Shown: positions 1 through 64,000 of the stretch, in pieces | Layout: each line of letters opens with the position of its first letter | How positions within the stretch are numbered: the first letter of the stretch is position 1 | From: Streptomyces sp. SID12501 | Lineage (GTDB): Bacteria > Actinomycetota > Actinomycetes > Streptomycetales > Streptomycetaceae | DNA length: 64,000 bases | NCBI RefSeq assembly: GCF_010550245.1 | Contig: NZ_JAAGLU010000045.1 | Location: 1-64,000 of the forward strand | Direction of reading: 5' to 3' | Program-made: the position numbers and the translations under genes | The notes under the pieces: model-generated | The model's database searches: none | What the model saw: only the letters and a program-made list of their open reading frames with translations | What the model was told of the DNA's origin: nothing

Positions 1-1
1 C

Positions 2-106
2 CGGACCTGGCTGGCCATGCACTGGCACCGCTGGCGCACCCGCCACCAGACCCGAGCCCGAACCAGCCACTACCGCACCCGAACCGCCCGCGCTCACTCA
101 CCGTGA
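2..106 (+). CDS. Transposase C-terminal fragment (cut by window edge)
   Basis: Frame 2 is open from the window edge to a TGA at 104-106 and gives 34 residues rich in W, R and H (ending RTARAHSP). The W..W.R.RHQ.RAR.SHYR pattern resembles the tail of IS701-type transposases of Streptomyces, as I remember them. There is too little sequence to say more, and whether the gene is intact to the left cannot be seen. Its place beside broken genes fits a region hit by insertion sequences. Confidence 0.4.
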   Translation, partial: RTWLAMHWHRWRTRHQTRARTSHYRTRTARAHSP

Positions 107-308
107 AACCACCGGCTGTAGTACTAGTGGCGTCGTGGGCCAGACCGAGCCGCCGCTCTCTTGCTGGAGCGTGGAGATGAGGCATTCGCCCCATATGTGA
201 CACTTGTCTGTAAAGACGCTGCGGTGGTCCCGGCTCTTCCGGAATTCGAGGACGTTCGGCAGCCTCTCGAACATGGACCATGACGGTCGGGGCGAAGTTC
301 TCGTTCGG

Positions 309-488
309 TCAGAGGAGCTTGTTCATGCGCACTTCACGGATCTCGCCGATGCCCACCGACAGCAGCTTCGCGAGCCTGGCCGCCTTGGCGGTGGCCACGC
401 CGAGAGGCTTGATCGTCCCCGTGTTCGCGACGCGGCCACCGCCCTCGTCATACGTCAGCCGCGCTGCCTGCGTGAACACCCGCCTCAT
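309..488 (-). pseudogene. Frameshifted remnant downstream of the sigma relic
   Basis: Two overlapping minus frames look like one broken gene. A start with a good ribosome site (GGAGGAACGC before ATG at 574-576) overlaps the stop of the sigma relic (ATGA) and runs 42 residues to a stop at 448-450. The better-looking continuation (VFTQAARLTYDEGGG...) lies in another frame and ends at 309. The product is not recognised. Genes in this place after SigE-family ECF sigma factors are often anti-sigma or secreted proteins, so this may be such a gene, shortened and frameshifted. Confidence 0.35.
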
Positions 489-572
489 ACCGCCCCCAGT
501 CGGCGGAGATTCCGTCCACGGCCCACCCGAGGAGCTGCCGCCCCTCCAGCCACGTCTCGACCTCGTCGACGC

Positions 573-755
573 TCATACGCGTTCCTCCCGCATCCCGGCC
601 GTCATGGCCGCGATCCCCCTGGCCGTGTGGCTCTTCACCGTGCCCACCCGCATCCCCAGCAGATCAGCGGTGTTCGTGACGTTGAGGTCCTCCCAGTAGC
701 TCAGCGCCAGTACCGCCAGCTACTTGGACGTGAGTTCCGCTAGATCGGCCCGCGC
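573..755 (-). pseudogene. ECF sigma-70 factor remnant (region 4 only, amber stop)
   Basis: Translated on the minus strand, the stretch reads as sigma region 4.2 of the SigE/SigM-like ECF group: LAVLALSYWEDLNVTNTADL, then LLGMRVGTVKSHTARGI, ending REERV. A TAG at 720-722 sits where the family usually has Gln (CAG), so ELTSK and LAVLALSYWEDL are split by a single-base nonsense change. Regions 1-3 are missing; the sequence upstream becomes unrelated about 100 bp before the TnpB gene end. The stop overlaps the start of the next remnant (ATGA), as in an original operon. The gene is dead both by truncation and by the stop. Confidence 0.7.
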
Positions 756-884
756 CATCATCCCGCGCCGCTGTTCACCGGCGCCCTGGCTATGTCCGGA
801 ACATCCTAGTATGCGCGCTCGCCCCGCCAGAAGGGCGGCAAACCATACGAGCTGAAGGACAGCGTGACAAGGCCGGCAACTACC

Positions 885-2682
885 GTTCCTAGAGACTGAG
901 CGGGAGTGAGTCCTGTTGCCAGAACTCATGCTCGGCCGAACGCCCCGGACGGTGTTGGGCGTTCTGGTTGCCCGCGTTCGCTCCGCGTCCGGCGCCGACG
1001 GATCGTGTCCGTGGTCCGGGAATGCGGGGGCGGGTTCCCTCACACCCAGGAACACGCCGATCGGCCTGGACGGTCCGATGCCCCTGCTCATCACTCCGGT
1101 GAGCAGGGGGCGGTGCCGTCCGACGCCGGATCGGGTGTCCCTGGGCGCGCCTTCCGATCGCCACGGCAGCAGCATCGTGACGAGTGGTCTTGCGAGTCGT
1201 GCTGGTGAGCGGTTTCTGCCAGTGCTGGGCACCCCAGCGGCTGGTGTAGGCCGGGTCGACGGCGATGACCACGACGCCTGTCTGGACGGCCATCGAGGAC
1301 AGCCGGGCGCGGAGTTTCCCGGTGGGCATGCCGGAGATCAGCTGCCGGAAGCGCTTCTTGCGGCCGTGCTTCTCCCGGGTCTTCTCGGCGGCGAAGTCCA
1401 GGTCCTCCACCGCGATCGCGCGCACACCACAATCTCTGGCCCAGTACAGCAGGCGGGTGAGGGCGTGGCGGACCTGCGCGTCACGGTGCTCGGCGGTACC
1501 GGACAGGTCGTAGAAGAAACGGCGCGGGGCGCCGGTCGGGTTGCCGTGCACGTCCAGCTGCCAGGCGGCCAGGTGGTCGGCGTTCATGTCGACGCCGATC
1601 ACGCCATGGGCGAGCGCAGCCTCGATCGGGATGGCCGGGGTGACGGGGGTCTGCCACGAGGCCGTCAGGTACCAGCGGTCCCGGCCGGTATCCAGGTGGA
1701 TGCGGTAGGCCACAGCCCGGTCGGCCGCGACCCGGTCCGCCCACTCACCGCCTCTGTGCGCGAACACGACCCGGCAGGCCAGGACATACCGCCCGTACGG
1801 GGCGTTCGCCAGATACGCGAGCGGCGCGGGGAGTTTGATGCTCACCTCACCCTCGGGGCTGATACGGATCGTCTCGTTGCCGTAGCGCTTGCCCGACTCA
1901 CCGTCCGCCTGGCAGAACCAGCGCTCCGCCTCCCAGCCCCGGCGCCACTCGCCTTTGGTGAATCCGGCCTCGTCCAGGTGGTGGCGGGTGCGGGCCAGTT
2001 GCTTGCCGCCCCGTACGACGTGCACGACTCCTGCCTCACGGTCGGCCCGCGCGGCAGACAGCCGGTCCTCAAGCACCCGCAGCCGCCGGGACTTCGCATG
2101 CCACTCCCGCCGCGACCGGTAACCGCCCGGTGCCCGCTTGGCCCCCTTTTGCCCGACCGGCTGGGACAGTCGCTGCTCGATGGTGCGGATGCCCGCTTCC
2201 AGGTTCTGGATGTGCGCCAGCTGGCAGCGACGGGCCAGCGCCCACTGGTCATGAGTGGCTTTGGTGATACTGCCCGCCCATCGCGACGACGACAGGGCCG
2301 TCAGTCCCCGCTTGCGTCCCGCCCACGTCTCAGCGGAGTGCTCCAGGCCGTCCCGACAGCGCGCCTTGAGGTCCTTCGAGGCCAGCGACCCCAGATGCCC
2401 GCCCATCAGACGCAGCACCTTCCCATCGTCCGGTGTCAGCTTCTTGAAACGGGTCCGGACGGCCACACCACTCGGACCTGACGCGACGAACGGCGACGCC
2501 AAGTCCCTCAGTTCACCCATCCCGTCACCCCCGCCCAACCCCACGCGAAGCCCCCTGCCACTGCTTCCAACGAGCAGTTCCACAGAAGGTCACGCATTCG
2601 ATGCAAGAACGTCAGTTCCTAGCTGAAAACCGACACCCGGCCGAGGCGCGCGACACCGACCACCGGCACTCACTCCCGCTCA
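885..2682. mobile_element. Solitary TnpB-type element, ends uncertain
   Basis: The TnpB gene stands alone between two truncated host genes, the sigma relic on the left and the ABC ATPase fragment on the right, so this interval probably marks an insertion with later deletion. The 8-mer GTTCCTAG occurs at 885-892 and 2615-2622. The 15-mer TGAGCGGGAGTGAGT at 897-911 recurs inverted at 2668-2682. No TnpA (HUH) or serine recombinase gene is present, so the element could move only with help in trans. The true ends cannot be fixed from one sequence. Confidence 0.4.
889..2520 (-). CDS. TnpB-like RuvC nuclease (IS605/IS1341-type), zinc ribbon absent
   Basis: The 543-residue protein belongs to the TnpB superfamily, the RNA-guided nucleases of IS200/IS605 and IS607 elements. 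Visible RuvC residues are D311 ([11 protein letters not shown]), E372 (AVEDLDF) and D449 ([12 protein letters not shown]), so the triad looks complete. The PAYTS motif ([14 protein letters not shown]) is present, but the usual CxxC...CxxC zinc ribbon after it is replaced by W/H-containing sequence without Cys. A family of Streptomyces proteins with this feature exists as far as I recall. The ATG at 2518-2520 is preferred because GGGGGTGA lies just before it; a GTG at 2583 would add 21 residues. A guide (omega) RNA would be expected over the gene's 3' end at the left side. Confidence 0.8.
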
Positions 2683-2702
2683 CCAAAACCCCCTTGAACA
2701 CA

Positions 2703-3011
2703 CTCCAGCGGCAGCAGCGCGTCGCCATCGCCCGGGCCCTGGCCATGGACCCGAAGCTGATGCTGTTCGACGAGCCGACCTCGGCCCTGGACCCGGAGCT
2801 GGTCGGTGACGTCCTGGACGTCATGCGCGACCTGGCCGAGTCCGGTATGACGATGGTCGTCGTCACCCACGAGATGGGCTTCGCCCGTGAGGTCGGCGAC
2901 AGCCTCGTCTTCATGGACGGAGGCGTGGTCGTCGAGTCCGGCAACCCGCGCGACGTCCTGACGAACCCGCAGCACGAACGGACACAGTCCTTCCTGTCCA
3001 AGGTGCTCTGA
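2703..3011 (+). pseudogene. Amino-acid ABC transporter ATPase, C-terminal fragment
   Basis: Only the last 102 residues of a GlnQ/GluA-type ATPase remain. The fragment begins inside the signature region ([18 protein letters not shown], from an original SGGQQQR), then has Walker B ([14 protein letters not shown]) and the switch His (VVVTHEMGF). The Walker A half is gone, so it cannot bind ATP normally. The frame stays open upstream to 2601, but that part shows no ABC homology and carries the TnpB-end-like sequence. No permease or binding protein of the system lies nearby. This is the right-hand partner of the sigma relic: both genes lose homology at the TnpB insertion. Confidence 0.8.
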
Positions 3012-3048
3012 CCACAGCAGAGACGACCGCGGACATACAGCGGACATA

Positions 3049-3087
3049 CGGAAGAGGCGGTGCGAGATCCTCGTACCGCCTCTTCCG
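3049..3087 (+). terminator. Perfect 13-bp hairpin terminator
   Basis: CGGAAGAGGCGGT at 3049-3061 pairs exactly with ACCGCCTCTTCCG at 3075-3087 around a 13-nt loop. It lies between the ABC fragment and the convergent methyltransferase gene, so it can serve both strands. No T-run follows, as is usual in Streptomyces. Confidence 0.75.
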
Positions 3088-3097
3088 CGTGCCCGGG

Positions 3098-3877
3098 TCA
3101 CATGAGCGCGAGCAGCAGCGTGTCCGAGGGTGAGCACCACACGGGACGCGCCTCCGCGAACCCCTTCTCGCGGAGCACGCGCGCGTGCCACCCGGCGGAG
3201 GGCATGTCGCCTTCGGCGTGCTCGCCGTAGATCTCGAAGCGGCGGGCGGTCGGCCCGGCGAGGACGGGGTCCTGGGCGGCGAGCCGCCACCATTCCGCCC
3301 AGTCGACGGCGCCGCTGTGTTTGGCCTGATCCATACGTACGTGGCGCAGTGCGCGCTCCGCCGCGTTGATCCGGGGCGTGCTGTCGTCGATCATGTGGTC
3401 CGCGTTCATGAACAGACCGCCGCCGCGGACGAGCTCCGCGATCCGGCCGTAGAGGTCCGCGAGGGGTTCGCTGTGCAGCCAGTGCAGGGCGGTGGCGGTC
3501 ACAACGGCGTCGTACGAGTCGTACGGCAGCCCGCTCGTCCACCGCGGGTCCTTGAGGTCGGCCGTGACGAAGGTGACCCGGTCGTCGCCCGCGAAGGTGC
3601 CCTCGGCGATGGCGAGGAGCGCCGGGTCGAGGTCGACGCCGACGCTTGTGGCCTGCGGGAACCGGTCGAGCAGCCGGGACGTGATACTTCCCGTGCCGCA
3701 TGCGAGGTCGAGCACGCGCGGGGCGGGGCCGACGAGGGCCTCGACCATGTCGAGCATGATCCGGAACCGATCCTCACGGTCCGGCATGTACCACTCCTGC
3801 TGCCGGTCCCAGCTCGCCTGCCAGGCATTCCAGTCGGTTCCGGTGTTCGTCCCGTTGGTGCCGGTGGTGGTGGTCAT
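3098..3877 (-). CDS. Class I SAM-dependent methyltransferase
   Basis: This 259-residue protein has the Rossmann methyltransferase motifs in order: RVLDLACGTGS (motif I, about residue 54), VGVDLDPALL (acidic end of beta-2), DAVVTATALHWLH (motif IV region) and LVRGGGLFMNADHM (post motif). The first 15 residues are a Thr/Gly/Asn-rich leader. The ATG has GGGGAGAGG six bases upstream. The substrate is unknown; the HWLH motif is common in small-molecule methyltransferases related to trans-aconitate and ubiquinone enzymes. It is transcribed away from the CGNR gene with a 128-bp shared promoter region. Confidence 0.85.
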   Translation of the reverse strand: MTTTTGTNGTNTGTDWNAWQASWDRQQEWYMPDREDRFRIMLDMVEALVGPAPRVLDLACGTGSITSRLLDRFPQATSVGVDLDPALLAIAEGTFAGDDRVTFVTADLKDPRWTSGLPYDSYDAVVTATALHWLHSEPLADLYGRIAELVRGGGLFMNADHMIDDSTPRINAAERALRHVRMDQAKHSGAVDWAEWWRLAAQDPVLAGPTARRFEIYGEHAEGDMPSAGWHARVLREKGFAEARPVWCSPSDTLLLALM

Positions 3878-4005
3878 GGCAAGCCTCTCCCCGTCGGTCA
3901 GTCACTCGCTCGCCCGCTTCGAACGCATGCGTAATACCCTGGAAGCAATATCAGCCGTTACTTCCCCGCATCCACGACCATAGAGCGCCCTCGTAAGGAC
4001 TACAA

Positions 4006-4635
4006 GTGGAACTGGCCTATTACTCGGACTACGCCGTGCGCCTCGTCAACACCGAGGAACCGGCCCGCGGAAAGGACTCGCTGACCTCGATCGACGCCGT
4101 TCGCGATCTCTTCGGCGCCAACCAGCAGGCCGCCCGCCGCGCCACCGACGCCGACGTGACCCGCTTCCGCTCCGTACGGGCCCGTCTGCGCGCGGTCTTC
4201 GAGGCGGCGGACACGGGCGACGAGACGCTCTCGGTGGACCTGCTGAACTCGCTCCTGCTGGAGTTCCCGGTGAGCCCGCAGATCTCCGGACACGACTTCC
4301 GGGACGACGACGGCCGCCCGCTGTGGCACATGCACCTCGCCGACCACCCGTCGAACGCGACGGCGGGCTTCGCGGCCATCGCCGCCATGGGCCTGGCCTT
4401 CCACCTCACCGAGTATGGCGTGGACCGTCTCGGCCTCTGCGAGGCGCCGCCCTGCCGCAACGCCTACCTCGACACCTCGACGAACCGCTCCCGCCGCTAC
4501 TGCTCCGACCGCTGCGCGACCCGGGCCAACGTGGCCGCCTACCGCGCCCGCAAGCGCCTGGAGGCGGACCGGTCCGAGAAGACGGGCCTGGCGGCCGACA
4601 CCGCCCAGCGCAGCAGCGTCAGCGGCGAGCGCTGA
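4006..4635 (+). CDS. CGNR zinc-finger (ABATE-domain) regulator
   Basis: This 209-residue protein has an N-terminal ABATE-type helical region (YAVRLVNTEEP, AVRDLFGANQQAARRAT) and a C-terminal CGNR zinc finger (LCEAPPCRNAYLD, then RRYCSDRCATRANVAAYRAR at about 145-188). Such proteins are putative stress-linked transcription regulators that bind DNA through the C-terminal finger. The classical CGNR tetrad reads C-R-N here (PPCRNAYLD), with Cys and Asn kept. Start GTG has TAAGGAC just upstream. Its 3' end overlaps the sodX gene tail to tail by 97 bp, so the two transcripts are antisense at their ends. A link to nickel or superoxide response is only suggested by position. Confidence 0.85.
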   Translation: MELAYYSDYAVRLVNTEEPARGKDSLTSIDAVRDLFGANQQAARRATDADVTRFRSVRARLRAVFEAADTGDETLSVDLLNSLLLEFPVSPQISGHDFRDDDGRPLWHMHLADHPSNATAGFAAIAAMGLAFHLTEYGVDRLGLCEAPPCRNAYLDTSTNRSRRYCSDRCATRANVAAYRARKRLEADRSEKTGLAADTAQRSSVSGER

Positions 4636-4997
4636 CCGGGCTTGAGCGGCCGGTAGCGGAACCGGACCCTGCCCAGGATCAGATCGTGCGGCACTGTGCC
4701 GTAGTCGGTGCTGTCGCCGCCGGCGAAGGAATTGTCCCCGAGCACCCACCAGCCGCCCTCACGGCGCTCCGCGGCCCGTTTGACGACCAGCAGATCCTGC
4801 TGGAACGGATGACGCAGGACGACGATGTCCCCGGCCCTGACCCGGTTCCCGTACCGCACCACGAGAAAGTCGCCGGGATACAGCGTGGGCACCATGGACG
4901 GCCCGTTCACCGCGACCCATCCGAAGTGCTTCGCAGCCCCTCGGCGCTCGCTCCCGTGTTCGCTTCCGTGTTCACTCTCCTGCGACAGCTCCGGCAT
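4539..4997 (-). CDS. sodX: Nickel-type superoxide dismutase maturation protease (S26)
   Basis: SodX is the signal-peptidase-like enzyme thought to remove the propeptide of SodN so that the new N-terminus HCDLPC can bind nickel. The S26 dyad is visible: Ser in VNGPSMVPTLYPGDF and Lys in LLVVKRAAER, with the later box VLGDNSFAGGDSTDYG. No transmembrane helix is apparent, unlike most signal peptidases, which fits a cytoplasmic job on SodN. The ATG at 4995-4997 follows GGGAGGTG; an upstream in-frame ATG (5018) is less likely. It is divergent from sodN across about 140 bp. The last 97 bp overlap the CGNR gene. Confidence 0.92.
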   Translation of the reverse strand: MPELSQESEHGSEHGSERRGAAKHFGWVAVNGPSMVPTLYPGDFLVVRYGNRVRAGDIVVLRHPFQQDLLVVKRAAERREGGWWVLGDNSFAGGDSTDYGTVPHDLILGRVRFRYRPLKPGQRSPLTLLRWAVSAARPVFSDRSASRRLRAR

Positions 4998-5140
4998 CCC
5001 GGCACCTCCCCGGTCCATCCTCCACCAGTCCCGGTCTGAGCCCCTACTTTTGTCCTAAGCCCATGGGGGCACTCGCGAAAACCCCTCTCTCAGGGAGTAA
5101 TGTCCAACCTGAGAAGACGATCACGAGGAAGGAACGCTCC

Positions 5141-5536
5141 ATGCTTTCCCGCCTGTTTGCCCCCAAGGTCAAGGTCAGTGCACACTGCGACCTGCCCTGC
5201 GGTGTTTACGACCCGGCCCAGGCCCGCATTGAGGCGGAGTCGGTGAAGGCCGTGCAGGACAAAATGGCAGCCAACGACGACCCGCACTTCCAGGCGCGCG
5301 CCACCGTCATCAAGGAGCAGCGCGCAGAGCTCGCCAAGCACCACGTTTCGGTCCTGTGGAGCGACTACTTCAAGCCGCCGCACTTCGAGAAGTACCCGGA
5401 GCTGCACCAGCTGGTCAACGACGCCCTGAAGGCCCTCTCGGCCGCCAAGGCGTCCACCGACCCGGCGACGGGCCAGAAGGCGCTGGACTACATCGCCCAG
5501 ATCGACAAGATCTTCTGGGAGACGAAGAAGGCCTGA
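5141..5536 (+). CDS. sodN: Nickel superoxide dismutase
   Basis: SodN converts superoxide to oxygen and peroxide in the cytoplasm as a nickel homohexamer. The 131-residue precursor has a 14-residue propeptide (MLSRLFAPKVKVSA) followed by the nickel hook HCDLPCGVYDPAQAR: after cleavage His1, Cys2 and Cys6 coordinate Ni. Length and sequence match the family. The ATG at 5141 follows GAGGAAGGAA; a longer in-frame ORF from 5063 has no support. In S. coelicolor the gene responds to nickel and its mRNA is also targeted by the s-SodF small RNA; the sequence here shows no obvious Nur box that I can assign. Confidence 0.97.
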   Translation: MLSRLFAPKVKVSAHCDLPCGVYDPAQARIEAESVKAVQDKMAANDDPHFQARATVIKEQRAELAKHHVSVLWSDYFKPPHFEKYPELHQLVNDALKALSAAKASTDPATGQKALDYIAQIDKIFWETKKA

Positions 5537-5551
5537 TGCAAGCCTTCCTCG

Positions 5552-5584
5552 AAGGGCCGGTCGAAGGCTGACCGGCCCTTTTCC
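5552..5584 (+). terminator. sodN terminator
   Basis: AAGGGCCGGTC (5552-5562) and GACCGGCCCTT (5570-5580) form an 11-bp perfect stem with a 7-nt loop, followed by TT. It starts 15 bp after the sodN stop. Just beyond, a 19-nt unit (CCTGTCCCGGCTCGTTCAC) occurs twice. Confidence 0.85.
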
Positions 5585-5660
5585 CTGTCCCGGCTCGTTC
5601 ACCTGTCCCGGCTCGTTCACCTCTCCCTGCCATTTCCCTGCCCCGGCCACGTCGGCCCGC

Positions 5661-6476
5661 TCAACGCCTGCAGACGAGAATCCCCGCCCGGCAGGTGACC
5701 TCGAACACGCCCTCGCGGGCGATCCGGTCGGTGACGATGGCGCGGGCCCGCTCGATCGTCGCGTCGAAGGGCGTGTCGTACTGGTCCGCCCAGGCCCGGT
5801 AGGACGCCAGGTACGCGACGACCGGCTCTGGTTCACGGACCGTGACGGTGCTGGGCAGCTCGATCGTCCGCACCCGGCCGAACTCCTCCCCGAGGAAGCC
5901 CGGGGCCTTCTCCAGGGAGAAACGGGCCCCGATCGAGAACCGGGCCGGTTCCTGTCCGGTGCCGAGCACGTCGCTCGCGGCCCGCTGCCAGAGGTCGTCG
6001 AGTTCGGCCTTGTCCCGCTCGCTGTTGGTGGAGGCGATCACCAGCCCGTCACGGGCGACGACGCGCGCCAACTCCCGCACCGCCTGCGGGATGTCGGGCA
6101 CGTGGTACAGCATGTGCAGTGCCAGGGCGGCGTCCACGCTCCCCGTGGCCAGCGGCAGCCGCGTGACATCCGCCACGGCGACCGGGCCTGGGACGGTGAC
6201 AAGGATGCCGGGCGAGATGTCCAGGCCGACCGTGGACAGGGCGGGCCGGTCCTCGCGCAGTCGCTGGACGTACTTTCCGTTGCCGCAGCCGACGTCGACC
6301 ACGCGCCCGCTCCCCCGCACACCGCTCAGCTGCTCGACGACGACGCCCGACAGGTCATGACGGGGCGTCTGCCACTGGTAGAGCGACTGCCGGGCTGCCA
6401 GGTCCCGGTCGCTGCTGTACGCGCTTCCGGCGAGGCGGACGCGGTCGGTGCCGGCGGCTGCGGTGCGTTCGGTCAC
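5661..6476 (-). CDS. Class I SAM-dependent methyltransferase
   Basis: This 271-residue protein carries VVDVGCGNGKYVQRL (SAM motif I, about residue 58), VGLDISPGI (motif II) and AALALHMLYHVPDI (motif IV), the set seen in UbiE/BioC-like enzymes. The substrate is unknown. GTG start at 6474-6476 is preceded by GGGAG. It is the last gene of a minus-strand run with ppk2, a small membrane protein and pit. A (GGGTGC)n tract separates it from ppk2, so cotranscription is possible but not certain. Confidence 0.85.
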   Translation of the reverse strand: MTERTAAAGTDRVRLAGSAYSSDRDLAARQSLYQWQTPRHDLSGVVVEQLSGVRGSGRVVDVGCGNGKYVQRLREDRPALSTVGLDISPGILVTVPGPVAVADVTRLPLATGSVDAALALHMLYHVPDIPQAVRELARVVARDGLVIASTNSERDKAELDDLWQRAASDVLGTGQEPARFSIGARFSLEKAPGFLGEEFGRVRTIELPSTVTVREPEPVVAYLASYRAWADQYDTPFDATIERARAIVTDRIAREGVFEVTCRAGILVCRR

Positions 6477-6489
6477 GTCAGCGGCTCCC

Positions 6490-6530
6490 GGGTGCGGGTG
6501 CGGGTGCGGGTGCGGGTGCGGGTGCGGGTG
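6490..6530. repeat. GGGTGC hexamer tandem repeat
   Basis: Almost seven copies of GGGTGC in a row lie between the methyltransferase start and the ppk2 stop. It reads CGCACC on the transcribed strand. Such tracts often vary in copy number and this one sits just upstream of the methyltransferase ribosome site. Confidence 0.85.
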
Positions 6531-6539
6531 GGGCGGCGT

Positions 6540-7424
6540 TCACTCGCCGTCGTCGTCCTCCCCCGCCTCCAGCAGGTTCACCGCCGAGCCCACGATGCTC
6601 GGGTCCGGGCTGCCGACGACCTCCTCGTCCTTGCCCGTGTAGTCGAAGCGGGCCAGGACGCTGCGCATCGCCTCCACCCGCGCCCGCTTCTTGTCGTTGC
6701 TCTTCACCACCGTCCAGGGGGCCTGTTCGGTGTCCGTCGCACGGAACATGGCGACCTTGGCCGCCGTGTAGTCGTCCCAGCGGTCCAGGGAGGCGAGGTC
6801 CATGGGGCTCAGCTTCCACTGCCGTACGGGGTCGACCTGGCGGATCGTGAAACGCGTGCGCTGTTCGCCCTGGGAGACCGAGAACCAGAACTTGATCAGG
6901 TCGACGCCGTCGTCGACGAGCATGCGCTCGAACAGCGGGGCCTGACGGGTGAAGCGGCGGTACTCGTCGTCCGTGCAGAAGCCCATGACCCGCTCCACGC
7001 CGGCCCGGTTGTACCAGGACCGGTCGAAGAGGACTATCTCGCCTGCGGTCGGGAGGTGTTCGACGTACCGCTGGAAGTACCACTGGCCGCGTTCGCGTTC
7101 GGTGGGCTTCTCCAGGGCCACCACGCGGGCGCCGCGCGGGTTGAGATGCTCCGTGAAGCGCTTGATCGTGCCGCCTTTCCCGGCGGCGTCCCGGCCCTCG
7201 AAGACGACGACCAGCCGGCGTCCGGTCTGCTTGATCCAGCTCTGCAGCTTCAGCAGTTCGATCTGCTGGAGCCGCTTGTGCAGGTCGTACTCCCTGCGCT
7301 CCATGCGCTCGGGGTACGGGTAGTTCTCCCGCCAGGTCTCGACCGGCGTACCGTCCCGCCGGACGAGGACGGGTTCGTCGAGGTCGCTGTAGTCGACCTT
7401 CAGTCCGGACATAAGCGGTGTCAT
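6540..7424 (-). CDS. ppk2: Polyphosphate kinase 2
   Basis: PPK2 enzymes use polyphosphate to phosphorylate nucleotides (or the reverse). The 294-residue protein is a one-domain PPK2: Walker A GRDAAGKGG (residues 77-85), the EKPTERERGQWYFQRY lid region and Walker B-like LFDRSWYNRA (about 133-141), followed by GFC, QRTRFTIRQVDP and SPMDLASLDRW. The ATG at 7422-7424 follows GAGGAGG with ideal spacing; a TTG at 7460 is rejected. Next to it, on the same strand, are a small membrane protein and a PiT phosphate transporter, so uptake and polyphosphate use may be linked. Class (ADP, GDP or AMP acceptor) cannot be settled by eye. Confidence 0.93.
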   Translation of the reverse strand: MTPLMSGLKVDYSDLDEPVLVRRDGTPVETWRENYPYPERMERREYDLHKRLQQIELLKLQSWIKQTGRRLVVVFEGRDAAGKGGTIKRFTEHLNPRGARVVALEKPTERERGQWYFQRYVEHLPTAGEIVLFDRSWYNRAGVERVMGFCTDDEYRRFTRQAPLFERMLVDDGVDLIKFWFSVSQGEQRTRFTIRQVDPVRQWKLSPMDLASLDRWDDYTAAKVAMFRATDTEQAPWTVVKSNDKKRARVEAMRSVLARFDYTGKDEEVVGSPDPSIVGSAVNLLEAGEDDDGE

Positions 7425-7476
7425 ACCGTCGGCCTCCTCGGCATCGACATCAGCGGTCAATATCGATCAACAGTGG

Positions 7477-7710
7477 TCAGTGGAACTGCGGCACGATCAG
7501 ATAGATGCCGTACGCGACCACGGCCGCACATGCCAGGAAGCACAGCCCCGCCTGGGCGAACCCGAGCGTGTGGGTACCTCCGTCATTCTCGCGCGCACTC
7601 TCGACCCGGGCGAGTCCGAGGACGCCGAACGCGAAGACGACGACCACGGCGACGGTGACCCCGAGGCTCACGGCGGCCACCTGGCCCAGTGCGGTCCAGT
7701 CCAGCTTCAT
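7477..7710 (-). CDS. Small two-helix membrane protein
   Basis: The 77-residue product has two hydrophobic helices (about residues 8-32 and 51-72) separated by a polar loop with RVESARENDGGTH. It starts with GAGGGAGAA upstream of the ATG and lies 16 bp from the pit gene stop, so it is probably in the pit operon. Small proteins of this kind are commonly found beside PiT transporters in Streptomyces. Function unknown; an accessory role in phosphate transport is only inferred from position. Confidence 0.8.
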   Translation of the reverse strand: MKLDWTALGQVAAVSLGVTVAVVVVFAFGVLGLARVESARENDGGTHTLGFAQAGLCFLACAAVVAYGIYLIVPQFH

Positions 7711-7726
7711 GTGGGTTCTCCCTCGC

Positions 7727-8881
7727 TCACGCGGCCGTACCGACGGCCGTCGGCGGCGTCGACCTGATACTGACCTCGTGGGTGTCGTTGACGTTGTGCG
7801 CGCTCACGGGGTTGCGGCGCGCGGCGAGGACGATGCCCGCCGCGACGGCGGCGGCGACCAGCGCGACGACCACGGTGCCGAAGGTGCCGCCGTACCTGAC
7901 CGCGCCCGCGGAGACCCCGCCGACCAGTGCGGCGGCGGGCAGGGTGATCAGCCACGCCATCACCATGCGGCCCGCGACACCCCAGCGCACCTCCGCCAGC
8001 CGCCTGCCCAGACCCGCGCCCAGGATGCTGCCCGAGGCCACCTGAGTGGTGGACAGGGCGAAGCCGAGGTGGGCGGAGGTGAGGATGACGGCCGTGGACG
8101 CCGACTCGGCGGCGAAGCCCTGCGGCGACTGGATCTCGGTCAGCCCCTTGCCCATGGTCCGGATGATCCGCCAGCCGCCCAGATAGGTGCCGAGGCCGAT
8201 GGCGAGCCCCGCCGAGGCGATCACCCACACCGGCGGACCGGCGTCGTGGCCGAGCGCGCCCGCGGAGATCAGGGTCAGGGTGATGATGCCCATGGTCTTC
8301 TGCGCGTCGTTCGTGCCGTGCGCGAGGGAGACGAGGGAGGCGGAGGCGATCTGGCCGGCCCTGAACCCCTTGGTCACCGAGTCCTTGCGGGCGCGGGCCG
8401 TGAGCCTGTAGGCGAGGTACGTGGCGATCAGGGCCGCGACTCCGGCCACCAGCGGCGAGGCCAGCGCCGGGATCAGCACCTTCTCCACGACCTTGGTGAA
8501 GTGCACGCCCTCGGCGCCCGCGCCCACCCACACCGCGCCGATCAGCCCGCCGAACAGGGCGTGCGAGGAACTCGACGGCAGCCCCACCAGCCAGGTCAGC
8601 AGGTTCCACAGGATCGCCCCGACGAGCCCCGCGAAGATCATCCCCGGGGTGACGAGCGTGTCGTCGACGATGCCGCCGGAGATCGTCTTCGCGACCTCGG
8701 TGGACAAGAAGGCGCCGACAATGTTGAGGACACCGCCGATCAGGACCGCCGTTCGCGGTTTGAGGGCACCGGTGGCGATGGACGTGGCCATCGCGTTCGC
8801 CGTGTCGTGGAATCCGTTGGTGAAGTCGAAGGCCAGGGCCGTCACGATGACGACCGCCACCAGGAACGTGATGTGGTCCAT
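7727..8881 (-). CDS. Inorganic phosphate transporter, PiT family
   Basis: This 384-residue integral membrane protein has the PiT signatures: N-terminal FTNGFHDTANAMATSIATGA (about residue 20) and the repeat GTNDAQKTMGIITL (about 190), plus GLPSSSSHALFGGL. About ten hydrophobic helices are seen. PiT proteins import phosphate, usually as a metal-phosphate complex, with proton cotransport. It heads a minus-strand group with the small membrane protein and ppk2. I looked for a PHO box in the 106 bp upstream and found only single weak half-repeats. No PhoU-like partner gene is adjacent. The start ATG at 8879-8881 lacks a clear ribosome site. Confidence 0.93.
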   Translation of the reverse strand: MDHITFLVAVVIVTALAFDFTNGFHDTANAMATSIATGALKPRTAVLIGGVLNIVGAFLSTEVAKTISGGIVDDTLVTPGMIFAGLVGAILWNLLTWLVGLPSSSSHALFGGLIGAVWVGAGAEGVHFTKVVEKVLIPALASPLVAGVAALIATYLAYRLTARARKDSVTKGFRAGQIASASLVSLAHGTNDAQKTMGIITLTLISAGALGHDAGPPVWVIASAGLAIGLGTYLGGWRIIRTMGKGLTEIQSPQGFAAESASTAVILTSAHLGFALSTTQVASGSILGAGLGRRLAEVRWGVAGRMVMAWLITLPAAALVGGVSAGAVRYGGTFGTVVVALVAAAVAAGIVLAARRNPVSAHNVNDTHEVSIRSTPPTAVGTAA

Positions 8882-8987
8882 GCGTTCGATGGAAGCAAGC
8901 GCAGGCGTACTCGCGACGAACTGCGAGCAAAGGCTGTTCCTCGAAAAACGCGGGTGCCGTGGAAACCCGCAAGCCTACGATCACCCC

Positions 8988-9788
8988 ATGAGCACCGCCA
9001 ACAACACCGGCACCGGCACCGACACCGAGAGCGGCATCCGCTGGACCTACGCCTTCGTCGACCGGCCCGTCGGCCGCCTCGGCGCCGCCCAGGCGTTCTG
9101 GACCGCCGTCACGGACGCCCGGGCGTCCGAAACCCGGGGTGAGCAGGGCGAGTTCATGACCCTGCTGCCGGGCTCGGGCGACGCCTGCGTCAAGGTCCAG
9201 GGGGTGGCCTCCGGGGACGGCGGCGCGCATCTCGACTTCGCCGTCGAGGACGTCGACGCCTTCGTAGGGTCGGCGTCGGCTCTCGGGGCGACGGTCGTCG
9301 GGGCGCACGCCGACTGGTCCGTGCTGCGCTCCCCCGCCGGGCAGCTGTTCTGCGCCGTGCCCTGGCACGGGGAGGCGGTACGGCCCGCCGTGGCGCACGG
9401 CAGCCGCCTCGACCAGGTGTCCATCGACATCCCGCCCACCGCCTACGACACGGAAGTCGCCTTCTGGGAGCGTCTGACCGCCTGGGACTCCCTCACCGGC
9501 TCACTCCCGGAGTTCCACGTCCTCAGGCCCCCGGCCGGCCTCCCGGTCCGGGTCCTCCTCCAGCGCCTCGGCACCGACCGGCCCGCCGCCTCCGCCCACC
9601 TGGACCTGGCCTGCGCCGACATCGGGGCGACCAGCGCCCGCCACGAGGAGCTGGGGGCCACGGTCGTCGCCCGGCACGCCCACTGGACGGTCATGCGCGA
9701 CCCGGCGGGCGGCACGTACTGCCTGACCGGCCGTGACCCCGAGACGGGCGGGCTGCCGAGGGCGACGCCTGCGGACAATCCCGCCTAG
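8988..9788 (+). CDS. VOC-family protein, tandem glyoxalase-like domains
   Basis: The 266-residue protein has two vicinal-oxygen-chelate domains (about 15-125 and 135-255). Each ends with a similar stretch, LGATVVGAHADWSVLRSPAG and LGATVVARHAHWTVMRDPAG, a clear internal duplication. Bacterial two-domain proteins of this sort act as ring-cleavage-like, drug-binding or unknown enzymes; no metal triad can be assigned with confidence. The ATG at 8988 is chosen because the open frame upstream is the antisense of pit. It is divergent from pit and overlaps the next gene tail to tail by 4 bp. Confidence 0.8.
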   Translation: MSTANNTGTGTDTESGIRWTYAFVDRPVGRLGAAQAFWTAVTDARASETRGEQGEFMTLLPGSGDACVKVQGVASGDGGAHLDFAVEDVDAFVGSASALGATVVGAHADWSVLRSPAGQLFCAVPWHGEAVRPAVAHGSRLDQVSIDIPPTAYDTEVAFWERLTAWDSLTGSLPEFHVLRPPAGLPVRVLLQRLGTDRPAASAHLDLACADIGATSARHEELGATVVARHAHWTVMRDPAGGTYCLTGRDPETGGLPRATPADNPA

Positions 9789-10048
9789 CGATCGATCCCG
9801 TACGCGCATATCACCAGCGTCGGACCGGCTTCCGGCGCCGGATCCGGGGAACCTCCCGGCGTCGGCGGGCACCCGTTCTCCCCGTCGTCCTGCCCCGGCG
9901 CCAGCGCCGGACCGCTGTCGCTCGTCCCGTAGCGGCCGTACGTCTCCGACGAATCCGCCGAGTCCCGCAGCCACACCGTGAGCGCACCCCCGACGGCCAC
10001 CGCGACCACCCACACGAGGACGGCCCGCCGCCACGCCCTGCGGCTCAC
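9785..10048 (-). CDS. Small secreted or membrane-anchored protein
   Basis: The product is about 87 residues with one N-terminal helix (AVLVWVVAVAVGGALTVWL) after a basic stretch, then a Ser/Pro/Gly-rich tail with two cysteines. GTG at 10046-10048 overlaps the stop of the DUF952 gene (GTGA), which argues for translational coupling. No homologue is recognised. It may be tethered outside the membrane. Confidence 0.6.
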   Translation of the reverse strand: MSRRAWRRAVLVWVVAVAVGGALTVWLRDSADSSETYGRYGTSDSGPALAPGQDDGENGCPPTPGGSPDPAPEAGPTLVICAYGIDR

Positions 10049-10374
10049 CCCCACGCCTCGACGTCGACCACGGCGGCCACCGGGATCGGCCCGTACACGT
10101 GCGGGAACTCCTCGCCGCCCGGTTTCGGGGCCTCGTACTTCAGGGGTACGCCGAGCCGCGCGGGATCCACGACCAGCACCACCAGATCGTCGGGGCCGTC
10201 GTAGGAGCCGTACAGGAACGCCGCGACGCCCGGGAGCTGGGCGCGGGTCGAGCAGTGGATGAAACCCTCCTCCTGGAGGGTGCGGCCACGCGTCGACATC
10301 TCGTACGCGCCTCGCTCGCGGGCCGCTTCCCAGAGGGCGCGTTCGGTGATGTGGAGTATGTGCGGTTCGGGCAT
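10045..10374 (-). CDS. DUF952-family protein
   Basis: The 109-residue protein has the DUF952 pattern: ILHITERALWEAARERG at the start, EEGFIHCSTRAQL in the middle (the FIHCS motif is diagnostic) and FPHVYGPIPVAAVV near the end. DUF952 proteins are small folds related to ADP-ribosyltransferase-like enzymes with no proven reaction. It is coupled to the small membrane protein downstream. Confidence 0.88.
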   Translation of the reverse strand: MPEPHILHITERALWEAARERGAYEMSTRGRTLQEEGFIHCSTRAQLPGVAAFLYGSYDGPDDLVVLVVDPARLGVPLKYEAPKPGGEEFPHVYGPIPVAAVVDVEAWG

Positions 10375-10450
10375 GAAGCCAACCTACGGGCCCGGCCGTG
10401 CCGCGCGTACGCCGGCCGGCCGGTGCTCTCTGCCCGTCTCTCCGCCGGAC

Positions 10451-10654
10451 TCAGGGTTTCCCCGTGGCGGCCTCGCCCTTCGCCCCCGAGTCGGCAGCGG
10501 CCTCCGCCTCGGGATCGACGTACGCCTCGCACTCGGTGTTCCGGCACGGCCCGGCGACCCACTTCGGCACCCATGCGCCCAGGGTCTTGTACCGCCGTAC
10601 CACCGTGGTCACATGCTGCCCGCAGACGGGACAGTCGTGCTCTTCTCTGACCAT
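10451..10654 (-). CDS. Small zinc-finger-like protein
   Basis: The 67-residue product has CPVCGQHV near the N-terminus and C..TEC after a GPCRNTEC stretch, a four-cysteine arrangement suited to one zinc ion. The tail is Ala/Glu-rich. The frame shows Streptomyces codon bias and no overlapping competing gene. Function not known; it could bind nucleic acid or a partner protein. Confidence 0.65.
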   Translation of the reverse strand: MVREEHDCPVCGQHVTTVVRRYKTLGAWVPKWVAGPCRNTECEAYVDPEAEAAADSGAKGEAATGKP

Positions 10655-10744
10655 GCCCTCAGGGTATTGCCGGAGCGAGCGGGACGCTCCCCACCGGTCC
10701 AGGGTTTTCTGCCGAGCGTGCGCACCGGAGGCAGCGGGTGGGGA

Positions 10745-11383
10745 TCAGGTCCGGGGCTCGCGCCACATGGGCCACATCTGGGGGCCGTCCGGAAGGTCCA
10801 GGGGGCGGTCGAGGAGGTCGAAACCGAGGCGCTCGTACAGCGTGCGGCTGCGGGCGCTGCTCGCCTCCAGGTAGGCGGCCACTCCCTCGCGGTCGCAGCG
10901 GTCGAGGACGTGCTGCACGAGGGCGGTACCCAGCCCCAGGCCCTGGCTGTCCGGTGCGACACCGATCATCCACAGGTATTCGTGGGCGCGCCCGGAGGGG
11001 TGTATCCCGGCCGTGAGCCGAGCGATCAGTTCGACGCGCTCGTTGTCGGGATCGACGGCCTCGCGCATCTGGGCGGCGTCGTCGCCCTGCGCCTCCTCCG
11101 CCTCGTCCCCTTCGTTCGCCTCGGTCGCCTCGTTCGCCGGGTGGGCGTCGGCGGGGACGGACAGCCACAGGGCGCATGCCGTGCCGTCCTCGGCGAGGTC
11201 GACGCGGCCCTCGGCGAGCACGATGTCGAGGAAGGCGGCCATCAGTCTGGGATGCGTCGCGCGGCGGTGCGCCGGGTCCGGGAAGACCCAGCCGCTCACC
11301 GGATCGTTCTGGAACGCCCCGTCGAGCAGCCGGACGACCAGCTCCCGGTCGTCCTCGCCCGCCGTACGTATCGCTACGCCCAT
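10745..11383 (-). CDS. GNAT-family N-acetyltransferase
   Basis: This protein of about 212 residues contains the GNAT acetyl-CoA core: YLWMIGVAPDSQGLGLGTAL (motif A, Q/RxxGxG/A) and AYLEASSARSRTLYERLGFD (motif B). An acidic insert (EATEANEGDEAEEAQGDDAA) precedes it. The ATG near 11383 follows AAAGGGGCGG; a TTG at 11404 would lie inside an inverted repeat. The substrate is unknown. The palindrome just upstream may be an operator. Confidence 0.88.
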   Translation of the reverse strand: MGVAIRTAGEDDRELVVRLLDGAFQNDPVSGWVFPDPAHRRATHPRLMAAFLDIVLAEGRVDLAEDGTACALWLSVPADAHPANEATEANEGDEAEEAQGDDAAQMREAVDPDNERVELIARLTAGIHPSGRAHEYLWMIGVAPDSQGLGLGTALVQHVLDRCDREGVAAYLEASSARSRTLYERLGFDLLDRPLDLPDGPQMWPMWREPRT

Positions 11384-11399
11384 GACCCGCCCCTTTTGT

Positions 11400-11430
11400 C
11401 TCAACCGCCGTTGATCATACGGCGGTTGAG
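11400..11430. promoter_or_regulatory. 11-bp inverted repeat upstream of the GNAT gene
   Basis: CTCAACCGCCG (11400-11410) and CGGCGGTTGAG (11420-11430) are exact complements around TTGATCATA. It sits about 17-47 bp upstream of the GNAT start, where an operator or 5'-UTR hairpin could act. It carries no T-run, and a separate terminator-like hairpin lies just beyond. Confidence 0.5.
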
Positions 11431-11455
11431 CCTAACGGGTGCGGGATGTGTGACG

Positions 11456-11487
11456 GGGCCCGCACACCGTGGGGATGTGCGGGACCC
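11456..11487 (-). terminator. Hairpin after the polyprenyl synthase gene
   Basis: GGGCCCGCACA and TGTGCGGGACCC pair with one bulge or mismatch around a 9-nt loop, about 70 bp past the stop of the polyprenyl synthase. This is a likely terminator for the encapsulin operon. Confidence 0.55.
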
Positions 11488-11559
11488 GCCAGACCGGAGC
11501 GCCGCGGCGGGGCGCACGGAGTCAGGGCCGTACGCTCCGCCGCGGGTGGCTCCGGGGCC

Positions 11560-12801
11560 TCAGGTGGTGCGGCGGGTCACGAACTCGGCCAGGGACAGCA
11601 GGCCGCCTGCCGCCTCCGGGTCGGGGACCGCGCGGGACAGTTCGTGTACCGCGCGGGCCATCCGGTCGGCCGCCTGGAGCTGCGCCCAGTCCCGGCCGCC
11701 CGCGCGCTCGACGGCGAGCACCGTCCGCTCCAGCGCCCCTTCCTGCGCGTCGTCGTACGGAACCGCGTACAACTCGGCCAGTTCGGTGGCCGCCGGTGTG
11801 CCGGAGGCCAGTGCGGCGACCACGGGCAGGGACTTCTTGCGGGCGACCAGATCCGCCCCGGCCGGTTTGCCGGTGCGGCTCGGGTCCCCCCATATCCCGA
11901 TCACGTCGTCGATGAGCTGAAAGGCGAGCCCGGCCTCCCTGCCGAACGCGTCCATCGCCTCGACGTCCTCGGCCGACCCGCCCGCGTACAGCGCCCCGAG
12001 GGCGCAGGCGCAGCCGAGCAGCGCACCCGTCTTGGCCTCGGCCATGGCGAGGCACTCGTCGAGGGTGACCTCGCCGGGGCCCCGCTTCTCCATGGCCGTG
12101 TCCACGTGCTGCCCCTCGCACAGCTCGACGACGCAGGACGCGAGCCGGGCGGCGGCGACGGCGGACGCCGGGTGCGGGTCCTCGGCGAGCAACAGCAGCG
12201 CCAGGGCCTGCAGTGCGTCTCCCGCGAGGATCGCGTCGGCGTCGCCGAACACGGTCCACGCGGTGGGCCGGTGTCTGCGGGTGGTGTCCCGGTCCATGAC
12301 GTCGTCGTGCAGCAGGGTGAAGTTGTGGATCAGCTCCACCGCGGCGGCCGCTCGTACCGCCGCCTCCCGCCGGCCGCCGAGTGCCGCGGCCGCGGTCAGC
12401 ACGAGCGCCGGGCGGATCGCCTTGCCCGCGTTGCCCGCCGCCGGGCTGCCGTCCGCGTGCTCCCAACCGAAGTGGTAGAGCGCGACGCGGCGCATGGCCC
12501 CGGGCAGCGACTCGATCGCCGCGCGCAGCACGGGATCGACCACGGTCCGGGACTGCTCCAGGATGAGGGCGGCGTCCTGCCCGTCCGCCCCGCCGGACGC
12601 CGCCCTCTCCGCCCCCTTCCCCCGTACATGTACGGGGGATGATCCCCCCTGCCTCGCGTGCCTTGTGCCCACGGCCGGCCGCTCCCGTCCCCCGGACTCC
12701 GATGATGTCTCCGAAGGCCTCTCCGCCGGACTGCCGATGGGGTTCCGCCTCTCCGGATCCAGAGTCCCGATGGTCTCGGCCGGGCCGTGGGCCCGGGTCA
12801 T
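11560..12801 (-). CDS. Polyprenyl diphosphate synthase, probable encapsulin cargo
   Basis: The enzyme makes chains of isoprene units from IPP and an allylic primer. Both Asp-rich motifs are present: [10 protein letters not shown] and [20 protein letters not shown]. The first ~110 residues are polar, Ser/Pro/Gly/Arg-rich and probably disordered ([19 protein letters not shown] at the start). The full product is about 413 residues against about 300 for plain family members. The start ATG overlaps the stop of the shell gene (ATGA), so the two are coupled. Family 2 encapsulin operons are known to carry polyprenyl transferases whose disordered N-termini direct loading into the shell; by that precedent this enzyme is likely packaged. 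Product chain length cannot be read from sequence. Confidence 0.9.
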
Positions 12802-14204
12802 CGCCAGCGGCCGATCTCGACGTTCTCCAGCACGCCGAGGGCGTCCGGCACCAGGACGGCCGCCGAGTAGTAGGCCGTCACCAGGTAGTTGATGACCGCC
12901 TGTTCGTTGATGCCCATGAACCGCACGGACAGGCTGGGCTCGATCTCGTCCGGGATACCGGCCTGCTGGAGCCCGATGACCCCCTGCTCGGCCTCGCCGG
13001 TACGCATGGCGATGATCGAGGTCGTACGGGCCTCGGTGACCGGGATCTTGTTGCACGGGAAGATCGGCACACCGCGCCAGGTGGGGATGCGGTTGCCGCT
13101 CATGTCGATCGTCTCGGGGACGAGCCCGCGCTTGTTCAGCTCACGGCCGATCGCGGAGATCGCGCGCGGATGGGCGAGCAGGAACTTGGTCCCGCGCCGC
13201 CTGCTGAGCAGTTCGTCCAGGTCGTCGGGGCCGGGTACGCCGTCGTGCGGCTGGAGTCGCTGGTCGTACTCACAGTTGCTGAGCAGTCCGAACTCCCGGT
13301 TGTTGATGAGTTCGTGCTCCTGGCGCTCCTTCAATGCCTCGACCGTGAGCCGGAGTTGCTGCTCGGTCTGGTTCATCGGCTGGTTGTAGAGGTCGGCCAC
13401 GCGGGAGTGGATGCGCAGCACCGTCTGGGCGATGCTCAGTTCGTACTCGCGGGGCCTGGCCTCGTAGTCGACGAACGTGCGCGGGATGTCCGCTTCGCCG
13501 TGGTGACCGGCCGCGAGGTCGATCTCCTTCTCTCCGTACCTGTTGGCGCTCTGCTCCGGGATCGCGCTCAGCGCCTGGAGGTGATCGCGCAGCGAGTCGG
13601 CACGCTCGGCGACCTGCTCGAAGTGCTGACGGGAGAGTGTCAGCACGATGCACGTGGTGACCGCGCGGGCCGTGTACTCCCACAGGGCGTCGGGGTCGAC
13701 GAGCGCCTGGTCGCCGAAGTAGGCGCCGTCGGCCAGCATGCCGAGTTCGGTGTCGTCCCCGTACAGGCCCGTGCCGATCTTCTCGACCTTGCCGTGGGCC
13801 AGCAGGAACACCTCGTCGTTCGCGCTGCCGAAGGAGGCGATCTCCGAGCCTGGTGCGAACTCCCGCTGCTGGCAACGCCGGGCCAGCTCGGCGAACACCT
13901 CCTCGTCCTCGTAGTTCCGCAGCACCGGCAACTCGGACAGTTCGGCGGGGACCACTTCCACGCGTTCACCGGTCTTCACGAACGTCAGACGGCCGTCTCC
14001 CACGGAGTAGGTGAGCCGCCGGTTCACGCGGTATGCACCACCCTGCACGTTCACCCAGGGAAGCATCCGCAGCAGCCAGCGTGAGCTGATCTCCTGCATC
14101 TGGGGTACGGATTTGGTGGTGGTGGCCAGGTTCCGCGCGGCCGAAGTGCCGAGACTCTGCTGCGGCTTGTCCTGCTCCGTGCGGATCTCTTCGCCTACCG
14201 ACAT
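12798..14204 (-). CDS. Family 2B-type encapsulin shell protein with cNMP-binding domain (EshA-like)
   Basis: This 468-residue protein has an N-terminal arm ([19 protein letters not shown]), a first shell segment ([20 protein letters not shown]), an inserted cyclic-nucleotide-binding fold at about 75-215 ([35 protein letters not shown]), and a C-terminal HK97-like shell part ending in [20 protein letters not shown]. This is the Family 2B encapsulin layout, to which the Streptomyces protein EshA belongs. The canonical cNMP phosphate cassette (FGE...RxA) appears as FGDQAL...TARAV, so nucleotide binding may be altered. ATG at 14202-14204 follows GGGAGGG. The downstream polyprenyl synthase is coupled by a 4-bp overlap. 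The older name for this group is nucleotide-binding protein. Confidence 0.9.
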
Positions 14205-14485
14205 AAAGAACTGCCCTCCCATTAACGCGTAATGCGCCGATGCGTCGACCCCCCTCGGGCGTGCTCCGCATCGGACGCCTGCGCTCCCCACCCTTCCTCA
14301 CCGAGCGTGTCGGTGCTATTACACGAATGAGCGGGAATGGATCATCGCCGAAGTGGGCACATGAGAGTTTTTCGCCAGCTCGTTCGACCTGGCGAACGGG
14401 AAATGCCTCTTCCGGGGAACTTCAAGATCGCGTCGGCCGTTTGAGCAATTACCGGACAACGAACAAAACGAACAAGGAGACATCG

Positions 14486-14719
14486 ATGGCAGGCTTCCTG
14501 GACCGCGCCAAGGAACAGGCACAGCGCGGCCTGACGCAGGGCAAGCAGAAGCTCGACGAGGTACAGGCCCAGCGGGCCGGCGGCGACCTGCTCAAGAAAC
14601 TGGGCGCGGCGTACTACGCGGAGCGGCGCGGCAGCGGTTCCCCCGACGCGACGCAGCGGGCCCTGCAGGCTCTGGAGAGCCACATCGCGGTGAACGGGGA
14701 CTCGTTCCTGCACCAGTGA
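14486..14719 (+). CDS. Small helical protein, function unknown
   Basis: The 77-residue product is charged and probably all helix (FLDRAKEQAQRGLTQGKQKL, then LLKKLGAAYYAERRGSG). It starts at ATG 14486 after AAGGAGA. It is divergent from the shell gene with 281 bp between, in which I see AT-richer sequence but no clear motif. The family is common in Streptomyces, as I recall, with no assigned role. There is no signal peptide or membrane helix. Confidence 0.75.
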   Translation: MAGFLDRAKEQAQRGLTQGKQKLDEVQAQRAGGDLLKKLGAAYYAERRGSGSPDATQRALQALESHIAVNGDSFLHQ

Positions 14720-14864
14720 CGGCCAGTGACGCCATATCGGCGTCTTTGACCGGATCGGCTCGCACGCCGTGCGAAAAACTGGCTCCGACCGTCGGATTCC
14801 GGTACAAGCTGCGATACGAGGCGGTCACGACCGGTGACCGTCGCGCAGTGCGAAGGAGACGGTC

Positions 14865-15455
14865 ATGGCCCCACCCATGTCCGCTGCCGACTTCCTGGAC
14901 CGGCTCAGGGAGGAAGGCGTCATCGTCGTCGAGGTGGGCGACTGGGTCCACCACAACCGCAATCACAAGGGTCCCTGGGGGCCGGTCCACGGCGTGATGA
15001 TCCATCACACGGTGACCGAGGGCAGCGAATACACGGTGGAGCTGTGCCGTGCGGGCTACGCCGAGCTGCCCGGCCCCCTGTGCCACGGGGTCATCACCAA
15101 GGACGGCCGAGTCCATCTGGTCGGCTACGGCAGGGCCAACCACGCGGGCCTGGGCGACGACGACGTCCTGCGTGCGGTGATCGCGGAGAAGGCGCTGCCG
15201 CTGGACAACGAGGCCAACACCGACGGCAACCGGCATTTCTACGGCTTCGAGTGCGAGAACCTCGGCGACGGGGAGGATCCCTGGCCGCAGGCTCAGCTCG
15301 ACGCCATCGAGAAGGTCGCCGCGGCGGTGTGCCGCCATCACGGCTGGACGGAACGGTCGGTGATCGGCCACCTCGAATGGCAGCCCGGCAAGATCGATCC
15401 CCGGGGCTTCACCATGCAGTGGCTGAGGGAACGGGTACGGGACCGTTTGAAGTAG
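14865..15455 (+). CDS. PGRP/amidase-2 type N-acetylmuramoyl-L-alanine amidase
   Basis: This 196-residue protein resembles peptidoglycan recognition proteins, which cleave between muramic acid and L-Ala with zinc. Candidate zinc ligands are His in VMIHHTVTEG (about residue 45) and in HGVITKDGRVHLVGYGRANHAG, with a later SVIGHLEWQPGKIDPRGF block that is typical of the fold. No signal peptide is visible, as in phage endolysins, but no phage genes are near. GAAGGAGACGGTC precedes the ATG. Substrate and cell location are uncertain. Confidence 0.85.
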   Translation: MAPPMSAADFLDRLREEGVIVVEVGDWVHHNRNHKGPWGPVHGVMIHHTVTEGSEYTVELCRAGYAELPGPLCHGVITKDGRVHLVGYGRANHAGLGDDDVLRAVIAEKALPLDNEANTDGNRHFYGFECENLGDGEDPWPQAQLDAIEKVAAAVCRHHGWTERSVIGHLEWQPGKIDPRGFTMQWLRERVRDRLK

Positions 15456-15645
15456 GGGTTTCCTCGCCCCCGCCGCCCCCACCCGTCCCATCCTGAACCT
15501 GGGGGCTGCGCCCCCAGACCCCCGCATCGGCCCTGAACGGGCCTCGTCCTCGAACGCCGGACGGGCTGGGGTGGGCGGGTGGGAAACAAGGCCTCGACCG
15601 GATCCGCCTCGCATCTCGAACGCCGGACCAGCTCACAATGGCCCC
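15456..15645. repeat. Intergenic hairpin and GAACGCCGGAC repeats
   Basis: This 190-bp gap holds the hairpin CTGGGGGCTGCGCCCCCAG (15499-15517) and two copies of CGAACGCCGGAC (one near 15551, one near 15617), a pattern commonly scattered between Streptomyces genes. The hairpin can terminate the amidase transcript. Confidence 0.65.
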
Positions 15646-16515
15646 GTGCCCCTCCCCACCCCCCTCCAGGAACTCGCCGACCCCCGCTTCGCCCGCCGCT
15701 CCCTCCGTCTGGTCCTCAAGCGCGACGACCTCATCCACCCGGACCTGATCGGCAACAAGTGGCGCAAGCTGGTGCCCAACCTGGAAGCCGCCGCCGGCCG
15801 CCCGGTCCTCACCTTCGGCGGTGCCTACTCCAACCATCTGCGTGCCACAGCCACCGCCGGCCGCCTCCTGGGCCTGCCCACGGTCGGCGTGGTCCGCGGC
15901 CAGGAACTCGCCGACCGGCCCCTCAACCCCTCCCTCGCCCACTGCACGGCGAACGGCATGCGCCTGCACTTCGTCGACAGATCGACGTACCGGCACAAGA
16001 CAGACCCCGACACCCTCAAGGCCGTCCTCCGGGCGGCCGGCGCCGAGGACGCGTACGTCGTACCCGAGGGCGGCAGCAACCCCCTCGCCGTACGCGGTTG
16101 CCGTGCCCTCGGTGAGGAGCTGCGGGGCCATGCCGACGTCGTCGCGGTCGCCTGCGGCACCGGCGGCACCCTCGCCGGCCTCGCCGCGGGCCTCGCCCCC
16201 GAGCAGCGCGCCCTGGGCATCCCGGTCCTCAAGGGGGGCTTCCTGGACGCGGAGACACGGGCCCTCCAGGACCTCACCTTCGGCGGGCCCCGCGGCTCGT
16301 GGACCCTCGACCACCGTTTCCACTTCGGCGGCTACGCCCGTACGACCCCCGAACTGCACGCCTTCGCCGACGACTTCGAGGCCCGTCACGACGTACCCGT
16401 GGAACGTCTCTATGTCGCCAAGATGCTCTACGGACTTGTCGCCCTCGCGGAGGAAGGCGCGTTCGCGAACGGAACCACCGTCGCGGCGGTGATCACGGGC
16501 CGCCCGTTCCCGTAG
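15646..16515 (+). CDS. PLP-dependent ACC deaminase / D-cysteine desulfhydrase-like enzyme
   Basis: This 289-residue protein is in the tryptophan-synthase-beta fold group. GNKWRKLVPNL (about 33-43) holds the Lys expected to bind PLP, followed by FGGAYSNHLRATA, EGGSNPLAVRGC and AVACGTGGTLAGLAAGL, the phosphate-binding loop. Family members either open 1-aminocyclopropane-1-carboxylate or split D-cysteine to pyruvate, sulfide and ammonia. The residues that separate the two cannot be decided safely by eye, and D-cysteine desulfhydrase is the more common bacterial activity. GTG at 15646 is chosen because homology begins there; the frame runs on upstream through repeat sequence. Confidence 0.85.
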   Translation: MPLPTPLQELADPRFARRSLRLVLKRDDLIHPDLIGNKWRKLVPNLEAAAGRPVLTFGGAYSNHLRATATAGRLLGLPTVGVVRGQELADRPLNPSLAHCTANGMRLHFVDRSTYRHKTDPDTLKAVLRAAGAEDAYVVPEGGSNPLAVRGCRALGEELRGHADVVAVACGTGGTLAGLAAGLAPEQRALGIPVLKGGFLDAETRALQDLTFGGPRGSWTLDHRFHFGGYARTTPELHAFADDFEARHDVPVERLYVAKMLYGLVALAEEGAFANGTTVAAVITGRPFP

Positions 16516-16545
16516 CCGACCAGAGCGCGCCTCCCCCCAACCCGC

Positions 16546-18141
16546 CTACTCCGCCTCCCTGAACGCCGCCGCCTCCTCCAGGTCCAGTCGGCGCAGCAGC
16601 GTCCGCAGCATCTCGTCGTCGATGTGGCGCGCGTCCCGGAGTCGCACGAACACCTTCCGTTCCACGCTGATCATCTCGCGGGCCAGGCGCCGGTAGGTGT
16701 CGTCCACCGTCTCGCCGGTCACGGGGTTGACCGAGCCCAGGCGCTCCCAGACGGCGTTCTGCCGACGTTCCAGCACCGAACGCAGCCGGTCGGCCAGCGG
16801 GGGCGGCAGCGTGTTGCTCTCGCCCTCCAGCAGGCTGTCCAGGTGCCCCTGTGCCGCCCTGGACGCCTGCGCCTGGGCGTTGGCCTCCGCGAGCGTCTCG
16901 GCCTGCGCGTCACGTCCGGGCAGCTTCAGCAGCCGGATCAGGGGCGGGAGTGTCAGACCCTGGACGACCAGTGTGCCGATGACCGTCGTGAAGGTCAGGA
17001 AGAGCACCAGGTTCCGTTCCGGGAACGCCTCGCCGCCCTCCATCGTGAGCGGGATCGAGAAGGCGATGGCCAGCGAGACGACCCCCCGCATCCCCGCCCA
17101 GGAAATGACGAACGCGCCCTTCCAGGTCGGGTTCGGTTCGCGTTCCCGGATCCGCGGCGACAGCAGCCGGGGCACGAACGTCCCGGGGTAGACCCAGGCG
17201 AACCGGGTGACGACGACCACGAGGAAGACGGCGATCGCGTACCAGGCGGCATCGACACCCTCGTACTCCCCGAGTCCCTCCAGGACGACCGGCAGTTGCA
17301 GTCCGATCAGGGCGAAGACAGTCGATTCGAGAACGAAGGCAACCATTTTCCAGACCGCCTCCTCCTGGAGGCGGGTCGCGAAATCGACCTCCCACGCGCG
17401 ATGTCCCAGATAGAGCGCCACGACCACCACCGCGAGGACCCCGGAGGCGTGCACGGCTTCGGCGACCGCGTAGGCCGCGAACGGGATCAGCAGGGACAGC
17501 GTGTTCTGGAGCAGCGCCTCCCTCAGGTGCGTGCGCAGCCAGTGGATCGGCATCATCAGGATCAGCCCGATCCCGACACCGCCGACCGCCGCGAGCAGGA
17601 ACTCGCCGATCCCGCCCGCCCAGGTCGCGCCCTCCCCGACGGCCGCCGCGAGAGCGACGCGGTACGCGGTGATCGCGGTGGCGTCGTTCACCAGGGACTC
17701 GCCCTGGAGGATGGTGGTGACCCGCGACGGCAGCCCGACCCGGCGCGCGATCGCCGTGGCCGCGACGGCGTCCGGCGGCGCCACGACCGCGCCGAGCACC
17801 AGCGCGGCGGTCAGCGGCAGCCCGGGCACGATCAGATAGGCCGCCCAGCCGACGACGAGGGTCGCGAAGAGCACGTACCCGACCGACAGCAGGGCCACGG
17901 GCCGCAGTTGCGCGCGCAGATCGAGGTACGAGCTGTCGACGGCCGCCGTGTACAGCAGCGGGGGCAGCATCAGCGGCAGGACGACATGCGGGTCGAGCGC
18001 GTAGTCGGGCACCCCGGGGACGTACGCGAACACCAGGCCGGCGGCGACCAGCAGCAGCGGGGGCGGGACAGGGGTGCGGCGGCCCGCGGCGGCAATGGCG
18101 GCGCTGCCCGCGACCAGCAGGAGCAGTGGCATCACATGCAT
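16546..18141 (-). CDS. Na+/H+ antiporter, CPA1 family
   Basis: The 531-residue protein has about 12 membrane helices and a cytoplasmic C-terminal tail of roughly 130 residues rich in Arg, Glu and Leu. CPA1 landmarks are GAVVAPPDAVAATAIARRVG, LQGESLVNDATAI (the ND ion site) and SWAGMRGVVSLAIAFSIP. It exchanges Na+ (or K+) for protons at the cell membrane. The start could be 18141 or the ATG at 18132; neither has a strong ribosome site. It is divergent from the UBP-finger gene across 94 bp. Confidence 0.92.
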   Translation of the reverse strand: MHVMPLLLLVAGSAAIAAAGRRTPVPPPLLLVAAGLVFAYVPGVPDYALDPHVVLPLMLPPLLYTAAVDSSYLDLRAQLRPVALLSVGYVLFATLVVGWAAYLIVPGLPLTAALVLGAVVAPPDAVAATAIARRVGLPSRVTTILQGESLVNDATAITAYRVALAAAVGEGATWAGGIGEFLLAAVGGVGIGLILMMPIHWLRTHLREALLQNTLSLLIPFAAYAVAEAVHASGVLAVVVVALYLGHRAWEVDFATRLQEEAVWKMVAFVLESTVFALIGLQLPVVLEGLGEYEGVDAAWYAIAVFLVVVVTRFAWVYPGTFVPRLLSPRIREREPNPTWKGAFVISWAGMRGVVSLAIAFSIPLTMEGGEAFPERNLVLFLTFTTVIGTLVVQGLTLPPLIRLLKLPGRDAQAETLAEANAQAQASRAAQGHLDSLLEGESNTLPPPLADRLRSVLERRQNAVWERLGSVNPVTGETVDDTYRRLAREMISVERKVFVRLRDARHIDDEMLRTLLRRLDLEEAAAFREAE

Positions 18142-18235
18142 CGGTTTCGGCCCACTCTCGTTTCCACCCACCCTGGCATCCGTGCACTCCGGCTTTCCGC
18201 GCGGCCTGCCGCACAGCCGTCGTAACCTGGCAATC

Positions 18236-18496
18236 ATGAAACAGTGCACGCATGCCGACGCGCTGCCGCTCCCGGAACCCCAGCCGAAGAACGAGACCTG
18301 TCCGGAGTGCCTGGCGGCCGGAACCCACCCGGTGCAGTTGCGCCTGTGCCTGGAATGCGGCCACGTCGGCTGCTGCGACTCCTCGCCCATGCGCCACGCG
18401 ACGGAACACCACAAGGAGACCGGTCACCCGGTGATGCGGACCTTCGAACCCGGCGAGAGCTGGCGCTGGTGCTTCGTCGACCACGTCCTCGTATGA
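18236..18496 (+). CDS. UBP-type zinc-finger protein
   Basis: The 86-residue protein is one ZnF-UBP domain: CTHAD, CPECLAAGTHPVQLRLCLEC, GHVGCCDSSPMRHATEHH and GHPVMRTFEPGESWRWCFVD. In eukaryotes the fold binds the C-terminus of ubiquitin; bacterial stand-alone versions have no proven ligand and often sit beside membrane transporters or antiporters, as here. All Cys/His positions of the domain appear to be kept. ATG at 18236 lacks a strong Shine-Dalgarno. Confidence 0.9.
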   Translation: MKQCTHADALPLPEPQPKNETCPECLAAGTHPVQLRLCLECGHVGCCDSSPMRHATEHHKETGHPVMRTFEPGESWRWCFVDHVLV

Positions 18497-18606
18497 CGGC
18501 CCGGATGAACGCGCGGAGGCCGGAATTGCCGGAGACCCACCCTCACACCCGTGTGAGCTGGGGCATTGGTGACCGAGGGCGTACTCGTGTGACTCTGGAT
18601 CCGGAC

Positions 18607-18636
18607 GGTTCGACCGTCTGACGTCTGGGTACGTCA
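18607..18636 (+). promoter_or_regulatory. SigB/SigF-class promoter overlapped by TGACGT palindrome
   Basis: GGTT at 18607-18610, a 16-nt spacer and GGGTAC at 18627-18632 fit the GNNT-N14-16-GGGTAC/T consensus of the SigB-like group to which SigH belongs, so the operon is probably autoregulated. TGACGT (18619-18624) and ACGTCA (18631-18636) form an inverted repeat across the -10 element, a possible repressor site. In S. coelicolor sigH has several promoters and BldD control; whether this is that site is not shown by the sequence alone. Confidence 0.6.
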
Positions 18637-18842
18637 ACCCGGCGCGCGCTCTTCCCAATTGGGCCCGCAGACCCCTAGCCACTGTGCGTATACACAGGTT
18701 TACTATGAGTGACGGCAAGGGGCTGGGGTCCCGAGGACAGGAAAGTCCAGAGCGCGGTAGCGTCACCGCTGAACCACCTATCGCGTTACCCGGGGGGCGA
18801 CCCTCGGCCCCCGAAAGAGCTTGTACCACCTTGGAGGTGAGG
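18637..18842 (+). other. Long structured leader of prsH-sigH
   Basis: About 200 bp separate the promoter-like site from the prsH start. No ORF here has support. The leader contains small hairpins (GCGGT/ACCGC near 18755-18770) and, at its end, CACCT-TGG-AGGTG, which would fold the ribosome site GGAGGTGA into a 5-bp stem. It could affect translation. Confidence 0.4.
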
Positions 18843-19256
18843 GTGTCCCAGTTCGCAGGCGAGCCCGCGACCCAGGACTTCGTGGAAGTCCGGCTGCCGG
18901 CCGCGGGTGCCTACCTGTCGGTGCTGCGTACGGCCACGGCCGGTCTCGCGGCCCGTTTGGACTTCACCCTCGACGAGATCGAGGACCTGCGCATCGCAGT
19001 GGACGAGGCCTGCGCGATCCTGCTTCAGCAGGCCGTGCCCGGCTCCGTACTCAGCTGTGTGTTCCGACTGATCGACGACTCCCTGGAGGTCACGGTCTCG
19101 GCCCCGACCACGGACGGTCACGCCCCCGCGCGCGACACCTTCGCCTGGACCGTCCTGTCGGCCCTCGCGGGCCAGGTCGACTCGACCGTCGCCGAGGACA
19201 AGACCGTGTCGATCAGTCTCCACAAGAAGCGCGGCGCGGGACCCGGGCCGGCGTGA
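18843..19256 (+). CDS. prsH: Anti-sigma factor for SigH (RsbW-like)
   Basis: This 137-residue protein has the GHKL-ATPase-like fold of RsbW/SpoIIAB anti-sigma factors: LPAAGAYLSVLRTATAGLAA, then FTLDEIEDLRIAVDEACAILL (N-box region) and a C-terminal EDKTVSISLHKK strand. The N-box Asn is not obvious, so kinase activity may be weak or lost. The GTG at 18843 follows GGAGGTGA. The next gene, the sigma factor, starts within its stop codon (GTGA), a typical partner arrangement. The S. coelicolor equivalent (UshX/PrsH) binds SigH under non-stress conditions. Confidence 0.85.
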   Translation: MSQFAGEPATQDFVEVRLPAAGAYLSVLRTATAGLAARLDFTLDEIEDLRIAVDEACAILLQQAVPGSVLSCVFRLIDDSLEVTVSAPTTDGHAPARDTFAWTVLSALAGQVDSTVAEDKTVSISLHKKRGAGPGPA

Positions 19257-20353
19257 GGAACGGGGACGGGCCGGTGCGTGACGAAGAGCGAGGCACGGCG
19301 GACGCCATTTCTGGCATCGCCGGTATCTCCGGCATCCCCGAGCAGGCCCGGCCGCATCCGGAGGACAACCCCCCGGAGGCCGGCTTCGTGGACGACGGGC
19401 AGCTGGATCGGGAAGGTGCCGTGCAGAGTGCGCCCCTGGAAGGGCCAAGTGAGCTCTCCCCTGTCCGAGCCGACGCTCGGACTCCGGGAGGGTCGACGGG
19501 CGGGACGATGAGCGAGCACGAACGAGACGACGCGCAGGGCGCACAGCAGACGGCACAACAGACGGCGCAGCCGCCGGCTCAGGCCACACAGCACTCCGCG
19601 ACGGACCGCAGCGGAGCGCGCGCCCTGTTCTACGAGCTGCGCGCGCTGCCGGACGGCAGCGCCGAGTACGCGGAGCTGCGCAACCGGCTGGTCCGTATGC
19701 ATCTTCCGCTCGTCGAGCACCTCGCGCGCCGCTTCCGCAACCGCGGTGAGCCGTTGGACGACCTGACCCAGGTCGCGACGATCGGCCTGATCAAGTCGGT
19801 CGACCGTTTCGACCCGGACCGTGGCGTCGAGTTCTCGACGTACGCGACCCCGACGGTCGTCGGCGAGATCAAGCGGCACTTCCGTGACAAGGGGTGGGCG
19901 GTCCGCGTCCCGCGCAGGCTCCAGGAGCTGCGCCTCTCGCTCACCACGGCGACGGCGGAGCTCTCGCAACGGCACGGCCGTTCCCCCACGGTCCACGAGC
20001 TCGCCGAGAAACTGGGCATCTCGGAGGAGGAGGTCCTGGAGGGCCTGGAGTCGGCCAACGCCTACTCCACGCTGTCCCTGGACGTTCCCGACACGGACGA
20101 CGAGTCCCCGGCGGTCGCGGACACACTGGGCTCGTACGACGAGGCCCTGGAGGGCGTCGAGTACCGCGAGTCGCTCAAGCCGCTCCTCGAGGATCTCCCG
20201 CCCCGCGAGAAGCGCATCCTGCTGCTGCGCTTCTTCGGCAACATGACGCAGTCGCAGATCGCGCAGGAGGTCGGCATCTCCCAGATGCACGTCTCCCGCC
20301 TGCTGGCCCGGACGCTGGCCCAGCTGCGCGAGAAGCTGCTGGTGGAGGAGTGA
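19253..20353 (+). CDS. sigH: Stress-response sigma factor, SigB/SigF/SigH group
   Basis: Sigma regions are clear: 1.2/2 (RMHLPLVEHLARRFRNRGEP, DLTQVATIGLIKSVDRFDP, FSTYATPTVVGEIKRHFRD), 3 (RVPRRLQELRLSLTTATAEL) and 4 (LPPREKRILLLRFFGNMTQS). The coupled GTG at 19253 gives 366 residues with a long polar N-terminus; GTG 19274 (359) and ATG 19508 (281, still with every sigma region) are alternatives. S. coelicolor SigH is known in long and short forms, which fits a dispensable N-terminal extension. Context with prsH, a lipid kinase, wblE and a PdtaS-like kinase matches the sigH locus. It is thought to direct osmotic stress and developmental genes. Confidence 0.9.
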   Translation: MRNGDGPVRDEERGTADAISGIAGISGIPEQARPHPEDNPPEAGFVDDGQLDREGAVQSAPLEGPSELSPVRADARTPGGSTGGTMSEHERDDAQGAQQTAQQTAQPPAQATQHSATDRSGARALFYELRALPDGSAEYAELRNRLVRMHLPLVEHLARRFRNRGEPLDDLTQVATIGLIKSVDRFDPDRGVEFSTYATPTVVGEIKRHFRDKGWAVRVPRRLQELRLSLTTATAELSQRHGRSPTVHELAEKLGISEEEVLEGLESANAYSTLSLDVPDTDDESPAVADTLGSYDEALEGVEYRESLKPLLEDLPPREKRILLLRFFGNMTQSQIAQEVGISQMHVSRLLARTLAQLREKLLVEE

Positions 20354-20376
20354 ACCCCCCGACGAGTAACCGTGTG

Positions 20377-20403
20377 ACCGAGTAACCCTTCGGGTTATTC
20401 GGT
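20377..20403. terminator. Bidirectional hairpin after sigH
   Basis: ACCGAGTAACCC and GGGTTATTCGGT form a 12-bp stem (one G-T pair) with a 3-nt loop. It ends sigH and also contains the TAA stop of the convergent membrane gene. Confidence 0.75.
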
Positions 20404-20841
20404 TTCGCTGCCGGGCCCCCGGATCCCGAGGGCCCGGGTCGTCTCCTGGTTCACCAGCAGCACAAGCGCGGCGACCGCCACGACGCCCAGCACGATCCCG
20501 CCCGGAACGGCCATGCTGTCGGCCCGGAGCAGGTTGTAGGCGACGGGCAGTGCCATGATCTGCGTGATGACGGCCGGCCCCCGGCTCCAGCTCCGCCGCC
20601 CCAGCAGCCCGCGAGCGGCGAGCAGCGGCAGCAGTGCGAGCACGATGAGCGTGACGCCGCCGGTGACGGCCTGCTGCCGGTCGTCCGGATCGCCGGTCAG
20701 CCCCAGGACGAGGATGTAGGCCCCGCCGGCCATCAGGGCGAGCCCCTCCAGGGCGGCGAGCACGGCCGCCGCGGTCAGCCGCAGGGGCCGCGGCCACGTC
20801 GGTTCGAGGGTTTCCGGGGCGGGGGTCTGCTCAGCGCTCAC
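20395..20841 (-). CDS. Four-helix integral membrane protein, function unknown
   Basis: The product of about 148 residues has a short polar N-terminus and four hydrophobic helices (around 23-45, 58-78, 85-105 and 112-132). A GTG at 20839-20841 follows GGAG at a slightly long distance. The position between sigH and the lipid kinase matches an unnamed membrane protein in related genomes. No enzymatic motif is seen. Confidence 0.75.
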   Translation of the reverse strand: MSAEQTPAPETLEPTWPRPLRLTAAAVLAALEGLALMAGGAYILVLGLTGDPDDRQQAVTGGVTLIVLALLPLLAARGLLGRRSWSRGPAVITQIMALPVAYNLLRADSMAVPGGIVLGVVAVAALVLLVNQETTRALGIRGPGSETE

Positions 20842-21009
20842 CCCTGAAGGGTAGCTCCGGGCTCCACGGCGCTCGGCCCGCCCCGCACTCCCCCGGTCCA
20901 CCCCGCACCCCAGGGGCGTGCGCCCAGAGTGCCGGACTCACGTCCGCTTTTCTTACTGATCCCTAACCTGCCCTGGGCCGAGTACCACCCAGTAGGTACC
21001 CTGCTTCGC

Positions 21010-21978
21010 ATGCGTGCACTTCTCGTGGTCAATCCGGCGGCTACCACCACAAGCGCCCGTACGCGCGACGTGCTGACCCATGCTCTCGCGAGCGAGATGA
21101 AGCTCGAGGCGGTCACCACCGAGTACCGGGGCCACGCGCGTGACCTCGGCCGGCAGGCGGCGGAGAGCAAGGACATCGAACTGGTCGTCGCTCTCGGTGG
21201 CGACGGAACGGTCAACGAGGTCGTGAACGGCCTTCTGCACAACGGGCCCGACCCGGACCGGCTGCCCCGTCTCGCCGTGGTCCCCGGCGGCTCCACGAAC
21301 GTCTTCGCCCGCGCCCTCGGTCTGCCCAACGACGCCGTGGAGGCCACCGGCGCCCTCCTGGACGCCCTGCGCGAGAACCGGGAACGCACGGTGGGCCTCG
21401 GTGTCGCGAGAGGCACACCGGGCACCGAGGACGAGTCGGTGCCGGAGCGCTGGTTCACTTTCTGCGCCGGACTGGGGTTCGACGCCGGTGTGATCGGCCG
21501 TGTGGAACAGCAGCGGGAACGCGGCCGTAAATCCACACATTCCCTTTACCTGCGGCAGGTCGTGCGCCAATTCCTTGGAGAAGCGAACCGCCGGCACGGC
21601 ACGATCACCCTGGAACAACCGGGCGCCGACCCGGTTACCGATCTCGTGCTGTCCATAGTCTGCAATACGTCCCCCTGGACGTATCTGGGTAATCGTCCGG
21701 TGTACGCGTCGCCTAAGGCTTCGTTCGATACCGGGCTCGACGTACTCGGTCTCAGCCGCATGTCGACGGGCGCGGTTGCCCGGTATGGCACGCAGTTGCT
21801 CACTTCGTCCCCCGAGCGGGGGCCCCATGGGAGGCATGCCACCTCCCTGCACGACCTGACGGACTTCACCTTGCATTCGAAGGTCCCCCTACCCCTCCAG
21901 ATGGACGGCGACCACCTGGGACTGCGAACGAGCGTGACGTTCACAGGCGTACGCCGTGCACTGCGTGTGATTGTGTGA
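21010..21978 (+). CDS. Diacylglycerol/lipid kinase (DagK/YegS type)
   Basis: This 322-residue protein has the catalytic signatures of diacylglycerol-kinase-type enzymes: MRALLVVNPAATTT at the N-terminus, VVALGGDGTVNEVVNGL (GGDGT, about 65) and LAVVPGGSTNVFARALGLP. The C-terminal half has the beta-sandwich that binds lipid, ending PLPLQMDGDHLGLRTSV. It phosphorylates a diacylglycerol or related lipid at the membrane with ATP. ATG at 21010 is chosen because homology starts there; little space and no clear ribosome site suggest a leaderless or short-leader mRNA. Confidence 0.9.
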   Translation: MRALLVVNPAATTTSARTRDVLTHALASEMKLEAVTTEYRGHARDLGRQAAESKDIELVVALGGDGTVNEVVNGLLHNGPDPDRLPRLAVVPGGSTNVFARALGLPNDAVEATGALLDALRENRERTVGLGVARGTPGTEDESVPERWFTFCAGLGFDAGVIGRVEQQRERGRKSTHSLYLRQVVRQFLGEANRRHGTITLEQPGADPVTDLVLSIVCNTSPWTYLGNRPVYASPKASFDTGLDVLGLSRMSTGAVARYGTQLLTSSPERGPHGRHATSLHDLTDFTLHSKVPLPLQMDGDHLGLRTSVTFTGVRRALRVIV

Positions 21979-22297
21979 GCGGAACGGGCTAAAGTCCTTC
22001 CACTCGAACGTTTAGGCCAGGGTCCACCCCATGGAAGTACGGCTGTGACCGAGCCGACACCGAGGAATCAAAAAAAACTTTCCGGTAGGGGTTGTATCCG
22101 CCGCTGAGGTTTGCGAGTCTCTACGTGGCGCTCGGGACGGCCCGCAACACCGGCCACCACAGAGAGCCAGAACCCCTCCTCACTCCAAAGGACCACATCA
22201 GTCCGTCTGATGATCGGCCCTTCACTTGTTGAGGGATTCGTGAAAGCGTTCACATTCACAAGCAACGTGCATGTAATACCAAGGAGAGGTAGCAGCC
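21979..22297 (+). other. wblE upstream region
   Basis: This 319-bp stretch has no supported ORF. It is relatively AT-rich in parts (AAAAAAACTTT near 22068-22080; TTCACTTGTTGAGGG; GTTCACATTCACAAG), as expected for a strong, regulated promoter and leader for wblE. I could not assign a specific -10/-35 with confidence. The ribosome site AAGGAGAGG lies at 22281-22289. Confidence 0.5.
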
Positions 22298-22555
22298 ATG
22301 GACTGGCGTCACAACGCCGTTTGCCGCGAGGAAGACCCGGAACTCTTCTTCCCCATCGGCAACACCGGTCCTGCGCTGCTGCAGATCGAGGAAGCCAAGG
22401 CCGTCTGCCGCCGTTGCCCCGTCATGGAGCAGTGTCTGCAGTGGGCGCTTGAGTCCGGCCAGGACTCCGGCGTCTGGGGTGGTCTCAGCGAGGACGAGCG
22501 CCGTGCCATGAAGCGTCGCGCCGCCCGCAACCGGGCCCGCCAGGCAACCGCCTGA
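22298..22555 (+). CDS. wblE: WhiB-family iron-sulfur transcription factor WblE
   Basis: WhiB-like proteins hold a 4Fe-4S cluster and bind the principal sigma factor to modulate transcription. The 85-residue product has the four cysteines C9, C37, C40 and C46 (AVCREED, CRRCPVMEQC), the GVWGG turn (about 59-63) and a basic C-terminal tail (KRRAARNRARQ). Length and sequence match the WblE/WhiB1 class, which is near-universal and often essential in actinobacteria. The strong RBS and the position opposite a PdtaS-like kinase match the SCO5240 locus in memory. Confidence 0.95.
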   Translation: MDWRHNAVCREEDPELFFPIGNTGPALLQIEEAKAVCRRCPVMEQCLQWALESGQDSGVWGGLSEDERRAMKRRAARNRARQATA

Positions 22556-22667
22556 CAACCCACCCCGTAACAGCCTGAGCTTGGCGGCGCGTACAGCGAG
22601 TACGCATCTCCCGCCCCCGAGCCGCAGCGCGCAGTGCCCCCGATGCGCATCACCACACAAGCATCTG

Positions 22668-22698
22668 AGCCCCGGACCGTCCCATGGTCCGGGGCTTA
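22668..22698. terminator. Bidirectional terminator of wblE / histidine kinase
   Basis: AGCCCCGGACC (22668-22678) and GGTCCGGGGCT (22686-22696) are a perfect 11-bp stem with a 7-nt loop and a TT after it, between convergent genes. Confidence 0.85.
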
Positions 22699-22749
22699 TC
22701 GCTGTGCTCGGGCCTGTCGCCGCACTCGGGCTCATCCGCCCCGCGCGCG

Positions 22750-24216
22750 CTACTTGTTGGCACGCACCGGGATGTCGAGGATCACCTGCGTGCCTCGCTC
22801 GGGCGCCGCCACCATGTCGAACGTACCGCCCAACTCCCCCTCCACCAGAGTTCGTACGATCTGCAGGCCCAGGTTGCCGGAGCGGTGCGGGTCGAATCCC
22901 TCGGGGAGACCCACGCCGTCGTCCTGGACGGTGACGAGGAGGCGGGACTCCTTGGTCGTGCCGCCGCGGACCGCCGAGACCTCCACCGAGCCGGTGTCGC
23001 CCGGTCCGAAGCCGTGTTCCAGGGCGTTCTGCAGGATCTCGGTCAGCACCATCGAGAGCGGGGTCGCGACCTCCGCGTCCAGAATGCCGAAGCGCCCGGT
23101 GCGCCGGCCGGTGACCGTGCCCGGCGAGATCTCGGAGACCATCGCGAGCACACGGTCGGCGATCTCGTCGAACTCGACGCGCTCGTCCAGGTTCTGGGAG
23201 AGCGTCTCGTGCACGATCGCGATGGACCCGACCCGCCGTACGGCCTCCTCCAGTGCCTCGCGCCCGCGTTCCGAGTCGATGCGCCGGGCCTGGAGGCGCA
23301 GAAGGGCGGCCACCGTCTGGAGGTTGTTCTTGACGCGGTGGTGGATCTCCCGGATGGTCGCGTCCTTGGTGATCAACTCACGCTCGCGGCGGCGCAGTTC
23401 GGTGACGTCACGGAGCAGGACGAGTGAACCGATGCGCGTTCCCTTGGGTTTGAGGGGAATGGCGCGGAACTGGATGACCCCGTCGACGGACTCGATCTCG
23501 AACTCGCGCGGCGCCCAGCCGCTGGCGACCTTGGAGAGCGCCTCGTCCACCGGGCCCCGGGACGGCGCGAGTTCGGAGGTGGTCACGCCCAGGTGGTGAC
23601 CGACGAGGTCGGAGGCGAGGCCGAGACGGTGGTACGCGGACAGCGCGTTGGGCGAGGCGTACTGGACGATGCCGTCGGCGTCGAGCCGGATCAGTCCGTC
23701 GCCGACCCGCGGCGAGGCGTCCATGTCGACCACCTGGTTGGAGAAGGGAAACGATCCGGCGGCGATCATCTGGGCCAGGTCGGAGGCGCTCTGGAGATAC
23801 GTCAGCTCCAGGCGGCTCGGGGTCCGGACGGTGAGGAGGTTGGTGTTGCGCGCGATGACCCCGAGGACGCGCCCCTCCCGGCGCACGGGGATCGACTCGA
23901 CGCGGACAGGGACCTCTTCGCGCCATTCCGGGTCGCCCTCGCGCACGATCCGGCCCTCGTCCAGGGCGGCGTCCAGCATGGGGCGGCGGCCACGGGGGAC
24001 GAGGTGGCCGACCATGTCGTCCTGGTACGAGGTCGGACCGGTGTTGGGCCGCATCTGGGCGACCGAGACATAGCGGGTGCCGTCGCTCGTGGGGACCCAC
24101 AGGACGAGGTCGGCGAAGGAGAGGTCGGAGAGCAGTTGCCACTCCGACACCAGCAGGTGCAGCCACTCCAGGTCGGAGTCGCTGAGGGCGGTGTGCTGGC
24201 GTACGAGTTCGTTCAT
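22750..24216 (-). CDS. PdtaS-like cytosolic histidine kinase (GAF-PAS-HisKA_2)
   Basis: The 488-residue protein has an N-terminal GAF-like domain (about 20-140), a PAS domain (about 180-285, DGLIRLDADGIVQYASPNAL), a HisKA_2 phosphoacceptor helix IREIHHRVKNNLQTVAALL and a GHKL ATPase (LTEILQNALEHGF; DDGVGLPEGF; GNLGLQIVRTLV). No membrane helix is visible, so it is cytoplasmic. PdtaS signals to PdtaR, a response regulator that binds RNA; no regulator gene is adjacent here. ATG 24216 (MNELVRQHTALSD) is preferred over 24255 because the family starts there. It converges on wblE. Confidence 0.92.
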   Translation of the reverse strand: MNELVRQHTALSDSDLEWLHLLVSEWQLLSDLSFADLVLWVPTSDGTRYVSVAQMRPNTGPTSYQDDMVGHLVPRGRRPMLDAALDEGRIVREGDPEWREEVPVRVESIPVRREGRVLGVIARNTNLLTVRTPSRLELTYLQSASDLAQMIAAGSFPFSNQVVDMDASPRVGDGLIRLDADGIVQYASPNALSAYHRLGLASDLVGHHLGVTTSELAPSRGPVDEALSKVASGWAPREFEIESVDGVIQFRAIPLKPKGTRIGSLVLLRDVTELRRRERELITKDATIREIHHRVKNNLQTVAALLRLQARRIDSERGREALEEAVRRVGSIAIVHETLSQNLDERVEFDEIADRVLAMVSEISPGTVTGRRTGRFGILDAEVATPLSMVLTEILQNALEHGFGPGDTGSVEVSAVRGGTTKESRLLVTVQDDGVGLPEGFDPHRSGNLGLQIVRTLVEGELGGTFDMVAAPERGTQVILDIPVRANK

Positions 24217-24512
24217 GGAGGGCACGTGTGCGAGCGTACCCGCCGGTTCGGACATGGCCGGAAACCGTGGCTGGCGGGGGCCTCGAACGGGCCCGGAAAC
24301 ACCCGCGGGCCGCGGCGCCTGAGAGGGACCCTCAGCCCTCCCGGCACCGCAGCCCGGAGCAGCAACGGCCGTGGGGTGTGCGGTCCCGGTCGGCCGATGG
24401 ATGAGGAGCCGGCGCAGTCAGGGCAGAGAGCCCCGGTTCCTCGATCCGTCTTCCTGTGCGGGGAAGACGGAGGCTCTGGTCTTATGTCTCTTCGTATGCC
24501 TCTCTACGCATT

Positions 24513-24528
24513 GTGGACTAGACCATAG
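24513..24528. promoter_or_regulatory. dre-like DasR site, distal to nagB
   Basis: GTGGACTAGACCATAG matches the DasR palindrome core TGGTCTAGACCA at 11 of 12 positions (TGGACTAGACCA). It lies about 225 bp upstream of nagB, far from the usual position. Confidence 0.65.
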
Positions 24529-24707
24529 GTTGTGTCCATGCGTTGAAGAGTGTTTGTTGCTGTGCCTTCACGAGCAGACCGGACACCCGGAGGCTGCCCG
24601 AAAGAACTAGTCGGACGTCCAAGCGTCCACCACGAAGCCTAGCTCTGTTGGTTCCTGTGCGGGGGTGGATCGCCAGGCCAATTTCCGCCGTTAACGCGGT
24701 CTGTTAG

Positions 24708-24723
24708 ATTGGTCTAAACCACA
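24708..24723. promoter_or_regulatory. dre, DasR site at the nagB promoter
   Basis: ATTGGTCTAAACCACA matches the DasR consensus (TGGTCTAGACCA) at 11 of 12 core positions. It ends 28 bp before the nagB start, the position expected for repression. Confidence 0.82.
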
Positions 24724-24751
24724 CGGTTCTCTCCAGATCGGCAGGCCCAGC

Positions 24752-25537
24752 GTGGAAGTTGTCATCGTTCCGGACGCCAAGGCGGGTGGCGAGCTCATCG
24801 CCGGGGCCGTGGCACAGCTGCTCCGGCACAAGCCGACCGCCCTGCTCGGCGTGGCCACCGGCTCGACCCCGCTGCCCGTCTACCAGGCGCTCGCGGCCCA
24901 GGTGGGTTCCGGCGCCGTGGAGGTGTCCCGGGTGCGGATAGCCCAGCTCGACGAGTACGTGGGGCTGCCGGCCGAGCATCCGGAGTCGTACCGTTCGGTG
25001 CTGCGCCGCGAGGTGCTGGAGCCGCTCGGGATCGGGATGGACGCGTTCATGGGGCCCGACGGGACCGCCGAGGACGTGCGGGGGGCGTGCGAGGCGTACG
25101 ACAGGGCGCTGGCCGAGGCCGGCGGGGTCGACCTGCAGTTGCTGGGGATCGGGACCGACGGACACATCGGGTTCAACGAGCCGTGCTCGTCGCTGCGCTC
25201 GCGGACCCGGATCAAGACGTTGACCGAGCAGACGCGGATCGACAACGCGCGGTTCTTCGACGGTGACATCGGCCAGGTGCCGCATCACGTCATCACGCAG
25301 GGCATCGGCACGATTCTTGAGGCGCGGCATCTGGTGCTGTTGGCGACCGGTGAGGGTAAGGCCGATGCCGTGGCGGCGACTGTGGAGGGGCCTGTTGCCG
25401 CGGTGTGTCCTGCGTCGGCGCTGCAGTTGCACACGCATGCGACGGTGGTTGTTGATGAGGGGGCGGCTTCCAAGCTGAAGCTTGCGGATTACTTTCGGCA
25501 CACTTTTGTCAATAAGCCTGACTGGCAGGGGATCTAA
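24752..25537 (+). CDS. nagB: Glucosamine-6-phosphate deaminase
   Basis: NagB converts glucosamine-6-phosphate to fructose-6-phosphate and ammonia, the last step of aminosugar catabolism and the step that removes the DasR inducer. The 261-residue protein shows GVATGSTPLPVYQAL (phosphate loop), IAQLDEYVGLPAEHPESYR (catalytic Asp) and LLGIGTDGHIGFNEPCSSL. GTG at 24752 sits just after the dre site with almost no room for an RBS, so a leaderless or very short leader is likely. It is next to dasD-dasC-dasB-dasA, convergent with dasD. Confidence 0.96.
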   Translation: MEVVIVPDAKAGGELIAGAVAQLLRHKPTALLGVATGSTPLPVYQALAAQVGSGAVEVSRVRIAQLDEYVGLPAEHPESYRSVLRREVLEPLGIGMDAFMGPDGTAEDVRGACEAYDRALAEAGGVDLQLLGIGTDGHIGFNEPCSSLRSRTRIKTLTEQTRIDNARFFDGDIGQVPHHVITQGIGTILEARHLVLLATGEGKADAVAATVEGPVAAVCPASALQLHTHATVVVDEGAASKLKLADYFRHTFVNKPDWQGI

Positions 25538-25599
25538 GGGCGATCCAAGGGCTCTACGCGTCTGCCGGGTTCTGTCTCGTATTGGATGCCGGTCCGCTG

Positions 25600-25637
25600 T
25601 GGCTTGTCGCGCAGTTCCCCGCGCCCCTAAAAAGGCC
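25600..25637 (-). repeat. Fragment of a Streptomyces intergenic repeat
   Basis: Read on the minus strand, the segment AGGGGCGCGGGG...GCGACAAGCC matches the repeat copies at 43856 and 54253 in both of its blocks. It is an intergenic dispersed sequence, not a gene. Confidence 0.55.
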
Positions 25638-25680
25638 ACGCCGGTCCTCCCTCTTTTTGAAGGCGGACCGGCGTTTTTGT
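25638..25680. terminator. Terminator between nagB and dasD
   Basis: ACGCCGGTCC (25638-25647) pairs with GGACCGGCGT (25665-25674), followed by TTTTT on the plus strand; on the minus strand the hairpin is preceded by AAAAACGCC and followed by TTTTTAGG. It can stop transcription from both sides. Confidence 0.85.
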
Positions 25681-25691
25681 CGTTGTTGGGG

Positions 25692-27206
25692 CTACTCCCC
25701 CGCGATGATCTCTGCCGCCGCCTGGCCGCAGACTCTGGCCGCTCCGTGGGTTGCGAGGTGGGCGGCGCCTCGGCGGGGGGACTGGGGGACGCCCATCTCG
25801 ACGACGATCGTGTCGGGGCGGGCGGTGAGGAGCGTGTCGAGGGCCGCCGACATCCACGGGTGGCGGTGTTCGTCCCGGACCACGGCGACGATGCGGCTCG
25901 GGCCCGCCTCGGTCAGGGCTGTCTGGGCCGCCGCCTCGCCGGTGAAGGTGCCGGTGCGGGTGCCGGGCAGCAGACGTACCAGCTCGGCTGCCACGCCCCA
26001 CGGGGTCTCGTTGCCGACGGCGAAGTTCGCCACGGGGGTGAGGGCGGCCACGTACGGGGGCTCGCGGAGGGGTTCGAACGGGGCGGAGTCCGCCGGGTAC
26101 GTCGCCTCCACGGCTCGGCGGGCGGCGAGGAGGCCGACGTCCGTGAGCCTCGGGGCGGAGGGCTCCTGTGGTGGCGCTGCCGTCCAGCGGGACAGGGTCC
26201 GGACGCGTTCCGCCGCGTCCGCCAGGCGTTCCTCCGGGAGTTCGCCGGTGCGGACGGCGTTGATCAGGGCGTCGCGCAGACGGCGTACCGTCTCGTCGTC
26301 CGCGAGGCCGCCGCCCACGCAGATGGCGTCGGCACCGGCGGCGATGGCGAGGACGCTGCCGCGTTCGATGCCGTAGGTGCCCGCGATGGCCTGCATCTCC
26401 ATACCGTCGGTGACGATCAGGCCGGTGTAGCCGAGTTCGCCGCGCAGAAGGTCGGTGAGGACGGGGTGGGAGAGAGTGGCCGGGCGGTCGGGATCCAGGG
26501 ACGGGATCAGGATGTGGGCGCTCATCACCGCCCTGGTGCCGGCGTCGATCGCGGCGCGGAAGGGGGCGAGTTCACGGTCGAGCACTACCGAGCGGCTCGC
26601 GTCGATGCGTGGGAGGGCGTGGTGGGAGTCGACCGACGTGTCCCCGTGGCCCGGGAAGTGCTTCGTGCAGGCGGCGACGCCCGCCGTCTGGAGACCGGTG
26701 ACGTAGGCCGCGGTGTGGCGGGCGACCAGCTCCGGGTCGGCGCCGAAGGAGCGGACGCCGATGACGGGGTTGGCGGGGTTGGAGTTGACGTCCGCCGACG
26801 GGGCCCAGTTGAGGTTGACCCCGCAGGCCCGGAGTCGGTGGCCGAGCTCGTACGCCACCTGCCGGGTCAGCTGGACGTCGTCGACGGCGCCCAGGGCGTG
26901 GTTGCCGGGGAAGGAGGAGCCGGTGTGGACCTCCAGGCGGGTGACGTCGCCGCCCTCCTCGTCGATCGCGACCAGGACGTCGTCGCGTTCGGCGCGCAAC
27001 CGGGCGGTGAGGGCGGCCAGTTGGGTGGGGGAGGTGATGTTGCGGCCGAACAGGCCCACGGAGGCGAGGCCCTCGGCGAGGCGGCGCAGCAGCCAGTCGG
27101 GGGCCGTGGTGCCGGTGAAGCCGGGCTGGAGGACGGTGAGCGCGTCGCGGGTGAGGCCATCTTTTTCAGGACCAGAAGCAGCCGGGCGGCGGGCGAGTGT
27201 CGTCAT
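25692..27206 (-). CDS. dasD: Glycoside hydrolase family 3 beta-N-acetylglucosaminidase
   Basis: DasD cleaves N-acetylglucosamine from chitobiose and longer chito-oligosaccharides. The 504-residue protein has the GH3 TIM barrel with the NagZ-type His/Asp motif KHFPGHGDTSVDSHHALPRI (about 187) and the nucleophile loop GLIVTDGMEMQAI (about 265), then a C-terminal alpha/beta domain. No signal peptide is seen, so it acts on imported sugar. It starts 9 bp before the stop of dasC and is probably cotranscribed with dasABC. Confidence 0.92.
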   Translation of the reverse strand: MTTLARRPAASGPEKDGLTRDALTVLQPGFTGTTAPDWLLRRLAEGLASVGLFGRNITSPTQLAALTARLRAERDDVLVAIDEEGGDVTRLEVHTGSSFPGNHALGAVDDVQLTRQVAYELGHRLRACGVNLNWAPSADVNSNPANPVIGVRSFGADPELVARHTAAYVTGLQTAGVAACTKHFPGHGDTSVDSHHALPRIDASRSVVLDRELAPFRAAIDAGTRAVMSAHILIPSLDPDRPATLSHPVLTDLLRGELGYTGLIVTDGMEMQAIAGTYGIERGSVLAIAAGADAICVGGGLADDETVRRLRDALINAVRTGELPEERLADAAERVRTLSRWTAAPPQEPSAPRLTDVGLLAARRAVEATYPADSAPFEPLREPPYVAALTPVANFAVGNETPWGVAAELVRLLPGTRTGTFTGEAAAQTALTEAGPSRIVAVVRDEHRHPWMSAALDTLLTARPDTIVVEMGVPQSPRRGAAHLATHGAARVCGQAAAEIIAGE

Positions 27207-27215
27207 CGGGTGGGG

Positions 27216-28085
27216 TTATCCCTTCACGGCGCCCGCGGTCAGACCCGCGGCCATCTTGCGCTGGACGAGGAGGAAGAGGACGACGATCGGCACGGCCATC
27301 ATCGTGGAGCCGGCCATCATCGGGGCGTACTCGGTGCCGTGCTTGGTGGTGAAGTTGCCGAGCCAGACGGTGGCGGTCTGGTTCTTCTGGCTCATCAGCA
27401 TCAGGGCGTACAGGTACTCGTTCCAGGCCTGGATGAAGCCGTAGACCGAGGTGGCGACCAGGCCGGGGGCCAGGAGGGGGAAGACCACGCGGAGGAAGGC
27501 GGTGGTGCGGGAGCAGCCGTCGACCATCGCAGCCTCCTCCAGTTCCTTCGGGATGTTGACGATGAAGCCGCGCAGGGTCCACACCGTGAACGGAAGGATG
27601 AAGGTGAGGTAGGTGATGATCAGGCCGGACAGCCGGTCGTACTGGTCGAGGTCGTTGAGGAGCAGGAACACGGGGATGATCATCGCGACCAGGGGGACCA
27701 TCTGCACGGCCAGAATGCCCACAATGACGATCTTCCGGCCGCGGAAGGCGAAGCGCGAGATGGCGAGCGCCGCCAGCAGGCCCACGACGATGCCGATCAC
27801 CACCACCGTCAGGGACACGAAGAGGCTGCGGCCGACCGGGCCCCAGAAATCGGCGATGTTCAGCGCGCGGCGGAAGTTGGCCAGGGTGAAGCCCGTCGGC
27901 AGCAGGTTTGGGTCGGGGTCGATCGCGTCCTTCGCCGGTTTGAACGCCGTGTTCAGCATCCAGTAGACGGGGAAGCCGGCCGTCAGGAAGACGAACAGGC
28001 CCAGCAGGTTCCAGCCGGCCTTCGACTTCCGGGGCTTCCGGGGCTTCCGGGGCAGGGCGGGGGCTGCCGCGCTCATGCCGCTCAT
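27216..28085 (-). CDS. dasC: Chitobiose/GlcNAc ABC transporter permease
   Basis: This 289-residue CUT1-type permease has six hydrophobic helices and the EAA loop PKELEEAAMVDGCSRTTAFL (about residue 195), the contact site for the ATPase. The N-terminus is basic with two repeats of PRKPRK-type sequence. The ATG overlaps the stop of dasB (ATGA), so the two permeases are coupled. With DasA and DasB it imports N,N'-diacetylchitobiose; the ATPase is the shared MsiK, not encoded here. Confidence 0.93.
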   Translation of the reverse strand: MSGMSAAAPALPRKPRKPRKSKAGWNLLGLFVFLTAGFPVYWMLNTAFKPAKDAIDPDPNLLPTGFTLANFRRALNIADFWGPVGRSLFVSLTVVVIGIVVGLLAALAISRFAFRGRKIVIVGILAVQMVPLVAMIIPVFLLLNDLDQYDRLSGLIITYLTFILPFTVWTLRGFIVNIPKELEEAAMVDGCSRTTAFLRVVFPLLAPGLVATSVYGFIQAWNEYLYALMLMSQKNQTATVWLGNFTTKHGTEYAPMMAGSTMMAVPIVVLFLLVQRKMAAGLTAGAVKG

Positions 28086-29083
28086 TCGACGTCTCCGATC
28101 TTCAGCATCTGGCGCATGTAGACGGCGACGACACCGAGCAGCAGCACCACGGTGAGCAGGGCGATCGCCGAGCCCTGGGCGTAGTCGTTGACGGCGAAGG
28201 CCCGGTCGTAGGAGTAGGTGGTCAGGAGCTGGAACTCGGCTTCCGGGTGGCCGTTCCGCATGACGAACACCTGGGGGAAGACACCCATGTCCCAGATGAC
28301 CGACAGGGTCGTGAGCATCACGATGATCGGTTTGAGGATGGGGAGGGTGACGTAACGGAAGACGCCCCAGGCGCCAGCGCCGTCCAGCCGGGCCGCCTCC
28401 TCCAGCTCCTTCGGGACCTGGGTCAGTCCCGCGCCGAGCGTGATGACCACGAACGGCACCGCGCCCCAGACGACGAGCAGCATGATCACGGCCAGGCCCT
28501 GCGGTCCGCTCGCGAACCAGTTGTGGCCGATCAGCTCGACGCCCGGCAGTCTGCTCAGCAGCGCGTTGACGATCCCGTAGTCGGAGTCGAACAGCCACTT
28601 GAAGACAGTGGTCGCCACGATGATCGGCATGCCCCAACTGGCCACCAGGACGATGTTGACGAGCGTCTTCATCCAGCCGCTCACCCGCTGGAGCAGCAGC
28701 GCGATCAGCATGCCGCCGACCATCGTGAGGACCACGCACCCGACGGCGAAGACGATGGTGCGGACGACGACGTCCCAGAACTCGCTGTCGCCGAGCACCT
28801 TGCCGAAGTTGTCGAAGCCCACCGACTCGGCCGGCTGGAAGCCCCACAGCTGGGACTGCCCGAACTTCTGGAAGGACAGGGTGACCAGACGCACGAGGGG
28901 ATAGCCGAGGACCAGCGCGAGGATCAGCAGACAGGGCGCGAGCAGGGCCCACGGAATCGCGGCGGTGGCCTTCGGGGTCCGCCTTGCGGGTGGCGGTACG
29001 TCCGTGCCGGTTGGCGGAGACGGCCGCGCGTGCCGCTTCGGCGGCGGCAGCTTGGCAGGTGTGGTCGTATCAGCGGCACTCAT
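28082..29083 (-). CDS. dasB: Chitobiose/GlcNAc ABC transporter permease
   Basis: The 333-residue MalF-like permease has a Pro-rich cytosolic N-terminus of about 40 residues, six helices and the EAA loop PKELEEAARLDGAGAWGVFR (about 225). It forms the channel with DasC. It is separated from dasA by 165 bp holding a strong hairpin and short direct repeats, which may keep dasBC mRNA lower than dasA mRNA. Confidence 0.93.
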   Translation of the reverse strand: MSAADTTTPAKLPPPKRHARPSPPTGTDVPPPARRTPKATAAIPWALLAPCLLILALVLGYPLVRLVTLSFQKFGQSQLWGFQPAESVGFDNFGKVLGDSEFWDVVVRTIVFAVGCVVLTMVGGMLIALLLQRVSGWMKTLVNIVLVASWGMPIIVATTVFKWLFDSDYGIVNALLSRLPGVELIGHNWFASGPQGLAVIMLLVVWGAVPFVVITLGAGLTQVPKELEEAARLDGAGAWGVFRYVTLPILKPIIVMLTTLSVIWDMGVFPQVFVMRNGHPEAEFQLLTTYSYDRAFAVNDYAQGSAIALLTVVLLLGVVAVYMRQMLKIGDVE

Positions 29084-29126
29084 CCGCGCGCTCCTCAGCG
29101 GTCCCTCAGGTCGTACGGTGGTTGCG

Positions 29127-29202
29127 GTCGTCCAGGTCGTCCAGGTCCTTCAGGCCCATTCAGATCCTTCAGGCACTTCAGGTCCTTCAGGTCCTTCAGG
29201 CA
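29127..29202. repeat. 9-bp direct repeats in the dasA-dasB gap
   Basis: The unit CTTCAGGTC and variants (GTCCAGGTC, CTTCAGGCA, CTTCAGATC-like) recur about eight times. On the transcribed strand it reads CCTGAAGGA. Copies are contiguous and imperfect, so it is a tandem repeat, not a CRISPR array. Confidence 0.8.
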
Positions 29203-29210
29203 GCGGGCGA

Positions 29211-29239
29211 GCGGGGCCCTCCCCGTGGTGGGGCCCCGC
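29211..29239 (-). terminator. Hairpin just after dasA
   Basis: GCGGGGCCC (29211-29219) and GGGCCCCGC (29231-29239) form a 9-bp stem 10 bp past the dasA stop. Inside an operon such a hairpin may act as partial terminator or protect the dasA message. Confidence 0.65.
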
Positions 29240-29248
29240 GTCGGCTCG

Positions 29249-30532
29249 CTACTTGACGTTGATGACCTTGTCGATCGCCGCGTCCGCTTCCTTCGCGGCG
29301 TCCTCGACCGACTTCTTGCCGGTGCCGATGCTCTGCAGCATGGTCTGCAGGATCTGGGCCTTCTCGACCTGACCCCAGCCCGGTGCCATCGGCACGAACC
29401 AGTTGGACTCGGCCGCCGTGGCCGGGACCGCCGTCGCCGGGTCGCTCTTGAGGGTGGCGAGGTCGGTCTTGTTGTTGGGCAGGTTGCCCTTGGCGATCAG
29501 GCCCTTCTGGCCGCTCGCTCCGGTGTAGGCGTTGATCCACTCGGCGGCGACCGTCTGCGCCTTCGACTTCACCGGGACGGCGAGGTCCGAACCGCCCAGG
29601 AAGACCGGCATGTTCTTGCCGGACGGGCCGGGCATCACGAAGTTCTCCGTGTTGCCCTTGAGCTTGCCGGTCTTGTCGTTCTCCGGCGTCTCGGCGGTCG
29701 CGCCCTCCCACGCGGCGGCGAAGATCATGCTCGTCCTGCCCTGGCCGTAGACGATGTAGCGGTCGGACTCGTCCTTGGTCTTGTCGCCGTGCATGTACTT
29801 GTCGATGACGTTCTTGAACTCGGTGAGGCCCTTGACGGACTCCGGGGAGGACAGGCTCGCCTTCCACTGCCCGCCCGACTCCTCGGCGATCGAGCCGCCG
29901 GCGTCGTACACGAAGGACATGGCGGCGTACCAGTCACGGGTGGGCTGGTACCAGGCGTTGTACTTGCCGCCCTCCTTCTTCTGGATCTTGTCCAGGGCGG
30001 AGGTGAGTTCGGCGTAGGTCTTCGGTGCGGACTTGACGCCGACCGAAGCCGCCACGTCCTTGCGCCAGTTGGCGACGCGGCCACCGGCGTAGTAGGGCAC
30101 GCCGTACGTCTTGCCGTCGTAGGTGACGGAGGCCTTGAGGCCGTCCAGCCAGGCGGCCGAGTTGTCGAACTTCGCAGGGTCCAAGGGGGTGAAGGCGCCC
30201 TTGACCATGTAACCGAGCATCTCGGTGTTGCCCATCTCGACAACGTCGGGGGCCTTGTCGGTGGCGAGGACGGCGTCGAGCTTGGCGTTCTTGTCGGGCC
30301 AGCCGTAGTACTCGTGGTTGATCTTGATGCCGGGGTGCTTCTTGGTCAGCGTGGCGTCGGCGGCCTTCACCAGCTCGGGCCAGTTGTTCTGGGCGTCCAC
30401 GGTCAGCCAGACGGTCAGCTCCTTGGCGTCGGCGCCCGAGTTGTCCGAGCTTCCGCTGTCACTGTCCCCGCATGCCGCGATGGAGACCATCATGCCCGCG
30501 ATACCGATCGCGGCTATCAGCTTGCGCTTCAC
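29249..30532 (-). CDS. dasA: Chitobiose-binding lipoprotein of the Das ABC transporter
   Basis: DasA captures diacetylchitobiose outside the membrane and passes it to DasBC. The 427-residue precursor has a lipoprotein signal with lipobox SIAAC (Cys about residue 22) and then a Ser/Asp-rich linker. The extracellular-solute-binding family 1 fold follows, with WLTVDAQNNWPELVKA, KAPDVVEMGNTEML and YVVYG-like loops. The GTG at 30530-30532 follows GAGGAGG. A dre site lies 25 bp upstream. In S. coelicolor dasA is also needed for normal sporulation on some media. Confidence 0.94.
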   Translation of the reverse strand: MKRKLIAAIGIAGMMVSIAACGDSDSGSSDNSGADAKELTVWLTVDAQNNWPELVKAADATLTKKHPGIKINHEYYGWPDKNAKLDAVLATDKAPDVVEMGNTEMLGYMVKGAFTPLDPAKFDNSAAWLDGLKASVTYDGKTYGVPYYAGGRVANWRKDVAASVGVKSAPKTYAELTSALDKIQKKEGGKYNAWYQPTRDWYAAMSFVYDAGGSIAEESGGQWKASLSSPESVKGLTEFKNVIDKYMHGDKTKDESDRYIVYGQGRTSMIFAAAWEGATAETPENDKTGKLKGNTENFVMPGPSGKNMPVFLGGSDLAVPVKSKAQTVAAEWINAYTGASGQKGLIAKGNLPNNKTDLATLKSDPATAVPATAAESNWFVPMAPGWGQVEKAQILQTMLQSIGTGKKSVEDAAKEADAAIDKVINVK

Positions 30533-30557
30533 GCCAACCTCCTCTGGGAGCTGGACC

Positions 30558-30573
30558 AATGGTGTAGACCAGT
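30558..30573. promoter_or_regulatory. dre, DasR site at dasA
   Basis: AATGGTGTAGACCAGT matches the DasR core at 11 of 12 positions (TGGTGTAGACCA). It is 26 bp upstream of the dasA start. Confidence 0.82.
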
Positions 30574-30764
30574 AGGCGGAGCTTGGCTCAGACCAAACAA
30601 CGTGTCAAGGGTGCGGGAACGCCTTTGACCAGCCGTTATGCGACCTACATATGCAGGAACCTTTAAGTAAGAAAGTGGCGGAAATACCCAGCACATCCCT
30701 CCGGTACGAGGTAGACCACTTCAGGGGAGCGCACGGGCGCAACCTTGGGCGGGGCTTTCCGCGC

Positions 30765-31698
<934 letters not shown>

Positions 31699-31808
31699 CC
31701 GCACGCTCGAACGGGTTTTGCGGCTGCTGACAGATTCCCCTCACCAACAGGGGTTGTCCGTTGTACTGCTTGACAGCGCTCAGGGGGTGCCATGCCGCAC
31801 GAACTGTT

Positions 31809-32030
31809 CTATTCCTGGTGGCGCCTGCGGGAGCTGACGCCCTTGAGGGAATTCACCAGCTTGGAGAGCTGGGCTTTGGGCCGGCAGCACACGAGCAGGT
31901 GCACGCGGTCCTGTTCGCCGTTGAACCGCTTCAGCTCGGCCTCGAAGCCGGTGCAGACCTCCCGCACAGTCTCCCCGGTGCGGGTCAGCATGGCGTCGAT
32001 GAACACCTTCCGCCTGTTGGACCAAGGACC
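31809..32030 (-). pseudogene. IS200-type TnpA transposase remnant
   Basis: About 70 residues of a Y1 (HUH) transposase survive: KVFIDAMLTRTGETVREVC, EQDRVHLLVCCRPKAQLSKL, VNSLKGVSSRRRHQE. The HxH metal motif (usually DHVHLL) reads DRVHLL, so the first His is lost. The catalytic Tyr region and the N-terminus are missing. It lies back to back with a TnpB remnant, as in IS605-like elements. Confidence 0.75.
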
Positions 32031-32035
32031 TGCCT

Positions 32036-32235
32036 GTGGGCAAGCGTGCCCACACGGAGAACCGGGCCGGACATCGGCATCGACGTGGGCGTCACCGTGC
32101 CCGGCTCGGCGGCACCCTGGCCAAGGTCCCCGCCCCCGGCACCTCCCGACGCTGCTCGGCGTGCGGCTGCGCCGCGCCCGGCAGCCGGGAGACCCGGGCG
32201 TGGCGGTCGAACTGCCGCCTGCCACGGCGGGCTCC
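32036..32235 (+). pseudogene. TnpB remnant (RuvC-I and zinc-ribbon scraps)
   Basis: IGIDVGVTVPG (RuvC-I motif) and, in a different frame, LAKVPAPGTSRRCSACGCAA plus APGSRETRAW (start of the zinc ribbon) are recognisable. Everything between them is deleted and the second CxxC is lost. With the TnpA relic it is the corpse of one IS200/IS605-type element between dasR and the nrd riboswitch. Confidence 0.7.
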
Positions 32236-32295
32236 GCACACTGAGCGAACGCCTTCCGCGACGGGCCGCCGGAGAAATCCGGCGGCCCGTCGTCC

Positions 32296-32346
32296 CATCT
32301 CCCTCGCATCTCCCTCGTACCTCCCTCGTACCTCCCTCGTCGTCCC
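32296..32346. repeat. Short tandem repeat CTCCCTCGTAC
   Basis: Four imperfect copies of an 11-bp unit (ATCTCCCTCGC, ATCTCCCTCGT, ACCTCCCTCGT twice) lie just after the IS relic. No function is apparent. Confidence 0.7.
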
Positions 32347-32394
32347 AAAGCGCTCAACTCTCCGATACGACACAACATGTGGGGGTGCTTCCAG

Positions 32395-32551
32395 GGCCCG
32401 ACACAAGATGTATGCTCATGCTCGCTGTCGCCGCAGGGGAATCCGGTGCGAATCCGGAACTGTCCCGCAACGGTGTACTCACGCACGTTTTGTGCGCGTT
32501 TCCAGTCCGAGGACCTGTCGACAGCACGCCCGGCCCAACCGGTCCGGGCGT
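32395..32551 (+). ncRNA. Cobalamin (B12) riboswitch
   Basis: Conserved blocks are present in order: a GCAGGGGAATCCGGTGCGAA segment (aptamer core), ACTGTCCCGCAACGGT, a GCACGTTTTGTGC stem and CAGTCCGAGGACCTG. A downstream hairpin ACGCCCGG/CCGGGCGT (32526-32551) can serve as the expression platform. It precedes nrdA by 112 bp. In S. coelicolor the nrdABS operon is shut off by B12 through such a switch, so the class II B12-dependent reductase is used instead. The outer P1 limits are approximate. Confidence 0.9.
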
Positions 32552-32662
32552 CTGACGTCCGGGCCTCGTGGAGTGGGCCGGTGGACGCGCGCGTACCCGT
32601 AAGGCGTCCGTGTGCCCCGCTGCCCTCCGCAAGGCCCCGTGCCGAGCGAGGGAGAGCCCCAC

Positions 32663-35047
32663 GTGACCATCGCGCCAGCCGAACCGGCTTCAGCGACCGC
32701 AGTGGCCCCACTGATCCCAGTGGCGCCAGTGGAGACGGACGGTCCCGGTGCCGCGCTGCTGCGGATCCTGACCGAGCTGACCGCCGACCTTCCCGACGCC
32801 GACCCCGGCCGGGTCGCCGCCGCCGCGCTGCGCGGCAGGTCCGTGCGGGCCGACGTGTCGGAGTTGCGCGAGCTGGCCACCGAGGCCGCGGCCGGCCTCA
32901 TCTCCGAGGACCCCGCCTACTCCCGGCTGGCCGCCCGCCTGCTGACCGTCACCATCGCCGCGGAGGCCGCCTCACAGGGCGTCACGTCCTTCTCCGAGTC
33001 GGTCGCGGTCGGCCACCGGGAGGGCCTGATCGCCGACCGCACCGCCGAGTTCGTACGGCTGCACACGGACCGTCTGAACAACCTGATCGACGTCGAGGGC
33101 GACGACCGCTTCGGGTACTTCGGGCTGCGCACTCTCCACAGCCGGTACCTCCTGCGCCACCCGATCACGCGCCGGGTCATCGAGACGCCCCAGCACTTCA
33201 TGCTGCGCGTGGCGAGCGGTCTCGCCGAGGACGACACCATTCGAGGGCTGGACGAAGTCGCCGCGCTCTACCGGCTGATGAGCCGCCTCGACTACCTCCC
33301 CTCCTCCCCCACGCTCTTCAACTCCGGTACCCGGCACCCCCAGATGTCGTCCTGCTACCTCCTCGACTCGCCCGTCGACGAGCTGGACTCCATCTACGAC
33401 CGCTACCACCAGGTCGCCCGACTCTCGAAGCACGCCGGTGGCATCGGGCTGTCGTACTCCCGGATCCGCAGCCGCGGTTCGCTGATCCGCGGCACCAACG
33501 GGCACTCCAACGGCATCGTGCCGTTCCTGAAGACGCTGGACGCCTCCGTCGCCGCCGTGAACCAGGGCGGCCGGCGCAAGGGTGCCGCCGCGGTGTACCT
33601 GGAGACCTGGCACTCCGACATCGAGGAGTTCCTGGAGCTGCGCGACAACACGGGTGAGGACGCCCGCCGTACGCACAACCTGAACCTCGCGCACTGGATC
33701 CCGGACGAGTTCATGCGCCGGGTGAACGCGGACGCGCTCTGGTCGCTCTTCTCCCCCTCCGACGTGCCCGAACTGGTCGACCTGTGGGGCGACGAGTTCG
33801 ACGCCACCTACCGGTTGGCCGAGGAGGCCGGGCTCGCCCGGAAGACCATCCCGGCCCGCGATCTGTACGGCCGCATGATGCGCACGCTCGCGCAGACCGG
33901 CCAAGGCTGGATGACCTTCAAGGACGCAGCCAACCGGACCGCCAACCAGACGGCCGAGCCGGGCAGTGTCGTCCACTCCTCGAACCTGTGCACCGAGATC
34001 CTGGAGGTCACGGACGACGGGGAGACCGCGGTCTGCAACCTGGGCTCGGTCAACCTCGGCGCGTTCGTCGATACGGCGGCCGGTGACATCGACTGGGAGC
34101 GGCTGGACGAGACGGTCCGTACCGCCGTCACCTTCCTCGACCGGGTCGTCGACATCAACTTCTACCCGACCGAGCAGGCGGGCCGCTCGAACGCGCGGTG
34201 GCGTCCGGTCGGCCTGGGCGCGATGGGCCTCCAGGACGTCTTCTTCAAGCTGCGCGTCCCCTTCGACTCGCCCGAGGCCAAGGCCCTCTCCACGCGCATC
34301 GCCGAGCGCGTCATGCTCGCCGCGTACGAGGCCTCCGCCGACCTCGCCGAGCGGGGCGGCCCGCTCCCGGCCTGGGAGAAGACCCGTACGGCCCGCGGTG
34401 TGCTGCACCCCGACCACTACGACGTGGAGCTGAACTGGCCCGAGCGCTGGTCGGCGCTTCGGGAACGTATCGCCGCGACCGGGATGCGCAACTCCCTGCT
34501 CCTGGCGATCGCGCCCACGGCCACCATCGCCTCGATCGCCGGCGTGTACGAGTGCATCGAGCCGCAGGTCTCCAACCTGTTCAAGCGCGAGACGCTGTCC
34601 GGCGAGTTCCTCCAGGTCAACTCCTACCTGGTACGGGAGTTGAAGGACCTCGGTGTGTGGGACGCCCGCACCCGGGAGGCGCTGCGCGAGTCGAACGGCT
34701 CGGTGCAGGACTTCGCCTGGATCCCGGCCGACGTACGCGCCCTGTACCGCACGGCATGGGAGATCCCGCAGCGCGGGCTCATCGACATGGCGGCGGCGCG
34801 GACGCCGTTCCTGGACCAGTCGCAGTCCCTGAACCTGTTCCTGGAGACGCCGACCATCGGCAAGCTCTCCTCGATGTACGCGTACGCCTGGAAGTCGGGC
34901 CTGAAGACGACGTACTACCTGCGCTCCCGCCCGGCGACCCGTATCGCCCGTGCCGCGCAGGCCACCGTCCCCGTCCAGCAGGCCGCCGACCCCGACGCCG
35001 TCGCCTGCTCCCTGGAAAACCCCGAGTCCTGCGAGGCCTGCCAGTAA
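32663..35047 (+). CDS. nrdA: Ribonucleoside-diphosphate reductase alpha subunit, class Ia
   Basis: NrdA (NrdL) reduces ribonucleotides to deoxyribonucleotides using a radical from NrdB. The 794-residue protein has the catalytic Cys set: SSCYLLD, SSNLCTEI (N-x-C-x-E) and TAVCNLGSVNL, the NGHSNGIVPFLKTLDA loop and a C-terminal CEACQ pair for redoxin exchange. The N-terminal segment (~90 residues) resembles an ATP cone only weakly. GTG at 32663 follows GAGGGAGA; an earlier ATG at 32612 is less likely. The gene is under the B12 riboswitch and its TAA overlaps the nrdB ATG. Confidence 0.95.
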   Translation: MTIAPAEPASATAVAPLIPVAPVETDGPGAALLRILTELTADLPDADPGRVAAAALRGRSVRADVSELRELATEAAAGLISEDPAYSRLAARLLTVTIAAEAASQGVTSFSESVAVGHREGLIADRTAEFVRLHTDRLNNLIDVEGDDRFGYFGLRTLHSRYLLRHPITRRVIETPQHFMLRVASGLAEDDTIRGLDEVAALYRLMSRLDYLPSSPTLFNSGTRHPQMSSCYLLDSPVDELDSIYDRYHQVARLSKHAGGIGLSYSRIRSRGSLIRGTNGHSNGIVPFLKTLDASVAAVNQGGRRKGAAAVYLETWHSDIEEFLELRDNTGEDARRTHNLNLAHWIPDEFMRRVNADALWSLFSPSDVPELVDLWGDEFDATYRLAEEAGLARKTIPARDLYGRMMRTLAQTGQGWMTFKDAANRTANQTAEPGSVVHSSNLCTEILEVTDDGETAVCNLGSVNLGAFVDTAAGDIDWERLDETVRTAVTFLDRVVDINFYPTEQAGRSNARWRPVGLGAMGLQDVFFKLRVPFDSPEAKALSTRIAERVMLAAYEASADLAERGGPLPAWEKTRTARGVLHPDHYDVELNWPERWSALRERIAATGMRNSLLLAIAPTATIASIAGVYECIEPQVSNLFKRETLSGEFLQVNSYLVRELKDLGVWDARTREALRESNGSVQDFAWIPADVRALYRTAWEIPQRGLIDMAAARTPFLDQSQSLNLFLETPTIGKLSSMYAYAWKSGLKTTYYLRSRPATRIARAAQATVPVQQAADPDAVACSLENPESCEACQ

Positions 35048-36072
35048 TGACCATCGCACCTGAGAAGACCGAGAAGAACCTGCTCGACCCGGGCTTCGAA
35101 CTCACCCTCCGCCCCATGCGCTACCCGGACTTCTACGAGCGCTACCGGGACGCCATCAAGAACACCTGGACCGTCGAGGAGGTCGACCTCCACTCGGACG
35201 TCTCCGACCTGGCGAAGCTGTCCGAGGGCGAGCAGCACATGATCGGCCGGCTGGTCGCGTTCTTCGCGACGGGCGACTCGATCGTCTCGAACAACCTGGT
35301 GCTCACGCTCTACAAGCACATCAACTCCCCGGAGGCGCGGCTGTACTTGAGCCGCCAGCTCTTCGAGGAGGCCGTGCACGTCCAGTTCTATCTGACGCTC
35401 CTCGACACCTACCTCCCCGACCCGGCGGACCGGGCCGCGGCCTTCGACGCGGTGGAGAGCATCCCGTCGATCCGCGCGAAGGCCGAGTTCTGCTTCAGGT
35501 GGATCAACGAGGTCGAGAAGCTCGACCGGCTGGAGACCCAGGCCGACCGCCGCCGCTTCCTCCTCAATCTCATCTGCTTCGCCGCGTGCATCGAGGGCCT
35601 GTTCTTCTACGGTGCTTTCGCCTACGTCTACTGGTTCCGCAGCCGGGGACTCCTGCACGGCCTGGCCACCGGCACGAACTGGGTCTTCCGGGACGAGACC
35701 ATGCACATGAGCTTCGCGTTCGAGGTGGTCGACACCGTCCGCAAGGAGGAGCCGGAGCTGTTCGACGAGCGGCTTCAGCAGCAGGTGACCGACATGATGC
35801 GGGAGGCGGTCGAGGCGGAACTCCAGTTCGGCCGGGACCTGTGCGGTGAGGGCCTGCCGGGCATGAACACCGAGTCGATGCGGCAGTACCTGGAGTGTGT
35901 CGCCGACCAGCGGCTGGCCCGCCTGGGCTTCGCCCCGGTGTACGGCTCCGAGAACCCCTTCTCCTTCATGGAGCTTCAAGGGGTCCAGGAGCTGACCAAC
36001 TTCTTCGAGCGCCGCCCGTCGGCGTACCAGGTGGCCGTGGAGGGCACGGTCGACCTCGACGAGGATTTCTGA
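35047..36072 (+). CDS. nrdB: Ribonucleoside-diphosphate reductase beta subunit
   Basis: The 341-residue protein houses the dinuclear metal centre and radical. FEEAVHVQFYLTLLDTY has the E-x-x-H ligand pair and a Tyr four residues after His, the place of the E. coli radical Tyr122, so a tyrosyl-radical enzyme (not the Phe-containing class Ic) is predicted. Later ligands lie in CIEGLFFYGAFAYVYWF and FRDETMHMSFAFEVV. The start overlaps the nrdA stop (TAATG). Terminator follows. Confidence 0.95.
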   Translation: MTIAPEKTEKNLLDPGFELTLRPMRYPDFYERYRDAIKNTWTVEEVDLHSDVSDLAKLSEGEQHMIGRLVAFFATGDSIVSNNLVLTLYKHINSPEARLYLSRQLFEEAVHVQFYLTLLDTYLPDPADRAAAFDAVESIPSIRAKAEFCFRWINEVEKLDRLETQADRRRFLLNLICFAACIEGLFFYGAFAYVYWFRSRGLLHGLATGTNWVFRDETMHMSFAFEVVDTVRKEEPELFDERLQQQVTDMMREAVEAELQFGRDLCGEGLPGMNTESMRQYLECVADQRLARLGFAPVYGSENPFSFMELQGVQELTNFFERRPSAYQVAVEGTVDLDEDF

Positions 36073-36085
36073 CGCCACGTCACTG

Positions 36086-36123
36086 ATGGTGCCGGGCTTA
36101 CCGAAGAGTAAGCCCGGCACCAT
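36086..36123 (+). terminator. nrdAB terminator
   Basis: A perfect 16-bp stem, ATGGTGCCGGGCTTAC / GTAAGCCCGGCACCAT, with a 6-nt loop, 14 bp after nrdB. It implies that the downstream genes are not in the same transcript. Confidence 0.85.
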
Positions 36124-36380
36124 GAAGTGCGGGGCCTCGCCCATGGACCGTCCATCGGCCGTCCATGGACCTCCTATGGAGCGGCAAAGTTCTTCCGACG
36201 CATCTGTTCCGGTCTTGTCGGCCCCGGCTACTTTCTGGCCATCCGATCATGCGCACAACGGCATCACGGATGCTAAAAGTGTCATGCCCATGACGATAAC
36301 GCGCACTGCTGCCGCTACGCGCGTCACAGGCCTGCCACCAACGTCGAGAACCCCACTCCAACGACGGAGGCAGTACCCCC

Positions 36381-38450
36381 ATGCGTAAGACACCTACCGG
36401 TAAGCCCGGCCGGAGCCTGCGAAGACTCCTGGCCGCCGCCGTACCCGCCGCCGCCCTCGGCCTCGCCGGGCTCGTCGCGGTGCCGGCACACGCGGTGCCC
36501 GCGGCGCACGTAGCCGCGAGCACCTCCCGGGTCACCCAGAACTCCAAGGCCCTCACCTCCCCGGACCGGCAGACGTTCCACTCGACCGGCAAGGCCGGCC
36601 AGAAGGTGCCGACCACGCATCTCTGCGCCACCGCCGAGCCCGGTCACGTCTCCTGTTTCGCCCAGCGCCGGACCGACATCAAGCAGCGGCTCGCCGCCGC
36701 AGCCGCTGCCGCCACGCCGTCCGGGCTCAGCCCTGCCAACCTGCACAGCGCCTACAACCTCCCGTCAACGGGCGGCTCCGGCCTGACCGTTGCCATCGTC
36801 GACGCGTACAACGACCCCAACGCCGAGGCGGACCTGGCCACTTACCGTTCGACGTACGGCCTGTCCGCCTGCACCAAGGCCAGCGGCTGCTTCAAGCAGG
36901 TCAGTCAGACCGGTTCGACGACCTCGCTGCCGACCAACGACACCGGCTGGGCCGGCGAGGAGGCGCTCGACCTCGACATGGTCAGCGCCGTCTGCCCCAA
37001 CTGCAGCATCATCCTCGTCGAGGCGAGCTCCGCCACCGACTCCGACCTCGGCACCGCCGAGAACGAGGCCGTGGCGCTCGGCGCGAAGTTCGTGTCCAAC
37101 AGCTGGGGCGGCGACGAGGCGTCCTCCCAGACGACCGAGGACACCTCGTACTTCAAGCACCCCGGTGTCGCGATCACGGTCAGCTCGGGTGACAGCGCGT
37201 ACGGCGCCGAGTACCCGGCAACCTCCCAGTACGTGACCGCGGTTGGCGGCACCGCCCTCTCCACGTCCTCCAACTCCCGCGGCTGGACCGAGTCCGTGTG
37301 GAAGACCAGCAGCACGGAGGGGACCGGGTCCGGCTGCTCGGCGTACGACGCCAAGCCGAGCTGGCAGACCGACACCGGGTGCACCAAGCGCATGGAGGCG
37401 GACGTCTCCGCCGTCGCCGACCCCGCCACCGGTGTGGCCGTCTACGACACCTACGGCGGTTCCGGCTGGGCCGTCTACGGGGGCACGAGCGCCTCGGCTC
37501 CGATCATCGCGGGTGTGTACGCGCTGGCCGGTACCCCGGGTTCCAGTGACTACCCGGCGAAGTACCCCTACAGCCACACGAGCAACCTGTACGACGTCAC
37601 CAGCGGCAACAACGGCTCCTGCACCACCTCGTACTTCTGCACCGCGGCCACCGGCTACGACGGTCCGACCGGCTGGGGCACCCCCAACGGCACCACCGCC
37701 TTCACCTCGGGCACCAGCACGGGCAACACGGTGACCGTCACCAGCCCGGGCAGTCAGTCGACCACCACCGGCAGCGCGGTCAGCCTGCAGATCAGCGCGA
37801 CCGACAGCGCGTCGGCGACCCTCACCTACAGCGCGAGCGGCCTGCCGACCGGGCTGTCGATCAGCAGCTCGACCGGCCTGATCTCCGGTACGGCGTCCAC
37901 CGCGGGCACGTACCAGGTCACCGTGACCGCGAGCGACAGCACCGGCGCCTCCGGTTCCGCCTCCTTCAGCTGGACCGTCGGGTCGACCAGCAGCACCTGC
38001 ACCTCGTCCCAGCTGCTCGGCAACCCCGGCTTCGAGTCGGGCAACACCACCTGGACCGCTTCCACCAGCGTCATCAGCAACTCCACCAGCGAGGCGGCGC
38101 ACGCCGGCTCGTACTACGCCTGGCTGGACGGCTACGGCTCCGCGCACACCGACACGCTGTCCCAGTCGGTGACCGTGCCCAGCGGCTGCAAGGCCACCTA
38201 CACCTTCTACCTGCACGTCGACACCAAGGAGACCTCCACCAGCACCGCCTACGACAAACTGACGGTCACCGCCGGATCGACCACCCTGGCGACGTACTCG
38301 AACCTCAACGCCGCCTCGGGCTACGCCCAGAAGTCCTTCGACCTGTCCTCGTACGCCGGCTCCACCGTCACCCTGAAGTTCAGCGGTGTCGAGGACTCCT
38401 CGCTCCAGACCAGCTTCGTCCTCGACGACACCGCCGTCACGACCAGCTGA
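36381..38450 (+). CDS. Secreted S53 (sedolisin-like) serine peptidase
   Basis: The 689-residue precursor has a signal peptide ([11 protein letters not shown]... to about AHA38), a short pro-region with [16 protein letters not shown] and then the S53 domain. Catalytic candidates are E193/D197 ([10 protein letters not shown]), D in [10 protein letters not shown] and S370 (GGTSASAP). A putative Ig-like domain follows (about 445-530, [16 protein letters not shown]). The C-terminal beta-sandwich of ~145 residues ([17 protein letters not shown]) resembles carbohydrate-binding modules. It likely digests extracellular protein; S53 enzymes work best at acid pH. GGAGG precedes the ATG. It stands between nrdAB and nrdS, with its own terminator. 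Confidence 0.9.
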
Positions 38451-38460
38451 CCACCACCCG

Positions 38461-38503
38461 CACCGGAGCCCCGGCCGCCGCCTTCGCGGCCGGGGCTCCG
38501 GTG
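38461..38503 (+). terminator. Peptidase gene terminator
   Basis: An 18-bp perfect stem, CACCGGAGCCCCGGCCGC / GCGGCCGGGGCTCCGGTG, loop of 7 nt, 10 bp after the stop. Confidence 0.85.
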
Positions 38504-38577
38504 CGGGATGAGGTGCGAGATGAGGTGTGGGATCCGGACGGGCGGGTGACACGTCGAAGGAAAGAGGAGGCCCCCCT

Positions 38578-39075
38578 ATGCGCCGAACGATCCGCCGCAC
38601 GACCCTCGCCCTCGCGGCACTCACACTCACGCTCACCGTCGCGGGCTGCACCGAGCGCGCCGACAGCGGCAAGGACGGCGGCAACAGCGTGTCGTCCGCT
38701 CCCTCGCCCGCCCCCACCACTAGACCGACGAGCCCGACGAGCCCGACGCCGAGTCCCGCGGACTGTACGGCGGTGACGACGCTCGGCGCCCGCGACAGCG
38801 GCCGCACAGTGTGCCTGGCGGTTGGCGACACCGTCCGTATCAGCCTGGACGGAACCTCCGAGCGGCCCTGGAAACCGGTCACCGTGAGCGGTCCCGGCCT
38901 GGCGGCCACCAACAGCGGGCTCGTCCTGCTACCCGGCGACGCGAGCGCCGCCTTCAAGGCCGTATCGACAGGCAGGACCCGGCTGGAGTCCACGCGGCCG
39001 CTGTGCGCCACCCGGACCGGCCAGGTCTCGTGCCGGGCGATTCAGGAGTGGTGGGTCACCGTGGTGGTGAAGTAG
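38578..39075 (+). CDS. Secreted lipoprotein, Ig-like fold possible
   Basis: The 165-residue precursor has a lipoprotein signal (LALAALTLTLTVAGC, Cys about 24), then a Ser/Pro/Thr linker with PTSPTSPTPSP and a folded C-terminal part with four cysteines. The segment VGDTVRISLDGTSERPWKPV recalls the first strands of chagasin-like (I42) inhibitors, but the TGY loop is absent, so I make no functional call. The ATG follows AAAGAGGAGG. It overlaps the next gene tail to tail by 34 bp. Confidence 0.7.
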   Translation: MRRTIRRTTLALAALTLTLTVAGCTERADSGKDGGNSVSSAPSPAPTTRPTSPTSPTPSPADCTAVTTLGARDSGRTVCLAVGDTVRISLDGTSERPWKPVTVSGPGLAATNSGLVLLPGDASAAFKAVSTGRTRLESTRPLCATRTGQVSCRAIQEWWVTVVVK

Positions 39076-39269
39076 CGCTGCCGCCGTACGGGGAGCGTCG
39101 TGGGGCCGATCCGCTCGGCCTCCCGGCGAGTCTGCTGGGCCTCGCGGAGCTGGCGGTCGATGCGCCGGTCGCGCGCCATGCCGATCAGGGACGGGAGGGC
39201 CAGGGCCACGAAGACCGCGACGACGACGAGGATTCCGACGATGTTGTCCGTTGCTGTGTTCATGGACAT
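39042..39269 (-). CDS. Small single-helix membrane protein
   Basis: The 75-residue product has one N-terminal helix (IVGILVVVAVFVALALPSLIG) and a basic cytosolic tail. Start ATG at 39267-39269 or, two codons later, 39263. It is divergent from nrdS with an 87-bp gap. No family recognised. Confidence 0.65.
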   Translation of the reverse strand: MSMNTATDNIVGILVVVAVFVALALPSLIGMARDRRIDRQLREAQQTRREAERIGPTTLPVRRQRYFTTTVTHHS

Positions 39270-39356
39270 TAGTCTCGCGCCGAATGCTCCTGACCGTCAG
39301 TGGCAGGACTGCCGCACACCCTCGATTTCCTGCCAATGCCGAGGCACACTGGAGAC

Positions 39357-40319
39357 ATGCTCGAAAACGTGGCCGTGATTCTGCTCAACGGAGTGCATCC
39401 CTTCGAACTCGGCGTCGTCTGCGAGGTCTTCGGCCTCGACCGCAGCGACGAGGGCCTGCCTGTGTACGACTTCGCCGTCGCCTCGGCCGAGGGACCGACG
39501 CTGAGCACCCACGCGGGCTTCTCGGTGAGTACGGAACACGGGCTGGAGCGTCTGGAGACGGCCGACCTGATCGCCGTGCCGGCCGGGCAGACCTATGCGG
39601 ACCGGGAGTATCCGCCGGAGCTGCTGGACGCGCTTCGGCGGGCCGTGGAGCGCGGGGCCCGGGTGCTCAGCGTCTGTTCCGGGGTCTTCGTGCTCGCCGC
39701 CGCGGGCCTGCTGGACGGCCGGCGGTGCGCGGTGCACTGGCGGCACGCCGACGAGCTGGCCCGGCGCTATCCGCGGGTCCGGGTCGAGCCGGACGTGCTG
39801 TACGTCGACGCGGGGCCGGTGATCACCTCCGCCGGTACGGCCGCCGGGATCGACGCCTGTCTGCACCTCGTACGGCAGGAGCACGGGCCCGAGGTCGCCA
39901 ACGCCATCGCCCGCCGGATGGTCGTACCGCCGCACCGGGACGGCGGCCAGGCCCAGTACATCGAGCGGCCCCTGCCCCGGTCGCGGTGCGACACCGTCGG
40001 GGAGGTGCTCGTGTGGATGGAGCGCAACCTCGACGAGGAGGTGACCGTCGAGCAGCTCTCCGAGCGCGCCCACATGTCGCCCCGCACCTTCGCCCGCCGC
40101 TTCCAGCAGGAGACGGGCACCACGCCCTACCGCTGGATTCTGCGGCAACGCGTACTGCTGGCCCAGCAGTTGCTGGAGGCGACGGACGAGACGATGGACG
40201 CCATCGCCTGGCGCACCGGGTTCGGCACCGCGGCGGCGCTGCGCCACCAGTTCGTACGGTCGCTGGGGACCACCCCGCAGGCCTACCGGCGTACGTTCAA
40301 GGGCCCGGAGGCCGCCTGA
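39357..40319 (+). CDS. nrdS: GATase1-AraC family regulator, NrdS-like
   Basis: The 320-residue protein joins an N-terminal DJ-1/PfpI-like domain (VAVILLNGVHPFELGVVCEV; VLSVCSGVFVLAAAGLLDGR with the elbow Cys) to a C-terminal AraC HTH pair (VEQLSERAHMSPRTFARRFQ; ETMDAIAWRTGFGTAAALRH). In S. coelicolor the third gene of the nrdABS operon codes for an AraC-type protein next to the P450/terpene pair; the same neighbours here support the name. Unlike that operon, four kilobases and three genes intervene. Start ATG follows GGAGAC. Confidence 0.72.
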   Translation: MLENVAVILLNGVHPFELGVVCEVFGLDRSDEGLPVYDFAVASAEGPTLSTHAGFSVSTEHGLERLETADLIAVPAGQTYADREYPPELLDALRRAVERGARVLSVCSGVFVLAAAGLLDGRRCAVHWRHADELARRYPRVRVEPDVLYVDAGPVITSAGTAAGIDACLHLVRQEHGPEVANAIARRMVVPPHRDGGQAQYIERPLPRSRCDTVGEVLVWMERNLDEEVTVEQLSERAHMSPRTFARRFQQETGTTPYRWILRQRVLLAQQLLEATDETMDAIAWRTGFGTAAALRHQFVRSLGTTPQAYRRTFKGPEAA

Positions 40320-40349
40320 ACGTACGCCGGTTCCACCGCCCGGGCCCCT

Positions 40350-41720
40350 TCAGCGGGCTGTCGCCCGCAGCAGCATCCGGTCCGGGTGCAGGGTGATGCC
40401 CACGCGGACCGCGTCGCGCGATCCGGGCACGCGTTCGAAGCGCCACCGCCTGGCCACCTCGGCCGTGAGGATGGTCAGCATGGCCATCGAGAAATGGTCA
40501 CTCGGACACTTGCGGTTGCCCACGCCGAACGGGGTCATCGCGTACTTGGGCAGGTCCTTGACACGTTCCGGAAGCCAGCGGTCGGGGTCGAACTCGGTGT
40601 TCCGCTCGTACGAACGCGGATCGCGCTGTATCGCGTACGGGCTGTACACGAGATCGGCACCGGCTGGAATCCGATAGCCGCCCAGCTCGGTCTCGGCCAC
40701 CGCCCGCCGTGTCAATATCCATACGGGCGGCTGCAAACGCATCGTCTCGACGACGACATTGTTCGTGTGCGCCAGCTTGCGGACGTCCTCGAATGCGACC
40801 GCTCGGTCGCCCCCGACCGATTCCGCCTCCTCGGCCACCTTGTCGGCGTGTTCCGGCTGTTCGGCGAGGACCTGGAGCAGGGACATGATCGTGGAGGCGA
40901 CGGTTTCGGCGCCCGGAGTGACTATGGCGATGACCTGGTCATGGATCTCCTGTTCGCCTATGGGGTCGCCATTCTCGTTCTTCGCCGTCAGCAAAGCCGT
41001 CAGCAAATCGTCCGGATTTTGACCGGATGCCCGGCGCTCGGCCACGATCTCGTCGACGACAAGATGCATATCGGCCAGGGCCCGGTTGAATTTGAGGTTG
41101 GCCGGCAGCGGAAGCCGGTAGAGCGGCCCCGCCGGGATCACCATGCGCCGGTACATCCCCAGGAACACCGTGGCGAGCGCGGCGCACAGGCGTTCGGCCC
41201 GCTCGTCCATGTAGTCGCCGCGCAGCAGACAGCGGGCCGCGATGCGCACGGCGATCCGGAAGGACTCCGCGGTGCAGTCGATGATCTCGCCGGGCTGCCA
41301 GCGCCGGGCGAACGCCTGCGCCTCCTCCGCCATGATCGGTCCGTACTCGGGGAGGACGTCCAACCTGAACGCGGGCTGTATGGTGCGCCGTTGGCGCCGG
41401 TGGGTGGGCCCGTTGGCGGTGGCCACGCCCTCCTTGCCGAGCAGCCCTTCGAGGGACTCCCACAGCGGGCCGCCGATGATGTAGTCGGGGTTCAGCGCGA
41501 GTTCTCCGACCAGTTCCGGCGCGGTGGCGGCGTACACCGTCTTGGGGCCGAGTTTCAGCCGTACGACGTCGCCGTGGTCGCGGAGCCGGGCGAAGTAGCC
41601 CAGCGGGTCGCGGACCAGCTGCCAGCCGTGGCCGAGAAGCGGGACACCGCCGCCCGCGAAGGGCGGATCGGGCAGCTCCCTGGCGTGGGGGGACACGGGA
41701 CGTACTGATTCGACGGTCAT
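40350..41720 (-). CDS. Cytochrome P450, CYP170A type (albaflavenone synthase)
   Basis: CYP170A1 oxidises epi-isozizaene to albaflavenols and albaflavenone. The 456-residue protein has the I-helix stretch [15 protein letters not shown], the ExxR motif [23 protein letters not shown] and the haem loop [13 protein letters not shown], where the usual Gly after Cys-x is Ser, as in CYP170. Start ATG overlaps the stop of the terpene synthase (ATGA), so they form a coupled two-gene operon. A moonlighting farnesene-synthase activity is reported for the S. coelicolor enzyme; its presence here is not tested. Confidence 0.92.
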
Positions 41721-42802
41721 TTCTCACCTGCCGCTTCGTTGTTGACGTACGGGGGTGTGGAGCGGTCGTCCCAGTTGTCGACCATGTAGCGGCCGGACTC
41801 GTGGTGGAACCAGTAGACGGAACTGAACCAGTTCCGCATATTGCCGAGACAGACGATCACGGCGGTGCTGATTTGCTTTCCGCGCGCGCTGCCGTCGTCG
41901 AGTGATTCGGCGAACCTGCGCGCTTCCTGTTCCTTCGAGAGGAATTCCAGAACTGTCCTCTCGACCCGCCCCCTGACTTCCGTGATGGCCTCTTCGAGTG
42001 TCAGCCCGTCGTGCCGTATGAGACTGATCCCGAGATTGTGCACCTCGTCACCCGCGAGTTCCTTCGGGAGTGAGCAGAGGTCGTTGTACCAGGCGGCGAA
42101 TTCCTGACTCAGCAGCGCCGCCCGGTGGAATGCGGGGTGTTTCCGCACCACGCTCGGGAGTTCGCATCCCGCGCTGGGCTCCAGGAGATCGGTCCAGATC
42201 CAGTGCGCGAAGGTGAGCCGCCGAAGTTCGAGGTATTCCTCGACTTTCGGCACGGTTCCGTTTGTGCGGTTTCGGAATTCGCGGTCGTACGCGTCGATCA
42301 CCTCGTGGAAGTGCCGCGCGAAGCGGGCGTTCCACCTCCTGCCCAGGAACGAGTACAGGCGCAGGACACTGTCCGCGAACCCCGCGACCAGCGGGTCCCG
42401 GTGGTACAGATACATCCCGGGTGCGTCCAGCGCGGCGTGGAGCCGGCCCTTGAGATGCCGCCAGGCGGCGGGCCGGCCATGCACGATGTCGCGGTCGTGG
42501 CGGTCGTCCCAGACGAAGAACCAGGCACTGAAGTCCGCTATCGCCTGGAGTACGTCGTCCGGGGCGCCGAGGTAGTACCCGGCCATGAGGTCGGTGTAGC
42601 AAAGACCGTCGGCATATTCTGCGACCTTGTCCGCCGACATGAGGCGTTTTTCCAGCAGCCAGCCCCTGGTCCTCTCCTGCAGTTGGGGCCAATACGGATG
42701 CAGTTGCCGGGGAAACGCCGCCTCGATCACAGGTAAGGCCAGTGATGGTGGGATCGCTACCGCTGGTGTCGCCGGTGAGGTGCTGTGTGGGAAAGCAGGC
42801 AC
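41717..42802 (-). CDS. Epi-isozizaene synthase (sesquiterpene cyclase)
   Basis: The enzyme cyclises farnesyl diphosphate to epi-isozizaene with Mg2+. The 361-residue protein has the Asp-rich motif [12 protein letters not shown] and the NSE triad [16 protein letters not shown], plus the C-terminal RY pair ([19 protein letters not shown]). It is close to the S. coelicolor protein over its whole length. GTG 42800-42802 follows AGAGGGG with good spacing; the frame continues upstream without homology. The pathway continues with the coupled CYP170. Confidence 0.95.
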
Positions 42803-43030
42803 GAACAAACCCCTCTCAGCCGCGAGTTGGCGCAACACCCCTCCCGCTGTGCCGGGCGTGCGCCGTTGCGTATCCCCGCAGTTCCCATTCAGCACTACAA
42901 CTGACCGTTCTGGGAACGTATTTGCTTCCTTCACTACCCCAAGCTGCCGAGATTCACCTCTTGCCTGACTGGTTCTGGATCACTACAGGCGCACTTGAGT
43001 CCACGTTTCGATCGAACGTACGACAGACAT
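42803..43030. other. Promoter region of the albaflavenone operon
   Basis: No gene is supported here. The segment is somewhat AT-richer than average (ACGTATTTGCTTCCTTCAC; CACTACAACTGACC) and should hold the terpene synthase promoter on the minus strand; I cannot fix the elements. Confidence 0.4.
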
Positions 43031-43077
43031 GCGAACGGCTCCTGCTCAGGGCATCATCCTGAGCAGGAGCCGTTCGC
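43031..43077 (-). terminator. 20-bp perfect hairpin after def
   Basis: GCGAACGGCTCCTGCTCAGG at 43031-43050 is the exact complement of 43058-43077, with a 7-nt loop. It lies 33 bp after the def stop; the longest perfect stem in the window. Confidence 0.9.
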
Positions 43078-43110
43078 GTTTACGTCTGCCTCAGACGTTG
43101 TCAGAAGTTG

Positions 43111-43761
43111 TCAGTCGTTCGCGACCACGGGATACCGCGGCTCGTTCTCGGCCATCTGCCGCAGCGCGTCCTTGCGCTCGCGCTTGGAGAGCCGGTCGAT
43201 GTACAGATATCCGTACAGGTGATCGGTCTCGTGCTGCAAACAGCGCGCGAAGTAACCGGTGCCGCGCACCTTGATCGGATTGCCCTTCTCGTCCTGCCCG
43301 GTCACCTCGGCGTAGTCGGGCCGGGCGAGCGGCGCGTACGCGGTGGGCACCGAGAGGCAGCCCTCGTTGCTGTCGTCCAGCCGGCGCCGGTCGGCGGGCA
43401 GCTCGACGAGGACCGGGTTGCAGATGACACCGGTGTGCCGGGCACCGTCGTCGTCGGGGCAGTCGTAGATGAAGACCTTCAGGTCGACGCCCACCTGGTT
43501 GGCCGCCAGGCCGACGCCCTCGGCGGTGCGCTGGCTGGCGAACATGTCCGCGACGAGCTGGTCCAGTTCCGCGCCGAACTCGGTGACGTCCTGGCACTCC
43601 TTGTGCAGCACCGGGTTGCCGACGACCGTGATGGGCCGCGAGGTCCCGCGCTCACGCCAGGCGGCCTCGCGCTCCTCGCCGTCCTCGGTGTCGATGACGA
43701 AGCCCTCGTCGTCCACGGGAAGCACGCCCACGTGCTGCTGATCGGTGTCCTGCTGCGCCAT
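43111..43761 (-). CDS. def: Peptide deformylase
   Basis: Def removes the formyl group from new proteins, using a metal ion. The 216-residue protein has the three motifs [22 protein letters not shown] and [17 protein letters not shown] (HExxDH type). An N-terminal extension of about 45 residues ([20 protein letters not shown]) precedes the catalytic domain. ATG at 43759-43761 follows GAGGAAGG. In streptomycetes several def paralogues occur. Confidence 0.95.
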
Positions 43762-43820
43762 GACCGACGATGCCTTCCTCAAACAAACGGGGGGAGAGTT
43801 GCTGATACAGGGTACGGGCA

Positions 43821-43852
43821 GTGCCCCTGCGGGGGCCGCCCCGCAGGGGCAC
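43821..43852 (-). terminator. Hairpin upstream of def, after the TPR gene
   Basis: GTGCCCCTGCGGGG (43821-43834) and CCCCGCAGGGGCAC (43839-43852) form a 14-bp stem with a 4-nt loop. It probably ends the TPR gene transcript before def. Confidence 0.8.
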
Positions 43853-43855
43853 CCC

Positions 43856-43925
43856 CAGGGGCGCGGGGCTGTGTCAATTTGCGGCTCCGCCGCGCGGGCG
43901 CGACAAGCCACGACGAACCCGCACC
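43856..43925. repeat. Dispersed Streptomyces intergenic repeat, copy A
   Basis: AGGGGCGCGGGGCTGTGTC, a short variable step and GCGGCTCCGCCGCG recur at 54253-54290, and in part at 25600-25637. The second block folds into a small hairpin. Confidence 0.7.
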
Positions 43926-43937
43926 CGGCAACAAGCC

Positions 43938-44918
43938 CTAACAAACCTCTTCGAGATCCCGCCAGTCCCGAGTCTCCGGACTGTCGGCGACCCACCCGTC
44001 CAGCAACCCTCGTACGAGAGTTGCCGGGGCAGCGATGCCACATTCCCGCTCCGGCGCCCACAACTGCCCGTCCGTACGGTGCCCCAGCGGCCCGGGATGC
44101 CCCGGCTCACTGTGATCGTGCGGATCGAGATGCTCCCCGTCACCCTCGTCGGACGGCATCCGGGACTCCGAGCACATCCGGCACAGCAGCCGAACGGACG
44201 ACGACCAGTCCTCGGCAGCGAACCCCGCGTCGGACGCCAGCCGCTCCAGGGCGTCCCGGTCCTCCTCCGCGCCGGCCTCCAGGAGGACCACCCAGGTGGG
44301 CACGGGCGAGGGCGCCCACAGCTCGATCTCGTCGAACACGGGGTAGGAGTGCCCGGCCACGGTGGTCCGCTCGCCATGGGGCACCCCGTCGTGCAGCACG
44401 ACCTCGCCCCAGCGCCGGCCGGAGGACGGCAGCGGAATCGACAGCACCTCGATCCGGGCGGGGTCCAGCCGCCGCCCCCACACGACCTCGGCCTCGCCCT
44501 CCGGCGACAGCCGTACGGCCGCGCTGCCCAGGTCCATTCCGGTGGGCTCACCTGCGGCCGTGGCGCCCCCGGGGACCCGCAGCCCGTACGCCTGCCAGGC
44601 CCGCCGGGCCAGCGGCCAGTCCTGGAGGGCGGTGGCCGCGATGCCCACGTTCCACCAATCGGGGGCCCCGGTCTCCCGGTCGAGCAGTGCGACGGCTCGG
44701 AGACCGGCCGCGCGGGCCTGCTCCCAGTCGTGCCGGAACTTGTGCAGCAGGGCCAGGTTGAACCAGGACTCGGACAGCCAGGGCTCAAGATCGGCGGCAC
44801 GTGTCAGCAGCGCGCCCGCGTCCTCGTACCGCCCGTCACCGATCAGCGTGAACGCGCGGTCGGTGGCCTGCCGCCATGAGGCGGAGGGCCGGTGCCGTCC
44901 CTTGCCGAAGATCCTCAC
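43938..44918 (-). CDS. TPR-containing protein, function unknown
   Basis: The ~326-residue protein begins with a basic segment ([20 protein letters not shown]) and has two or three TPR-like helices ([40 protein letters not shown]). A larger beta-rich part follows ([31 protein letters not shown]), then an acidic His/Asp-rich tail. GTG 44916-44918 is chosen since the family starts MRIFGKG, as I recall. It is conserved in Streptomyces near sigR. No catalytic motif is seen. Confidence 0.78.
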
Positions 44919-45075
44919 GATTCCCGCCTGCCAGTGCCGTGGAGTGGGCCGGCTTCTGCCCCCGTACAGCCTCTCCCTCGCATCCAACCACGGACCGCTG
45001 GAGGGGCGCTCATTACCCATGGGTTACCCAACCGAGGGCAGCGTAAGACCGTGCGCCCCTCTCCCACCACCATCT

Positions 45076-46302
45076 TCAACCGATGCGCTCCCGGACGACT
45101 CCGCCATTTCTGGCGAGTACCCGGGCGAGGGATTCCACCACCTCGGGGTGATAGTCCCGGCCGGTGCCGAGCCGCAGCTCCTCCAGCGCCCGCAGCGGAC
45201 CGCCCGCTCCGGCGTCCCGCACCTTCTCCTCGTACGCGTTGACGGCCCGCACGATGCGCGCGGAGACCGGCTGCTCCCGGTACGGATCGGCCTGCAGCTC
45301 CACGACCACGGCGACCGCCGCGGCCACCCCCGTCTGCCGTACGACGGCCCCGCCGAGCAGCGCGATCCGGCGCTGCTCCTCCAAGGGGAGTACGGCCGTG
45401 GCCCCGGCCGGTACCGGGTCGACGAGGCTGAGCTGCCCGATGTCGTGCATGAGAGCCGCGTACTCCAGCACGGTGAGCTCCGCCTCGGACAGCCCCAGCT
45501 CCCGCCCCACCGCGCAGCTGAGCACCGCGACGCGACGGGCGTGCCCGGCCGGGGTGTACCCGGCGATCTCGGTGGCGCGGGCCAGTGAGGCGATCGTCTG
45601 CCGATAGGTGGCCCTTACGGCCGCGTACCGCCGGAAGGCGAGCTGCGTGAGGAGCAGCGGCAGCGAGAAGACGGGCAGCGCCCAGAGCCCGACGACGGCG
45701 ACGGCGAGCGCCATGACCACCCCGGTGGCGCACACGGCGGTCCCGATCCCCAGCATGGCCCGCAGCTCGTCCCGCAGCAGCGGACCGAAGGGCCAGCCGG
45801 TGCGCGAGTGGGCGAGCGCGGCGGCGAGTACGGCGTCGCAGAGTGCGGTGAGCACGAGCAGCGCGACGAGCAGCAGGACGTACGCGGGGCCACCCCAGGC
45901 CTCGAACACGCCCTGGTTGTAGAGGGGTTGGAAGCAGATGGCGGCGAACCCGGCGGTGAGCACCCGGCGGGCGAGGTGGTCGGCGGTCGGCCCCTGGCCG
46001 CGCGCGACGTGCGGCACGCAGCCGACGAGGGTGGCCGCGACGACGACGGCGACGACCTGGAGAGCGCCGTGATGCGTGGCCCGCCCCGCGTCCTCGCCGA
46101 GCAGCGCGTACGACAACGCCGCGGCGGAGGCGAGCGGCGCCGCCTCCCGCGACTCGGGCCCGCTCCACCGGGTCAGCTCCCCGAGCGCGACAAGCAGCCC
46201 GAAGGAGACCGCGACGACACGTCCGTCGAGGCCGGACCAGAGGGTGTGGCCGAGGGAGAGGACGGTGAGGAGAGCGGCGGTGAGGTGAACGCTGGTTCTC
46301 AT
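45076..46302 (-). CDS. Membrane protein with degenerate HD phosphohydrolase domain
   Basis: The 408-residue protein has about seven membrane helices in its first 225 residues and a cytosolic HD domain (EIAGYTPAGHARRVAVLSCA; LEYAALMHDIGQLSLVDPV). The HD pair is present but the HHExxDGxGYP motif of HD-GYP phosphodiesterases is missing. Its ATG overlaps the stop of the next upstream HD-GYP gene (ATGA), and both share layout, so they look like a duplicated pair in which this copy has lost part of its active site. Possible role in cyclic-di-nucleotide signalling, or as a partner subunit. Confidence 0.82.
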   Translation of the reverse strand: MRTSVHLTAALLTVLSLGHTLWSGLDGRVVAVSFGLLVALGELTRWSGPESREAAPLASAAALSYALLGEDAGRATHHGALQVVAVVVAATLVGCVPHVARGQGPTADHLARRVLTAGFAAICFQPLYNQGVFEAWGGPAYVLLLVALLVLTALCDAVLAAALAHSRTGWPFGPLLRDELRAMLGIGTAVCATGVVMALAVAVVGLWALPVFSLPLLLTQLAFRRYAAVRATYRQTIASLARATEIAGYTPAGHARRVAVLSCAVGRELGLSEAELTVLEYAALMHDIGQLSLVDPVPAGATAVLPLEEQRRIALLGGAVVRQTGVAAAVAVVVELQADPYREQPVSARIVRAVNAYEEKVRDAGAGGPLRALEELRLGTGRDYHPEVVESLARVLARNGGVVRERIG

Positions 46303-47804
46303 GTCACCCCGCCCCCACCCTCATTACGAACCTGCCCGGCAACGGCAACAGGAACAGGGCCGGAATCGGGGCAGGGTCCGGGATCGGAGCCGGAGTCGGG
46401 ATCGGGAGCGGAGCCGGAGCCGGAGTCGGAGTCGGGGTGCGTTGGTGTCCGACTGGAAACTGGCGGAGTGGGTGGGTAATCACGACGGGACTGGACCCCG
46501 TCAGCTGTGACCGCCGGATGCCACCCACCCCGCCGATCAAGAGCACGCGTCAACGCCCGCACCATCACCGGATCGAACTGCGTCCCAGCGCACCTTTCCA
46601 GTTCCGCCAGAGCAACCCGCACCGGCCTGGCCCGGCTGTACGACCGGGTCGACGTCATCGCGTCGAACGCGTCCGCGACGGCGACCACACGCGCGAACTC
46701 CGGAATCTGGCTGCCGACGAGCCCGTAGGGGTACCCACTCCCGTCCAGCCGCTCGTGATGGTGCAGGATCGCCGACCGGGCCTCCCCGAGGAAGCCGATC
46801 CCCCGGACCATCTCGTGCCCGTACTCCGGGTGCAGCTCGATCACGCGCCGCTCCTCCGGGGTGAGCGGCCCGTCCTTCCGCAGCAGCCGGGTGGGGACGC
46901 CCAGCTTGCCCACGTCGTGCAGGATTCCGGCGAAGCGCAGGACTTCCACCCGCTCGTCGTCCATGCCCAGTTCCCGCGCGATCATCATCGACGCCTGTCC
47001 GACCCGCTCGCTGTGCCCGCGCGTGTACCCGTCCTTGATGTCGACGGCCTGTACGAGCGCCCTGATCGTCGCCTGGTGCGCCGCCCGTTCCCGGTGGTAC
47101 TGCGCGAACACCCACCACGACACCCACATCGGCAGCAGCACGAGCAGCGCGGCGACGGGACCGTACGGGCCTCGCCACAGGACGGCCATCATCAGCCCGG
47201 CGAGCCCGTGCACCCCGACCGGCACCAGGGACCGTACGAACAGCCCCCGCCAGGCCAGCCGTACCGGCACCCGTTCGGCGAGCGCCAGGATGCCGCCGTC
47301 GAGGAGGGCCAAGACCAGGCAGAACGCGACCACGGCCACCCCGGCGGTGACCAGGGCGTAGGGAAAGTAGGAGGAGACGACCGCGTCCGGTCCGCCGAGC
47401 GACCAGTGCACCCGCGAAGCCGTCCAGGCGCCGATCCCGAGCTGTCCGGCCCGCCAGAGCCGGCGCGTCCAGGGCGTCCGTTCACCGCCCCGCACCAGCA
47501 GCGCGCCCGGCAGCGGCACCAGGGCGGCAGCCGCGGGCGGCAGCAGGAAGGCAGCGGCGAGCAGGACGGGCGTGTGCCACCGGGGCGGCCCGCCGCCCCC
47601 GGGACCGGCGGCGCCCGGACCCTCGTACTCCCGGCCCCCGCCGAACCGGCCGACCGCGAGCTGCTCGCACGCGGCGCACAGCGCGGCGAACAGCGCAACG
47701 GCACCCCAGGGGGCGTGCGCGGACCGGACGGGCGCCGCGCAGAGAACGGCCCCCGCGGCGACGGCGATGACGTAGACACGCGCCCACGGCGTGATCGACC
47801 GCAT
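46299..47804 (-). CDS. Membrane-anchored HD-GYP domain protein
   Basis: The 501-residue protein has about seven N-terminal helices and an HD-GYP domain: GYTRGHSERVGQASMMIARE, FAGILHDVGKLGVPTRLLRK (HD), HHHERLDGSGYPYGLVG (HHExLDGxGYP) and VVAVADAFDAMTSTRSYSRA. HD-GYP proteins hydrolyse cyclic di-GMP or related molecules. The last ~50 residues are a low-complexity Asp/Ser/Gly/Pro tail encoded by GGAGCC/GGAGTC hexamers. ATG 47802-47804 follows GGGAGC. It is coupled to the degenerate HD gene downstream. Confidence 0.9.
   Translation of the reverse strand: MRSITPWARVYVIAVAAGAVLCAAPVRSAHAPWGAVALFAALCAACEQLAVGRFGGGREYEGPGAAGPGGGGPPRWHTPVLLAAAFLLPPAAAALVPLPGALLVRGGERTPWTRRLWRAGQLGIGAWTASRVHWSLGGPDAVVSSYFPYALVTAGVAVVAFCLVLALLDGGILALAERVPVRLAWRGLFVRSLVPVGVHGLAGLMMAVLWRGPYGPVAALLVLLPMWVSWWVFAQYHRERAAHQATIRALVQAVDIKDGYTRGHSERVGQASMMIARELGMDDERVEVLRFAGILHDVGKLGVPTRLLRKDGPLTPEERRVIELHPEYGHEMVRGIGFLGEARSAILHHHERLDGSGYPYGLVGSQIPEFARVVAVADAFDAMTSTRSYSRARPVRVALAELERCAGTQFDPVMVRALTRALDRRGGWHPAVTADGVQSRRDYPPTPPVSSRTPTHPDSDSGSGSAPDPDSGSDPGPCPDSGPVPVAVAGQVRNEGGGGVT
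46370..46436. repeat. Hexamer repeat coding for the HD-GYP tail
   Basis: Units of GGAGCC, GGAGTC and GGATCG-type repeat about ten times inside the 3' end of the HD-GYP gene and encode alternating D-S-G-P residues. Copy number may vary without breaking the frame. Confidence 0.75.
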
Positions 47805-47998
47805 GGCGCTCCCTCCCCCGTGTCCCGGACCAGGGCCGGCCGGGCTGACGTTCGGCACAAGCCTGTTCAGGCTCCGGGACATGGAGGATAGGTCGGCCGA
47901 CGGCGGCCGTACGGAGGCATTGACCGAATCTCAGGCCTCAGAAGCCGAAGATTAGCCCGTTCGAGTGAGCCGTCGACATATCGGCCCAATACATCGAT

Positions 47999-48053
47999 TC
48001 AGTACATCGGCTCAGTACATCGGCTCAGTACATCGGCTGAGCATGTCGGCTCA
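47999..48053. repeat. 13-bp tandem repeat at the 3' end of a roadblock gene
   Basis: TCAGTACATCGGC occurs three times exactly from 47999, then two degenerate copies (TGAGCATGTCGGC, TCAGCACGCC). The last copy contains the stop of the roadblock gene. An earlier CGACATATCGGCCCAATACATCGATTC stretch looks like a further decayed part. Confidence 0.85.
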
Positions 48054-48503
48054 GCACGCCACATCCGCGGCCAGTACCTTGGCCAACTCCTCGATCGTGG
48101 CGGGGGATTCACGCTGGAACGCGGCGATGTCCAGCCCGTCGTCGCCCATGACGGTGAGCAGCGCGCGTTCACCGACGGCCAGCACGATGACATGCCCGGA
48201 GCCGCACCTGGCGACCACCTCGCGCAGGGCGCCGATCTTCGCCTGCTCGGCGATACGGCGGCTCACCCCGAGCGTCGCGGCGGCGAGCGCCGCCACCGAC
48301 TCGGGGTGCACGGTGTCCGCGTCGGCCACGACGAGAAGGCCGTCCACCGTGGACAGAACGCTCTCGGAGACTCCCATCACCCGGTCCCGCAACGAGATCA
48401 GGATGTCGGTCAACTGTGAGGACTGGGGAGATTGGGGAGGCTGGGGAGGCTGGGGAGGCTGGGGATTGTCGCTGAGAGGGCTCGGAGGGCTCAGGGGACC
48501 CAT
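48051..48503 (-). CDS. Roadblock/LC7 domain protein (A)
   Basis: The 150-residue protein has a Pro/Gln N-terminus made of PPQ repeats (about 10-30) and a roadblock fold (LISLRDRVMGVSESVLSTVD; GLLVVADADTVHPESVAALA; SGHVIVLAVGERALLTVMGD). Roadblock proteins regulate small GTPases of the MglA/Rag type. It is the last gene of a minus-strand run with an unknown protein, a DUF4388-like protein and another roadblock protein. No GTPase gene is present. Confidence 0.85.
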   Translation of the reverse strand: MGPLSPPSPLSDNPQPPQPPQPPQSPQSSQLTDILISLRDRVMGVSESVLSTVDGLLVVADADTVHPESVAALAAATLGVSRRIAEQAKIGALREVVARCGSGHVIVLAVGERALLTVMGDDGLDIAAFQRESPATIEELAKVLAADVAC

Positions 48504-48521
48504 GGGACGTACTCCTTGCGG

Positions 48522-48812
48522 TCAGTCAGGCTCAGGAAGAGCACCCAACGCATGGCGGACCCGCCGCAGCGTCTCGACAGAGGGTTGGTCGGCGGCCAGT
48601 TCTTCGGCCGAGGGGCCCAGCAGGGCAGGGTTCGCCGCACCCCGTACGGGAAGCGGCTTCCGTACGGGCAGAGGGGGCGTGCTCACACCCGGGTCGTCGT
48701 GGTCCGCGCGTCCCTCTTCGTGTCCCTCATCGTTTCCGTCAGCGCTTCGGTCGGTGCTTGGGTCAGCACTTCGGTCGGTGCTTGGGCCATCTCTTCCATC
48801 GTCCGCACTCAC
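48522..48812 (-). CDS. Small acidic protein of the roadblock cluster
   Basis: The ~96-residue product starts with an acidic Ser/Asp/Arg repeat (GPSTDRSADPSTDRSADGND) and ends with a more regular part (ANPALLGPSAEELAADQPSV, then ETLRRVRHALGALPEPD). GTG at 48810-48812 overlaps the stop of the upstream gene (GTGA). No family recognised; a linker or adaptor role is only a guess from its place. Confidence 0.65.
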   Translation of the reverse strand: MSADDGRDGPSTDRSADPSTDRSADGNDEGHEEGRADHDDPGVSTPPLPVRKPLPVRGAANPALLGPSAEELAADQPSVETLRRVRHALGALPEPD

Positions 48813-49624
48813 TTCCCCCCTTTCTCTCCGCCACGGGGCATGCGCCTCGGCAGCGGCTCGGTTCTCGACGGCGCCGGCGGCGGGCCGACGGCCGGCGTAC
48901 GGCCAGGGGTGACACGCGGCGCCGTGCTGGGCCGACCGCCGGGGACGGTCGGGTTCTCCCACCGGAGGAACCCGAGTGTCCGCATGCGGATCAGGTCCAG
49001 CATCACGGCGTACAGCCCGCGCCCCAGCGCGAAGGCGATGTCCCGGGCCGTACGGCGCCCGTTGACCTGGTTCAGAATGTCCTCGTGCCGACGGGACAGC
49101 GGCCCTTCCACGACACCCACACCGGGTACGGGGCGCACCCGGGCCAGTTCGCCCGGAGGTCCCCAGAGGCGGATGAGCAGCGCGATGCGCCGTGTCGTCT
49201 CGTCGGTCAACTGCCTCGGCTCCACGCCCGGTCGGGCGAGGAGCGTCGGCTCCGGGTCGCTCAGTTCCCAACTGCCCGGCGCGCCCAGTGACAGCGCGAA
49301 GGCCCCGTCGAACACGGCGGCCGTGCAGACGACTTCGAGCTCGGCGGCGCCCAACAGCCCGTCGGCGACCAGGCGTTCACCGAGCAGGTCCGCGTCGCGC
49401 TGTGCGGCGCACGCGGCGAGCCAGTCCTCGTCGCCGATCCGGCCCGAGGTCAGCAGTACCGAGGTGGCGGTCGGCGCACCCGGTGTCTCGATCGCGCCCA
49501 CCAGGCCGTCGCGCAGGTGGAGCGTGCCACCCGGGGCGCCCGCGACCCGTACCGTGCCGCTGACCCCCTCCTCGCGCAGCGCCAGCAGCAGCGCGGGCAG
49601 ATTGCGGGCGGCGGATGCGTTCAT
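48809..49624 (-). CDS. DUF4388-like (PATAN) domain protein
   Basis: The 271-residue protein has an N-terminal domain typical of DUF4388: LPALLLALREEGVSGTVRVA, GGTLHLRDGLVGAIETPGAP, LLGAAELEVVCTAAVFDGAF. A middle part (LTDETTRRIALLIRLWGPPG; SRRHEDILNQVNGRRTARDI) looks like a winged-helix segment, with a C-terminal Pro-rich tail. DUF4388 proteins often accompany roadblock/GTPase systems and response regulators. ATG 49622-49624 has GGGTGAG upstream; the tandem repeat before it is probably non-coding. Confidence 0.75.
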   Translation of the reverse strand: MNASAARNLPALLLALREEGVSGTVRVAGAPGGTLHLRDGLVGAIETPGAPTATSVLLTSGRIGDEDWLAACAAQRDADLLGERLVADGLLGAAELEVVCTAAVFDGAFALSLGAPGSWELSDPEPTLLARPGVEPRQLTDETTRRIALLIRLWGPPGELARVRPVPGVGVVEGPLSRRHEDILNQVNGRRTARDIAFALGRGLYAVMLDLIRMRTLGFLRWENPTVPGGRPSTAPRVTPGRTPAVGPPPAPSRTEPLPRRMPRGGEKGGK

Positions 49625-49641
49625 GCACTCACCCGCACTCT

Positions 49642-49686
49642 CGTACGGGTCGTACGGGTCGTACGGGTCGTACGGGTCGCACAGGT
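49642..49686. repeat. 9-bp tandem repeat CGTACGGGT
   Basis: Four exact copies of CGTACGGGT (49642-49677) and one degenerate copy (CGCACAGGT) lie just upstream of the DUF4388-like gene start. In one minus frame they would read DPY repeats, but no start supports that. Confidence 0.9.
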
Positions 49687-49721
49687 GGGGTCGGCAGGGC
49701 CGGCCATACCGCTCGGGCCCG

Positions 49722-50087
49722 TCACGCCAGCACCTCGTCGGCCAGGTCACCCATGCTGCGCGCGGCGAGTGCGAGGTTGGCCCGTTCCCGGTCGAGTCCG
49801 GCCGTCAGCAGCAGCGGGTCGCCGGCCGGGCGGCCGACCGTGACCAGGACCTGGTGGCGTCGCACGCTGGTCGTGACGACGCTCTCCAACTCGCCCTCGG
49901 CGCCCGCCCGGCCCAGCCGTTCGGCGACGAGGGCGGCGAACTCGGAGCTCTCCGGGCCGTCCCCGGCCTCGGCGGTGTCTCCCGCCACTCCGTAGGTGAG
50001 GCCGGTGACGGCGTCGACGAGGGCGACACCGGTGACGCCGGGGGAGTCGAGGAACCGGGCCAGCGAAGCCTCAACTGCCGTCGACAT
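49722..50087 (-). CDS. Roadblock/LC7 domain protein (B)
   Basis: The 121-residue protein has the roadblock pattern: SLARFLDSPGVTGVALVDAV, GDGPESSEFAALVAERLGRA, HQVLVTVGRPAGDPLLLTAG. ATG at 50085-50087 follows GGGGGAA. It is divergent from roadblock protein C with 162 bp between. Confidence 0.8.
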   Translation of the reverse strand: MSTAVEASLARFLDSPGVTGVALVDAVTGLTYGVAGDTAEAGDGPESSEFAALVAERLGRAGAEGELESVVTTSVRRHQVLVTVGRPAGDPLLLTAGLDRERANLALAARSMGDLADEVLA

Positions 50088-50249
50088 TTCGCCATTCCCC
50101 CTTCGCGTACGACCGCTGCACAGTACTTTGAGCGCAACTTTCGTAACGCACACCAAAGTTGATGTTTTACGACCCGCAGGTCGTTCGAGTTCGATCGTAG
50201 TTGCACGGACTGCGACCGGTCAGCATCACTGAGGAATTGGGGCACCAGA

Positions 50250-50615
50250 ATGAACATCGAGACAGCGCTCAAGGAAGCCATGACCGTGGACGGGGCGCTC
50301 GGCGTGGCGCTCGTCGACTACGACAGCGGTATGTCACTCGGCACACTCGGCGGTGGCCCGGGCCTCGACCTGGAGCTCGCGGCGGCGGGCAACACCGAGG
50401 TCGTACGGGCGAAGATGCGCACACTGGCCTCGCTGGACATGAACGACAGCATCGAGGACATCCTCATCACGCTGGGCAAGCAGTACCACCTGATCCGCCC
50501 GCTTGCCAGCAGCAAGGGCGCGCTCTTCCTGTACATCGCGCTGGACCGGTCGCGCAGCAACCTGGCGCTGGCCCGCCACAGCCTGAAGAGGATCGAGAAC
50601 GGCCTGGACGTCTGA
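50250..50615 (+). CDS. Roadblock/LC7 domain protein (C)
   Basis: The 121-residue protein resembles B in length and layout: ALKEAMTVDGALGVALVDYD, EVVRAKMRTLASLDMNDSIE, GALFLYIALDRSRSNLALAR. B and C are likely paralogues (both 121 residues with DGALGVALVD / SPGVTGVALVD and RSNLALAR / RANLALAA). It starts with GAGGAATTGGGGCACCAGA before the ATG. No GTPase is adjacent. Confidence 0.85.
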   Translation: MNIETALKEAMTVDGALGVALVDYDSGMSLGTLGGGPGLDLELAAAGNTEVVRAKMRTLASLDMNDSIEDILITLGKQYHLIRPLASSKGALFLYIALDRSRSNLALARHSLKRIENGLDV

Positions 50616-50666
50616 GGTCCACCTCCGAAGTCCAGACACAGACAGGCACAGGCACGAAAACGACGA

Positions 50667-50690
50667 TCGGCCCCGCCTTGGCGGGGCCGA
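50667..50690. terminator. Terminator between roadblock C and rsrA
   Basis: TCGGCCCCGCC (50667-50677) and GGCGGGGCCGA (50680-50690) form an 11-bp stem with a tight loop, serving both convergent genes. Confidence 0.85.
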
Positions 50691-50719
50691 CGACGTCCGG
50701 CGGTGTCTGCTGTCTGCTG

Positions 50720-51013
50720 TCAGCTCTCGGCAGCCACGTCGTGGTCGGGCACGACCTGCCCGGAGCGGATCATGTCGAGCCGCCCCATGACCTTGGCACG
50801 CAGGTCGGTCGGCACGTCGTCCTGACCGCAGCAGCGCTTGACAAGCTTCTTCACCGCCTGTTCGAGCCCGTACTTCTCCAGGCACGGAGAGCACTCCTCG
50901 AAGTGGACCTCGAACTTGGTGCAGTCCGAGTCCGGCATCTCCCGGTCGAGGAACTCGTAGAGATGATCGAGTACTTCACTGCAGTCCGTCTCGTGCGGCT
51001 CTCCGCAGCTCAT
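50720..51013 (-). CDS. rsrA: Redox-sensing zinc anti-sigma factor RsrA
   Basis: RsrA holds SigR inactive until disulfide stress oxidises its cysteines and releases zinc. The 97-residue protein has the ZAS motif HFEECSPC (H-x3-C-x2-C, about 37-44) and an earlier Cys in [10 protein letters not shown], plus the CC pair in [13 protein letters not shown] overlaps the stop of sigR (ATGA), so equal amounts are made. Confidence 0.97.
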
Positions 51014-51855
51014 GAGCCCGAGCCTTTCGCTTCGTTCGACTCTCCTGCACCGGCCGGGACCAGGCCACGGTCGCGGGCGTAGTCCTCCAGCATGCCGCGC
51101 AGCTGACGGCGACCGCGGTGCAGCCGGGACATCACCGTGCCGATGGGTGTCCCCATGATGTCCGCGATCTCCTTGTACGCAAAGCCCTCTACGTCCGCGA
51201 GATACACCGCGATCCGGAATTCCTCAGGGATCGCCTGCAGCGCTTCCTTGACGTCCGAGTCGGGCAGGTGGTCGAGCGCCTGCGACTCGGCGGAGCGCAG
51301 ACCGGTCGACATGTGCGACTCGGCACGCGCGAGCTGCCAGTCCTCGATCTCCTCGGCGGCGCTGCGCTGGGGCTCGCGCTGCTTCTTGCGGTACGAGTTG
51401 ATGAACGTGTTCGTGAGAATCCGGTACAGCCACGCCTTGAGGTTGGTGCCCTCACGGAACTGGTGGAAGGACGCGTACGCCTTGGCGTACGTCTCCTGCA
51501 CCAGGTCCTCGGCGTCGGCCGGGTTGCGTGTCATGCGCAGCGCGGCGGAGTACATCTGGTCGAGGAATTCGAGCGCGTCCCGCTCGAAGCGCGCACTGCG
51601 CTCGGCGGTCGACTCACTCCTGCCCGGACCCTCGGGCTGCTCCGCCTGGCCGTGTTCGGTCCCTGCGTCGGTCCCAGTGACCGGACCCACCTCCTCCAGT
51701 GCCGTGGTGAGACCGAAACCGATCCCACTCGAATCGGAGGATAGACGAACATCGTGTCCGCCCGCCGCCCGAATAGGGGCGGTCTTCGACGCGTGCAGCA
51801 CCGTCCAGTCCAGGTCAGCGCTGCTGCGGCGATTCGGGCAGATGGTCGAACCCAT
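51010..51855 (-). CDS. sigR: ECF sigma factor SigR (long form SigR')
   Basis: SigR directs the thiol-oxidative stress regulon (thioredoxin, mycothiol, proteases). Region 2 is [20 protein letters not shown], then [20 protein letters not shown] and [20 protein letters not shown]; region 4 is [20 protein letters not shown] and [20 protein letters not shown]. Starting at ATG 51855 (after GAGAGGAAG) gives 281 residues. GTG at 51690 (after GGAGG) gives the ordinary 226-residue SigR; the 55-residue extension equals the known unstable SigR' of S. coelicolor, made from the SigR-dependent promoter. Both starts are probably used. Confidence 0.95.
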
Positions 51856-51913
51856 GCGGCGGACTTCCTCTCGTACGAACGGTCACCCCACGCTCGTGGT
51901 GTCTGATTCGCAC

Positions 51914-51939
51914 AACAGTGGTCCGCCGCCCGGCATTCC
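51914..51939 (-). promoter_or_regulatory. SigR-dependent promoter (sigRp2-like)
   Basis: On the minus strand GGAAT (51939-51935), an exact 18-nt spacer and GTT (51916-51914) match the SigR consensus GGAAT-N18-GTT. It lies 59 bp upstream of the long start, consistent with positive autoregulation. Confidence 0.88.
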
Positions 51940-51945
51940 CGGCCC

Positions 51946-52638
51946 TCACCCGAGTGACGCGGTCCACGACACGACCCGCCCGGTGATCACCGCCACCGCC
52001 TCCTCCTGCCCCATGGGTGCCCGTTTCGGCACGGCGAAACCATGATCGCCGTACGGAACCTCCACCAACTCGTGCTCCCCCGGCGGGAACTCGGCCGGTT
52101 TCCCGAACGGATCGTTGCCGCCCTGGACCACAAGGACGGGCACCCCAGCCCCGAGCAGTTCGGCGGCCCGCGACCTCTCGGGCCTGCCGGGAGGATGCAG
52201 CGGGAAGGAGAGCGCGAGCACGGCCACGGCGCCCAGTTCTCCGGCCGTACGACAGGCCACGCGGGCCCCGGCACTGCGTCCGCCCGCGATCACCGGCAGC
52301 CCGGGCTTCGCGAGCGCGGGCCAGATTCCCCGCCACCCCGCGTCCAGCGTCTTCGGCGCGGGCGCCATCTTCTTCCCGGCCACCCGCCAGGGCTGCTCGA
52401 CGAGCGCCACGGTGACACCGTGCGCGGGCAGCTCCCCGGCGAGCGCCTGGAGATCCCGCGCCTCGATACCCCCGCCGGCGCCATGACCGACGGCGAGCAC
52501 GAACCGGGCCTTGGCGGCCGGACACCAGGTGATGCGGGCAGTGCCCACGTCGGTCTCGACGGTCTCCGTGCTGTTCTCGGAGCTCTTCTCAGTGCTGTTC
52601 TCGGCGCTCTGGGTGTTCTGGATGTTCTGGGTGCTCAC
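51946..52638 (-). CDS. Alpha/beta hydrolase (KANL3/Tex30-like)
   Basis: The 230-residue protein has the hydrolase fold with the nucleophile elbow GGRSAGARVACRTAG (Ser about 118), a D in VVQGGNDPFGKP and His in VPYGDHGFAVP, and the oxyanion loop VGHGAGGGIEA. The first ~30 residues are a polar Asn/Ser/Glu/Thr stretch (QNTQSAENSTEKSSENSTET). Substrate not known. The stop of the SRAP gene is one base before its start, so the two are probably one operon. Confidence 0.87.
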   Translation of the reverse strand: MSTQNIQNTQSAENSTEKSSENSTETVETDVGTARITWCPAAKARFVLAVGHGAGGGIEARDLQALAGELPAHGVTVALVEQPWRVAGKKMAPAPKTLDAGWRGIWPALAKPGLPVIAGGRSAGARVACRTAGELGAVAVLALSFPLHPPGRPERSRAAELLGAGVPVLVVQGGNDPFGKPAEFPPGEHELVEVPYGDHGFAVPKRAPMGQEEAVAVITGRVVSWTASLG

Positions 52639-52639
52639 A

Positions 52640-53455
52640 TCAGAAGAGTGTGCCCTCCTCGGGCCCCTCCAGCTCGGTCAGCAGCTCCGCTCCGTTGTTG
52701 CGGACGTTGCTCACCGCCGTGGAGACGGGGAACGCCCGCAGCAGGCCGGTCGGCGGTGGCGCGAGCAGCCCGCGCAGGTCGTCCACGTCGGTACGGGCCG
52801 GGTCGAGCCAGGCGTCCCAGTGGTCCGGGGTGAGCATCAAGGGCATCCGGGGGTGGATGTCGGCCAGGGCGCCCGGGCCCTCGGCGGGGGCGCCGACGAG
52901 CGGGGTGGTCTCGGCCTCGGTGGTGATGACCGAGCAGGTCACCCACCAGGCCAGCGGATGGTCGTCGGGCAGCGTCCGGTCCCGCCAGAACTCGTACAGG
53001 CCGGCCATCGCGAAGACCGACCCGTCGGCGGGCGTCACGAAGTACGGCTGCTTTCGCGGACGCTTCTTCTTCCCCTCGACCTCCAGCTCGCGCTCGCCGG
53101 TCGCGGTGACCCACTCGTAGTAGCCGTCGGCGGGCAGGATGCAGCGCCGGGTGGTGAAGGCACGTCGGAACGAGGGCTTCTCGTGGACCGTCTCCGCGCG
53201 CGCGTTGATCATCCGGGCGCTGCCCTCGGGCGTCTTGGCCCAGGACGGGACGAGCCCCCATTTCAACTTCCGCAGCTGCCGAACCGGATCCGGATCCTCG
53301 GCGTCCTTGAGAGGACGGTCGAGGACCGCGTAGACCTCTTTGGTCGGGGCCACGTTGTAGTCAGGGGCGAGTGTCTCCTCGGGCTCCCACTTGTCGACCT
53401 CAAAGATTCCTGCGAGATCCTCAGGCGCACGACTCGCTGCATACCTACCGCACAT
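52640..53455 (-). CDS. SOS response-associated peptidase (SRAP, YedK-like)
   Basis: YedK/HMCES proteins crosslink to abasic sites in single-stranded DNA and protect them. The 271-residue protein has the obligate Cys2 (MCGRYA), NVAPT, MINARAETVHEKPSFRRAF, RRCILPADGYYEW (catalytic Glu region) and HPRMPLMLTPDHWDAWL (His). Length and motifs match the family. It is divergent from the M50-like gene with 50 bp between; no LexA box (SOS box) was found by eye. Confidence 0.93.
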   Translation of the reverse strand: MCGRYAASRAPEDLAGIFEVDKWEPEETLAPDYNVAPTKEVYAVLDRPLKDAEDPDPVRQLRKLKWGLVPSWAKTPEGSARMINARAETVHEKPSFRRAFTTRRCILPADGYYEWVTATGERELEVEGKKKRPRKQPYFVTPADGSVFAMAGLYEFWRDRTLPDDHPLAWWVTCSVITTEAETTPLVGAPAEGPGALADIHPRMPLMLTPDHWDAWLDPARTDVDDLRGLLAPPPTGLLRAFPVSTAVSNVRNNGAELLTELEGPEEGTLF

Positions 53456-53505
53456 ACGTGCCAGACTGCCAGATTCGAAGCGACGCTAGGGAGCCTCCGC
53501 AGACA

Positions 53506-54228
53506 ATGGACAGCACCGCATCCACCTCGCTGGCCGGCCTCTGGGACGAGATATTCGGCAGCCAGCCCGACCCCGACCTGTGGGTGGTGATCGCGACCAT
53601 GGTGGTCGCGCTCGCCGTGATCATCCCGCATCCGCTGTGGCGCCTCTCCCGCAACGCGATCACCATCGCGCACGAGGGCGGCCACGGTCTGGTCGCGCTG
53701 CTGACCGGCCGCACCCTCACCGGCATCCGCCTGCACTCCGACACCAGTGGCCTCACGGTCAGCCGGGGCAAGCCGCACGGCCTGGGCATGATCCTTACGG
53801 CCGCCTTCGGCTACACCGCTCCCCCGCTGCTGGGCCTCGGCGGCGCCGCGCTCCTCGCCGCCGGCCACATCACGGCCCTCCTGTGGCTGGCCACGGCGTT
53901 GCTGCTGGCGATGCTGGTCATGATCCGCAACGCGTACGGTGCCCTCACGGTGTTCGTCTCCGGCGGCACCTTCGTGGCGGTGTCCTGGCTCGCCGGCCCC
54001 CAGATCCAGGCGGCGTTCGCCTACGCGGTGGTGTGGTTCCTGCTCCTGGGCGGAGTCCGCCCGGCCTTCGAACTCCAGGCCAAGCGCCGCAGGGGCGGGG
54101 CGGGCGACTCGGACGCGGACCAGTTGTCACGGCTCACGCATGTACCGGCGGGGCTGTGGCTGTTCCTGTTCCACGCGGTGAGCCTGTGCTCACTGATAGG
54201 CGGGGGGCGCTGGCTGCTGGAGGTATGA
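53506..54228 (+). CDS. M50-like membrane metallopeptidase
   Basis: The 240-residue protein has about six helices and HEGGH in ITIAHEGGHGLVALLTGR (about residue 55), the zinc-binding HExxH-type motif of M50B peptidases. The second zinc ligand motif (NxxPxxxxDG) is not obvious, so this belongs to a small M50-like group. Possible intramembrane or membrane-proximal protease with unknown substrate. ATG at 53506 lies in AGACAATGG without a strong RBS. Confidence 0.8.
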   Translation: MDSTASTSLAGLWDEIFGSQPDPDLWVVIATMVVALAVIIPHPLWRLSRNAITIAHEGGHGLVALLTGRTLTGIRLHSDTSGLTVSRGKPHGLGMILTAAFGYTAPPLLGLGGAALLAAGHITALLWLATALLLAMLVMIRNAYGALTVFVSGGTFVAVSWLAGPQIQAAFAYAVVWFLLLGGVRPAFELQAKRRRGGAGDSDADQLSRLTHVPAGLWLFLFHAVSLCSLIGGGRWLLEV

Positions 54229-54252
54229 CGCGCCCCGCAGGGGCGTCGTCTC

Positions 54253-54325
54253 AGGGGCGCGGGGCTGTGTCTATCAGCGGCTCCGCCGCGGGGCTCGACC
54301 AGCCACAACGGCGCCGCACCCGAAT
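54253..54325. repeat. Dispersed Streptomyces intergenic repeat, copy B
   Basis: AGGGGCGCGGGGCTGTGTC followed by GCGGCTCCGCCGCG and CGACCAGCCACAACGG. It is the second full copy of the family noted at 43856. It follows the M50-like gene and may contain its terminator. Confidence 0.7.
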
Positions 54326-54338
54326 AACGGCCGCCCAC

Positions 54339-54344
54339 TAAACT
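54339..54344 (+). promoter_or_regulatory. Candidate -10 element of a leaderless aroA mRNA
   Basis: TAAACT sits 6 bases before the aroA ATG (54351), within an AT-rich ACTAAACTAAACCT tract. The spacing would place the transcription start at or next to the ATG. There is no Shine-Dalgarno. Confidence 0.4.
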
Positions 54345-54350
54345 AAACCT

Positions 54351-55697
54351 ATGGCCCCGAACCCCGCAGACCCCGCCCTCTGGCCCGCCCCGCACGCGAG
54401 CGGAGCCGTCGACGCGACGGTCCACGTGCCCGGGTCCAAGTCCGTCACCAACCGCGCCCTCATCCTCGCCGCCCTCGCCTCGGAGCCCGGCTGGCTGCGC
54501 CGCCCCCTCCGGTCGCGGGACACCCTGCTGATGGCCGGCGCCCTGCGGACGATGGGCGTCGGCATCGAGGAGACGGTGTCATCGAGTTCGTCCGTCGCGG
54601 GGGCCCCCGACGGTTCCGGCTCCGGCGAGGCCTGGCGCGTGATCCCCTCCGGCCTGCAGGGACCCGCCACGGTCGACGTCGGCAACGCGGGCACGGTGAT
54701 GCGCTTCCTGCCCCCGGTCGCCGCCCTCGCCGACGGCCCCATCCGCTTCGACGGCGACCCGCGTTCGTACGAGCGTCCGCTCCACGGCGTGATCGACGGC
54801 CTGCGCGCCCTCGGCGCCCGCATCGACGACGACAGCCGCGGCGCGCTCCCCCTGACGGTGCACGGCAGCGGCGCCCTGGACGGCGGCCCGGTGTCGATCG
54901 ACGCGTCCTCGTCGTCGCAGTTCGTGAGCGCCCTGCTGCTCTCCGCCCCGCGCTTCAACCAGGGTGTCGAGGTCCGCCACACCGGCGCGACCCTGCCCTC
55001 GCTCCCCCACATCCGGATGACCGTCGACATGCTGCGCGCGGTCGGCGCCCAGGTGGACACCCCTGAGTCGGGCGGCGAGCCGAACGTCTGGCGGGTCACG
55101 CCGGGCGCGCTGCTCGGCCGGGACCTCACCGTCGAGCCGGACCTCTCCAACGCCCAGCCCTTCCTGGCGGCGGCCCTGGTGACCGGCGGCAAGGTGACGA
55201 TCCCCGACTGGCCGGCCCGCACCACGCAGCCCGGCGACCGGCTCCGCGAGATCTTCACGGAGATGGGCGGCTCCTGCGAACTCACCGAGTACGGGCTGGA
55301 GTTCACGGGCTCCGGGTCGATCCACGGCATCGACGTGGACCTGAGCGAGGTCGGCGAGCTGACTCCGGGCATCGCGGCGGTCGCGGCCCTCGCGGACTCC
55401 CCCTCCACCCTCACCGGGGTGGCCCATCTGCGCCTCCACGAAACGGACCGCCTGGCGGCCCTGACCAAGGAGATCAACGAACTCGGCGGCGACGTGACCG
55501 AGACGGCCGACGGCCTGCACATCCGCCCGCGCCCCCTGCACGGCGGCACCTTCCACACGTACGAGGACCACCGCATGGCGACAGCCGGCGCGATCATCGG
55601 CCTGGCGGTGAAGGACGTACGGATCGAGAACGTGGCGACGACGGCGAAGACCCTCCCGGACTTCCCCGATCTGTGGGCCGGAATGCTCGGGAACTGA
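54351..55697 (+). CDS. aroA: 3-phosphoshikimate 1-carboxyvinyltransferase (EPSP synthase)
   Basis: AroA joins shikimate-3-phosphate and PEP in the shikimate pathway. The 448-residue protein has [20 protein letters not shown] (start of domain 1), [52 protein letters not shown] and [20 protein letters not shown] with [15 protein letters not shown]. Class features ([20 protein letters not shown]) are those of the actinobacterial enzyme. It is followed at 16 bp by rsgA, a conserved pair. Confidence 0.97.
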
Positions 55698-55713
55698 CGG
55701 GCGGACCAGGATC

Positions 55714-56724
55714 ATGCGCCGCTACGGCAAGAACACCGACGAGGACGACATCCGCTCCCGCCCGAACCCCAAGGGCAACCGACCCCGTACGAACATCCGC
55801 CCGAAGCACGAGGACGCGGCCGACGGCATGGTCCTCACCGTCGACCGGGGCCGGCTGACCGTCCTGGTCGACGACCGGATCGTCATGGCGATGAAGGCCC
55901 GCGAACTGGGCCGCAAGGCCGCGGTGGTCGGCGACCACGTGTCCGTCATCGGCGACCTCTCCGGCAAGAAGGACACGCTGGCCCGCATCGTCCGCATCGC
56001 GGCGCGCACCTCGCTCCTGCGCCGCACGGCGGACGACGACGACCCCTACGAGCGCGTGGTCGTGGCCAACGCCGACCAGCTCGCCATCGTGACGGCGCTG
56101 GCCGACCCCGAACCCCGCCCCCGCCTGATCGACCGCTGCCTGGTGGCGGCGTACGCCGGCGGCCTGACCCCGCTCCTGGTCCTGACCAAGTCGGACCTCG
56201 CCCCGCCCGACAAGCTCCTGGAGCTGTACGGCGCCCTGGACATCCCGTACGTCGTCACGAGCCGCCAGGAGCTGGAGAGCGGGGCCGCCGTGGCCCGCGT
56301 ACGCGAGCAACTGGACGGCAAGATCACGGCGTTCGTCGGCCACTCCGGCGTCGGCAAGACGACCCTGGTCAACGCCCTGGTGTCGAGCGGCCAACGGCGT
56401 TCGACGGGCATCGTCAACGCGGTGACGGGCCGCGGCCGCCACACCACCACCTCCGCCCTGGCCCTCCCCCTCTCGGGCGACGCGGGCTGGGTGGTCGACA
56501 CCCCGGGCGTACGTTCGTTCGGGCTGCACCATGTCGACCCGTCCCTCGTGATCCATGCATTCCCCGACCTGGAACCGGGTACGGAAGGCTGCCCGCGCGC
56601 GTGCAGTCACGACGAGCCCGACTGCGCGCTGGACGAGTGGGTGGAGAAGGGGCACGCCGATCCGGCGCGGCTGTACTCCCTGCGCCGGCTGCTGTCGACA
56701 AGGGAACGGACGGAAGGCGACTGA
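55714..56724 (+). CDS. rsgA: Ribosome small-subunit GTPase A
   Basis: RsgA is a circularly permuted GTPase that acts in late 30S assembly. The 336-residue protein has an OB fold, then G4 (VLTKSDLAPPD), G1 (GHSGVGKTTLVNALV), G3 (VDTPGVRSFGLHHV) in the permuted order, and a C-terminal zinc site CPRACSHDEPDCAL. It probably forms an operon with aroA. Confidence 0.96.
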   Translation: MRRYGKNTDEDDIRSRPNPKGNRPRTNIRPKHEDAADGMVLTVDRGRLTVLVDDRIVMAMKARELGRKAAVVGDHVSVIGDLSGKKDTLARIVRIAARTSLLRRTADDDDPYERVVVANADQLAIVTALADPEPRPRLIDRCLVAAYAGGLTPLLVLTKSDLAPPDKLLELYGALDIPYVVTSRQELESGAAVARVREQLDGKITAFVGHSGVGKTTLVNALVSSGQRRSTGIVNAVTGRGRHTTTSALALPLSGDAGWVVDTPGVRSFGLHHVDPSLVIHAFPDLEPGTEGCPRACSHDEPDCALDEWVEKGHADPARLYSLRRLLSTRERTEGD

Positions 56725-56855
56725 CCTCCGCGTTGTTTGGCCGGGGCGGCGGACGGTAAGTGCATAATCGCACCGAGCCGAATCCGAGCATGACGTAACA
56801 GACGCATCAGGCACAGCGGACGAAGCAGTCGAAGCGGCACACGGGAGGACAAGAC

Positions 56856-57179
56856 ATGGCGTGGCTGCTGGTCGTTGTGGCGGGACTCCTGGAAGTCGGC
56901 TTCGCCGTCTGCCTGAAGCTGTCCCACGGCTTCACCCGCCTCTGGCCGACGGTCGCGTTCTGCGTCTTCGCCCTCGGCAGCTTCGGCCTGCTGACCCTCT
57001 CCCTGAAAAAGCTCGACGTGGGCCCGGCGTACGCGGTCTGGACCGGCATCGGCGCCGCGGGCACCGCGATCTACGGAATGATCTTCCTCGACGACCTGGT
57101 GTCCGTCCTGAAGATCGTCTCGATCAGCCTGGTCATCATCGGCGTGATCGGCCTGCAGCTGTCGGGCTCGTCGCACTAG
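56856..57179 (+). CDS. SMR-family transporter, SugE/Gdx type
   Basis: The 107-residue protein has four helices, the essential Glu in GLLEVGFAVCLKLSHGF and the motif VGPAYAVWTGIGAAGTAI that marks the SugE (guanidinium exporter Gdx) branch of small multidrug resistance proteins rather than EmrE. It exports guanidinium or quaternary compounds against protons as a dimer. I saw no guanidine riboswitch in the 131 bp upstream. GGGAGGA precedes the ATG. It converges on a TetR-type gene. Confidence 0.88.
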   Translation: MAWLLVVVAGLLEVGFAVCLKLSHGFTRLWPTVAFCVFALGSFGLLTLSLKKLDVGPAYAVWTGIGAAGTAIYGMIFLDDLVSVLKIVSISLVIIGVIGLQLSGSSH

Positions 57180-57206
57180 CCGCACCGGACGGGACTCCCC
57201 GCCCCC

Positions 57207-57839
57207 TCAGTTCCACACGGCGGCCTCCGAGGGCTGCAACACACTCCGCACGAGGTCGGCGACACCACCCTCCCCCGGGGGCGCGGCGACGCAGGACAGG
57301 GCGAGCCGGACGGCCAGTTCGCAGGTACGGGACATCTCGGCCACGTCCGACTTGGCCGCGCCGGCGCCGGACAGCACGGTCACGGCACGGTCCCGGACGA
57401 GCGCCACGAAGTCGCCGGGCGAGGGCAGCGGCCCGTCGGCCCGTCGCTGCGCGGGCACCGCGGCGGAGGACGGCACGGCGGAAAGCGTCGGCGAGGGCAG
57501 CCGTTCACTCCAGCAGCCGGTCAGCAGGGCCCGCACGAGCACGTTGTCGCGGGCGGCCGACGCGGTCCACTCGGCGGCCGTGGTGAGCCGCTCCCGCGCA
57601 CCGGCACCGGGGTCGGCGGGCCCGGTCAACGCCCGCTCGACGCCCGCGAGGTAGGCGTCGGCCTCTCTGCGGACGAGAGCCCGGGCGAGCCCTTCCTTGC
57701 TGCCGAACTCGTTGTACAGCGTCTGCCGAGACACTCCGGCCGCCGCCGCGACGTCGACCATGCGTACCGTGGACCACGGACGACGCGCGAGCGCCGTGTA
57801 AGCGGCATCCAGCAAGGAATCCCGCGCTGCAGGCATCAT
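57207..57839 (-). CDS. TetR-family transcription regulator
   Basis: The 210-residue protein has the TetR HTH (MVDVAAAAGVSRQTLYNEFG, about 27-46) preceded by LLDAAYTALARRPW, and a divergent ligand domain. An inverted repeat 37 bp upstream of its start may be its operator. It converges with the SMR gene, a common arrangement for drug-efflux regulators, but with convergent genes the SMR promoter would have to be bound elsewhere. Confidence 0.9.
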   Translation of the reverse strand: MMPAARDSLLDAAYTALARRPWSTVRMVDVAAAAGVSRQTLYNEFGSKEGLARALVRREADAYLAGVERALTGPADPGAGARERLTTAAEWTASAARDNVLVRALLTGCWSERLPSPTLSAVPSSAAVPAQRRADGPLPSPGDFVALVRDRAVTVLSGAGAAKSDVAEMSRTCELAVRLALSCVAAPPGEGGVADLVRSVLQPSEAAVWN

Positions 57840-57875
57840 TCGCCTCCCAGGGGCGAGCGGCTCCGGGCCCCAGGT

Positions 57876-57900
57876 TTGACTCGCACGGAGTCACTGTCAA
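57876..57900. promoter_or_regulatory. Candidate TetR operator
   Basis: TTGAC ... GTCAA with the inner pair GACTC/GAGTC (57878-57882 and 57888-57892) around GCACG. The two palindromes do not share one centre (offset by a few bases), so it may be a single operator with partial symmetry. Confidence 0.45.
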
Positions 57901-58053
57901 GGGTTCGCGACAGCGCCAGGGGGCGCGTATCGACATTCGCACCCCGTCCAGAGCCGGCAGCGTCAGGAAAGCCGACAGCGCCGGACAGCTGCGGGCCATC
58001 CCGCCCACTGCCCCCTGTAGCCCGGCGGCAGCCGCGAAAGATACGGTTCGCCT

Positions 58054-58854
58054 ATGCCCGACTATCTCGATGACCTGCGCCTTGCCCACGTCCTCGCGGA
58101 CGCTGCCGATGCCACGACGATGGCCCGGTTCAAGGCACTCGACCTCAAGGTCGAGACCAAGCCGGACATGACGCCGGTCAGCGAGGCGGACAAATCGGCC
58201 GAGGATTTGATGCGGGGCCAGTTGCAGCGGGCCCGCCCGCGCGACGCGATCATCGGCGAGGAGTACGGCACCGAGGGCACCGGCCCCCGCCGCTGGGTGA
58301 TCGACCCGATCGACGGCACCAAGAACTACGTCCGCGGGGTGCCCGTCTGGGCCACGCTGATCTCCCTGATGGAGGCGGGCCCGGGCGGCTTCCAGCCGGT
58401 GGTCGGCCTGGTCTCCGCTCCCGCCCTGGGCCGCCGCTGGTGGGCGGCGAAGGGCCACGGCGCGTTCACCGGCCGCAGCCTCTCCTCGTCGTCCCGGCTG
58501 CGCGTCTCGAACGTCTCGAAGATGACGGACGCGTCGTTCGCGTACTCGTCGCTCACCGGCTGGGAGGACCGCGGTGTGCTGGGCGGCTTCCTCGACCTGA
58601 CCCGCGAGGTGTGGCGCACGCGCGCGTACGGCGACTTCTGGCCGTACATGCTGGTCGCCGAGGGCGCGATCGACATCTGCGCGGAGCCGGAGCTGTCCCT
58701 GTGGGACATGGCGGCCAACGCGATCATCGTCACGGAGGCCGGCGGCACGTTCACCGGCCTCGACGGCCGCCCGGGCCCGCACAGCGGAGACGCCGCGGCG
58801 TCGAACGGCCACCTGCACGACGAGATGCTGGGCTACCTGAACCAGCGCTACTAG
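58054..58854 (+). CDS. hisN: Histidinol-phosphatase, inositol-monophosphatase type
   Basis: HisN removes phosphate from histidinol phosphate in histidine synthesis. The 266-residue protein has the IMPase motifs IIGEEYGTEG, WVIDPIDGTKNYVRGVPVW (DPIDGT metal site) and LSLWDMAANAIIVTEAGG (WDxAA). In actinobacteria the histidine pathway uses this fold. No other his genes are near. It is the same arrangement as in S. coelicolor near aroA/rsgA, from memory. Confidence 0.93.
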   Translation: MPDYLDDLRLAHVLADAADATTMARFKALDLKVETKPDMTPVSEADKSAEDLMRGQLQRARPRDAIIGEEYGTEGTGPRRWVIDPIDGTKNYVRGVPVWATLISLMEAGPGGFQPVVGLVSAPALGRRWWAAKGHGAFTGRSLSSSSRLRVSNVSKMTDASFAYSSLTGWEDRGVLGGFLDLTREVWRTRAYGDFWPYMLVAEGAIDICAEPELSLWDMAANAIIVTEAGGTFTGLDGRPGPHSGDAAASNGHLHDEMLGYLNQRY

Positions 58855-59030
58855 ATCCTGCCCCTGATCCCCGCACGCCCTGTAACAGCCGTACACGCCC
58901 CCTTGTTGACCGTCTCTTTAACTGCCACCCTGAAGCTCCCCCCACTTGTGAACTTGTGAAACGCTGAACAAGCCAGCGAGGACAGGACACAGAACTGGGG
59001 CGGGAACTCTCTAGGAGGTGGCTCCACCCC

Positions 59031-59423
59031 ATGCTCGTACGTGACGCCATGAGCACCGTGGTCCTCACCATCGGCCCCGATCACACACTCCGCCAGGCCG
59101 CCGCGCTGATGGCCGCGCGGCGTATCGGCGCGGCGGTGGTCCTCGACCCGGACGCCGGCGGCATCGGCATCCTCACCGAACGCGACATCCTCAACTCCGT
59201 CGGCCGCGGCCAGAGCCCCGACGCCGAACGCGCCCACGCCCACACCACCAACGACGTCGTCTTCGCCACGCCCTCCTGGACCCTGGAGCAGGCCGCACAC
59301 GCGATGGCCCACGGTGGCTTCCGCCACCTCATCGTCCTGGACGGCGGCGAGCCCGCAGGCATCGTCTCGGTCCGCGACATCATCCGCTGCTGGGCCCCGG
59401 TACGGCAGCACGCGCCGGCCTGA
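59031..59423 (+). CDS. Two-CBS-domain protein
   Basis: The 130-residue protein is two CBS repeats: LVRDAMSTVVLTIGPDHTLR, GIGILTERDILNSVGRGQSP and the second, TPSWTLEQAAHAMAHGGFRH, ending EPAGIVSVRDIIRCW. CBS pairs bind adenosyl ligands such as AMP or ATP and act as sensors. AGGAGGTGG lies upstream of the ATG. No partner enzyme domain is attached; a strong terminator follows. Confidence 0.93.
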   Translation: MLVRDAMSTVVLTIGPDHTLRQAAALMAARRIGAAVVLDPDAGGIGILTERDILNSVGRGQSPDAERAHAHTTNDVVFATPSWTLEQAAHAMAHGGFRHLIVLDGGEPAGIVSVRDIIRCWAPVRQHAPA

Positions 59424-59435
59424 ACGGGAAACGCA

Positions 59436-59473
59436 CCGAGGGCCGAAGTCCTGTATCGGACTTCGGCCCTCGG
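59436..59473. terminator. CBS gene terminator
   Basis: CCGAGGGCCGAAGTCC (59436-59451) and GGACTTCGGCCCTCGG (59458-59473) form a 16-bp perfect stem with a 6-nt loop. It also lies just downstream of the tRNA gene on the other strand. Confidence 0.9.
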
Positions 59474-59480
59474 CCTCAAG

Positions 59481-59554
59481 TAGCGGGGACAGGATTTGAA
59501 CCTGCGACCTCTGGGTTATGAGCCCAGCGAGCTACCGAGCTGCTCCACCCCGCG
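59481..59554 (-). tRNA. tRNA-fMet (CAT), copy 1
   Basis: On the minus strand the 74-nt gene folds as a full cloverleaf: acceptor CGCGGGG/CCCCGCT, anticodon arm CTGGG-CTCATAA-CCCAG, T-arm with GGTTCAAATCC. Unpaired first position (C1 opposite T72) and three G-C pairs next to the anticodon loop mark it as an initiator. CCA is not encoded. Confidence 0.93.
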
Positions 59555-59629
59555 TCGGTAAACACAACGTTACGTCAGCCCCACCCACGAAGGCAAATCG
59601 ATTCCTGCCCGTCTGGGTTCCCCCTCTCT

Positions 59630-59667
59630 GGGAGGGATGGGACGGGCTGTGGGAGGGATGGGACGGG
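59630..59667. repeat. 17-bp direct repeat
   Basis: GGGAGGGATGGGACGGG occurs at 59630-59646 and 59651-59667, 4 bp apart, between the tRNA gene and the Sel1 gene. Confidence 0.85.
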
Positions 59668-59718
59668 TAGGGGCGGCGGGTGCGAAAAAGCCAACGCCCA
59701 CCCCCACCCACCGCGCCC

Positions 59719-61527
59719 TCAAGCAGAAAGCTCTTCCCGCAACGCATCCCGCAACCGAGCCGCCCGCTCCGCGACCTCTCCAGGCCCCAACGAAACCGCC
59801 AGATCGGCCCACCGCTGCCCCTCCGCCAACTCCCCCCGCCGCGCATACACCAGCGCCAGCCGCAACGCGGCCCGCCCATGCCCCGCCTCAGCCGCCCGAG
59901 CCCACCACACCGCGGCCTCGGGCTCACTTCCCTCCCGGGCCAGCAACAGCCCCAGATTGAACGCCCCGTTACGAGACCCGGCCTCAGCCGCGGCCCGGTA
60001 CCACCGAGCCGCCTCCACCACGTCTCCACGAGCCGACGCCAGCATCCCCACCCGCACCTGCGCCCGCCGATGCCCCTGGGAAGCCGCCCGCTCGTACCAC
60101 TCCTCGCACTCCGTCTTCTCGTGCGCGATCTCACCGAGCTCGTGCGCGGGCGCCTGCGGACGCCGCGCGTCGAGCACCGAGGCCAGCCGATACGCGGCCT
60201 CGGGGCTCCCCCCGCCCGCCGCACACCGCAGATACCGCTCGGCCTCCCGCTCGTCGCCCTCCCGCAGCCGGGCGATCCCGACCTGAAGCGCCGCCTCGGT
60301 GTGCCCGGCGCCGGCGGCACGCTCGTACCACCGCAGCGCGGCCACGTCCTCGCCCCGCCCGGCGTGCAGAATCCCCAGGTTGAAGGCGGCATCGACACTG
60401 CCCACCTCGGCGGCCTTGGAGAACCACGGCTCGGCTCCGGACGCGTCACCGCCCTGCAGCAGCAGAATGGCGAGCGCGTTCGCGGCCTCGCGGTGCCCGG
60501 CGTACGCGGCCCGCCGGTACCACTGCTCGGCCTGCGCGGTACGCGACTGCTCGGCGCAGAGCAGGCCGAGGTTGTACGCCCCGTTCACGTCCCCGGCGTC
60601 CATCGCCGCCCGGTACCAGCGCTCGGCCGTCTGGGTCTCACCACGCTCGGCGTGCAGCGCGCCCAGCGCGTTGGCGGCGTTGCCGTCCCCGTCCTGGGCA
60701 GCCCGCAGCCACCACACGGCGGCGCTCTCATCGTCCCCCGCGTCACGCAGCAGGAACCCGAGCGCACACGCGGCCCGGGCCTCGCCGTCCTTGGCGGACG
60801 TCAGATACCAGCGCCCGGCCTCCTTGAGCTCACCGCGCCTCTCCAGAATGGCCCCGAGATGGAGCGCGGCCCGCTGATGCCCCCGAGCGGCGGCCTGGCG
60901 GTACCACTGCTCGGCCTCCCCGGCACCACCGTCACCCGCACTGTCCTCAGCGCCCGCGCTCTCCGTACCCTCCGCGGCCTTGCGGTCGAGCGCGCGGGCA
61001 ATCCGGTACGCGGCCTCCCGGTGCCCCCGCTCGGCGGCGACCCGCATCCACTGCTCCGTGGCTACGTCCCCGCGGTGCTCCAGCAGATCGGCGAGGGCGT
61101 ACGCGCCCAGCACGTGCCCCTGCTCGGCGGACTGGCGCAGCCAGTACTCGGCGGCCGGCTCGTCGCCGCGCTCGCGGTGGTGGCGGCCGAGCGCGTGCGC
61201 GGCGGGGGCGGAGCCGGCGACGGCGGCGATCCGCCACCATCCGGCGGCGTCGTCGGCGTACCCGCGCTGGTGGAGGAGGACCCCGAGGTTGTTGGCCGCG
61301 GCACGGTCACCCACGGCGGTGGCGGCACGCAGCAGAGGCTCGGCTCCGTCGAGATCACCGCGGCGCAGCAGCATGGCTCCGAGGACACTCATCGCCTCGA
61401 CGTCGCCGGCCTCGGCCGCGAGCCGCCTGCGTGCCTCTTCTACCGCCTCGCCGGTTTCGTCCCGGTCGGAAGGCTGCACAAATCGCCCTGTCTCCAACAG
61501 AGTTGCCTTGTCCCCCATAACGTCCAT
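59719..61527 (-). CDS. Sel1/TPR-like repeat protein
   Basis: The 602-residue protein consists almost wholly of Sel1-type repeats of about 33-36 residues (e.g. AEQWYRQAAARGHQRAALHL, GAYNLGLLCAEQSRTAQAEQ, AAVWWARAAEAGHGRAALRL), roughly 14 of them, forming a solenoid for protein-protein contact. A 30-residue polar N-terminus (ATLLETGRFVQPSDRDETGE) comes first. Start ATG 61527, or 61518 (MGDKATLL) which may be the real one. The gene is flanked by two identical fMet tRNA genes on the same strand. Partner unknown. Confidence 0.85.
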   Translation of the reverse strand: MDVMGDKATLLETGRFVQPSDRDETGEAVEEARRRLAAEAGDVEAMSVLGAMLLRRGDLDGAEPLLRAATAVGDRAAANNLGVLLHQRGYADDAAGWWRIAAVAGSAPAAHALGRHHRERGDEPAAEYWLRQSAEQGHVLGAYALADLLEHRGDVATEQWMRVAAERGHREAAYRIARALDRKAAEGTESAGAEDSAGDGGAGEAEQWYRQAAARGHQRAALHLGAILERRGELKEAGRWYLTSAKDGEARAACALGFLLRDAGDDESAAVWWLRAAQDGDGNAANALGALHAERGETQTAERWYRAAMDAGDVNGAYNLGLLCAEQSRTAQAEQWYRRAAYAGHREAANALAILLLQGGDASGAEPWFSKAAEVGSVDAAFNLGILHAGRGEDVAALRWYERAAGAGHTEAALQVGIARLREGDEREAERYLRCAAGGGSPEAAYRLASVLDARRPQAPAHELGEIAHEKTECEEWYERAASQGHRRAQVRVGMLASARGDVVEAARWYRAAAEAGSRNGAFNLGLLLAREGSEPEAAVWWARAAEAGHGRAALRLALVYARRGELAEGQRWADLAVSLGPGEVAERAARLRDALREELSA

Positions 61528-61693
61528 CGTCGCACCACCTGCAACCTGGGTACACCTGGTATACCGCAGCCAGTGAGGTCTCTACAGCGTTTTGTCGACA
61601 TGCCCACAGAGAGACAAGTGAAACACAATTACCCTCAACTGCCCCGGGTAGGCGCGGCCTTCACCAGGTCGGCACATGCGTTCGCACATCACA

Positions 61694-61724
61694 AAGGCCC
61701 GGATCCTTGGAGGATCCGGGCCTT
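61694..61724 (-). terminator. Terminator after tRNA-fMet copy 2
   Basis: AAGGCCCGGATCC (61694-61706) and GGATCCGGGCCTT (61712-61724) form a 13-bp perfect stem, 10 bp downstream of the tRNA gene on the minus strand. Confidence 0.88.
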
Positions 61725-61733
61725 CGCGTTCAG

Positions 61734-61807
61734 TAGCGGGGACAGGATTTGAACCTGCGACCTCTGGGTTATGAGCCCAGCGAGCTACCGAGCTGCTCCA
61801 CCCCGCG
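61734..61807 (-). tRNA. tRNA-fMet (CAT), copy 2
   Basis: Identical over all 74 nt to the copy at 59481-59554: same initiator features and no encoded CCA. Copies differ only in their flanks. Confidence 0.93.
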
Positions 61808-61879
61808 CCGTTGTGTTCAAACCGTACCACGGCGCGGGAGGAGCGGGAGCCGCAGCCTCAGCAGGGCCTCCGAGCAGCA

Positions 61880-64000
61880 CTAACTACTGGTGGAGGTACT
61901 ACTGGGACTGCTGCTGGGACTGCCACTTGGACTACCGCTGGGACTGGGACTGGGACTCGCGCTACCGGAGGAACCACTCCCGCTACCGGTCTTCTTGTCG
62001 GCCGCGGTCTGCGCCGCCTCGGCCCGCTTGAGCGCATCCTCAAGGTCTGTCTGCGCCGTGCCGTACGCCTCCCAGTCGCCCTTCTTGAGAGCGGCCTGGC
62101 CGTCGTCGAAGGCCTTCTGGGCATCGTTGAGGGCCTCTTGGACCGTCGGGTTGCCGGACGCCGGTGGTGGCGTCGTCGTACCGTCGCCGTCGTCCGGTGG
62201 CTCGGTGGTCGTGGCCTCCGCCCCGAAGACCTTGTCGAGTGCGGCGTCGAGTGTGTCCTCGAAGGCGGTCTGGCCGTCGTAGGTCACCAACACCTTGCGC
62301 AACAGCGGGTACTTGAGTCCGCTTCCTCGTACGTAGACGGGCTCCACGTACAGCAGTCCTCCGTCGAGCGGCACCGTCAGCAGGTTGCCGTACTCGATCT
62401 CCGAATCCCCGCCTCTCAGCAGCCTGATGGTCTCGGCGATGTTCTGTTCGGAGTTGAACTGGCTCTGGACCTGTTTGGGTCCGCTGACGGTTCCGCTCGT
62501 CGGCAGTTTCAGGATTCTGATCTTGCCGTAATCGCTCGTCCCCGCCTCGGCGTTGACGGACATGAAGGCACTCAGGTTGTCCCGGCCGTTCGGCGTGAAC
62601 GTCGTCGTCAGGGAGAACGCCTGCGCCTGCTGGTCGGGCATCTTCATGCTCAGGTAGTACGGCGGCACCGCGTCGCCCGACTTGTTGCTCGGGTCGTCCG
62701 GCACCTGCCACACCTCGGAACCGCTGAGGAACGTCTCGGCGTCCGCCACGTGGTAGCGGGTCAGCAGCTCGCGCTGGACCTTGAACAGGTCCTGCGGGTA
62801 CCGGAGATGGGCCATCAGCGAGGCCGAGATGTCACTCTTCGGCTCGACCGTGTTCGGGAAGGCCTTCATCCAGGTCTTCAGGACCGGGTCCTCGGTGTCC
62901 CACTGGTAGAGCTTGACCTCGCCGGTGTACGCGTCGACGGTCGCCTTCACCGAGTTGCGGATGTAGTTGACCTGGTTCTGCTGGGCCACCACCGCACGCT
63001 GGTTGTTGCCGGCGGTGAGCGAGTCGGCCGTCGTGTCTCCCAGAGTAGTGCGAGAGGCGTACGGATAGCCGTTCGTCGTCGTGTAGGCGTCGACGATCCA
63101 CTGGATCTCACCGTCGATGACGGCCGGGTAGGCGTCACCGTCGATGGTCAGCCAGGGCGCCACCGCTTCGACGCGCTCCTTGGGCGTGCGGTTGTACAGA
63201 ACCCGCGAACCCTCACCGATGGCACCGGAGTAGAGGATCTGCGGCTCACCGAACGCGACGGCGTACGCGGCACGGTTTATCGGGTTGGAGAGGCTGACGC
63301 CGCTCTTCCCCCGGTAGCTGGTGGTCTTCTCGCCGGTGTCGTCGGAGTAGTCGATCTCCTTCTGGGGACCGCCGACGATCGAGTACTGGCTGGTCTTCTC
63401 GCCGTAGTAGATCCGCTGCTGGTACGTCCCGAGGTCACCCGAGGACGGCAGGTCGGACTCGGTGAAGACCGGTCGGCCCTGGGCGTCCCCCGTGGTGCCC
63501 TTGGCCGCGACCACGCCGAATCCGTGCGTGTAACGGAAGTGGTCGTTGATCCAGTTGTTCTTCGGAATGCCGTTGAGGTTCAGCTCACGCAGACCGATGA
63601 CCGTGTCCTGGTCCTTGCCGTCCTTGCTGTACCGGTCGACGTCCAGGTTGGTCGGGAACGCGTAGTAGTTCCTGATCTGCTGGAGCTGCTGGAACGTCGG
63701 CGAAACGATGTTCGGGTCCACGATGCGGATACTCGCCGTGGCGTCGACGTCGTCGCGCAGCTTGGTCTTGTCCTCGGTGTCACTGCGGCCGGCGTACTCG
63801 CTGACCTTGGCGCCGTCGATGCCGTAAGCCTCGCGCGTCGCCTTCAGGTTCTTCTCGACGTACGGGGCCTCCTTCGCCTGCTCGTTCGGCTGGACCTGGA
63901 ACTTCTGCACGATCGCCGGGTACAGCCCGCCGATGAGGATGGCCGAGAGGACCATCAGTCCGAAGCCGATGACGGGCAGCTGCCAGGTGCGCCGCCACAA
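61880..64000 (-). CDS. UPF0182 family membrane protein, C-terminal part
   Basis: The gene runs off the right edge; about 706 residues are seen. They start with the last membrane helix ([20 protein letters not shown]) and then the large exported domain ([55 protein letters not shown]) typical of UPF0182. The full family length is about 950-1000, so the N-terminal helices lie outside. The end is a low-complexity Ser/Pro/Gly tail ([20 protein letters not shown]) preceded by a coiled-coil-like Gln/Ala/Lys segment. Function unknown. Confidence 0.9.

Follow-up and report, generated by a model that had tools for sequence, protein, structure and literature searches.

The window that we analysed, a stretch of 64,000 nucleotides from Streptomyces sp. 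SID12501, carries a Family 2B encapsulin shell gene directly followed by a polyprenyl diphosphate synthase (PT) gene, and represents a further case of a published class of Family 2B loci that consist of a shell and a PT. The best explanation of the locus as a whole, which we regard as likely, is an operon of shell and PT whose synthase is carried inside the shell.

Layout of the locus

Both open reading frames were found on the minus strand at exactly the coordinates given in the original prediction. The genes and the signals upstream of them are as follows:

12798 to 14204, minus strand: Family 2B encapsulin shell gene, 468 amino acids, ATG start
11560 to 12801, minus strand: PT gene, 413 amino acids, joined to the shell stop codon by an ATGA overlap
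14213 to 14220, minus strand: ribosome-binding site of the shell gene, GGGAGGGC
14313 to 14344, minus strand: conserved upstream element TGATCCATTCCCGCTCATTCGTGTAATAGCAC, intergenic, 5′ of the shell gene

The start codon of the PT overlaps the stop codon of the shell gene as ATGA. The two genes probably form a translationally coupled operon, and the coupled stop and start suggest matched expression of shell and PT. The element TGATCCATTCCCGCTCATTCGTGTAATAGCAC is kept in an alignment of the window with 15 loci chosen out of the 80 nearest ones, which are the top-ranking 80 among 556 confirmed relatives. A genome-wide search for the 24-base core of the element, with up to 3 mismatches allowed, gave a single site; the element is possibly a promoter or operator of the operon. 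A scan of positions 11300–14500 found no sigma-70 promoter and a single terminator-like site, which lies on the wrong strand and equals the number obtained with shuffled sequences.

The shell protein

The following domains were delimited in the shell protein:

13575 to 13940, minus strand: inserted cyclic-nucleotide-binding-like (cNMP-like) domain, residues 89–210, with the Family 2A model aligning on either side
12807 to 13556, minus strand: SrpI-like HK97-type shell domain, residues 217–466

The protein scores 448.8 bits against PF19307 (cut-off 22.8), 51 bits against PF00027 (residues 114–201) and 760.9 bits against the NCBIfam model encap_f2b, whose cut-off of 400 does not by itself exclude Family 2A shells, as the 2A shell of this genome scores 413.9. 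In a phmmer search it matched the solved shells 9bhu, 9bix and 9bje over their full length, with E-values of 2e-195 to 3e-179; these are the Streptomyces griseus 2B encapsulin and two Streptomyces lydicus shells (PMC12407261). The cNMP-like domain divides the alignment of the Family 2A model into two parts, profile positions 1–46 and 49–292, and such a split around an insert in the E-loop is the mark that sets Family 2B apart from 2A. Judged by its sequence, which has both defining features, the SrpI-like domain and the cNMP-like insert, the protein is a Family 2B encapsulin. The matches to PF19307, PF00027 and encap_f2b, together with the solved 2B shells, bear out the earlier description of an HK97-like shell with an inserted cNMP domain.

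Median identity to the window shell is 67% in the linker (residues 211–240), 72% in the inserted domain and 92% in the shell core. The predicted structure of the shell is poor (mean pLDDT 53), with the inserted domain well predicted within it, so the assignment of the HK97 fold draws on homology, and for the same reason the model was left out of the fold search. By the precedent of S. lydicus Sl-Enc2, for which shell size and domain placement are given in PMC12407261, 60 copies of the protein would assemble into a shell about 28 nm across, whose outer face carries the inserted domains over the two-fold pores.

Loss of the phosphate-binding arginine in the inserted domain

Within the inserted domain we located one further feature:

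13659 to 13721, minus strand: degenerate phosphate-binding cassette, residues 162–182, with Trp175 in place of the phosphate-binding Arg

Of the 140 aligned shell rows, 139 have Trp where CRP-type domains have this Arg; at the site of the ribose-binding Glu, 84 rows have Asp and 52 have Glu. The alignment counts the window shell twice (once as locus L120). With Asp165 and Trp175, the window shell does not have the Glu/Arg cassette of the CRP type; we take the cassette positions to correspond to the CRP residues so numbered. The replacement of Arg by Trp in nearly all rows fits the published report, from a 2-MIB encapsulin study as cited in PMC12407261, that such inserted domains bind no cyclic nucleotide. 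On these two grounds the original suspicion, that the atypical motif might point to a trigger other than cAMP, holds well, and to judge by the cassette a cAMP trigger for the shell is unlikely. The inserted domain would not be a conventional sensor of cAMP or cGMP; a different ligand may control pore gating through it, or it may function ligand-free.

The synthase

The PT consists of a folded catalytic domain preceded by a tail:

11563 to 12582, minus strand: folded PT catalytic domain, residues 74–413
12292 to 12306, minus strand: first Asp-rich motif, DDVMD, residues 166–170, with Phe at −5
11896 to 11910, minus strand: second Asp-rich motif in the form DDVIG, residues 298–302
12583 to 12801, minus strand: disordered tail, residues 1–73, given the overlapping ATG as the true start
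12733 to 12753, minus strand: tail motif ERRNPIG, residues 17–23

The protein scores 198.3 bits against PF00348 and 491.5 bits against the NCBIfam model f2_encap_cargo4 (cut-off 450), and its gene adjoins a 2B shell; on the strength of this profile match it is a member of the PT family of Family 2 encapsulin cargos. The Asp residues of the first motif and the Phe five residues upstream are invariant in 39 of 39 PTs, as are D298, D299 and G302. The second motif reads DDxxG, not DDxxD, in all 39, and D306 is kept in 36 of them. The active-site Lys, Arg, Gln and Asp positions included in our check are likewise invariant (39/39). With two Asp-rich motifs and the substrate-binding Lys and Arg, the PT has the sequence hallmarks of a trans-prenyl diphosphate synthase. 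The AlphaFold model of its core is confident, and the closest fold is the Streptomyces coelicolor polyprenyl synthetase 3nf2, followed by archaeal GGPP and isoprenoid synthases. The synthase, most likely situated inside the shell, would condense IPP with an allylic diphosphate to a product of probably C15–C20.

Distribution and chromosomal setting

The encap_f2b model was matched over its cut-off in 147 of 150 sampled Streptomyces genomes, that of the window included. In 145 of these the E-value was at most 4e-222, and the remaining two (3e-138 and 1e-166) are unsure and may be 2A, because a 2A shell can pass the cut-off. A 2B shell is thus present in at least 145 of the 150 genomes. Among 14 control genomes, nine gave matches below the cut-off and none above it.

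In 77 of the 80 nearest loci the gene immediately downstream of the shell encodes a PT, whose frame is broken in two of the 77 (L030 and L068). Two of the three loci without a downstream PT (L008 and L015) are at contig ends. In the third, L013, which belongs to a metagenome-assembled genome, the shell stop is followed within a few bases by the apparent last PT codons, around position 3360; we infer that the PT was deleted or that the assembly collapsed. Behind other 2B shells, 60 additional downstream stretches gave 46 with a PT and 14 with none, and nine of the latter coincide with matches to 2-MIB-type cyclases.

A Na+/H+ antiporter, a sigma factor and a PALP gene accompany the pair in all 62 full-length loci, an amidase in 48 and an acetyltransferase in 44. 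The locus thus holds a fixed place in the chromosome. Genes near it in the window, which include albaflavenone genes, a class I ribonucleotide reductase and a sigma factor, appear to fit the region around S. coelicolor eshB (SCO5249). Our literature search found no established role for this near-universal Streptomyces locus, so its function would be of broad relevance.

HK97-type folds are common to encapsulins and phage capsids, and on that ground the shell gene might be a phage capsid remnant that happens to adjoin an unrelated synthase. The encap_f2b score far over the cut-off, the presence of a strong 2B match in no fewer than 145 of the 150 sampled genomes, the conserved chromosomal place and the finding of no phage gene among the scanned neighbours leave this origin almost no credibility.

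The N-terminal tail of the synthase

The original prediction assigned the PT a disordered N-terminus of about 110 residues. The disorder is supported, but the length comes to 73 residues: in the AlphaFold model residues 1–73 have pLDDT below 50 and the first helix begins at 77, and the matches start at 124 for Pfam, at 79 for the NCBIfam model and at 76 for the solved relative 3nf2. The window PT has a disordered extension within the range of 50–100 residues, a feature that is not general among its relatives.

Among the window PT and its five closest relatives, codons 1–42 evolve at a dN/dS of 0.74 (from 14 of 15 pairs, one pair having a dS of zero), codons 43–73 at 1.07 and the core at 0.18. 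Identity to the window is 80–100% over codons 1–25 and 53–94% over codons 26–42. Among the PTs of a 163-member tree, 40 of the 160 scored ones, all six distant relatives included, have at most 15 residues before the core; these lengths rest on start-codon rules that differ between our two sets, which leaves about five of the 40 in doubt and puts the share of such short tails at a fifth to a quarter. One example is the identical pair L028 and L207, scored as short in one set but as long in the second; L022, L041, L046 and L080 raise the same kind of doubt. The long and short states need 13 changes on the tree, seven of them forced by well-supported branches. Independently of any start rule, 11 of the 117 PTs of the first set and 4 of the 46 of the second can have no more than 25 tail residues, because a stop codon (in frame, or that of the shell gene) lies in the way.

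An alternative in-frame GTG start at codon 44 of the window PT has a better ribosome-binding-site score than the overlapping ATG, and third-position GC in the tail rises only mildly. Translation possibly starts at this GTG, which would leave a tail of about 30 residues and ERRNPIG untranslated.

The motif was defined after inspection of the first tails (strict form ER[RH]xxI[GA]), and the window's own copy, L120, was excluded from the counts. The strict form occurs in 19 of the 117 tails of the first set (shuffled sequences: mean 0.05, maximum 1) and the loose form in 32 (mean 1.2, maximum 6), three of the 32 lying upstream of the assigned PT start. Previously unseen tails gave 2 of 45 for the strict and 4 of 45 for the loose form (shuffle means 0.006 and 0.27); 45 of the 46 were used, one PT being 100% identical to one already counted. 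Below 80% core identity the loose form is found in 2 of 19 tails and the strict form in one of 19, and kinship inflates the figures of the first set. Taken together, the ERRxPIG-type motif is above chance but confined to a clade, and we consider it a candidate lineage-limited signal. A likeness of VGTRHAR (residues 44–50) to the cyclase tag LGTSAAR was considered and rejected, as the relatives do not keep it. In L025, the PT tail is built of tandem repeats of GPAPRPETPPLH and measures about 190–246 residues depending on the start.

As a device for loading, the tail of the original prediction does exist and is predicted to be disordered, but it is a weak foundation for the loading claim, as neither its sequence nor its length shows more than slight conservation and the cyclase tag is absent. 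It is probably not the sole determinant of PT loading, and we would expect it to be largely dispensable for that purpose, or its short motif alone to matter.

Does the shell carry the synthase?

The behaviour of the tail bears on a reading in which the PT is a partner in the operon and stays in the cytosol, while the shell, of the EshB type, has a developmental role or another cargo. The tail evolves almost neutrally and is short in many PTs, even as the operon itself persists, and the PTs have no tag of the cyclase type. In addition, S. coelicolor eshB (SCO5249), described as a putative cyclic-nucleotide-binding gene, has a promoter whose activity rises during development (PMC3878966). A cytosolic PT sits less well with the persistent adjacency of shell and PT, with about 900 published operons, and with the coupled stop and start, from which matched expression would follow. 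We consider it rather unlikely.

Encapsulation of the PT appears probable to us. It is supported by the family matches over their cut-offs, the match to solved shells, the adjacency of shell and PT (77/80 and 46/60), the fixed setting, the intact catalytic residues, the fold shared with 3nf2 and GGPP synthases, and the survey of 900 operons. The labile tail, the missing cyclase tag, the 14 of 60 stretches with no PT and the poor shell model speak against it. The original claim of loading "by precedent" stands in part. A cysteine desulfurase is loaded into the Family 2A SrpI shell through a disordered N-terminal domain (PMC8049743), and terpene cyclases are a cargo of 2B shells, as cited in PMC12407261, but among the papers listed in our literature search we found none that shows a PT inside a 2B shell.

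Terpene cyclases and a second encapsulin in the genome

The scanned neighbours of the operon include neither a cyclase nor a GPP methyltransferase, as had been predicted. This is nothing peculiar to the window: a blastp comparison of the four class I terpene synthases of the genome with the open frames in the 80 loci gave no homologue (the flanks extend to 10 kb as far as the contigs permit, and contig ends shorten 18 of the 80), and the survey of Andreas and Giessen (2021) lists 165 operons with a cyclase out of 900 PT operons (PMC8346489). A missing cyclase can therefore be regarded as the normal state. A methyltransferase at 5661–6476 was rejected as a GPP methyltransferase; its best NCBIfam score is 52.3 bits against a cut-off of 155, and it occurs in one of 62 loci.

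The nearest cyclase of the genome is about 29 kb away, in agreement with the original prediction, and forms part of a separate pair:

40350 to 42838, minus strand: albaflavenone pair, epi-isozizaene synthase (41720–42838) and P450

The synthase of this pair scores 729.1 bits (cut-off 675) and the adjoining albaflavenone P450 814.5 bits (cut-off 700). We rejected this cyclase as a pathway partner, since it belongs to its own albaflavenone pair and we found nothing that links it to the operon; epi-isozizaene synthase and the PT may possibly share an FPP pool.

The genome has two SrpI-like genes, the one described here and a 2A shell elsewhere, and no second 2B shell gene was found. The 2A shell is encoded on contig C199 (L005, 7736–10586) together with a cysteine desulfurase cargo, both over their NCBIfam cut-offs.

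This shell, as the only 2B shell of the genome, might instead take up an unlinked terpene cyclase, with the PT or in its place, and the stand-alone geosmin synthase (L157, contig C343) is an example of such a cargo. The other SrpI-like shell is 2A and has no cNMP domain, an FPP-making PT would feed the geosmin synthase, and this enzyme scores 1149.6 bits with the cyclase model for encapsulin cargos and contains GFGTSAAN between its domains. That score is nevertheless below the curated cut-off of 1200, the C-terminal tag copy present in many relatives is missing from the enzyme, which is unlinked to the shell, and the genome has no 2-MIB-type cyclase over the cut-off. A cyclase cargo for this shell is accordingly improbable in our estimate, and we retain the PT as the likely cargo.

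Cargo tags and the N-arm of the shell

A comparison of cargo tags with the shell itself drew on the following segment:

14109 to 14156, minus strand: shell N-arm segment, residues 17–32, nearly invariant in those 2B shells whose rows span it (12–15 of the 140 shell rows are gapped there)

The pattern P[TSA]G[LIVF]GT occurs in 27 and the LGTSAA type in 9 of the 30 best-scoring 2-MIB-type cyclases, within the part of each protein that was scanned (shuffled sequences: 0.016 each). LGTSAAR or a close form is found in 16 of the 30 best-scoring proteins of the geosmin synthase type, in 14 of them at the C-terminus. In the 163 PT tails, the first pattern occurs twice, on both occasions at a place that seems to precede the likely start, and the LGTSAA type was not found; the window PT contains no tag of the GPTGLGT(SAAR) type. 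Both cyclase samples were picked by score with models that cover the tag regions and so favour tagged proteins, whereas the PT sample was picked otherwise.

The N-arm of the shell reads SLGT[SA]..., nearly invariantly, and its heptamer LGT[SA]AAR is identical to the tag published for cargos of the geosmin synthase type (L229–L258 and L259–L288; window 14109–14156). Among the papers searched, the motifs GPTGLGT and LGTSAAR appear in PMC8346489 only. This identity suggests molecular mimicry: the cyclase tag GPTGLGTSAAR would copy the shell N-arm, and the cargo would dock in the place of the N-arm. PTs, which have no such tag, would enter by another route, in some lineages via ERRxPIG[ST], or not at all. 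We put this forward tentatively, as a possibility raised by motif comparison that we consider rather unlikely; if it is true, the cyclase tag would load by imitating the N-arm of the shell.

Comparison with known systems

The eshB paralogue eshA has a phenotype that concerns ppGpp and actinorhodin. The eshB gene of S. coelicolor (SCO5249) and its neighbour SCO5250 apparently present the same setting as the window, with a shell gene of the 2B type, a likeness suggested by the SCO numbers of the neighbours. For eshB, a possible direct negative regulation by AtrA has been listed (PMC13170358).

The Family 2A cysteine desulfurase encapsulin SrpI of Synechococcus elongatus (PMC8049743) has the same shell core and is the precedent for loading through a disordered N-terminus, but it has no cNMP domain and its cargo is other than the PT of the window. 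The encapsulins of 2-MIB-type cyclases share the shell family and a disordered terminus of the cargo; unlike them, the window has no adjoining cyclase or GPP methyltransferase, and its PT has no GPTGLGT tag. S. lydicus Sl-Enc1 and Sl-Enc2 (PMC12407261) are the same kind of 2B shell, and the window shell has the Enc2-like RRR at residues 335–337. That system has two shell genes and a xylulose kinase, whereas the window has one shell gene and a PT.

The closest counterparts are the Family 2B PT operons of Actinobacteria (PMC8346489), which have the same shell with a cNMP domain and an adjacent PT with a disordered N-terminus, and from which the window differs in nothing essential. That survey reports no conserved motif in the PT tails, whereas we find a short motif in a subset of them.
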